Shown here in pieces: positions 1 to 40,842 of a stretch of DNA of 40,842 nt. A program made the position numbers and the translations under genes. How positions within the stretch are numbered: position 1 is the stretch's first letter; each line of letters starts with the position of its first letter. The DNA is from Gammaproteobacteria bacterium (GTDB taxonomy: Bacteria > Pseudomonadota > Gammaproteobacteria > Nitrosococcales > Methylophagaceae). Below the pieces are notes generated by a model. The model searched no databases. It had not been told where the DNA came from and saw only the letters and a list, made by a program, of their open reading frames with translations. The stretch is taken from NCBI GenBank assembly GCA_028598975.1, contig JAQRMU010000058.1:1-40842 (forward strand). Reading direction: 5' to 3'.

Positions 1-116
1 TCTCGGGCTGGTTTATTAACCATTGCCCAATTGATGGAGTCGATGCAGCTGGCAGAACGTGTTGATCAGCACTTTCCTGCACCTAAAAGTAACCGCGGTT
101 TTAACCCGTCAACCTA
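1..116 (+). pseudogene. IS1380-family transposase remnant (N-terminal fragment)
   Basis: Reading through from base 1 gives SRAGLLTIAQLMESMQLAERVDQHFPAPKSNRGFNPSTYI, which resembles the N-terminus of IS1380-type DDE transposases (SNRGF/Y motif). Homology stops where the palindromic repeat begins (about 116). Confidence 0.7.
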
Positions 117-220
117 CATTCTCGAATGCTCTTATCGAGAATCTAGAGTATTAAGCAGATCCCAACTAGAAACATGCTGGGATGACGAAAAAATATGCAT
201 CTTGAATTATTGCGGGTATA
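115..220 (-). repeat. MITE-like palindromic element, truncated copy
   Basis: The reverse complement starts tatacccgcaataattcaagatgca and continues cgtcatcccagcatg...gattctcgataagagcattcgagaat. It matches the element at 7934-8043 with about 7 mismatches over the 73-bp core. Confidence 0.75.
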
Positions 221-289
221 AAGGCCGTGTTGATCATCATTCATTGCGGGCTTTTTATTTATAACTTAGTAAAAAAAGGTGTTTGAGCT

Positions 290-709
290 ATGAAATCTAA
301 AATCGTGTTTATCAGTTTACTCAGTCTGTTTTTAATAGGCTGCGTTGATTCTGCCTCGGTCCGATATGGCGACTCAAAGCCGCATTATAAACATGCACCA
401 CCACCTCATGCCCCTGCCCATGGCTATCGCCACAATCACAAAAAGCATGATATGAGTTATGACTCAGGCTTGAGTGTTTATGTTGTTCTTGGATTGACTG
501 ATCACTATTTTGATAATGGCATCTACTACCGCTATCGCGATGGCGCATGGCAAGTAAGTGCAAGCATTGGTGGACATTGGGAAAATACTGTTAACCACGC
601 TGTTCCTTCAAAATTGTTCAAGTCAAAAATGAAAGAGCTTAAGCATCAGAAAAAGCACCATAATAAAGGTAAAGGTAAAGATAAAAAGAAAAAATGGGAT
701 AACGATTAA
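290..709 (+). CDS. Putative His/Lys-rich lipoprotein
   Basis: Signal peptide with lipobox LIGC; His-rich N-terminal region and Lys/His-rich tail. No family recognised. Confidence 0.6.
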   Translation: MKSKIVFISLLSLFLIGCVDSASVRYGDSKPHYKHAPPPHAPAHGYRHNHKKHDMSYDSGLSVYVVLGLTDHYFDNGIYYRYRDGAWQVSASIGGHWENTVNHAVPSKLFKSKMKELKHQKKHHNKGKGKDKKKKWDND

Positions 710-1476
710 AAGCTATCTTTCCATTTTCTAAGCTCCGTAAATACCGCCTGTTGGCTATCTAACTGCTGAGCAGACCATCGCTCAGCGGCTTTATTTACAT
801 CGCTCTGCCCACAACGTAGAAAAGGATTTGTTTGACGTTCTAAAGCCAGTGTTGATGGCAAGCTAACTTCCCCTTGCTTTCGCATTAATGCTGTATCAAC
901 AATCCGTTGTCGAATCGCCTCATTCTTAGGCTCAATCTCCACTGCAAAACGCAAATTAGCCTCAGTGTATTCATGGGCACAATAGATGAGTGTTTCTGAG
1001 GGAAGCTCGACCACCTGTTGTAATGACCGGAATAACAGCTCGGCTGGGTTGCCATGAAGCCGTCCACAGCCTGCGCCAAACAAGGTATCACCACAAAATA
1101 AACACCCTTCCATTAAAAAGCCAATATGTCCTTTCGTGTGACCGGGAAGATCCAATACTCGAAATGCAGGAAAATGAGGACTAATACTCAGCTCATCACA
1201 TGCTGATAGAGGATGAGTAATGTGTGGAATAAACTCATTTTCTGGGCCATAGACAGGAAGGTCATACTGCTCAAGTAAATCGCCAATGCCATCAACATGA
1301 TCATGACAACCGTGAGTAATCAATATCGCAATAGGGATAAGATCGTGCTGTTTAATCGCATCAAACACCGGCACAGCATCTCCCGGATCAACAATTAATA
1401 CATGTTGCGTATCCGGAGCATGAATGAACCAGATATAATTATCGTTAAAGGCAGGAATGGCATCTATTTTTAGCAT
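706..1476 (-). CDS. gloB: Hydroxyacylglutathione hydrolase (glyoxalase II)
   Basis: MLKIDAIPAFNDNYIWFI start, metallo-beta-lactamase motif THGCHDHVDG, GHTKGHIGF, FCGDTLFGAGCGR, YCAHEYT. Confidence 0.95.
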   Translation of the reverse strand: MLKIDAIPAFNDNYIWFIHAPDTQHVLIVDPGDAVPVFDAIKQHDLIPIAILITHGCHDHVDGIGDLLEQYDLPVYGPENEFIPHITHPLSACDELSISPHFPAFRVLDLPGHTKGHIGFLMEGCLFCGDTLFGAGCGRLHGNPAELLFRSLQQVVELPSETLIYCAHEYTEANLRFAVEIEPKNEAIRQRIVDTALMRKQGEVSLPSTLALERQTNPFLRCGQSDVNKAAERWSAQQLDSQQAVFTELRKWKDSF

Positions 1477-1496
1477 GGTATTGTCACTGATGAGGT

Positions 1497-2264
1497 GTGC
1501 TCATGGTTGATTATAAGGCGAATACGGAAAAAATAATGGCTGAATGGTGGCAAAGCCCGCTTGGTCATCGCATTTTGGCTCAAGAACAAACAGTAATACA
1601 GTCTCTTACAGCGCATTTTCACGGTTATTATCAACTTCAGATCGGCATAAAACAACCGCTATTACCTTCTCTATCTCGACCTTGCATACAAAAAGTAATG
1701 GCACTTTCGGCTGATGTTCAAGGAGAGAGTATATCCTTACCCTTTAAATGCCACAGCATTGATTCTCTCTTATTGGGTCATGTCTTAGAGTTTTCTTCCG
1801 AACCTCATCAAGTATTGAGAGAGGTAGAGCGTATTTTAGTTGCAGATGGAACGGTCGTTCTGTGCTGTTTTAATCCTTGGAGTTTATGGGGGCTGCGCCG
1901 GCTATTATCATGGCAAGAAGCCCCGCCATGGCAAGGCACATTTTTTAGTCAAACTCGAATTAAAGATTGGTTAGCACTGTTAAACTTTGAGGTAGTCTCA
2001 AGCAAACATTGTCTATTTCGTCCTGCAATTCAAAGCCCAAAGTGGTTTGACCGCCTTAATGTAATCGAACGCTGGGGAAAGCGTTTGTGGCCTATTTTCT
2101 CTGGCATCACTATTTTAGTTGCCAAAAAACGCACAATCCCTCTTACTCCAGTTACAATGTCATGGCGAGCAAAACAGTTATTTCCGAACCCATTAGCTCA
2201 ACGACCTGCCAGTAGAGGAAATGTGAGAACCCCGTATAATTCCCGTTCAAAAGTAAAATCATGA
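1497..2264 (+). CDS. SAM-dependent class I methyltransferase
   Basis: Methyltransferase type 11-like segments (PFKCHSIDSLLLGHVLEFSSEPHQVLREVERIL, GTVVLCCFNPWSLWGLRR); position between gloB and dnaQ. Confidence 0.8.
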   Translation: MLMVDYKANTEKIMAEWWQSPLGHRILAQEQTVIQSLTAHFHGYYQLQIGIKQPLLPSLSRPCIQKVMALSADVQGESISLPFKCHSIDSLLLGHVLEFSSEPHQVLREVERILVADGTVVLCCFNPWSLWGLRRLLSWQEAPPWQGTFFSQTRIKDWLALLNFEVVSSKHCLFRPAIQSPKWFDRLNVIERWGKRLWPIFSGITILVAKKRTIPLTPVTMSWRAKQLFPNPLAQRPASRGNVRTPYNSRSKVKS

Positions 2265-2277
2265 GCATAAAATAACA

Positions 2278-3003
2278 ATGGCAGAACAAACAAAACGTCA
2301 GGTTGTATTAGATACTGAAACTACGGGCTTAAGCCCAGCAGATGATCACCGAATTATTGAGATTGGGTGTGTCGAAGTTATCAACCGTCGTTTAACGGGG
2401 CAGACCTTTCATCAATACATTAACCCTCACCGTGAAATTGATGCGGGTGCGATGGAAGTGCATGGTATTACCCAAGAGTTTCTTGCCGACAAACCTAAGT
2501 TTGCTGATATTGTTGCCGACTTTATGCAGTTTATTGAAGGTGCAGAGCTCGTTATCCATAATGCCGCATTTGACGTTGGCTTTCTTGATCATGAATTAGC
2601 CAAAATAAAAACGGAAAAGCGCCGCATAACAGATGTCAGTACTGTACTTGATACGCTAAAACTTGCTCGAGACAAACATCCTGGCCAGAAAAATAATCTT
2701 GATGCTTTATGTCGCCGTTATGGCATAGACAATTCTAATCGTGACTTACATGGTGCCTTACTCGATTCCGAAATATTAGCCGACGTTTACCTCGCAATGA
2801 CAGGTGGACAAGTTAGCCTTTCTTTAACCTCTGAAGCTCCCGTTACCTCGAACCAAAAGAATGACGATGCCACGATCATCAAACAGAAAAGTCGTGGACC
2901 ATTACGCGTTATTAAAGCCGATGATGAAGAGCTAATTGCTCATCAAGAAAACTTACAGCTACTCGATAAAAAAAGTGGTGGAAAGTGTGTTTGGCTAAAA
3001 TAA
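2278..3003 (+). CDS. dnaQ: DNA polymerase III epsilon subunit
   Basis: DEDDh exonuclease motifs: VLDTETTGLSP, HNAAFDVGFLDHEL, LHGALLDSEILADVYLAMTGGQ. Confidence 0.95.
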   Translation: MAEQTKRQVVLDTETTGLSPADDHRIIEIGCVEVINRRLTGQTFHQYINPHREIDAGAMEVHGITQEFLADKPKFADIVADFMQFIEGAELVIHNAAFDVGFLDHELAKIKTEKRRITDVSTVLDTLKLARDKHPGQKNNLDALCRRYGIDNSNRDLHGALLDSEILADVYLAMTGGQVSLSLTSEAPVTSNQKNDDATIIKQKSRGPLRVIKADDEELIAHQENLQLLDKKSGGKCVWLK

Positions 3004-3020
3004 ACAAATTTCCCAGAATA

Positions 3021-3048
3021 CTTGAAATTAAAATTTACGCCCCCAAAT
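3021..3048 (+). promoter_or_regulatory. Sigma32-like heat-shock promoter upstream of grpE
   Basis: cttgaaa (3021-3027), then ccccaaat (3041-3048) with about 14 bp between CTTGAA and CCCC; matches the CTTGAAA/CCCCAT-T consensus. Confidence 0.75.
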
Positions 3049-3086
3049 GTCAGGATTAAGACAATCAATCCGGAAACGTAAACATC

Positions 3087-3623
3087 ATGAGTAACGAAGA
3101 AATCGACAACACAGAACCTGAAAAGACTGAAGACTCAGAAGTAGAAGTAGAAATCAACGAAGACCCAGCCGCATTGCTTGAAGATGCGCGCAATAAAGCT
3201 GATGAACATTGGAATGAACTTTTACGTGCACGTGCTGATATGGAAAACCTACGCCGCCGCCAATCACGTGACTTAGAAAATGCACACAAACGTGCTTTAG
3301 ATAAGTTTGTTGGTGAATTACTGCCAATTTATGACAGTATGGAATTAGGACTAAATGCTTCAAACGGTGAAGAAGCATCATTAGAAACAGTCCGTGAAGG
3401 TCTTGAAATGACCATGAAGATGTTTCTATCTTCAATCAACAAGTTCGGCTTAGAACAAGTTAACCCTGAAGAAGGAGAGACTTTTGATCCTGAACTTCAC
3501 CAAGCGATGGCCATGCAACCCGTTGAAGGCGTTGAAGCTAACAAAGTATTAAATGTAGCTCAAAAAGGCTTCCAATTTAATGGTCGCTTACTTCGCCCAG
3601 CGATGGTACTTGTTTCTCAATAA
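3087..3623 (+). CDS. grpE: Nucleotide exchange factor GrpE
   Basis: RARADMENLRRRQSRDLENAHKRALDKFVGELLPIYDSME; GRLLRPAMVLVS C-terminus. Confidence 0.95.
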   Translation: MSNEEIDNTEPEKTEDSEVEVEINEDPAALLEDARNKADEHWNELLRARADMENLRRRQSRDLENAHKRALDKFVGELLPIYDSMELGLNASNGEEASLETVREGLEMTMKMFLSSINKFGLEQVNPEEGETFDPELHQAMAMQPVEGVEANKVLNVAQKGFQFNGRLLRPAMVLVSQ

Positions 3624-3663
3624 GCAAAAAACCACATAGAAAACAATAAAGTGGAAGCTAGGG

Positions 3664-3695
3664 CTTGAAATTAGTTTTTCGCCCCCCCACTTATT
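3664..3695 (+). promoter_or_regulatory. Sigma32-like heat-shock promoter upstream of dnaK
   Basis: cttgaaa (3664-3670) and ccccactt (from 3685), 15-bp spacing; same architecture as the grpE promoter. Confidence 0.75.
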
Positions 3696-3747
3696 AATCA
3701 ACAGCTGGTGTAGCCAGCACAAAATATTAGAAAATGGAGAATAAACA

Positions 3748-5664
3748 ATGGCTAAAATTATTGGTATTGATTTAGGTACAACAAACTCATGTGTATCTGT
3801 ATTAGAAGATGGTAAGGCACGTGTAATCGAAAACAGTGAAGGTGATCGCACCACACCATCGATTGTTGCCTTTACGAAAGATGACGAGGTTATTGTTGGT
3901 CAATCAGCAAAACGTCAAGCAGTCACAAACCCTAAAAACACATTATTTGCAATCAAACGTTTGATTGGCCGTATGTTTAAAGATGATGTTGTTCAGCGTG
4001 ATATCGACATGGTTCCTTACAGCATCGTTGAAGCTGATAACGGTGATGCATGGGTTGATGCTAATGGTAAAAAAATGGCACCACCTGAAGTATCTGCCCG
4101 TGTTTTGATGAAAATGAAAAAAACAGCAGAAGACTTCTTAGGTGAAGAGGTAACGGAAGCGGTTGTAACCGTTCCTGCTTATTTCAATGACTCACAACGT
4201 CAAGCAACTAAAGATGCAGGTAAAATTGCTGGTTTAGAAGTTAAACGTATTATCAATGAGCCAACAGCAGCAGCACTAGCTTACGGTATGGATAAAAAAC
4301 GTGGTGATTCAACTATCGTAGTTTATGACTTAGGTGGTGGTACATTCGACGTATCTATTATCGAAATTGCTGACATTGAAGGCGAACACCAGTTTGAAGT
4401 ATTAGCAACAAATGGTGATACATTCTTAGGTGGTGAAGATTTTGATCAACGAGTTATTGAGTTTTTAGTAGATGAATTCAAAAAAGACCAAGGTATCGAT
4501 TTATCAAATGATCCTTTAGCACTTCAACGTCTAAAAGATGCCGCTGAAAAAGCAAAAATCGAATTGTCTTCAAGTGAACAAACTGACATTAACCTACCGT
4601 ATGTAACGGCTGATGCTACAGGTCCAAAACATTTAGAAGTTCGTCTAACTCGTGCAAAACTAGAATCTTTAGTTGAAGATCTAGTCAAACGCAGCATGGA
4701 ACCATGTAAGAAAGCATTAAAAGATGCTGGCTTATCACTTTCTGAAATTGATGATGTTATCTTGGTTGGTGGTCAAACACGTATGCCAATGGTTCAAGCA
4801 GCAGTTGAAGAGTTATTTGGTAAAGCACCTCGTAAAGATGTGAACCCTGATGAAGCCGTTGCTTCTGGTGCGGCAATTCAAGCGGCGGTACTTGCTGGTG
4901 ATGTTAACGATGTTCTATTACTTGATGTAACACCATTGAGCCTAGGTATCGAGACAATGGGCGGCGTGATGACTAAGTTAGTTGAGAAAAATACAACTAT
5001 CCCAACTAAAGCTAACCAAACATTCTCAACAGCGGATGATAACCAACCTGCTGTAACAATTCATGTGCTTCAAGGTGAGCGTGAAGTAGCTTCTGGTAAC
5101 AAATCATTAGGTCGTTTTGACTTATCTGATATTCCACCAGCACCTCGTGGTCAGCCACAAATCGAAGTAACCTTTGATATTGATGCCAACGGTATTTTGA
5201 ATGTATCTGCGAAAGATAAAGTAACAGGTAAAGAACAATCTATCGTCATCAAAGCATCAAGTGGCTTGTCTGATGAAGAAGTTGAAAAAATGGTTCAAGA
5301 TGCTGAAGCGCATGCTGAAGAAGATCGTAAGTTCCAAGAACTTGCTACAGCACGTAATACAGCAGATGCTTTGGTTCATTCAACTAAGAAATCTATCACT
5401 GACTTGGGTGACAAGTTAGATGCAGATGAAAAAGTGAAGATAGAAGCAGCTATTGAAGCATTGGAAGAAGCAGTTAAAGGCGAAGATAAAGATGATATCG
5501 AAGCTAAAACAACTGCATTGACTGAAGCATCAGGAAAATTAGCAGAACAAGCTTATGCTGAAAATGCAGAAGCTGGTGCAGCACCTGAAGGTGAAGCATC
5601 TGCAGAAGCCGCTGATGATGTTGTTGACGCTGAGTTTGAAGAAGTAGATGACGACAAAAAATAA
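3748..5664 (+). CDS. dnaK: Molecular chaperone DnaK (Hsp70)
   Basis: [41 protein letters not shown]; full length, 638 aa. Confidence 0.99.
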
Positions 5665-5684
5665 TCTTTAAAAAGATTATTAAT

Positions 5685-5726
5685 AAAACAAACAGACGTA
5701 GAGTTTCTCTGCGTCTGTTTTGTTGT
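5685..5726 (+). terminator. Rho-independent terminator-like hairpin between dnaK and dnaJ
   Basis: aaaacaaacagacgtagag tt tctctgcgtctgttttgtt; a strong stem with a T-rich 3' side. Confidence 0.65.
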
Positions 5727-5762
5727 ATTTAAAGCTAATAGATTTTTAGGTAATTATAAGTA

Positions 5763-6872
5763 ATGGCAAAAGAAGACTTTTACGAAACGCTTGGCGTATC
5801 ACGTACCGCAACGGAGGCTGAAATTAAAAAGGCTTACCGTCGCATGGCAATGAAATACCATCCTGATCGTAATCCTGATAATGCTGATGCTGAAGCACAT
5901 TTCAAAGAAGCAAAAGAAGCCTACGAAATTTTATCTGATGCACAAAAACGTGCGGCCTATGATCAATTTGGTCATGCGGGCGTTGATCAATCTGCCGGTG
6001 GTCATCGTGGCGGTGGCGGTTTTAGTGATGTATTCGGTGATGTATTCAGTGATATCTTTGGCGCATCAGGTGGTGGCAGACAAAACTATCGCGGTGCCGA
6101 CTTACGTTATCATCTTGATCTCTCGTTAGAAGATGCCGTTGCCGGCACAACCGTAAAAATCCGCATTCCTGTTAGTGTTGAGTGTAAAACATGTAGTGGT
6201 AGTGGTGCCAAGAAAGGCACTAAACCTGTTACCTGTACAACCTGTGGTGGTCATGGTCAGGTTCGTATGCAACAAGGTTTCTTCCAAGTACAACAACCGT
6301 GTCCACACTGTCACGGTACAGGACAAATGATTTCTGACCCTTGTGGCGATTGTCATGGTGAAGGCCATGTTCAAGAGCATAAAACATTATCAGTTAAAGT
6401 CCCTGCTGGCGTAGATACAGGTGATCGTATTCGTCTATCTGGAGAAGGAGAAGCGGGCACAGGTGGTGCGGGATCAGGTGACCTTTATGTTGAAGTTCAA
6501 GTAAAACGTCATGATGTCTTTACCCGAGATGGCAGTAATTTATATTGTGATGTTCCCATCGGTTTTGTCACAGCAAGCTTAGGTGGCGAGCTAGAAGTAC
6601 CGACCTTAAATGGTAAAGCTAACTTAAAAGTACCAGAAGGCACACAAACAGGCACACAGTTCCGCCTACGTAGTAAAGGTGTAAAATCTGTTCGTGGTGG
6701 CCCAGTTGGTGATTTAATGTGCCGAGTTATTATTGAAACACCAGTCAAACTATCCAAGAAACAAAAAGAATTATTACAAGAATTTGATGATACCTTACAA
6801 GGTAGTCATCACAGCAAACATAGCCCTAAACATAGCTCATGGTTAGATGCTGTTAAGAAGTTTTTTGATTAA
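5763..6872 (+). CDS. dnaJ: Chaperone DnaJ
   Basis: J-domain with HPD, G/F region, four CxxCxGxG zinc repeats. Confidence 0.98.
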
Positions 6873-6883
6873 ATAATATAAAT

Positions 6884-7828
<945 letters not shown>

Positions 7829-7883
7829 ATTTTCACCACAGAGGCACAGAGGGCACGAAGAAAACTCTGATTGCGACTCAAAC

Positions 7884-8125
7884 TGTAGGAGCGGCTTTAG
7901 CCGCGAACAGAAGCCTAAAGTAAAGTTCGCCTATATACCCGTAATCATTCAAGATGCAGGTTTTTTACTTCGTCATCCCAGCATGCTTCTAGCTGGGATC
8001 TACTTAATACAATAGATTCTCGATAAGAGCATTCGAGAATGACCTGCGCTGTAAGCCCTGCCTCTTCATTTGTCATGGGTATAGATTGTTCCACAGCCCA
8101 TTCGGGGATGAATCCCCTCCTACAT
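7884..8125. repeat. REP-doublet (tgtaggagcggc...tcctaca) interrupted by a MITE-like insertion
   Basis: Left arm tgtaggagcggctttagccgcgaa (7884-7907); right arm cattcggggatgaatcccctcctaca (ends 8125). An uninterrupted homologous doublet lies at 15215-15310 in inverted orientation. Confidence 0.75.
7934..8083 (+). mobile_element. MITE-like element with imperfect terminal inverted repeats, containing a GTCAT-type palindrome core (7971-8043)
   Basis: Left end tatacccgtaatcattcaagatgcagg and reverse complement of right end tatacccatgacaaatgaagaggcagg match at about 19/27 positions; it interrupts the REP-doublet. Confidence 0.6.
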
Positions 8126-8152
8126 AAAAACTAAAACTTATAAACAACAGGC

Positions 8153-8184
8153 AAAAAAATACCCTCAATTCAGGGTATTTTTAT
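8153..8184. terminator. Terminator hairpin downstream of ompW (possibly bidirectional)
   Basis: aaaaaaataccctcaattcagggtatttttata. Confidence 0.75.
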
Positions 8185-8208
8185 ATCTAGCTTTCTAAAA
8201 AATGATTC

Positions 8209-8868
8209 TTAGAAGCTACGACCAATACCAACACCCCAAACGATAGGGTTAAGGTCTACTTCAACAGAATGACCAGTGCTGAAGTTTGCTTTTGTATCCA
8301 TGTCGATGTATTTAACATCTAAGTTAACAAACCAGTCATCATTGATAGCTACGTCAACACCTGCTTGTGCAGCTAAGCCCCAAGAGCTTTCCATAGTAAC
8401 GCTTACACCAAGATCAGAAAAAGTTCCTTGAGTATCTTCATCAAAGAAGTATGTGTAATTCACACCTGCACCCACATATGGGCGGATATTTGAATCAGGC
8501 GCAAAATGATATTGCAATATTAATGTAGGTGGTAAAGCATTAGCCTCAATAACGTCAGGATCTGCTAAGCCCGCTCCAAATGCAGTAACAGTATGCTCTG
8601 AGTAGCCTAGAATAAGTTCAGCACCTATATTGCGAGTAATCATATACGTGATATCTAACTCAGGAATAGTATCATTATCAACTGTTACACCAGTATTAGC
8701 TACCGGTGCACCATTCAAATGAAGAACATCAGTATCGACGCCAAGGTTAACATTAACAATACGACCGCGAACTAACCAGTCGCCTGCTTCATATGCCATT
8801 ACTGGTGTAGCAATTGCTGAAATACCTGTTGCAGCTAATAGTGCAATTGCAAGTTTTGTTGCTTTCAT
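8209..8868 (-). CDS. ompW: OmpW-family outer membrane protein
   Basis: Signal peptide MKATKLAIALLAATGISAIATPVMAYEAGDWLVRGRIVNV; PTLILQYHF, RPYVGAGVNYTYFF; GVGIGRSF C-terminus. Start re-assigned from 8988 to 8868 because a gagaac Shine-Dalgarno-like site precedes MKATK. Confidence 0.9.
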   Translation of the reverse strand: MKATKLAIALLAATGISAIATPVMAYEAGDWLVRGRIVNVNLGVDTDVLHLNGAPVANTGVTVDNDTIPELDITYMITRNIGAELILGYSEHTVTAFGAGLADPDVIEANALPPTLILQYHFAPDSNIRPYVGAGVNYTYFFDEDTQGTFSDLGVSVTMESSWGLAAQAGVDVAINDDWFVNLDVKYIDMDTKANFSTGHSVEVDLNPIVWGVGIGRSF

Positions 8869-8943
8869 TTTTTTGTTCTCCGTTATCACTAATCTATAAA
8901 ACCTTAATGTGTGCAGATCATACGGGATTAGAGATTTATATCC

Positions 8944-8957
8944 ATGATCTAGATCAA
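8944..8957 (-). promoter_or_regulatory. FNR/ANR box upstream of ompW
   Basis: Minus strand reads TTGATctagATCAT, 13/14 to TTGATNNNNATCAA counting Ns, about 80 bp upstream of the ompW start. Confidence 0.7.
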
Positions 8958-9053
8958 TTTGTGTGGTAATTCTAGCCTTATCCCTCAATTCCGCAAGGAT
9001 ATTGACCTATTTTGTTAGTTTTATACCTTAAAACGACTGTTCTTTGTGGCTTT

Positions 9054-9800
9054 TTAACCACATAATGCCTTTAATCTATCCATGTCTTGCAGTGAGATCG
9101 CTTTGCCGTCCAGTGTAATAAGGCCTTCTTCTTGAAAGCGAGAGAAGATTCTACTCACTGTTTCTACCGCCAAGCCAAGATGATTGGCAATATCGCCACG
9201 AGACATGCTCAATTGAAAGTCAGTGGCAGAAAAACCACGGTCATGGAATCGTTTCGATAATGATAATAAATAAGTGGCTAGCTTTTCTTTCGATGTTTTC
9301 TTACCCAGCAACAACATCAAACTTTTATCACCCGCAAGCTCTTTGCTTAAGCGTGTTAACAACTGAACTTGTAGTTGTGGCATCTCCTTGCCAATATCTT
9401 GCAAGCTGTCATAAGGTAGCTCACACACACTACTGCTTTCTAATGCTTTTGCTGTTGATTGATATGACTCATGATGAATCGCATCTAAACCAATAAACTC
9501 ACCAGGGAAATAAAACCCTGTCACTTGTTCTCGGCCATTACTTGTAGAAATCGTTGTTTTAAACGATCCTGAGCGCACAACGTATAATGATTTAAAGCTA
9601 TTTTCTTCAGAAAAAAGAGATTGACCACGCTTATAACCTTGACTGCGCGTAATAATCTCATCTAACTTATTGAGATCATTATTGTGCAAACCTAACGGTA
9701 GGCATAGGCGGTAAAGTGAGCAATCCTGACAAGCAACGTGATCATGTTCAATTTTTGCAAGGTCGTTAAACAGTGGCGTTACATTGTTTGATTGAGCCAT
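9054..9800 (-). CDS. fnr: FNR/ANR-type oxygen-sensing transcriptional regulator
   Basis: N-terminal CQDCSLYRLC cysteine cluster, a further Cys in SSSVCELPY, cNMP-binding fold, HTH LSMSRGDIANHLGLAVETVSRIFSRFQ. Confidence 0.92.
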   Translation of the reverse strand: MAQSNNVTPLFNDLAKIEHDHVACQDCSLYRLCLPLGLHNNDLNKLDEIITRSQGYKRGQSLFSEENSFKSLYVVRSGSFKTTISTSNGREQVTGFYFPGEFIGLDAIHHESYQSTAKALESSSVCELPYDSLQDIGKEMPQLQVQLLTRLSKELAGDKSLMLLLGKKTSKEKLATYLLSLSKRFHDRGFSATDFQLSMSRGDIANHLGLAVETVSRIFSRFQEEGLITLDGKAISLQDMDRLKALCG

Positions 9801-9898
9801 TACACATCCTATCTATCAGTATGCACTAATGATACCCCTTCAAACCCGTCTCCGAAACAGTTATTATGTTTATTTATTTCTGACTTTCTGGAAAAACC

Positions 9899-10492
9899 AT
9901 GACATCTCGTAGCGCAACGGTTACGCGTAACACGCTTGAAACCCAAATTGAGGTCACCTTAAACCTTGATGGTAGCGGTCAATTAACGGCTGAAACAGGT
10001 GTGCCTTTTCTTGACCATATGATGGAGCAAATCGCCCGTCATGGCTTGTTTGACCTAACAGTCCACGCCAAAGGCGATCTCCACATTGATGCACATCATA
10101 CTGTTGAAGATATTGGCATCACAATTGGCCAAGCATTAAAACAAGCCCTTGGCGATAAAAAAGGTGTTGTACGCTACGGTCATGCTTATGTTCCGCTAGA
10201 TGAAGCATTATCTCGTGTTGTCTTAGATTTATCTGGCCGACCAGGCATAGAATTTGATGTAACATTCACTCGCGACAAGATTGGTGAGTTTGATGTTGAT
10301 TTGTTTTATGAATTCTTCCAAGGTTTAGTAAACCATGCTGGTCTAACATTACATATAGACTCAATCAAAGGCCGCAATGCCCACCATATTGCTGAAACAA
10401 TTTTCAAAGCATTTGGCCGCGCATTACGCATGGCTGTTACGCTTGATCAGCGGGCATTAGAGCAGTTACCATCAACCAAAGGTGCTTTATAG
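9899..10492 (+). CDS. hisB: Imidazoleglycerol-phosphate dehydratase
   Basis: [49 protein letters not shown]. Confidence 0.97.
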
Positions 10493-10564
10493 ATTTTTTG
10501 CGTATCAAGTTCGCCTTTTATTACGTAAAATAGTCTTTTAAACATAGGATACTCGGGTTAATTT

Positions 10565-11203
10565 ATGAGTCACATAGCTGTGATCGATTATGGCATGGGC
10601 AATTTGCGCTCTGTCTCAAAAGCACTAGAAACAGTTTCCAATGGCATACCCGTTGAAGTAACCGCTGATCCTGAACGCATTCTAAGCGCCAGCCATATTG
10701 TTTTCCCTGGTCAAGGTGCTATCCGAGCATGTCTTGGCGAAGTTCAACGTCTCGGCTTAACGGATGTTATTAAACAAGTCGCGGCTGAAAAACCTTTTTT
10801 AGGTATCTGTATTGGTATGCAGTTATTACTGACGCATAGTGATGAAAATAACGGTGTCGATGGCCTAGATATTTTTGCTGGCAATGTTCACCACTTTGAT
10901 CTCGAGCCAACTCAAGCGTTAAAAGTACCGCATATGGGGTGGAATCAAGTTCATCAAACCTCTGCACATCCTTTATGGAAAGACATTGAACAAGATAGTC
11001 GCTTCTATTTTGTGCATAGTTATTATGTTGATCCCGATGATGACGCTGTCACTGCGGCAACAACTGAATATCCAAATACATTTACATCTGCCATTTATAA
11101 AGACAATATCTTTGCTGTGCAATTTCATCCAGAGAAGAGTCACCATGCTGGCCTACAATTATTAAAAAACTTTTTAAACTGGGACGGACAGTCTCAAACA
11201 TAG
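10565..11203 (+). CDS. hisH: Imidazole glycerol phosphate synthase subunit HisH
   Basis: IDYGMGNLRSVSKALE, FLGICIGMQLL, QFHPEKSHHAGLQLLKNFL. Confidence 0.97.
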   Translation: MSHIAVIDYGMGNLRSVSKALETVSNGIPVEVTADPERILSASHIVFPGQGAIRACLGEVQRLGLTDVIKQVAAEKPFLGICIGMQLLLTHSDENNGVDGLDIFAGNVHHFDLEPTQALKVPHMGWNQVHQTSAHPLWKDIEQDSRFYFVHSYYVDPDDDAVTAATTEYPNTFTSAIYKDNIFAVQFHPEKSHHAGLQLLKNFLNWDGQSQT

Positions 11204-11226
11204 TCTAAAAATATGGAGAACTCCTT

Positions 11227-11979
11227 ATGTTATTAATCCCTGCCATTGATCTAAAAGAAGGTCACTGTGTCCGTTTACGTCAGGGACGTATGGAAGATAA
11301 CACCGTCTTTTCAAAAGACCCTGTTGCTGTTGCAAGACAGTGGGTTGAAGCTGGTGCAAAACGTTTACACCTAGTTGATTTAGATGGTGCTTTTGCTGGC
11401 AAACCTGTTAACGCCGGAGTTATCCACGAGATCTGTAAAGAATTCCCTGATCTTGATGTACAAATCGGTGGCGGTATTCGTGATGAAGATACCATTCAAA
11501 CCTACTTAGAAGCCGGTGTTCGTTACGTTATAGTCGGAACAAAAGCAGTAAATGCACCACACTTTGTTGGTGATATTTGTGCTGAATTCCCAGGCCATAT
11601 TATTGTTGGCCTTGATGCAAAAGATGGCAAAGTAGCCATTGATGGCTGGTCAAAACTCTCTCACCACGATGTGACGGATATTGCTAAACACTTTGAACAA
11701 GATGGCGTTGAAGCTATTATCTACACTGATATTAGCCGTGATGGCATGATGCAAGGTGTCAACCTTGAATCAACACGTGATTTAGCACGTGCAATCAAGA
11801 TTCCTGTTATTGCATCAGGTGGCGTAACAGATTACAACGATGTTAAAGCCTTATGTCACTATGAAAGTGAAGGGGTTATGGGAGCAATTGTTGGTCGTGC
11901 TATTTATGAAGGCACGATTGATCTAGCCGAAGGCCAAGCATTAGCAGATCGCCTGAACCCACCACAAGATTATAGATAA
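11227..11979 (+). CDS. hisA: Phosphoribosylformimino-5-aminoimidazole carboxamide ribotide isomerase
   Basis: [40 protein letters not shown]. Confidence 0.97.
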
Positions 11980-11980
11980 A

Positions 11981-12754
11981 ATGGGACTTGCAAAGCGTAT
12001 TATTCCTTGTCTTGATGTCGACAATGGTCGCGTTGTTAAAGGCGTGCAATTTGTTGATATTCGTGATGCTGGCGACCCTGTTGAGGTGGCCAAGCGCTAT
12101 AATGAACAGGGTGCTGATGAAATTACTTTTTTAGACATTAAAGCCACCCATGACAACCGTGACACCATGGAACATGTGGTTGAAGCTGTGGCAAGTCAAG
12201 TATTCATCCCACTAACTGTTGGCGGTGGTATTCGCACCGTTGATGATATTCGTCGTATGCTCAATGCCGGTGCTGACAAAGTTGGCATTAATTCAGCCGC
12301 AGTTACAAACCCTGAGTTTGTTCGTGAAGCGGCCGAGAAATTTGGCTCACAATGTATTGTTGTTGCCATTGATGCTAAACGTGTTTCAGCAGATGGTGAA
12401 CCAAAACGCTGGGAAATCTTCACCCACGGTGGTCGCAAAGAAACCGGAATTGATGCGATTGAGTGGTCTAAAAAGATGGTTGACCTTGGTGCTGGTGAAT
12501 TACTATTAACAAGCATGGATCGAGATGGTACAAAATCAGGGTTTGATTTAGATCTTACCCGTGCCGTAAGTGATGCTGTTGTTGTACCCGTTATTGCCTC
12601 TGGTGGTGTCGGTGAGTTACAAGATTTAACAGATGGTGTAAAACTAGGTCGTGCAGATGCAGTGCTAGCTGCCAGTATTTTTCACTTTGGCGAACATACA
12701 GTAGAAGAAGCCAAGCAACAAATGGCTAGCCAAGGTATTGAGGTTCGACTGTAA
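11981..12754 (+). CDS. hisF: Imidazole glycerol phosphate synthase subunit HisF
   Basis: [45 protein letters not shown]. Confidence 0.98.
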
Positions 12755-13134
12755 TGGACTTCTTAGACCAAGTGAAATGGAATGATGCCGGCTTAGCTCC
12801 TGTTATCACTCAAGAATTTGCAACAAAGCAAGTACTCACTTTAGCTTGGATGAATAAAGAGTCATTACGACTTACGGTTGAAACAGGTCATGCTGTTTAT
12901 TGGTCCCGTTCTCGTCAAAAACTTTGGCACAAAGGTGAAGAGTCGGGCAACCAGCAACTTATAAAGTCACTTCGTTTAGACTGTGATAATGATGCCATTT
13001 TGATCGAAGTTGAACAAAAGGGTGGCATTGCCTGTCATACTGGACGTCACCATTGTTTTTACCAACAGCTTGTTGATGGGCAATGGCAGACAATCGAAAA
13101 GGTTTTGAAAGATCCTAAAGAGATGTATAGCTGA
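12754..13134 (+). CDS. hisI: Phosphoribosyl-AMP cyclohydrolase
   Basis: VLTLAWMNKESLRLTVETGHAVYWSRSRQKLWHKGEESGN, CHTGRHHCFY. Confidence 0.97.
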   Translation: MDFLDQVKWNDAGLAPVITQEFATKQVLTLAWMNKESLRLTVETGHAVYWSRSRQKLWHKGEESGNQQLIKSLRLDCDNDAILIEVEQKGGIACHTGRHHCFYQQLVDGQWQTIEKVLKDPKEMYS

Positions 13135-13154
13135 TAAGCTATATTTACCAAGAT

Positions 13155-13233
13155 CGTCATTCCCGTGAAAACGGGAATCCATGGATAGTCGCACTATCTA
13201 CGGTCCATGGCCCCCCGCATACGCGAGGATGAC
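13155..13233. repeat. GTCAT-type palindromic repeat between hisI and hisE
   Basis: cgtcattcccgtgaaaacgggaatccatgg...ccatggccccccgcatacgcgaggatgac. Confidence 0.8.
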
Positions 13234-13265
13234 CAAAAAGTATTTAAGTGGTAATCGGTATTATT

Positions 13266-13586
13266 ATGAATGATGTTCTAAATAAATTAGCTGACGTTCT
13301 GGAAGCGCGTAAACAGGCTGATCCTGAAAGCTCTTATGTTGCCAGCCTGTACCATAAGGGTACAGATACCATTCTTAAAAAGTTAGGTGAAGAAGCAACA
13401 GAGACCGTTATTGCTGGTAAGGGCGGCGATCGTGACGAGATCATCTACGAAACTGCTGACTTATGGTTCCACAGCTTAGTCTTACTTGCTCACAATGATA
13501 TTAGTCCTCAAGTCATTCTTGATGAGCTTGATCGACGTTTTGGTTTATCTGGCATTGAAGAAAAAGAAAGCCGAGGGAATAAATAA
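13266..13586 (+). CDS. hisE: Phosphoribosyl-ATP pyrophosphatase
   Basis: [50 protein letters not shown]; start placed at the second Met. Confidence 0.95.
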
Positions 13587-13924
13587 TGTCTGACTGTCTG
13601 TTTTGCAAGATTGTTGCAGGAGAAATCCCATCTTCAAAAGTATATGAAGATGAACAACTCTTCGTCTTTAAAGATATCAACCCCAAGGCAGCAGTTCATT
13701 TATTAGTGGTCCCCAAAATTCATCTTGATAGCCTCGATGATGTAACATCTGAACACCACGATCTCATTGCGAAGATGATGCTCAAACTCCCCGAACTTGC
13801 TCGTTCACAAGGCTTAGAAAATGGGTTCCGTACCATTATTAATACCGGCCCAGATGGTGGACAAGAAGTAGGGCATTTACATATTCATATTTTGGGCGGC
13901 CTCGGTCTGCCCGGCTTTAATTAG
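13586..13924 (+). CDS. hinT: HIT family protein
   Basis: SDCLFCKIVAGEIPS; GQEVGHLHIHILGG (HxHxH). Confidence 0.92.
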   Translation: MSDCLFCKIVAGEIPSSKVYEDEQLFVFKDINPKAAVHLLVVPKIHLDSLDDVTSEHHDLIAKMMLKLPELARSQGLENGFRTIINTGPDGGQEVGHLHIHILGGLGLPGFN

Positions 13925-13933
13925 GAGTACAAC

Positions 13934-14170
13934 ATGGGATTAGGCGGCATTAGCATTTGGCAATTACTCATTGTTTTAGTCATTATCATTTTATTGTTCG
14001 GCACTAAAAAACTACGCTCTTTAGGCGGTGATTTAGGTAGCGCAATCAAAAGCTTCAAACAATCAGTGCGTGAGGGTGAAGATTCTGTTGATAAGAATGA
14101 TGCATCCATTAGCCATTCAGATGATAACGTGCAAAATAAAACCACTGAAAAAGACACACACTCGAGCTAA
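13934..14170 (+). CDS. tatA: Sec-independent protein translocase TatA
   Basis: [40 protein letters not shown]. Confidence 0.95.
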
Positions 14171-14175
14171 ATACA

Positions 14176-14487
14176 GTGTTTGATATCGGTTTCTGGGAAT
14201 TACTACTTATTGCCATCGTTGCATTAGTTGTTGTTGGGCCTGAACGCTTACCAAAACTGATTCGCGTCGTGGGATTGTGGGTTGGCAAAGCCAATGCGTC
14301 CGTACAATCTATCCGTAGTGAAATTTCACGCGAACTGCGTGCAGAAGAACTAAAACAAGCGCTAAATAAAACCGTATTAGAAAGTGAACAATCAATTAAT
14401 GCACTAAAAACATCTGTTGATCTCACTGAAGTCGACAGTGCAAAAACAGCAGATAAAACAATAAAAGATAACAATGGCAACGGATAA
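14176..14487 (+). CDS. tatB: Sec-independent protein translocase TatB
   Basis: MFDIGFWELLLIAIVALVVVGPERLPKLIR. Confidence 0.95.
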   Translation: MFDIGFWELLLIAIVALVVVGPERLPKLIRVVGLWVGKANASVQSIRSEISRELRAEELKQALNKTVLESEQSINALKTSVDLTEVDSAKTADKTIKDNNGNG

Positions 14488-15202
14488 TCAACAACCGTTA
14501 ATTTCACACCTTATAGAGCTTCGAGATCGTCTACTACGAGGCGTTCTAGCCGTGCTAATTATTGCGGCTTGCTTATTGCCTTTTTCCAATGACTTGTATC
14601 ACTTCTTGTCTGAACCTCTTTTACGTCACCTGCCAGAAACCAGCACCATGATTGCTACAGAAGTAGCCTCACCGTTTCTGATTCCTTTTAAACTTACGCT
14701 AAGTGTTGCAATATTATTAGCAATTCCTATCTTGTTATATCAACTATGGGCATTTATTGCGCCCGGCTTATATGATAATGAACGAAAACTCGTCTTTCCC
14801 TTACTCTTTGCCAGCACAACGCTATTTTTCTTGGGAATTATCTTTGCTTACTATGTCGTTTTTCCACTGATCTTTGGTTTTTTGACCCAAGCCGCACCTG
14901 AAGGAGTGGCGGTGATGACTGATATCAGTAGTTATTTAGACTTTGTATTAAAACTATTTTTCGCCTTTGGCATTGCATTTGAAGTGCCTATAGCCACCTT
15001 AATCCTTATTTGGACTGGTGCGTCGACGGTTGAGAGTTTGGCAGAAAAACGACCCTACATCATTGTTGGTGCTTTTGTAATAGGTATGTTGCTGACACCG
15101 CCAGACATCATATCCCAAACCTTATTAGCATTGCCTGTTTGGTTACTCTTTGAACTTGGCTTATTGTGTTCTCGCTGGTTACCAAAGAAAGTTACTGATT
15201 AA
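14474..15202 (+). CDS. tatC: Sec-independent protein translocase TatC
   Basis: PLISHLIELRDRLLR, six-TM hydrophobicity, GMLLTPPDIISQTLLALP. Confidence 0.97.
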   Translation: MATDNQQPLISHLIELRDRLLRGVLAVLIIAACLLPFSNDLYHFLSEPLLRHLPETSTMIATEVASPFLIPFKLTLSVAILLAIPILLYQLWAFIAPGLYDNERKLVFPLLFASTTLFFLGIIFAYYVVFPLIFGFLTQAAPEGVAVMTDISSYLDFVLKLFFAFGIAFEVPIATLILIWTGASTVESLAEKRPYIIVGAFVIGMLLTPPDIISQTLLALPVWLLFELGLLCSRWLPKKVTD

Positions 15203-15214
15203 AGTACGACTCGC

Positions 15215-15310
15215 TGTAGCGAGGGGATTTATCCCCGAATGGGTTGTGGAAAATACATAGACGACTATTCTCTTTTAGGCTTTTATTCGCGGCTAAAGTC
15301 CGCTCCTACA
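15215..15310. repeat. REP-doublet (inverted paired repeat)
   Basis: tgtagcgaggggatttatccccgaatggg...ttcgcggctaaagtccgctcctaca; its reverse complement aligns with the outer arms of the 7884-8125 element. Confidence 0.8.
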
Positions 15311-15355
15311 TACCAGCCCAATTATAGGATAATACCGCGAATCACGAATAACCAC

Positions 15356-15700
15356 CTAGGTGTTATAACGTAAGCGAATGCCGTGTTCTAATGATAATAA
15401 CAACTCTTCAGCACGTATTTCTCGAGGAAAGTAAGCCCCCGATATTTTCGCACCATGAATACTTGCACCCTCTAAGCTGTCACAGTTTGAGAAATCAACA
15501 CCGCGTAAATCAGCTTGGCGGAAATAGCTATCAGAAAAATCAAGACCATTTGTAACTAGCCCTGATAAATTGATATGGCGAAAATCACAGCCTGTTAACT
15601 GCGCTTGTTCGCCAGCAGCGATTCGTTGATTAAATTCTGCCACCTTGCCCTCACGTAAAAGGCGGTAGAGGGGATCATCTGAAATAATGGGTGCAGCCAT
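15356..15700 (-). CDS. Pentapeptide-repeat protein
   Basis: TGCDFRHINLSGLVTNGLDFSDSYFRQADLRGVDFSNCDSLEGASIHGAKISGAYF, A(D/N)LxX-type repeats. Confidence 0.75.
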   Translation of the reverse strand: MAAPIISDDPLYRLLREGKVAEFNQRIAAGEQAQLTGCDFRHINLSGLVTNGLDFSDSYFRQADLRGVDFSNCDSLEGASIHGAKISGAYFPREIRAEELLLSLEHGIRLRYNT

Positions 15701-15717
15701 TCATAGGGTTCCTTAAT

Positions 15718-15966
15718 TTAAGCTGTAATATCAATACTAGCACCGGGATTGTTAGTATCAATTCCCGTTGCAGCCGTCTCTTCTGCCTGGCTAACCACCT
15801 CTGCACTGCTCACTGTTGTTGAAGATTGTTCCGTTGCCGTTACAGTACTTTGTGTTTCACTCGTTTCTTGTGCTTGAGTTTCTCGACCTTCTAAGTCACG
15901 TTCACGACTCAAAGGGTTCGTTAATGTCGGTTGACCACTTAATGGTGAAATACCTGGAATTTCCAT
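15718..15966 (-). CDS. Small Ser/Thr/Glu-rich hypothetical protein
   Basis: 82-aa ORF in tandem with the pentapeptide gene on the same strand; low-complexity composition, no family recognised. Confidence 0.5.
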   Translation of the reverse strand: MEIPGISPLSGQPTLTNPLSRERDLEGRETQAQETSETQSTVTATEQSSTTVSSAEVVSQAEETAATGIDTNNPGASIDITA

Positions 15967-16055
15967 GATTCACTCCTAATTCAATTAACAAAAGTAAGTG
16001 CTAGTAAATGAGTGTAGCAAATAAAATACTCCATCTCCTAATTAACTTATTTCAA

Positions 16056-19000
16056 TTAATCTAATTGAATCCAACTTTGGCGACCAAGCCCTTCACCACC
16101 TGATGTGCCGCTTGATGCGCCACAAATACCAGCCGTACAATTTGACTCACCAGTATTGACACTACTAGAAATACCAATTTTAGCAGTACTACGATCAGCA
16201 ATCGATATCCCACTTCCATTCGGCCCACTAATTATAACCGGCAAGCTTGGAATGCCTGTTGTTGATCTCACACCACTTGCCGTTGTTGAGCGTGAGCTAC
16301 CACCACTCTCCGTCCAGTCTGCATAATCATCAGAAGTGAAAGTACCATTACCCGTAACATCAAAAGAAGCCTCTTCATGGCGAGCACCATTTGAAGAATT
16401 TAATGACATTAACCAACCACTACCACCACCATCACACGCATCTGTGGCTGGTAATAACGTTGAATATAAAACTGAACGACCATAAAGGACAGCTTTTGAT
16501 ACAACTCTTTCACCATAATTACCGGCGGGCACTGGAGGAGCAACGACCGAATCTCCAGGATTTAAAAGGTTCAAATACCAACCATGATCATCAATATGAC
16601 TTTGCCAACCAGAATCGCCTACTTGCACCTCGGGATCATCTAACCATGCAATTTCATTGGAAGAGGTCACTCTAAGATCAGCAGCTGCCGTAGCGTGACC
16701 CACTTCCGCCTCAACGACTTGCTCTAATAAATCAGACGATGAAAGTCCAGAACACTCACCATCACTGCAGTCCCAAATAGCATAAATACTTTGTGTATCT
16801 TGCCCATCCGCATCATTATCATTTAGTCTAAAGAATTGTCCTGTACCAAAGTGTAATAAATAACCAGCAAGAGCACCAAGAGGATGTTCCTGAACTGCTA
16901 TTTTCTGAGTAATAGGTTGCGCTGTATTTGCAGTGAATATTTTTGTCGCACTCCAAGAGTTTGAATTAGAAGCACTGATATCAAAGCTCCATACATTACC
17001 CAGCAAATCACCTGCATAAACCTTATCCGCAATTAAATCACCATCAGTATCAAGCACTGTTGGTGATGATAATCCATTCGGCGTATCAGTATCACCAACC
17101 CCTGTATCAATCTCAGCGATTATCGCACCCGTTTTAATATTGATGACATACAAGACCGCTTTTCCAGTAGTGCTATCGTAGCCATTGCCAAAGATAGCGC
17201 CCCACACCGATTCACCTTTATTTAGCTTAACAACGATAGGCTTGCTAAAGCTATACCCCATATCAGCGCTATTAGAATCGCTAAACTCCCACAATGCAAT
17301 AGGTGCTTGATTTGCTGGTGCATTGGTAATATCTAAGGCATACACCCCTTTACCGCCTGCCCCCAAGCCACCCACCAATGTAGTATGCCAAGCATTATCA
17401 AAGTAAGCATCGCCTACTGTTGGTGTTGCATCCACAAAGTACTTATGAACGAACGGTTGGGTTGCCGTGTTTTTATGTGTTAAAGAATTAAGCCGTGGTA
17501 TCAACATTTTAGGAATGTAAGCAAATAATTCATTACCTTTATCTGCGTCAGTTGACGCATCAAAGGCATGTAACATACCATCATTCGCACCAACATAAAC
17601 GGTCGGTATTCGATGAATATAATCTTTTCTAAACTCAGCGTAATCCCCCTCTAAAGAGAAATAGGGTGATTTTGGCTCAGCAACAAACGTCGCTTCACTA
17701 TGAACAATATCACCCAACTTATTACCTGTTCTATCTCGGAACTGAGCACTATCTTCCCCGCGAATATAATCAAGCTGAGCTTGTGCATATTCTGTCGAAG
17801 CTGAATCAATCGTATATGTCGTCTTAGGCCATGCTTTACGCAACTCATTCACTTGTTCTGCATCTAAAGAGGGAAGTAAAAATGGAACCGTGTCGCCTGC
17901 AGTATTCATCGTAAATATTTTACGATCAGCAGAATCTCTATTCTTTAGTTTTGTCTTAGCACTCCATTCAGAAGAGAGTAATGAGGCCGTCATCTGATTA
18001 AGTGGGAACGATCGTACATCACCACTCCAATCACCACTGTTAAACGTTGTCTGGAAAAGACGGGTACGTGGCGATAAAGCATTGGAATTAACACTCACAG
18101 CACTACCTGACCCCTCGACCGCTGTTGCAAACAAAATAGCAGCATTAAGTTTTTCAATCAGCTCTGTCGGGTTTTTAGCATTGAGGTATAACCCTCGGCT
18201 GTTATAAGCGGCATGCCATAAATCATTAATTTTATTTTGACTATTACCGACCGGGTTCCCCCAATCACTGGATTCAGTATAGGAAAGAGCACCGCTTGCA
18301 TCTGCAGTACCAGGCCAACCATCACCATCAGGATCAGTCAAGCTACCCGTCACACCAAAACCAATACCAATTGTTGTTAAATGTTGCTGATTATTGGTAT
18401 CAAACGAATCGACAGGCACCTCATTTGCCAATAATGGGTGAAGATCTTCGTCATAATATTTTTTAGCCACATCCGCTAAGGTCGCCGCATAACCATCACC
18501 ATCTTCATCACTAATTCCTAAAGGGCTCACACCAGACCAATAGCCATCAGTCAGCATTAAAGCAAAGTTCTTCTGACAAATTTCAATAATAGGGCTGTCA
18601 TCATACGGCGATGCAAGCTCACCCTTAAAATATTTACCAACACGATCCAGCGCTCCGCGTAATGGTGTGCCTGCTTGTTTCCACACATACGAATACAAGC
18701 TATCTCTTATACCTTCATTATGTGTAGCATAATCTACGCCGTTCGATGGCATTTCTATAAATAGATTCGATACCCCAGCCTCTGCCGAAGTCACATTCAA
18801 GCCATAACGTAAGTCAGGCAAGCTCTCCAATAAACTTGCAACCGCTCCTTTTGCAACAAAAGAACGACGACGGCTATATTGATACCAGTTCGCTGCATTC
18901 TGCTGTACTTGCTCCACTGTTTTACAGTGGCCTGAATTATCTGGATCTTCGCCCAATATAGCAATGCAATCAGCATTCGTCTTATAAGTAGAATAATTTT

Positions 19001-21278
19001 CTGGAGTATAAATCACCTTGCCTGACACGCGAGTATCGAACATCAACATTTTCCATTCAGGTCGGCTTGAATAAGGTTGCTCACCAAACATATGTGGTGT
19101 CCGTCTTACTTTTTGCACCACAACCTTATCGGTATACACATCAACACGGTGATGTGCATCCCATAAATCGACTTCACCATTAGGAGTATCAGAATAATTT
19201 GAACAAACACGATCACCCGATGCAACAACTCCTCCTGTCGCAGGATCAACAACACCGGTAACACCTATAGAAGATGCTACCCAACCGTTTATACTACAGT
19301 TCCTGTCAGTAAATTTCGTCCATCTAGGGCGCGTGCCGCCATAACCCGCATCATCTGTCCAAACTTCATAGACAAAGCCTGCTTCTGTTGGATGTCGATA
19401 AGGAACTGTTGCAGTATTGATCTCTGATACGCTTGCATGTGGCCGAGATAAATCTCTTATCTCTGAATACCCTACTGAAGTAGGTTCAGGATCACTTCGT
19501 ACTTCAGTAAAACTGGCATTAGATAAGCCAGGCCAAGCGTTACAATCAACGTCAGGATTATAATAAATCACATTAAAATCAGCTGAACGGATCCGCCAAT
19601 CGACAATTATTGGCCATGGGTCCCATCGGCTCATCGCATGATGCGTTCCTGCAGGTGAGGGGTGGATATTACCCAATGAATCTGTCACCGTTTTAGGGTA
19701 GTTAGCAGGTTTTGGACCCACCCCCGCCCAATCTGCCCATGGAATATCTTTAAAAGACGTTCCTTCACCTGGAAAAGGAGGCGCCTTTGACAGTGATGGC
19801 CAAGGATAAGCACCGCCAAAACGACGCTGTCGTTTAACTAGGTCAGGCAAGGTTACAATCTTTTGATTACCCTTGAAATATTTACTAGTGGCTGTTTGAA
19901 ACAGATCAGCATCAAAATGATAGCCTGTAGGATAGTCAGCATTAACTAGATATCCACATGCATATGCTGACTGATAATTGCCATCTCCAGTACAAGATTT
20001 CCATGGTTTGGTATTATCACCATATTTTCCTAGAGGATTACGAAAAACATTATCACTGGATTCATACAAATATTTGAAACTATCTCGCATATAGGGCTTT
20101 TCGTCTTTTTCATGAAAATGATTTTCACCATCAAGACCTGCATAAATAGAGCCATTACCATTAATATCCAATGCGCCAAATGATTCAGACTCATCAATCA
20201 CGGTTGTTGAAGGTAATTTATCGTAATAGGTAGGCCGTGTGTAAGTTACAACTTCATCATAATTCCTCCATGAATGAGTGGCGTGGTCATGTTCATCAAT
20301 ATCATGACCTACTTCTGTCTCCGTACTGACATTAAGATCAATGTGGTAGGCCCCTCCGATCCACCTGCCACTACCAGTGGTCATACATTCAACATACCCT
20401 GGAGCTGTAACAACGGACGAAGTATTATGCCAAATAGTCTCATCACTATGAGAACTAACGCCTCCATTCGTACAAGCAGGATTAGCTCCATGATCAGCAG
20501 CAAGATCTGCAGAACCGGTTAATATTGCCAACAAAGTAGAAAAGTCAAACTTTTCAGCGTTGACACGGTCTGTTTTTTTTACGACCTTATTTAAATCTAA
20601 ACTTGAAAACTGTTCCTCCTGAGGAAGATAATCCTGTGCATCTAGAACATTTGATGGCGGTGGCGGTTTAGCAGGCACATAACAATAACCTGATGTGTAA
20701 TGCCTATGTCTCGGCCTATGATGCTTAATATAAGTCGTGGGGGTGTAGAACTCACAGCTGTTATAACCATGTTCTTCTGTGCGCTGAGATATTATCTTAG
20801 TATAACCCGCCTGTTCACGATCATCCTTGTCGCCATCAGCATTATAATCATTCTCATTATAACAAATACCATCGCCGTTTCGATCCCTACATTGTGCAGC
20901 AAAAGACACCCAATCACCGGTCGTCCTCTTATCTTGGATATTAATCCCTCCGTCACCGATATATTGAGTGCCATCCCCCCAGGCCCCGGTATTTAACCAG
21001 CCTCCTTTTGCCCAACTTCTATCTAAGTCAGGCTCATAAAGCCATGCTTCATGGTGAGGGATAGTTAAAATATCCAAGTCCATTGAACCTGAGTCATCAA
21101 GAACAAACATGATATTGGGCGTAGCAGACTTATTTAGAAACAGGGGAGACTGGGCAATATCAACGGCTAAGACTAAATTTGAAAAAAATAAGGCTGTAAT
21201 AAATACCACATTTACTTTTAGTTTAATAAAACCCCGTTTCATTAAAAAAACATTATCTTTCGTAACTTGATTATCCAT
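16056..21278 (-). CDS. pilY1: PilY1-like type IV pilus tip/assembly protein, 1740 aa
   Basis: N-terminal signal and VWA MIDAS-like FVLDDSGSMD; C-terminal propeller signatures TVYVGANDGMLHAFD, VGGLGAGGKGVYALD; located last in the minor-pilin cluster. Confidence 0.92.
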   Translation of the reverse strand: MDNQVTKDNVFLMKRGFIKLKVNVVFITALFFSNLVLAVDIAQSPLFLNKSATPNIMFVLDDSGSMDLDILTIPHHEAWLYEPDLDRSWAKGGWLNTGAWGDGTQYIGDGGINIQDKRTTGDWVSFAAQCRDRNGDGICYNENDYNADGDKDDREQAGYTKIISQRTEEHGYNSCEFYTPTTYIKHHRPRHRHYTSGYCYVPAKPPPPSNVLDAQDYLPQEEQFSSLDLNKVVKKTDRVNAEKFDFSTLLAILTGSADLAADHGANPACTNGGVSSHSDETIWHNTSSVVTAPGYVECMTTGSGRWIGGAYHIDLNVSTETEVGHDIDEHDHATHSWRNYDEVVTYTRPTYYDKLPSTTVIDESESFGALDINGNGSIYAGLDGENHFHEKDEKPYMRDSFKYLYESSDNVFRNPLGKYGDNTKPWKSCTGDGNYQSAYACGYLVNADYPTGYHFDADLFQTATSKYFKGNQKIVTLPDLVKRQRRFGGAYPWPSLSKAPPFPGEGTSFKDIPWADWAGVGPKPANYPKTVTDSLGNIHPSPAGTHHAMSRWDPWPIIVDWRIRSADFNVIYYNPDVDCNAWPGLSNASFTEVRSDPEPTSVGYSEIRDLSRPHASVSEINTATVPYRHPTEAGFVYEVWTDDAGYGGTRPRWTKFTDRNCSINGWVASSIGVTGVVDPATGGVVASGDRVCSNYSDTPNGEVDLWDAHHRVDVYTDKVVVQKVRRTPHMFGEQPYSSRPEWKMLMFDTRVSGKVIYTPENYSTYKTNADCIAILGEDPDNSGHCKTVEQVQQNAANWYQYSRRRSFVAKGAVASLLESLPDLRYGLNVTSAEAGVSNLFIEMPSNGVDYATHNEGIRDSLYSYVWKQAGTPLRGALDRVGKYFKGELASPYDDSPIIEICQKNFALMLTDGYWSGVSPLGISDEDGDGYAATLADVAKKYYDEDLHPLLANEVPVDSFDTNNQQHLTTIGIGFGVTGSLTDPDGDGWPGTADASGALSYTESSDWGNPVGNSQNKINDLWHAAYNSRGLYLNAKNPTELIEKLNAAILFATAVEGSGSAVSVNSNALSPRTRLFQTTFNSGDWSGDVRSFPLNQMTASLLSSEWSAKTKLKNRDSADRKIFTMNTAGDTVPFLLPSLDAEQVNELRKAWPKTTYTIDSASTEYAQAQLDYIRGEDSAQFRDRTGNKLGDIVHSEATFVAEPKSPYFSLEGDYAEFRKDYIHRIPTVYVGANDGMLHAFDASTDADKGNELFAYIPKMLIPRLNSLTHKNTATQPFVHKYFVDATPTVGDAYFDNAWHTTLVGGLGAGGKGVYALDITNAPANQAPIALWEFSDSNSADMGYSFSKPIVVKLNKGESVWGAIFGNGYDSTTGKAVLYVINIKTGAIIAEIDTGVGDTDTPNGLSSPTVLDTDGDLIADKVYAGDLLGNVWSFDISASNSNSWSATKIFTANTAQPITQKIAVQEHPLGALAGYLLHFGTGQFFRLNDNDADGQDTQSIYAIWDCSDGECSGLSSSDLLEQVVEAEVGHATAAADLRVTSSNEIAWLDDPEVQVGDSGWQSHIDDHGWYLNLLNPGDSVVAPPVPAGNYGERVVSKAVLYGRSVLYSTLLPATDACDGGGSGWLMSLNSSNGARHEEASFDVTGNGTFTSDDYADWTESGGSSRSTTASGVRSTTGIPSLPVIISGPNGSGISIADRSTAKIGISSSVNTGESNCTAGICGASSGTSGGEGLGRQSWIQLD

Positions 21279-21300
21279 ACTATATGTACCGCTTTATTCC

Positions 21301-21837
21301 CTAACTACAGGTTGAGAATTTATATGTTGTTTGTAAGGTTGCGTAATTAGTGCTGCTTCTACCATAACCTCGTGCTGTTACTCTATAGAAACAATCTCGA
21401 ATCTCGGGCTCACCCAATGTGGTTGCAGAGGGGGCAAACATAAACTCAACGTAATAATGTGGCGGCCTCGATACACCATCATCATCTGCTGTTCCTACAT
21501 AATCACAGGGTGACACGGCTCCTTCGGCATCCCAGTCTAAAATGCTATCTAATGCCACTTCACAAGGCCCTAAGCCAACCGTAGCGGCTTCTCCAGATAG
21601 AATCAAAATAGCATCATCGTCCTTTTGAAGGTTACTTTCGGCTTGTCTAAGTGCTGTTTCTGCCATTTGAAATGCGATATTTCCATCCTGGGTATTTCCC
21701 GCCATACGCTCTTCCATTATTGTTGTTCGCATACTGCTTACAGCAAGAAGAGTAACCATCACTAACATAATTAATGTAATAGCGAGTACAACACCTTGCT
21801 GCTGTTTTGGATATGCACTGTTCAAAATCCCTGTCAT
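21301..21837 (-). CDS. pilX: PilX-like minor pilin
   Basis: QQGVVLAITLIMLVMVTLLAVSSMRTTIMEERMAGNTQDGNIAFQMAETALR. Confidence 0.88.
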   Translation of the reverse strand: MTGILNSAYPKQQQGVVLAITLIMLVMVTLLAVSSMRTTIMEERMAGNTQDGNIAFQMAETALRQAESNLQKDDDAILILSGEAATVGLGPCEVALDSILDWDAEGAVSPCDYVGTADDDGVSRPPHYYVEFMFAPSATTLGEPEIRDCFYRVTARGYGRSSTNYATLQTTYKFSTCS

Positions 21838-21870
21838 TTAAAACATTCCCTACCATTTAGCTTTAACTTA

Positions 21871-22260
21871 TTACCAACAACCCGCTACAGCTGCACCTCT
21901 TGTATCAGTGTTATCTAAGGTCAAATCACCACAATAATCACTCGCCTGGGCGCCACTGGCTGTAGCGGTTAATGTAAAGAGTGCACCAGAGGCAGTAATC
22001 GCTACGCCTAAACCATAATAAACATTGTCACTATTTTTAGGTGATGTAGTGAAGGGTAATGCCGCACCTGTATACGTTGAATTTACGGTGTAATGACGCT
22101 CCATAAAGCTTGCTAATTCAATAAGGTCACCTTCCGCTGTTACACGCCGTGAATCTCTTAGTGCAGACTGATAACTGGGATAAGCTATTGCAGACAAAAT
22201 ACCAACAATTGCTACAACAATCATCAATTCTATTAATGTAAACCCTCGATTTTTTTTCAT
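21871..22260 (-). CDS. pilE: PilE-like type IV pilin
   Basis: [31 protein letters not shown] prepilin signal; paired Cys near the C-terminus. Confidence 0.9.
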
Positions 22261-22275
22261 CTTATTTCGCTCTTC

Positions 22276-23286
22276 TTAATTAAGTTGGTTACGCACCGTA
22301 ATCGTTGATGTATAAACTTTTCGTAATCTATTGTCCGTCGCTACTGTAGAAGTATCATTAAAAAAATAGGTTTGAGGCTCAGTTACAACATTATCATCTG
22401 GGCTTCGCACCAACAAGCTTACTTTAACACTCACTACTTTTGTCATATCTAAACCCGCTGTTCCAGCTGGAACATAATACATATTCCCTCCAGCTAATCG
22501 CTCACCATATAGAATTTGCATATTTTCAATATTTGCGACGAGTTGATCACCATCAAGTCTCAAGCCTGGAACGCCTTTACTATCATTTTGAATATCATAG
22601 ACTACTGGTTGCACCCCAGCACTCCCTTCAGCCAAGAAATAGACTTTCGCACCTATACCATACTTTGTTGTAAGTGCTTGGGTTTTATTTCCAGGCCCTT
22701 CATCAGCGGGAACGGTGCCACTACCATGCTTAAGCTCATCATAACTGGCACTCACGTTTGTTGATGGATCGTTTGTAATCTGAAATATATCGCTATAACT
22801 ACAATCAGTGACTAACACTATTCCATATTCAGGTAGGCTACTGTCCGCAGTCACTTTTAATTTTGCTGTTGCTGCTGTCATCATTGATTGAACATCAAGC
22901 CCTGCTCTCATTGAAGCAAGGCCGCTTATGCGAATTAAATCAGAACCATTGGCACCAACATTATCATCGCCATCAACAGCTTGTTCAGATAAATCACTAA
23001 AATCATAGGCCGCTGCTGAGGAATCTAAATGGTTATATGCATTATTTAGCACATCATTATCACCACAAAATAATGAGTTATAACCTGCTTGGCGAATATC
23101 TTTTATCAAAAAATGCATTGCAAAACGGGAATTTTCTTGCATTCGAGATACGTTTTCTTGGGTTCTATTTGTTTTATTTGTTGTTAGAAAAACCTGCGTT
23201 ACACCCGCCGTTAAAAATAAACCTATCGTAAATGCCACCATAACCTCAACAAGTGTAAAGCCTTGCTCATGTATAGGATTTATCAT
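22276..23286 (-). CDS. pilW: PilW-like minor pilin
   Basis: EQGFTLVEVMVAFTIGLFLTAGVTQVFLTTNKTNRTQENVSRMQENSRFA. Confidence 0.88.
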   Translation of the reverse strand: MINPIHEQGFTLVEVMVAFTIGLFLTAGVTQVFLTTNKTNRTQENVSRMQENSRFAMHFLIKDIRQAGYNSLFCGDNDVLNNAYNHLDSSAAAYDFSDLSEQAVDGDDNVGANGSDLIRISGLASMRAGLDVQSMMTAATAKLKVTADSSLPEYGIVLVTDCSYSDIFQITNDPSTNVSASYDELKHGSGTVPADEGPGNKTQALTTKYGIGAKVYFLAEGSAGVQPVVYDIQNDSKGVPGLRLDGDQLVANIENMQILYGERLAGGNMYYVPAGTAGLDMTKVVSVKVSLLVRSPDDNVVTEPQTYFFNDTSTVATDNRLRKVYTSTITVRNQLN

Positions 23287-23765
23287 GGTTGAAATCTCGC
23301 TGAAAAAGAGGCATCACTCGCATCTGTATTTCCATCTCGGTTATCATCCCAAGTAACGGTAATTGTATAAATACCTGCGGCGACACTAATATATCCTTCA
23401 CCACCCGGTAATGAATTACTTATTTCACCCAACCATTCAAACTTATCATGTGAGGCCATTTGTAATGGAGTACACCCAGCAACAGCATTAGCCGAATAAG
23501 AGGTGCATGATGCTTCTTCTACTCCCTCCTCAGTATATTTTTCAAGACCAGACAAAAGTTCCCTATTCGTCATTGCTCTCATTCGTTCAGACATGTCATA
23601 GACTAATTGAACGGCTGTTCCTCGTTGTTCCGCATCAAGGTTGTAACGTAATGACGTTGTTTGAAGGCCTGCTAAACCTAATAATCCCATTGCCATAATC
23701 ACAACCGTGACCAACACCTCGACAAGGGTAAATCCTTTATATTTTTGATTAAACATTATGTACAA
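23283..23765 (-). CDS. pilV: PilV-like minor pilin
   Basis: YKGFTLVEVLVTVVIMAMGLLGLAGLQTTSLRYN; overlaps its neighbours by a few bases. Confidence 0.88.
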   Translation of the reverse strand: MYIMFNQKYKGFTLVEVLVTVVIMAMGLLGLAGLQTTSLRYNLDAEQRGTAVQLVYDMSERMRAMTNRELLSGLEKYTEEGVEEASCTSYSANAVAGCTPLQMASHDKFEWLGEISNSLPGGEGYISVAAGIYTITVTWDDNRDGNTDASDASFSARFQP

Positions 23766-24298
23766 TCAGCCGAATTAACTGTTCCAGCCTCAACCCGTGC
23801 TCGACCTACTCTATTTACAAGAATTTTCCTTGATGACGCCTTATCTTCACTTGTATCACATAGTTTAAATGAATCATTTCCTAAACTACTACCCGAACCG
23901 ACACTGAGCCCATCAGGTAAATAAGCAACCCAATTTGCAAAGGTTCCACCGGTTCTTAATGTGTAATTAGCACTGATCGCTTCATGAACCTTTAGCAAGG
24001 TATCATCTAGATCTAGTACTCCATCTCTATCAAGGTCAGTAAAAATTTGCCAACCTCCATCCCAGACTTTGCTTGCACCACCTTGTTTTAAGATTGTAAC
24101 TTGTACATTACGCGTTACAGCTTCACTGCGAGCATAATTAAGCGCCGTTAAAATATCATTGGCATTGGCCGTCATCCTACTGTCCCGAATTAGATTCGTA
24201 AAACTAGGAAGGCCGATTGTTATCAACATGATCGCTATTGATAGCGTAATCATTAGTTCTAATAAGGTGAAACCGCGAGATTTATTATTATTTTCCAT
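23756..24298 (-). CDS. fimT: FimT/FimU-like pseudopilin
   Basis: SRGFTLLELMITLSIAIMLITIGLPSFTNLIRDSRMTANANDILTALNYARSEAVTRN. Confidence 0.88.
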   Translation of the reverse strand: MENNNKSRGFTLLELMITLSIAIMLITIGLPSFTNLIRDSRMTANANDILTALNYARSEAVTRNVQVTILKQGGASKVWDGGWQIFTDLDRDGVLDLDDTLLKVHEAISANYTLRTGGTFANWVAYLPDGLSVGSGSSLGNDSFKLCDTSEDKASSRKILVNRVGRARVEAGTVNSADCT

Positions 24299-24341
24299 AA
24301 TTTAATGCTTTTTAAATTTTCCATAATTTAATGCTTTTTAA
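24290..24341. repeat. Perfect 2 x 26-bp tandem duplication over the fimT start codon
   Basis: attttccataatttaatgctttttaa repeated exactly at 24290-24315 and 24316-24341. Confidence 0.95.
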
Positions 24342-24629
24342 ATCATAAGCATACTATATATAAACATATATAATCAATGCGATTATTGATCGGTATATAT
24401 TTGTTTTTTAGTATTATTCATTACATTTTGTGTAAATAAAGACTAATTCATCTACTCTATTTTTCATTTTTACTTATCCAAAGATCTCTATTTCTAACCC
24501 TTGTCCTTTATAAAAAAATGTAAGCAAATTACTAATATCCTATTTTAGACCTGAAAATTAGCAATAGTAATTATGATTAATCAGAGTAGGATATAGTCAT
24601 TATTAATCACTAAATACAAGGTAACAGTC

Positions 24630-24866
24630 ATGCCAATCCAGCAAGCTTTAGTAGATGAAATCGAGTTATTACTGCGTTATAACTTAGACAGCACTCAAGA
24701 AGGTATTAAAGTACACCACACTGCACGTGAAGGTTTAGTAAATGCTATCGAACGTCTTCATGAAAAGGGCTTAGTCGATAGTAAAGATGGGGGTTATTTA
24801 ACCGATCTTGGTCATGAAGCGGCAGAACATACTCAAGCGGCACTACGTATTTTAACGTCCGATTAA
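24630..24866 (+). CDS. TIGR02647-type small conserved protein
   Basis: 78 aa, EIELLLRYNLDSTQEGIKVHHTAREGLVNAIERLHEKGLVD; family name from recollection. Confidence 0.7.
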   Translation: MPIQQALVDEIELLLRYNLDSTQEGIKVHHTAREGLVNAIERLHEKGLVDSKDGGYLTDLGHEAAEHTQAALRILTSD

Positions 24867-25348
24867 ATTCGGTCAAAAACGATAAAGCTATAAGGATATT
24901 CATTCTTATTATCAGCAGAATAATCTTCTCTGTTTATCTCTTGCCAATCAGACCTCTGCCAGTCTGGAAACCATGTATCACCTTCTAGGCTGGCATGTAC
25001 CTGCGTTAAATATAAGCGTTCTGCTTGGGGTAATAACTGTTTATATAACGACGCACCGCCCATCACCATCACTTCATCAACATCATCACATGCTGCAATA
25101 GCCTCTTCAACAGAGTGCACAACACAACACCCCTCTGCTTGATAGTCTATGTTAGTCGTCACAATTATATTTTTTCGTCCAGGTAAAGCTCGACCTATAG
25201 ATTCATGCGTATTCCGTCCCATAATAAGCGGTTTTCCCATTGTAACTCGACGAAAATACTGTAAATCTGCTGATAATTTCCATGGCAGATCATTCTCTCT
25301 ACCTATCAATCCTTTTTTATCTGTTGCAACAATGATGGCTAATTTCAC
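24863..25348 (-). CDS. folA: Dihydrofolate reductase
   Basis: IIVATDKKGLIGRENDLPWKLSADLQYFRRVTMGKPLIMGRNTHESIGRALPGRKNIIVT. Confidence 0.97.
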   Translation of the reverse strand: MKLAIIVATDKKGLIGRENDLPWKLSADLQYFRRVTMGKPLIMGRNTHESIGRALPGRKNIIVTTNIDYQAEGCCVVHSVEEAIAACDDVDEVMVMGGASLYKQLLPQAERLYLTQVHASLEGDTWFPDWQRSDWQEINREDYSADNKNEYPYSFIVFDRI

Positions 25349-25493
25349 GCGATATATATCTCCAAAACTTATCGCAATAGGATAGCGTAAATATCAATCC
25401 TTAAAATAATAATTATTCAGACGACAGCTATTATGAAGAATAAAAGGGATATTATAACTACCGTATAACGGGCTTATAAATCAGATCATAAGG

Positions 25494-25676
25494 TGTGGAT
25501 AACTTTACCTGTGGATAAGTAGACTAGTTATCCACAAGATAAAACACGTTAACAATGACATTTACCCACAGCTCAAAATAAACTTAAAGTGTTGATTAAT
25601 CTTAAATAAAACAGCTCATCCACATATCCACAGAAAACAATCATCAACATCATAATCTTTATAAATACTTATAATG
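25494..25676. promoter_or_regulatory. DnaA-box-like array R1 upstream of priA
   Basis: tgtggataa at 25494-25502 and 25510-25518; ttatccaca at 25528-25536; one-mismatch ttacccaca 25562-25570 and tcatccaca 25616-25624; tatccacag 25625-25633; followed by AT-rich aacatcataatctttataaatacttataat. Confidence 0.75.
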
Positions 25677-25690
25677 TATTATTACAAGAT

Positions 25691-27871
25691 ATGACCAGCA
25701 TTCTTCAAATCTCTATTCCATGTCCTTTACGATTAAATTTTGATTACCTTTCCGATCAATCATTAACTCATTGGCAAGCAGGATTACGTGTTCGTGTTTC
25801 TTTTGGTTCTAGAGAACTGATTGGAATAGTAGTAAGCGCCACAGAAATTGATAACACTGTCGATACCTCAAAATTAAAACCTATTTTAGAATGTCTTGAT
25901 CAACAAGCTATAATTCCTGCTGATTTACTTTCTTTAACGCAATGGTTAAGCGACTACTACCATCATCCATTAGGCGATTGTTTTCAAACTGTCTTGCCAA
26001 AGAAAATACGTCATGGCGAAGCATTAGAATTTCAAATGGAAACCGTATGGAAAATAGGCCCAAAACAATCAAAGGTTAAAGTAGGTAAAAAACAGCAACA
26101 AATACTAGATTTATTAGCAGAAAATAATGATGGAGTAGTGCAAAGTGAACTTTATCATCAGCTAGGCCAATGTCGTTCCTCTTTAGTTTCACTCGAAAAA
26201 AAGAAGATTATTGAACAGTCACAACATATTAAAAAACCTTCTATAACTCATTCTCTTTCTACTCCTTGTCATTTAAACCAAGAGCAACAATTAGCCGTCG
26301 ATACGATATGGGATTCATATAAAACATTTAGCCCTTATCTATTACAGGGTATTACAGGAAGTGGTAAAACAGAGGTCTATATTGAACTCACTGAAAAAGT
26401 AGTCAAAGAAGGCAAACAAGTCCTTATCTTAATCCCTGAGATCGGGCTAACAACCCAATTTGTAACACGATTTAAAGAACGTTTAGCCGTTAATATTGTG
26501 GTATTAAATTCATCAATTTCAGATGGAGAGCGAAAACAATCGTGGTTGTTAGCAAGAGAGGGTATTGCAGACGTTATTATTGGAACACGATCGGCTGTTT
26601 TTACACCGTTAAAAGAAATTGGTCTAATTATCATTGATGAAGAACATGATGCGTCCTATAAACAACAAGATGGCCTTCGTTATCATGCCAGAAATGTTGC
26701 TTTAATTAGAGCTAAACGGGCACATATCCCTATCGTCTTGGGCAGTGCCACACCATCATTAGAAAGTTTGTATCATGTTGAAAAAAAGCGCTTCCAACGT
26801 ATTGAGTTAAATAAACGAGCAACAGGTGCTACATTGCCTAAAGTTCACCTAATTGATAGTGCAGGACCTAAAGCAGATAATGGTGTTTCTAGTGTTTTAT
26901 ATAAAGCCATTAAAAAACAATTAGAGCATAACAACCAGGTTTTATTGTTTGTAAACCGCCGAGGTTTTGCTCCTGTCCTTATGTGTCATGAATGTAATTG
27001 GCAAGCAAGCTGTTCTCATTGTGATGCAAAAATGATTGTTCACCAAGGCCGTAACAGCTTGTGTTGCCATCATTGTGGCCTTATTCAACGTTTACCTTCC
27101 CAATGTCCTAAATGTCAGGATAAAAATTTAAAGACCTATGGTGCAGGAACGGAACAAATAGAATTAAGTCTACAACGCTACTTCCCTACAACACCTGTAT
27201 TAAGAATTGATCGAGATTCAACTCAACGAGTGAATGCGTTTGCAGATATCGTGGCTGATATTCGCCAAGGAGGCGCTAAGATTTTAGTAGGTACTCAAAT
27301 GTTGGCCAAAGGACATGATTTTCATGATGTCACCTTGGTTGGGGTTTTGGATGCTGATCAGGGATTATTAAGTGCTGATTTCCGAGCAACTGAAAACCTA
27401 GCCCAATTAATTGTTCAAGTAACAGGGCGCTCTGGTCGTGGTAAAAAAGCGGGGGAAGTGTTTATTCAAACCAATCAACCTCAGCATGAGTTTTGGCAAG
27501 ATTTAATTCAGCAAGGTTATAGTTACTCAGCAAATAAATTACTTGAAGAACGAAAATTAATGGCGATGCCGCCTGCTGCATATCTGACCATTATTAGAGC
27601 TGAAGATAAACAAGAGCAGCTTGCCATGCAGTTTTTAACCGATGTCCACGCATTATTAACACAACATCAGCAAGAGGTCATTGTAATGGGGCCTGTTCCA
27701 GCCATAATGGAAAAGCGCGCAGGGCGCTTTAGGGCTCAATTATTACTTTCTTGCCCACAACGAAAACCAATACATCAATTATTAGATCATTCGATTAATG
27801 CTATTTCATCTCTCAAATTATCCCGAAAAGTCCGCTGGTCGATTGATATTGACCCATTAGATCTTATGTAA
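25691..27871 (+). CDS. priA: Primosomal protein N' (replication restart helicase PriA)
   Basis: Walker A LLQGITGSGKTEVYIEL, DEEHD, paired-Cys zinc-binding region CHECNWQASCSHC...CCHHCG...CPKC. Confidence 0.98.
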   Translation: MTSILQISIPCPLRLNFDYLSDQSLTHWQAGLRVRVSFGSRELIGIVVSATEIDNTVDTSKLKPILECLDQQAIIPADLLSLTQWLSDYYHHPLGDCFQTVLPKKIRHGEALEFQMETVWKIGPKQSKVKVGKKQQQILDLLAENNDGVVQSELYHQLGQCRSSLVSLEKKKIIEQSQHIKKPSITHSLSTPCHLNQEQQLAVDTIWDSYKTFSPYLLQGITGSGKTEVYIELTEKVVKEGKQVLILIPEIGLTTQFVTRFKERLAVNIVVLNSSISDGERKQSWLLAREGIADVIIGTRSAVFTPLKEIGLIIIDEEHDASYKQQDGLRYHARNVALIRAKRAHIPIVLGSATPSLESLYHVEKKRFQRIELNKRATGATLPKVHLIDSAGPKADNGVSSVLYKAIKKQLEHNNQVLLFVNRRGFAPVLMCHECNWQASCSHCDAKMIVHQGRNSLCCHHCGLIQRLPSQCPKCQDKNLKTYGAGTEQIELSLQRYFPTTPVLRIDRDSTQRVNAFADIVADIRQGGAKILVGTQMLAKGHDFHDVTLVGVLDADQGLLSADFRATENLAQLIVQVTGRSGRGKKAGEVFIQTNQPQHEFWQDLIQQGYSYSANKLLEERKLMAMPPAAYLTIIRAEDKQEQLAMQFLTDVHALLTQHQQEVIVMGPVPAIMEKRAGRFRAQLLLSCPQRKPIHQLLDHSINAISSLKLSRKVRWSIDIDPLDLM

Positions 27872-27941
27872 TAGAAAAAAAATCCTTTAAAAAATGACAC
27901 TATAACTCATGTATAAGGGCGCAAGAAGAAGATGAATAATC

Positions 27942-28125
27942 TGTGGATAAGTTTTTCTGTGGATAACTTAGCTACTTATCCACAACTTATTAAAAACCTA
28001 CTTATGTATTTATATCTCTAGAGTAACTACTTTAGTTGTTTGATTTTAAATGTAAAAAACAAGTTATCCACATATCAACAGGCATAAATAATTAACATCA
28101 TAATCTTTAAAAACCTATTTATTAT
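27942..28125. promoter_or_regulatory. DnaA-box-like array R2 between priA and argS
   Basis: tgtggataa at 27942-27950 and 27958-27966; ttatccaca at 27976-27984 and 28064-28072; tatcaacag 28073-28081; followed by AT-rich aacatcataatctttaaaaacctatttattat. Confidence 0.75.
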
Positions 28126-28239
28126 GTTACTGATGCTTGCTTCATCTTCTAATTCTTAGCTTGTTTGTTTTCAATATATGAACATCAGCCAAGGATCGGG
28201 TAAAATACAACGATTATTCATACCTTAGGGTTATCAACA

Positions 28240-30000
28240 TTGAAAGCTCAGCTAATCACATTGCTTGATCACGTTTTATCCGACTTAATTAATCAAAATA
28301 TCCTCCCTGAAATGGAACGACCTGATATTCAAATTGAGCGAACAAAAGATAAAGCTCATGGTGACTTTGCCTGTAATATCGCCATGATGTTGGCAAGACC
28401 AGCAAAGATGAACCCTCGCCAAATCGCAACACATATTGTTGAAGCATTACCCACTGTTGATTTCATCACTAAAGTAGATATTGCCGGACCAGGATTTATT
28501 AATTTCACCTTGTCATCAGATTCTGCACAAAAAATCGTTAAGGATGTATTGCAATCAGGCTCTAAATTTGGAAAAAGCCAATTAGGTGCTGGAAAAAAAG
28601 TACAAGTTGAATTTGTATCAGCAAACCCAACAGGTCCATTGCATGTTGGCCATGGTCGAGGCGCTGCTTATGGTTCGGTTGTTAGTCAATTATTGATGGA
28701 AGTTGGTTTTGATGTTCATCGTGAATATTATGTGAACGATGCTGGCCGCCAGATGGATATTTTAGCAACCAGTGTGTGGTTACGTTATTTAGCAGCATGT
28801 GGTGAAACCTTTACCTTCCCAAGTAATGGTTATAAAGGCGATTATGTTTTAGATATTGCAACAGCATTGAAAGATAAATATGGTGATAAATTACGCCGAA
28901 CACCTACTGATGTATTTGCCAATGTACCTACCGATGAACCTGATGGTGGTGATAAAGAGCAGCATATTGATGCTTTAATCATCAATGCAAAATCCTTATT
29001 GGGTGAAAGTGATTATCGTAATGTATTTGATTTAGGATTAAATTCAATTATTTCAGGAATCAAGTCTGATCTTGCTGATTTTGGTACTGATTACGACCAG
29101 TGGTTCTCTGAACGTTCATTGATGGAGTCGGGTGATGTTGATAAAGCCATTGAAGCGCTAAAAGCCTCAGATGTTTTATATGAAAAAGAAGGCGCTTGGT
29201 GGTTTAAATCTACCGACTTTGGTGATGAGAAAGACCGTGTTGTGGTTCGAGATAATGGTCAAACAACCTACTTTGCTTCTGATATTGCCTACCACTTAAA
29301 TAAATTTAATCGCGGATTTGATACCGTTATTGATGTATGGGGGAGTGATCATCATGGTTATATCCCACGTGTAAAAGCCTCTCTAACAGCGATGAAACAA
29401 GATGAAAATAGACTAAAAGTCTTATTGGTTCAGTTTGCTATCTTGTACCGAGGTACTGAAAAAGTAGCCATGTCGACACGAAGTGGTCAATTTGTCACCT
29501 TGAAAGCGTTACAAGAAGAAATTGGTAAAGATGCCGCTCGTTTTTTCTATGTTTTACGTGGTGCCGATCAGCATATGGATTTTGATCTTGAATTAGCCAA
29601 GTCCCAAAGTAATGATAATCCCGTTTATTATGTTCAATATGCTCATGCTCGTGTGTGCAGTGTGTTTAGACAATTGAATGAGCGAGGTTTAACGTGGAAT
29701 CAAGCCCAAGGCGAACAAGGTTTAAGCCGGTTAACTGAAGAGCATGAGCAAGCACTGTTTACGGCATTAGCACGTTATCCCGAACTATTGGAGTCAGCGG
29801 CAGTGAACCATACGCCACATCTATTAGCACATTACCTAATGGATTTAGCTCGTGATTTCCATACTTACTACAATGCACATCACTTTATTGTTGATGATGT
29901 TGAATTAAGCCAAGCGCGACTAACGCTTATTTCTGCTGTAAAACAAGTTATTACCAACGGCCTTACCGTGATGGGTGTATCTTCACCGGAGACGATGTAA
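28240..30000 (+). CDS. argS: Arginyl-tRNA synthetase
   Basis: [23 protein letters not shown] (HIGH-type), [14 protein letters not shown]; starts with TTG. Confidence 0.98.
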
Positions 30001-30558
30001 GTGGCAGCAAGAAAAAATACTCGTAATCAAACTCAACAAAAGTCTCTGCCCTGGGGACCGATGCTAATTAGTTTTTTTGTTGGCCTTTTTGTTATGTTTC
30101 TCGTGCATTTGAATGATAATGTCACACCAGAACAAAGTAGTAATACAGCAGCAAAACCAACGAGTGAAAAAAAATCTAAAGCCGTTGAACCAACCTTTGA
30201 GTTTTATAGTTTATTACCTGAAATGGAAGAAGTCGTTGAAAGACCACAAAAAGCCATTGTTACATCACCAGTTCAGCATAAACTACCTCAGGAAGAAACA
30301 GCAAAGGTGGCTGATAAAACAAAGTATTTACTGCAAGTTGGATCATTTAGAAAATCTTCTGATGCTGATGCGTATAAGGCCAAACTTGCCTTTTTAGGTA
30401 TTGAATCAAAAGTACAAACAGTAACTATTGATAATAAAGATACATGGCACCGTGTTCAGGTTGGTCCAATTATTGGACGAAAAAAGGCGGATGCAATGAA
30501 AAGTCAGTTACGAAAAAATAAAATAGATTCGCTATTAGTACGTGTTAAGCTCGGTTAG
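30001..30558 (+). CDS. SPOR-domain membrane protein (FtsN-like)
   Basis: N-terminal TM segment; C-terminal SPOR domain YLLQVGSFRKSSDADAYKAKLAFLGIESKVQTV...WHRVQVGPI. Confidence 0.88.
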   Translation: MAARKNTRNQTQQKSLPWGPMLISFFVGLFVMFLVHLNDNVTPEQSSNTAAKPTSEKKSKAVEPTFEFYSLLPEMEEVVERPQKAIVTSPVQHKLPQEETAKVADKTKYLLQVGSFRKSSDADAYKAKLAFLGIESKVQTVTIDNKDTWHRVQVGPIIGRKKADAMKSQLRKNKIDSLLVRVKLG

Positions 30559-30680
30559 TTAGCGTATGCTCAGATGTTTGATACCAAAAGGTATTATTAA
30601 GATTTTGAGTTAACGAAAGAAGAGGTAAATCTCTTCAGAATCATGATTTAAATATATTAAGTACGACGAAGGACATTAAG

Positions 30681-31955
30681 ATGACAGAAATGACCGATAC
30701 AGGCGTTTGGCAAGAAGTAGCTAGCCCGTTTTGTGGTATTGCTTCTGATGATTTAAGCATCAAGGTAGAAGGCAATACGGTATCTATTGTTGAAAATGGT
30801 GATGCGGTGACTAAAGCAGGGTTTGAAACACCGATTACTGATTTATCGCCGAGAGTGAATGGTAAAGAGGTTTCCTTATCCGAAGCTGTCAGCCATGTTG
30901 CTGGTTTATTACGATCAAGTAAACAGCCTGTTATCGGTGGTTTGGCAACTGATTTAAATGGTGTTCGTTCAGCGATGGCTTTGGCAGATAAATCACGTGC
31001 AACAGTTGATAGTATGGACTCAGATGCGGCATTTCGTAACTTATTAGTGTTACAAGATACTGGCTGGATGATGACCACGCTTACTGAAGTTCGTAACCGA
31101 GTTGATGTGTTGTTGGTAGTGGGTAGTGATATAGAAGTTGATTATCCTCGTTTTTATGAGCGTATGCTGTGGAACAAGGAAAGTATGTTCGATCAGGAAA
31201 TTGAGTCACGCCAAGTGATTTATTTGGGTAAAACACCTTCTGGTGATGCCTCAACGTCACCGAAAGGAAAAAAAGCACACGTATTAGCCTGTGATAATGA
31301 AGACTTACCAGAAGTGATGTCGGTATTGCGTGCCTTGGTCAATGGTAAAGCCGTTCAGGCAGAGCAAGTAGGTGGTTTGGCTGTATCAGATTTAGCAGAT
31401 TTAGCAGAAACACTGAAACAAGCAAAATATTCAGTAGTGACATGGTCAGCAGGTAGTCTTGATATGGAACATGCTGAAGCAACGGTTCAAATGGCGTGTG
31501 AAATGGTTAAAGAGCTTAATGCTGATACACGTAGTAACTGTTTAGCTTTAGGCGGTAAGGAAGGCAGCACGACAGTTTATAACGTGTCCTCATGGCAGGC
31601 TGGTTACCCAATGCGAACTAACTTTAGCCGTGGCTATCCAGATTACGATCCGTATTTGTCGGATAGCAAACGGATGTTGGCAAATGATGAAGTGGATGTA
31701 TTGTTATGGGTGTCGAGCTTTAATGTTAAACGAACACCACCAGAATCAAATGCTACGACAGTAGTGATAGGTCGTTCAGGAATGACTTTTGAGCAAGAGC
31801 CAGACGTATTTATTCCTGTTGGTGTGCCGGGTATTGATCATGCTGGTCGTGCTTTCCGTGGTGATAGCTCGGTCGCAGTACCATTAAGAAAATTACGTGA
31901 CAGTGGTTTGCCAAGCACATTTGATGTGCTGACAGCCGTTGAAAAATTGGTTTAA
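30681..31955 (+). CDS. fhcB: Formyltransferase/hydrolase complex subunit B (FwdB/FhcB-like)
   Basis: VASPFCGIASDDLSIKVEGN; SSWQAGYPMRTNFSRGYPDYDPY; first gene of the fhcBADC cluster. Confidence 0.92.
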   Translation: MTEMTDTGVWQEVASPFCGIASDDLSIKVEGNTVSIVENGDAVTKAGFETPITDLSPRVNGKEVSLSEAVSHVAGLLRSSKQPVIGGLATDLNGVRSAMALADKSRATVDSMDSDAAFRNLLVLQDTGWMMTTLTEVRNRVDVLLVVGSDIEVDYPRFYERMLWNKESMFDQEIESRQVIYLGKTPSGDASTSPKGKKAHVLACDNEDLPEVMSVLRALVNGKAVQAEQVGGLAVSDLADLAETLKQAKYSVVTWSAGSLDMEHAEATVQMACEMVKELNADTRSNCLALGGKEGSTTVYNVSSWQAGYPMRTNFSRGYPDYDPYLSDSKRMLANDEVDVLLWVSSFNVKRTPPESNATTVVIGRSGMTFEQEPDVFIPVGVPGIDHAGRAFRGDSSVAVPLRKLRDSGLPSTFDVLTAVEKLV

Positions 31956-31972
31956 TAGGGGTCGAATAAAAG

Positions 31973-33640
31973 ATGTTAACTAAATTAACAGGCGGTAGAG
32001 TTTACGATCCAGCCAATAGTATCAATAATGAAGTCAAAGATATTTATATCCGTGATGGTCGCATTGTAAGAGCGCCAAGTGACGGACAGTTTGATGAAGA
32101 AATTGATGTGCGTGGCAAAGTTGTTATGGCGGGTGCGATAGATATGCACACCCATATTGGTGGCGGTAAAGTTAATATAGCTAGAACGATGCTACCGGAA
32201 GATCATGCAGCAGATGTGGTTGCTAGAACAGAGTTAATGAGAAGTGGTTGTGGTCATGCTGCACCAAGTACATTAACAGCGGGTTATCGCTATGCAGAGA
32301 TGGGTTATACAGCGGGTTTTGAACCTGCGATATTGCCAATTAATGCCCGCCAAGCACATATGGAAATGGGTGATACACCGATCATCGATAAAGGTGGTTA
32401 TGTCATGTTGGGTAGTGATGATTTCCTACTTCGTATGATGGCCTCAAATGGTGATCAAGAAGCAATTAATAACTATGTTGCTTGGACAATGACTCATAGC
32501 CAAGCAATTGGGGTTAAAGTGGTTAACCCGGGTGGCATCAATGCCTTTAAGTTTAACCAACGTAAACTTGATTTAGATGAGAAAAACCAATTTTATGGTG
32601 TGACACCTCGTGATATTTTATTAAGACTTGCTCAAGCCGTGAAAGAGCTGGGTGTGCCTCATCCACTTCATGTTCATGGGTGTAACTTAGGTGTGCCGGG
32701 TAATCTAGATACTACGATTGATACAATGGAAGGCATTAACGGCCTGCCAATGCATATGACGCATATTCAGTTCCATAGTTATGGTACGGAAGGTGACTTT
32801 AAGTTCTCTTCAGGTTCAGCACAAATTGCCGAAGTGATTAATAAGCATAAAAATATCACTGCTGATGTGGGCCAGATTTTATTTGGTCAAACAGTAACAG
32901 CATCAGGTGATGCGATGCGCCAGTTTTCTGCAACACCACATGCTCACCCTAATAAATGGGTGTGTATGGATATTGAGTGTGATGCAGGTTGTGGTGTGGT
33001 GCCATTTAAGTACAAAGATCAAAGTTATGTAAATGCATTGCAGTGGATGATTGGTTTAGAGACTTTCTTAATGGTTGATGATCCTTGGCGAGTATTCTTA
33101 ACAACGGATCATCCAAATGGTGCACCATTCACGAGTTATCCACATCTGATTAGACTGTTAATGGATAAAACATTCCGCGATGATATTTTGTCTACCTTGC
33201 ATCCAGAGGCTCAAAAAGCGAGCCATTTGGCATCATTAGAACGCGAATATTCACTGTATGAAATCGCGATTATGACACGTGCAGGGGCGGCTAAATTAGT
33301 CGGTCTTGCTGATCGCGGTCACCTAAGTGTAGGTGGTGCGGCAGATATTACTATTTATACCGATGATGCAGATCGTGAAAAGATGTTTAGTAAACCTGAT
33401 TATGTGTTCAAAGACGGCACAATGGTGGTGAAAGACGGTGAACTGATCGAGGTGACATGGGGTACAACGCATGTGGTTAAACCAGAATATGACAACAGTA
33501 TTGAGAAGGCATTAAAACCTTACTTTGATAAGTACCACACTCAGAAAATGGGTAACTTCAAAATGAGTGATGATGAAATTGTTGATGATGGTCGAGGTAG
33601 TCTAACCGTGCAGCCTTTACATGCAGGAGGCAAGATATGA
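31973..33640 (+). CDS. fhcA: Formyltransferase/hydrolase complex subunit A (amidohydrolase, FwdA/FhcA)
   Basis: GAIDMHTHIGGGKVNIARTMLPEDH; PHPLHVHGCNLGVPGN; TTDHPNGAPFTSYPHLIRLLMD. Confidence 0.95.
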   Translation: MLTKLTGGRVYDPANSINNEVKDIYIRDGRIVRAPSDGQFDEEIDVRGKVVMAGAIDMHTHIGGGKVNIARTMLPEDHAADVVARTELMRSGCGHAAPSTLTAGYRYAEMGYTAGFEPAILPINARQAHMEMGDTPIIDKGGYVMLGSDDFLLRMMASNGDQEAINNYVAWTMTHSQAIGVKVVNPGGINAFKFNQRKLDLDEKNQFYGVTPRDILLRLAQAVKELGVPHPLHVHGCNLGVPGNLDTTIDTMEGINGLPMHMTHIQFHSYGTEGDFKFSSGSAQIAEVINKHKNITADVGQILFGQTVTASGDAMRQFSATPHAHPNKWVCMDIECDAGCGVVPFKYKDQSYVNALQWMIGLETFLMVDDPWRVFLTTDHPNGAPFTSYPHLIRLLMDKTFRDDILSTLHPEAQKASHLASLEREYSLYEIAIMTRAGAAKLVGLADRGHLSVGGAADITIYTDDADREKMFSKPDYVFKDGTMVVKDGELIEVTWGTTHVVKPEYDNSIEKALKPYFDKYHTQKMGNFKMSDDEIVDDGRGSLTVQPLHAGGKI

Positions 33641-34533
33641 TTATTAACGGCGTAACAATTGATGAAACGTTCGCAGAAGCCTTTCCAATGAAAGGAACAC
33701 GTTTAATCATCACTGCACTCAATGCAAAATGGGCAATGATTTCAGCACAAGCTTTTACAGGGTTTGCAACATCGGTGATTGCCTGTGGTTGTGAAGCAGG
33801 CATTGAGCGTGAACTTGATCCAAGTGAAACACCTGATGGTCGACCTGGTGTATCAATCTTAATCTTTGCTATGGGTGGCAAAGGTTTAGCAAAACAAGTT
33901 GAAACTCGTGCTGGTCAGTGTGTACTTACTTCTCCTACGTCAGCTTTGTTTTCAGGGTTGGACAGTGAAACTGAAATGGCGTTAGGTCAAAACTTACGTT
34001 ACTTTGGTGATGGCTTTCAGATTTCAAAAATGATTGATGGCAAACGTTATTGGCGTGTGCCGGTGATGGATGGTGAGTTCTTAACACAAGAAAAAACAGG
34101 TGTTCAGGCATCAGTGGGTGGTGGTAACTTCTTAGTATTAGCTGAGTCGCAAGCCCAAGCATTAGCAGCCTGTGAAGCTGCAATTGAAGAAATGAAAAAG
34201 ATACCCAATGTCATCATGCCATTCCCGGGTGGTGTGGTACGCTCTGGTTCAAAAGTGGGCTCTAAATTTAAAGCCTTAAATGCCTCAACTAATGATGCGT
34301 TTTGTCCAACTTTAAAAGGCCAAACAAAAAGTGATTTATCACCCGAAGTTGAGTCGGTGATGGAAATTGTAATTGATGGTTTGACTAAAGAAGATATCGA
34401 TAAGGCGATGCGAGTAGGCATTCAAGCAGTTTGTGATTTAGGTGTTGAAAATGGCATCCGTCGAATTAGTGCGGGTAACTATGGCGGTAAGCTTGGTCCT
34501 TTCCACTTCCATTTGCAGGAGATTATGGCATGA
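33637..34533 (+). CDS. fhcD: Formylmethanofuran--H4MPT N-formyltransferase (FhcD/Ftr)
   Basis: GVTIDETFAEAFPMKGTRLIITA; PFPGGVVRSGSKVGSKFKALNASTNDAFCPTL. Confidence 0.95.
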   Translation: MIINGVTIDETFAEAFPMKGTRLIITALNAKWAMISAQAFTGFATSVIACGCEAGIERELDPSETPDGRPGVSILIFAMGGKGLAKQVETRAGQCVLTSPTSALFSGLDSETEMALGQNLRYFGDGFQISKMIDGKRYWRVPVMDGEFLTQEKTGVQASVGGGNFLVLAESQAQALAACEAAIEEMKKIPNVIMPFPGGVVRSGSKVGSKFKALNASTNDAFCPTLKGQTKSDLSPEVESVMEIVIDGLTKEDIDKAMRVGIQAVCDLGVENGIRRISAGNYGGKLGPFHFHLQEIMA

Positions 34534-35345
34534 GTTCTTTAATTTTTACGCTTAAATCTGCACCTGCACAACGTATTGATTGTTCTCCACTGACATCAGA
34601 TTTGCTGGCAGATAAAGTGGTATCTGATATTGCGGCGATTGAATTAGTGATTGGCAATGGAACGGAGCGTGTAGATAGCTTATTTGAAGTTTCTGGTGAT
34701 GATGTTACAGATATTAAATTTGTAAACAGTACGGATAAACTCGATTTCATTGGTAGAAACATGACATCAGGCACTATTAACGTTGAAGGCAATGTCGGCG
34801 GCTATTTAGGTTTGTTCTTAGATGGCGGTGAGATTGAGGTAAACGGCAATACGGGTGTTTATACTGCCTGTGAAATGAAGTCAGGCCAGATCAAAGTTAA
34901 TGGCAATGCTGGCGACTTTGTCGGTGGTGCTCGTCCAGGTTATAAAAATGGTATGACAGGTGGCACGGTGATTATTACAGGTAACTCGGGTGATAGGACT
35001 GGTGATCACATGCGTCGAGGCATGATCTTGATTGAAGGTGATGCGGGTGATTACTGTGCGGGTCGCATGATCTCAGGTACGATTGCTGTATTAGGGGATG
35101 TCGGTGCCCATTTAGGCTATGGCATGAAGCGTGGCACAGTATTATTAACTCAAACACCATCAAAAGGGCTGGGTGCTAATTTTAATGATTGTGGCTCACA
35201 TACTCTGGCATTTTTACCGCTATTGTTTAACTCTTTCAAGAAGTTAGATAGCACGTTTTCGAGTGTCGAATCATTTTCACGAGTACAACGCTATGCTGGT
35301 GATCTAGGTGGCATTGGTATGGGTGAGATTTTAGTTAAGATTTAA
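34530..35345 (+). CDS. fhcC: Formyltransferase/hydrolase complex subunit C (FwdC/FhcC)
   Basis: Repeated GNxGxxxGxxMxxGxIxVxGxxG beta-helix turns, GARPGYKNGMTGGTVIITGNSGDRTGDHMRRGMI. Confidence 0.95.
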   Translation: MSSLIFTLKSAPAQRIDCSPLTSDLLADKVVSDIAAIELVIGNGTERVDSLFEVSGDDVTDIKFVNSTDKLDFIGRNMTSGTINVEGNVGGYLGLFLDGGEIEVNGNTGVYTACEMKSGQIKVNGNAGDFVGGARPGYKNGMTGGTVIITGNSGDRTGDHMRRGMILIEGDAGDYCAGRMISGTIAVLGDVGAHLGYGMKRGTVLLTQTPSKGLGANFNDCGSHTLAFLPLLFNSFKKLDSTFSSVESFSRVQRYAGDLGGIGMGEILVKI

Positions 35346-35354
35346 AGCCTCCTT

Positions 35355-35434
35355 CGTCATCCACGCGAACGCGGGGATCCATGGGCAGTGTAAATATCCA
35401 CTATCGTTGGATCCCTGTATTCTCAGGAATGATG
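35355..35434. repeat. GTCAT-type palindromic repeat, left of the GIY-YIG gene
   Basis: cgtcatccacgcgaacgcggggatccatgg...gttggatccctgtattctcaggaatgatg. Confidence 0.75.
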
Positions 35435-35464
35435 GAAGGGGTTCAAATATTGGGATAATTACGG

Positions 35465-35753
35465 ATGAAATACCCCTGTGTTTACATGCTGGCAAGCAAA
35501 AAGAACGGAACATTATATAATTGGTGTGACCTCTAATCTTGTTAAACGGATTTGGCAACACAAGAATAATGAAGTTGCAGGTTTTACTAAAAAATACAAA
35601 GTTCATAACCTAGTTTGGTATGAGGTTTGTGCAGAAATGGGTTCAGCCATCACACGAGAGAAGCAGTTAAAAAAGTGGAAACGTGATTGGAAAATAGAAT
35701 TAATAGAAGCAAACAATTCTGCTTGGGAAGATTTGTATCCGAGTATTTGTTGA
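35465..35753 (+). pseudogene. Small GIY-YIG domain nuclease, frameshifted
   Basis: From ATG 35465: MKYPCVYMLASKKNGTLY, then a 1-nt frameshift near 35516-35521, then (Y)IGVTSNLVKRIWQHKNNEVAGFTKKYKVHNLVWYEVCAEMGSAITREKQLKKWKRDWKIELI in another frame. Confidence 0.85.
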
Positions 35754-35790
35754 TGAATTAGGTTTTTATATCTACTAAGGGTGAGGAAAT

Positions 35791-35939
35791 CGTCATTCCC
35801 ATGAAAATGGGAATCCAGAAAGCCTATAAATATTGATAAGACTATGTAGAAAAAGTTGTCCGCTGATGAAAGGTATATTTTAAAGCAGGTTTGATATACT
35901 TGGTTCAATCGTTGGATTCCCGCATTCGCGAGAATGACG
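35791..35939. repeat. GTCAT-type palindromic repeat, long variant, right of the GIY-YIG gene
   Basis: cgtcattcccatgaaaatgggaatcca...tggattcccgcattcgcgagaatgacg, with about 96 bp between the arms. Confidence 0.8.
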
Positions 35940-35961
35940 TTATATATGAAGGTGATTACTC

Positions 35962-36972
35962 ATGTCAGATATAGGTAAGTCGATTACTCAGTTTATTATC
36001 GAACAACAACGTGCTCATTCACAATCAACGGGTGAGTTTTCGGAGTTGATGAATGATATTGTCAGTGCCTGTAAAAAGATCTCACACTTAGTAAACCGTA
36101 GCGGCATTATTGGATTAGGCGGTGCTGCTGAATCTGAAAATGTGCAAGGCGAAGTTCAGAAAAAACTCGATATCATTACCAATGATGTGATGGTTGATCA
36201 CCTTAATTGGACAGGTCATTTGGCAGCAATGGCATCAGAGGAAATTGAAGAAATCATTCAAATTCCTGACAATATGCCAAAAGGTAAGTACTTGATTGCT
36301 TTTGATCCCCTAGATGGATCATCAAATATTGATATCAACCTATCTGTAGGCACAATATTTTCCATTTTACGTTGTCCAGACGGTGTGACCAAGCCAACCG
36401 TTGAAGACTTTATGCAAAAAGGCACCGAGCAAGTTTGTGCAGGTTTTTGTGTTTATGGTCCAACAACAATGATGATTATCACTACAGGTAATGGTGTTAA
36501 TGGCTTTACGCTTGATCGTGATGTCGGTGAGTTTATTCTGACTCATCCTAATATGACTATTCCAGAAGATACCGCTGAATTTGCTATTAATATGTCGAAT
36601 CAACGTTTTTGGGAAGAGCCTGTACAGCGCTATGTTGAAGAATGTATCCAAGGTGTTGATGGTGGTCGTGAGAAAAACTTTAATATGCGTTGGGTAGCAT
36701 CAATGGTGGCCGAAGTGTATCGCGTGCTGACACGTGGCGGCATCTTTATGTATCCCATTGATAATAAACCAACGACTAAGGGTGGAAAATTACGCCTTAT
36801 GTACGAAGCAAGCCCAATGAGCTTTATTGTTGAGCAAGCAGGTGGACTAAGTTCAACAGGTTATGAACGAATTATGGATATTCAAGCCCATGATATTCAT
36901 CAGCGTGTTCCTGTCATCTTAGGCTCTAAAAATGAAGTTGAACGTATTGTTTCCTATCATCAGAAGAAGTAA
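35962..36972 (+). CDS. fbp: Fructose-1,6-bisphosphatase class I
   Basis: YLIAFDPLDGSSNIDINLSVGTIFSI; GGKLRLMYEASPMSFIVEQAGG. Confidence 0.97.
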   Translation: MSDIGKSITQFIIEQQRAHSQSTGEFSELMNDIVSACKKISHLVNRSGIIGLGGAAESENVQGEVQKKLDIITNDVMVDHLNWTGHLAAMASEEIEEIIQIPDNMPKGKYLIAFDPLDGSSNIDINLSVGTIFSILRCPDGVTKPTVEDFMQKGTEQVCAGFCVYGPTTMMIITTGNGVNGFTLDRDVGEFILTHPNMTIPEDTAEFAINMSNQRFWEEPVQRYVEECIQGVDGGREKNFNMRWVASMVAEVYRVLTRGGIFMYPIDNKPTTKGGKLRLMYEASPMSFIVEQAGGLSSTGYERIMDIQAHDIHQRVPVILGSKNEVERIVSYHQKK

Positions 36973-37030
36973 GTCATACCCACGACAATGTGAGTGTGAG
37001 AAGTAATAGTGTTGAGTGGGTTAACAATCA

Positions 37031-38284
37031 TTGCGATATAGTTCAACACACTATGATGTCATCATCATTGGTGCCGGTGCCTCTGGGTTGCTGTGTGCCT
37101 TTACGGCTGCCCAGCGAGGCCGACGTGTTTTGGTGATTGAAAAAGCCAATAAAGTAGGTAAAAAAATCCTGATGTCGGGAGGTGGAAAATGTAATTTCAC
37201 CAATCATATAGTCGAAGCTGAACACTTTATTTCTGAAAACACACATTTTTGTAAAGCCGCGTTAAAACGCTATAGCCAATGGGATTTTATTGCCATGGTT
37301 GAGCGTCATGGTATTGAAGTCGAAGAGCGAAAGCATAGCCAACAGTTTTGCAAAAACTCAGCAAAAGAAATTTTAACCATGCTACTGGATGAGTGTAGTC
37401 AAGCAGGCGTTGAAATAAAAACACATTGTGAGATTAACAAAGTTGAGACCTTAGAGTTAAAGGGGCACTCAGATAAATACCAACATGACGATGCCCGAAG
37501 CCAATACCAGATTTCAGTTACACACGATCACTCAGTACATAAACTAGAATGCCACTCACTGGTTGTTGCAACAGGCGCATTATCAATTCCTTCATTAGGA
37601 GGTAGTGGGATTGGTTATGAGATTGCGAAGCAATTCAATTTGGCACTTACGGATCGGCGAGCAGGCTTAGTTCCCTTTATGTTTAGTGATGGTGTTAAGG
37701 CTATTTGTGAGCGATTATCGGGTTTAGCATTGGAAGTTGATCTCAGTTGTAATGGCCAGACGTTTACCGAAAACCTTTTATTCACCCACCGAGGAATAAG
37801 TGGCCCTGTTGTATTGCAAACCTCTAACTATTGGAAACAAGGCGATGAAATAAGTATAAATTTACTGCCTTATCTTGATGTTGCTAAATGGCTTGTTGAA
37901 GCCAAAAAGAAACAAGGGAAATTATTATTAAGAACGCTATTAACTAAAAAGCTAGCAAAAGCCTTAGTGAGTGAATTACAAACATTATGGTGGTCAAACA
38001 CTGCTGATAGTCCTTTAGCTGAGTACAGCGATAAACAATTAATGGTGATTGGTGATGCTATTAATAACTGGATTGTGAAACCCTCAGCAACAGAAGGATA
38101 TCGTACTGCTGAAGTAACATTAGGCGGTGTTGATACGGGTGGTATTAGCTCAAAAACCATGGAAGCGAAGCAGCAAGCAGGCTTATATTTTACGGGTGAA
38201 GTGCTTGATGTAACGGGTCATTTAGGTGGTTATAATTTTCAATGGGCATGGTCATCAGGTTATAGCGCGGGTTTAGCAGTTTAA
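37031..38284 (+). CDS. HI0933/BaiN-type NAD(P)/FAD-dependent oxidoreductase
   Basis: DVIIIGAGASGLLCAFTAAQRGRRVLVIEKANKVGKKILMSGGGKCNFTN; GEVLDVTGHLGGYNFQWAWSSG; starts with TTG. Confidence 0.93.
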   Translation: MRYSSTHYDVIIIGAGASGLLCAFTAAQRGRRVLVIEKANKVGKKILMSGGGKCNFTNHIVEAEHFISENTHFCKAALKRYSQWDFIAMVERHGIEVEERKHSQQFCKNSAKEILTMLLDECSQAGVEIKTHCEINKVETLELKGHSDKYQHDDARSQYQISVTHDHSVHKLECHSLVVATGALSIPSLGGSGIGYEIAKQFNLALTDRRAGLVPFMFSDGVKAICERLSGLALEVDLSCNGQTFTENLLFTHRGISGPVVLQTSNYWKQGDEISINLLPYLDVAKWLVEAKKKQGKLLLRTLLTKKLAKALVSELQTLWWSNTADSPLAEYSDKQLMVIGDAINNWIVKPSATEGYRTAEVTLGGVDTGGISSKTMEAKQQAGLYFTGEVLDVTGHLGGYNFQWAWSSGYSAGLAV

Positions 38285-38520
38285 GGAAATCGGTATGTAT
38301 AACACTGTATGGCGACGTTATGCCTTTTTAGGGTTCTCATTTGTTGGCATGACAAAATTGACAGTGCTAAGTCGCCTTGCCGTATAAATTAATGTGCTAA
38401 CAGAGTCTCTTGGAAAGTAGGATAGAGATAGCTGATATAATAGTCAGTTATTACTTCCTTTTATCTCGACCGAATCATTATTTTCGCTGTCGATAAATCA
38501 CCGTTAATTGAGACTACACT

Positions 38521-39843
38521 ATGTCATTTTCTTCACTGGGTCTATCTGATCCTCTTCTTCGTGCTGTCGAACAAAAAGGCTATACTGAACCTTCACCGAT
38601 TCAACTTGAGGCGATCCCAGCTGTTTTGACAGGCAATGATGTGATGGCTGCAGCACAGACAGGAACGGGGAAGACAGCCAGTTTTACCTTACCTTTGTTG
38701 CAACGTCTTAATGACGGCACTCGAGTGAGACCGAACCATATTCGTGCCTTGGTATTAACGCCTACACGTGAGTTAGCCGCACAGGTTCATGATAGCGTCG
38801 TACTGTATGGACAAAACTTGTCATTGCGATCAGCTGTCGTGTTTGGTGGTGTAAAAATTAATCCACAGATGATGAAGTTACGTCGCGGTATTGATGTGTT
38901 GGTGGCAACACCAGGCCGATTAATGGATCTTTATAATCAAAATGCCGTGAAATTTTCTGATATTGAAATATTGGTATTAGATGAAGCTGATCGCATGCTG
39001 GATATGGGCTTTATTAAAGATATTCGTAAGATCATGTCATTAATGCCTAAAACACGCCAAAACCTATTATTTTCTGCCACCTTCTCTGGTGAGATTCGTA
39101 CCTTAGCGAATAGTATTTTAAAGAATCCTGTTCAAGTTGAAATTAGCCCGCAGAAAACAACGGCTGAAGGTGTTAAGCAGTCCATGTTTGAAGTGGATAA
39201 GTCGAAAAAGACGGAGTTACTTATTCATTTGGTGGGTACAAATAATTGGAATCAAGTACTCGTGTTTATGCGAACTAAACATGGTTGTAATCGCTTAGTT
39301 AAAAAGCTTGATCAGTTTGGTATCACAGCGGCCGCTATCCATGGTAATAAAAGCCAAGGAGCACGAACACGAGCTTTGGCTGACTTTAAACAAAATAAGA
39401 TTCGCGTATTAGTGGCAACCGATATTGCAGCACGTGGCATCGATATTAGCGACTTACCTCATGTGATTAACTTTGAGCTGCCTAATGTGCCAGAAGATTA
39501 TGTGCATCGTATTGGTCGAACAGGTCGAGCAGGTGCTGAAGGAGAGGCTATTTCTTTGGTTAGTGCTGATGAAGTTGAGTTCTTAGCAGATATTGAAAAC
39601 CTAATCCGTCAGACCTTGGTACGTGATGTTGAAGTGGGCTTTGTGCCAGTACACACAGTGCCGATTACGAAGTTGGGTGAACGTAAAAAAGCGAGCAAGC
39701 CTAAAAAAGCAAGAAGACCGAGCCAAGATAATAATCAGAGAAAAGAACCAGCGTCTAACCGGAACCGTCGCCCCCGTTCTGGCAATAGTAATTCAGCGAG
39801 ACATTCTGGTCAGCGTAGAAGCCGTAAGCCTGTTGAAAAATAA
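38521..39843 (+). CDS. rhlE: DEAD-box RNA helicase (RhlE-type)
   Basis: [59 protein letters not shown]; basic C-terminal tail. Confidence 0.93.
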
Positions 39844-39956
39844 CAAAGTACCTTTAAAACATCATAAAGATGTTTGTTAGTAAAAGAAATTTTAGTTTTT
39901 TTATGGTAATTTAGGTTAAACTTACAGTTCATTATTTCTTAAAATATGGGTTTATA

Positions 39957-40472
39957 ATGAAGACTATTTTTTTATTAATTATGTTTTTTACTATTAATAC
40001 CGCTAGTGCTCATTGTGTTGATGATAGTGTCAGCAATGAACAAAATTATATTAATTGTAAAATAGCGGCTGAGTCAGGGGATGCATATGCACAATATGCA
40101 TTGGCAAATTTATATAATAATGGCCAAGGCATTGAACAAAATGCTGAACACGCCGTTGTGTGGTATAAAAAATCTGCCAATCAAAATAATGATTTAGCGC
40201 AATACAGCCTAGGTGTTATGTATGAGTTTGGCCTAGGAGGCCTAGAGGTCGACCAGCAGGAGGCAGAAAAGTGGTATAAGCTTTCTGCAAAAAATGCTAA
40301 CTACTTTGCACGTAATAAGCTGGGCTTACTTCCTCCTCCTGACGTAAAGTTTGAGCCATTAAAGAAAAGTAGCAAGGATATCAACCTGGATGAGGCTCAG
40401 GATGAACCTCATGCTGTCGAACGGTTTCTTGATTGGCTTTTTAGAGTAGAAAAAATAGAAAAAACTCAGTGA
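39957..40472 (+). CDS. Sel1-repeat (TPR-like) protein with signal peptide
   Basis: ESGDAYAQYALANLYNNGQGIEQNAEHAVVWYKKSANQNNDLAQYSLGVMYEFGLGG. Confidence 0.88.
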   Translation: MKTIFLLIMFFTINTASAHCVDDSVSNEQNYINCKIAAESGDAYAQYALANLYNNGQGIEQNAEHAVVWYKKSANQNNDLAQYSLGVMYEFGLGGLEVDQQEAEKWYKLSAKNANYFARNKLGLLPPPDVKFEPLKKSSKDINLDEAQDEPHAVERFLDWLFRVEKIEKTQ

Positions 40473-40511
40473 TGCATTAGTGCATCATCAACCAGAACAG
40501 AGCAAAAATAG

Positions 40512-40842
40512 ATGGCTATCAAGATTTGGGTAGATGCTGATGCGTGTCCAGTTGTTATTAAGGATATCCTGTTTAAAGCATCTGAACGGACGAAGGTCGA
40601 AATGACTTTGGTAGCAAACCATTCGATACGAGTTCCTCCTTCTCAATTCATTACTTTCCTTCAAGTTACTCAGGGCTTTGATGTGGCCGATAATGAGATT
40701 GTGCAACGGGTAGGCATTGGCGACCTTGTTATAACGGGTGATATTCCTCTTGCGGCAGAAGTAATCGAAAAAGGTGCTCATGCATTGAGCCCACGCGGTG
40801 AGATGTATACCACGGATAACATTAAGGCTAGACTAACAATGC
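40512..40842 (+). CDS. yaiI: YaiI/YqxD (UPF0178) family protein, truncated by the window edge
   Basis: [47 protein letters not shown]...[44 protein letters not shown]; no stop before the edge, so absent from the ORF track. Confidence 0.93.

Follow-up and report, generated by a model that had tools for sequence, protein, structure and literature searches.

The window, a 40,842-bp stretch of DNA from a member of the Methylophagaceae, contains the primosomal gene priA between folA and argS, the latter followed by an ftsN-like gene (Table 1). To the left of folA, the minus strand encodes at positions 16056 to 24298 a protein of 1739 aa that matches the PilC-type type IV pilus tip adhesin at a score under the family cut-off, and this gene is followed by several prepilin-like genes. 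Directly to the right of argS and the ftsN-like gene, positions 30681 to 33640 encode subunits B and A of formylmethanofuran dehydrogenase. These enzymes fit a methylotroph, as expected, and their genes place C1 metabolism near the proposed origin described below.

Two arrays of DnaA boxes, R1 and R2, flank priA. Their elements recur at a constant offset of 2448 bp with zero indels, and the preliminary description of the arrays is correct to the base. Both arrays contain the three-box unit TGTGGATAA-7-TGTGGATAA-9-TTATCCACA, followed by a spacer of 79 bp, a pair of overlapping boxes, and an AT-rich element that adjoins the boxes, as in oriC, and presumably serves as the site of opening. The copies are identical at 35 of 43 positions in boxes 1 to 3, 16 of 18 in boxes 4 and 5, 25 of 32 in the tail, and only 32 of 79 in the spacer (shuffle p = 0.037). 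The spacer is therefore diverged, as had been noted, but it is not blank: an IHF-like site lies within it and, in R1, so does a weak DnaA box.

Table 1. Genes and predicted origin elements around priA (window coordinates)
Feature	Position	Strand	Remarks
folA (type 3 dihydrofolate reductase)	24863..25348	-	Left neighbor; reads away from the proposed origin
R1 DnaA box 1 (TTATCCACA)	25494..25502	-	Within 1 mismatch in 29/29 genomes
R1 DnaA box 2	25510..25518	-	Exact in 29/29 genomes
R1 DnaA box 3	25528..25536	+	Within 1 mismatch in 27/29 genomes
R1 weak DnaA box (TTACCCACA)	25562..25570	+	Inside the spacer; offset 67-69, at most 2 mismatches in 27/29 genomes
R1 IHF-like site TAAAGTGTTGATT	25585..25597	-	Matches YAANNNNTTGATW; shuffle P 0.015
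R1 boxes 4 and 5 (TCATCCACA overlapping ATATCCACA)	25616..25632	+	Offset 120-122 in relatives, often degenerate
R1 AT-rich tail	25634..25690		82.5% A+T; motif ATCAACATCATAATCTTT; presumed DNA unwinding element
priA (primosomal protein N')	25691..27871	+	NF004067, 902 bits
R2 DnaA box 1	27942..27950	-	
R2 DnaA box 2	27958..27966	-	
R2 DnaA box 3	27976..27984	+	
R2 IHF-like site TAGTTGTTTGATT	28033..28045	-	One mismatch; offset as in R1; alone not significant
R2 boxes 4 and 5 (TTATCCACA overlapping ATATCAACA)	28064..28080	+	
R2 AT-rich tail	28082..28135		79.6% A+T; AACATCATAATCTTTAWAAA common to R1
argS	28240..30000	+	Right neighbor

Arrays of this kind are excluded as a product of chance, with about 6e-6 exact triples within 43 bp expected per genome. 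The window contains 31 sites that match TTATCCACA with at most one mismatch, compared to 13.7 +/- 3.7 in shuffled sequences, none of which reached 31. In the 1.88-Mb assembly (99.6% complete), 7 of the 29 exact copies of TTATCCACA fall inside R1 and R2. The core TGTGGATAA-n-TTATCCACA has no copy elsewhere in the assembly, which makes the site flanking priA the sole three-box cluster of the genome; similar clusters scattered over unrelated sites, which would have spoken against the arrays, did not turn up. A perfect inverted DnaA-box pair, GTTATCCACA-AAAAT-TGTGGATAAC, is found on another contig of the same genome (C55:2695-2717; L025 1501-1523) within a longer hairpin. This hairpin, which is probably terminator-like, is flanked by small genes, with a toxin-antitoxin-like pair nearby.

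The cumulative GC skew of the window, which is partly confounded by gene direction, has its minimum at 26345, between R1 and R2, with a flat bottom from 25.4 to 28.3 kb; on both sides, the genes near the site are directed away from it. Since the genes reverse their orientation here as well, skew was sampled piecewise on contigs of 0.9 and 2.3 Mb from two relatives (G018 and G034, respectively). In Methylophaga aminisulfidivorans (G034), priA lies at 360 kb; sampled values are negative on the stretch leading to the gene, mostly positive between 370 kb and 1.1 Mb, and negative again beyond ~1.25 Mb. In G018, where priA lies at 526 kb, negative values extend to ~530 kb and positive ones span 560 to 918 kb, with the sign changing at ~526 to 560 kb. 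The skew thus changes sign at this locus in the window and in both sampled relatives; in two more genomes (G030 and G035), the local change is faint. Further, parS is located 12 to 42 kb from priA in G018, G034, G035, and G030, while in the genome under study it is on a different contig from priA. The dnaA gene is 73 to 211 kb away from priA in G018, G034, G035, G006, and G010.

The places where an origin is usually sought offer no competing candidate. No box cluster is found at dnaA-dnaN or at mnmG in the genome under study, for which reason we rejected an origin at either, and seven further dnaA loci of the family have none. Based on the sequence, its conservation, the skew, the proximity of parS, and the lack of another candidate, R1 (25494 to 25690) is very probably the core of oriC and R2 (27942 to 28135) a second, diverged copy, with which the origin would consist of two parts on either side of priA. 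Two box clusters with a gene between them near the skew minimum are the arrangement expected of a bipartite origin; this is seen here, and six genomes have the pair of clusters. The preliminary description had counted among its candidates a unit that resembles an origin and unwinds at its AT-rich tail, and the evidence points further, to the chromosomal origin itself. It had also listed a DnaA-titration locus. The known datA locus combines clustered high-affinity DnaA boxes with an IHF site, and clustered high-affinity boxes with an IHF-like site are present here as well, so that a datA- or DARS-like locus regulating DnaA, with oriC elsewhere, might be considered. However, a titration locus would be expected at a distance from the origin, whereas the arrays coincide with the skew inflection. 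The genome contains no further box cluster that could serve as origin, and two other genomes have the same array in front of mnmG (see below). We have rejected this very improbable reading for its wrong position and the lack of an alternative origin.

The oriC reading is further supported by the conservation of R1. R1 is present in each of the 29 family genomes that permitted an alignment, including the one under study, with identical spacing of boxes 1 to 3 and always just upstream of priA, box 1 being at -188 to -202 from the start of the priA match; a loss of boxes or spacing in close relatives, which would have counted against the arrays, is therefore not seen. Exact arrays also occur on broken contigs (G013 and G024), and an array with a single mismatch is found near a contig end, beside folA, in G031. 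The IHF-like site YAANNNNTTGATW keeps a constant offset of 89 to 91 in most arrays. Its single matches are mostly not significant, and it is the constant position that counts, not the score of any one match. In relatives, the R1 tail is likewise AT-rich and carries the conserved ATCAACATCATAATCTTT. According to the DnaA-trio rule for the BUS, at least three 3'-NAN-5' trios are found within 16 bp of a box (PMC8287927). The mean longest run in the AT-rich tails is 3.1, which is no better than in shuffled tails, and we make no claim of a DnaA-trio motif there.

When 85,488 named species genomes were scanned for exact matches, the three-box unit was found essentially only in Methylophaga and other Methylophagaceae, plus two other Gammaproteobacteria, a distribution that places the host with Methylophaga. 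The copies come from Methylophaga isolates and metagenome-assembled genomes (MAGs), two Methylophagaceae records, and MAGs named only as Gammaproteobacteria, Piscirickettsiaceae, or Pseudomonadota. Among the 35 exact arrays, 32 adjoin priA or folA, and two others are upstream of mnmG (also known as gidA), where oriC is classically located in many Gammaproteobacteria. The latter belong to digester MAGs (L282 and L286), where mnmG was recognized from the start of its protein sequence and the AT-rich DNA is on the same side of the unit. Because the identical unit occupies this classical position, it is, as judged from such comparison, a building block of oriC that in Methylophagaceae stands at priA, while the mnmG locus of the genome under study has no cluster.

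R2 is far less widespread. It is found in 6 of the 29 genomes (G000, G028, G020, G001, G006, and G007), which form three groups on the PriA tree and may reflect a single gain followed by losses or repeated gains; the other 23 show no R2, although in one of them (G019) the downstream side is missing from the data. In G033, a second array (C1:302833-303182; L073, L100) is located ~320 bp upstream of R1 and not downstream of priA; because of this position, duplication of the array has probably occurred more than once in the family. The distance between R1 and R2, in exact-core coordinates, is 2448 bp here, 2459 in G028, 2587 to 2588 in G007 and G001, and 2616 in G006. Thus, the duplication under spacing constraint that had been suggested is supported with regard to the internal spacing of each array, and a constraint on the 2448-bp distance is rejected.

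The sparse distribution of R2 fits another view, in which R1 is the entire origin and R2 a functionless or decaying duplicate, still recognizable through common ancestry or its use as an argS promoter. In keeping with decay, G000 and G028 differ more in R2 than in R1 (72% versus 86% identity overall, and 53% versus 83% in the spacers), and half of the R2 copies have no weak box. However, in all six R2 genomes boxes 1 to 3 and box 4 remain within one mismatch, while the spacers of R1 and R2 are now about as different as those of randomly paired R1 arrays, and this retention of the boxes suggests that they are under selection. We therefore lean toward R2 as the accessory half of a bipartite origin, with some hesitation, and regard the decaying duplicate as a less probable but serious contender.

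The proximity of the R1 end to the priA start across the family could alternatively point to DnaA-dependent control of transcription, of priA from R1 and of argS from R2, which would tie the supply of the restart helicase to initiation, possibly besides the origin role. Such control had been proposed in the preliminary description, and about half of the other gammaproteobacterial families sampled have a different DnaA-box module upstream of priA. Nevertheless, R1 shows the full layout of an origin, together with the skew and parS evidence, and argS usually has no R2, so that this explanation is not needed and appears unlikely.

This wider module, TTATRCACA-about 170 bp-TCATCCACA-3-TTATCCACA-5-TGTGGATAA or a variant, was detected upstream of priA in 24 of the 43 gammaproteobacterial genomes surveyed, mostly one per family (e.g., G054, L109; G143, L199; G149, L203; G172, L208; G142, L211; and G074, L214). 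The 24 include genomes of 69 to 72% GC. The DNA between the boxes of the module is AT-rich, and most copies have 0 to 3 mismatches over the 27 box positions, compared to 7 to 11 for the best of 100 shuffles. G045 apparently has two copies, and in E. coli the module is not present upstream of priA. It is not the main origin in G149, where the DNA to the left and right of the module shows positive skew, with no inflection there; G143 is ambiguous. Homology of R1 to the module is not claimed, as the geometry differs (box orientation - - + in R1 and + + - in the module). Two autonomously replicating elements (ARS) of Pseudomonas aeruginosa (Yee and Smith 1990; Jiang 2006) are cited in PMC4403523. 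The module may be identical to the second of these elements, regulate DnaA, or control priA. A descent of the Methylophagaceae origin from this module is speculative. In a fuller and rather doubtful version, DnaA would long have bound a control site upstream of priA throughout Gammaproteobacteria, and this site, possibly a second origin kept dormant, would have become the sole origin in Methylophagaceae as the dnaA/mnmG origin was lost and would have been doubled in some lineages, giving two complete firing units that flank priA.

In the order of its elements, R1 resembles a known origin. The E. coli oriC consists of an unwinding element, a DnaA box, an IHF site, and further boxes, and R1 follows the same order when read from its AT-rich end; the location differs, as the DNA in front of E. 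coli priA is free of boxes. In known bipartite origins, the two parts flank dnaA, whereas here priA lies between them. The origins of Bacillus subtilis and Helicobacter pylori likewise consist of two clusters of DnaA boxes with other DNA in between, but only one part contains the unwinding element (PMC4285127), whereas both halves described here have the full layout, including the AT-rich tail. Closer at hand, Nitrosococcaceae, members of the same order, also have a DnaA-box cluster as chromosomal origin, at dnaA-dnaN. In the Nitrosococcus-like outgroup, this cluster is ~1.5 kb into contigs that apparently begin at dnaA, and there are no boxes at priA, which is 15 to 25 kb along the contig. 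The simplest reading is that the origin was relocated in the ancestor of Methylophagaceae.

By analogy with the E. coli oriC as generally known, DnaA would bind boxes 1 to 3, and IHF-type bending ~90 bp further on would bring this complex against DnaA on boxes 4 and 5. The joint complex would open the adjacent AT-rich tail, and helicase loading would follow, with forks leaving both ways. R1 alone would be sufficient in most of the family, and R2 would probably add DnaA binding or a second opening place.

We found no paper on the oriC of Methylophaga in the open-access literature; a computed prediction may exist in DoriC. We consider this relocated origin, shared across the family and bipartite in part of it, to be very probably real. 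Annotation commonly takes dnaA or mnmG as the marker of oriC and would thereby mis-annotate a whole family whose origin is at priA. In the Methylophagaceae, origin relocation could be studied as it occurred in nature, against closely related outgroups (the Nitrosococcus-like genomes, with the origin at dnaA), and the paired halves of equal layout, present in some relatives and absent from others, would make the purpose of a bipartite origin testable by comparison.
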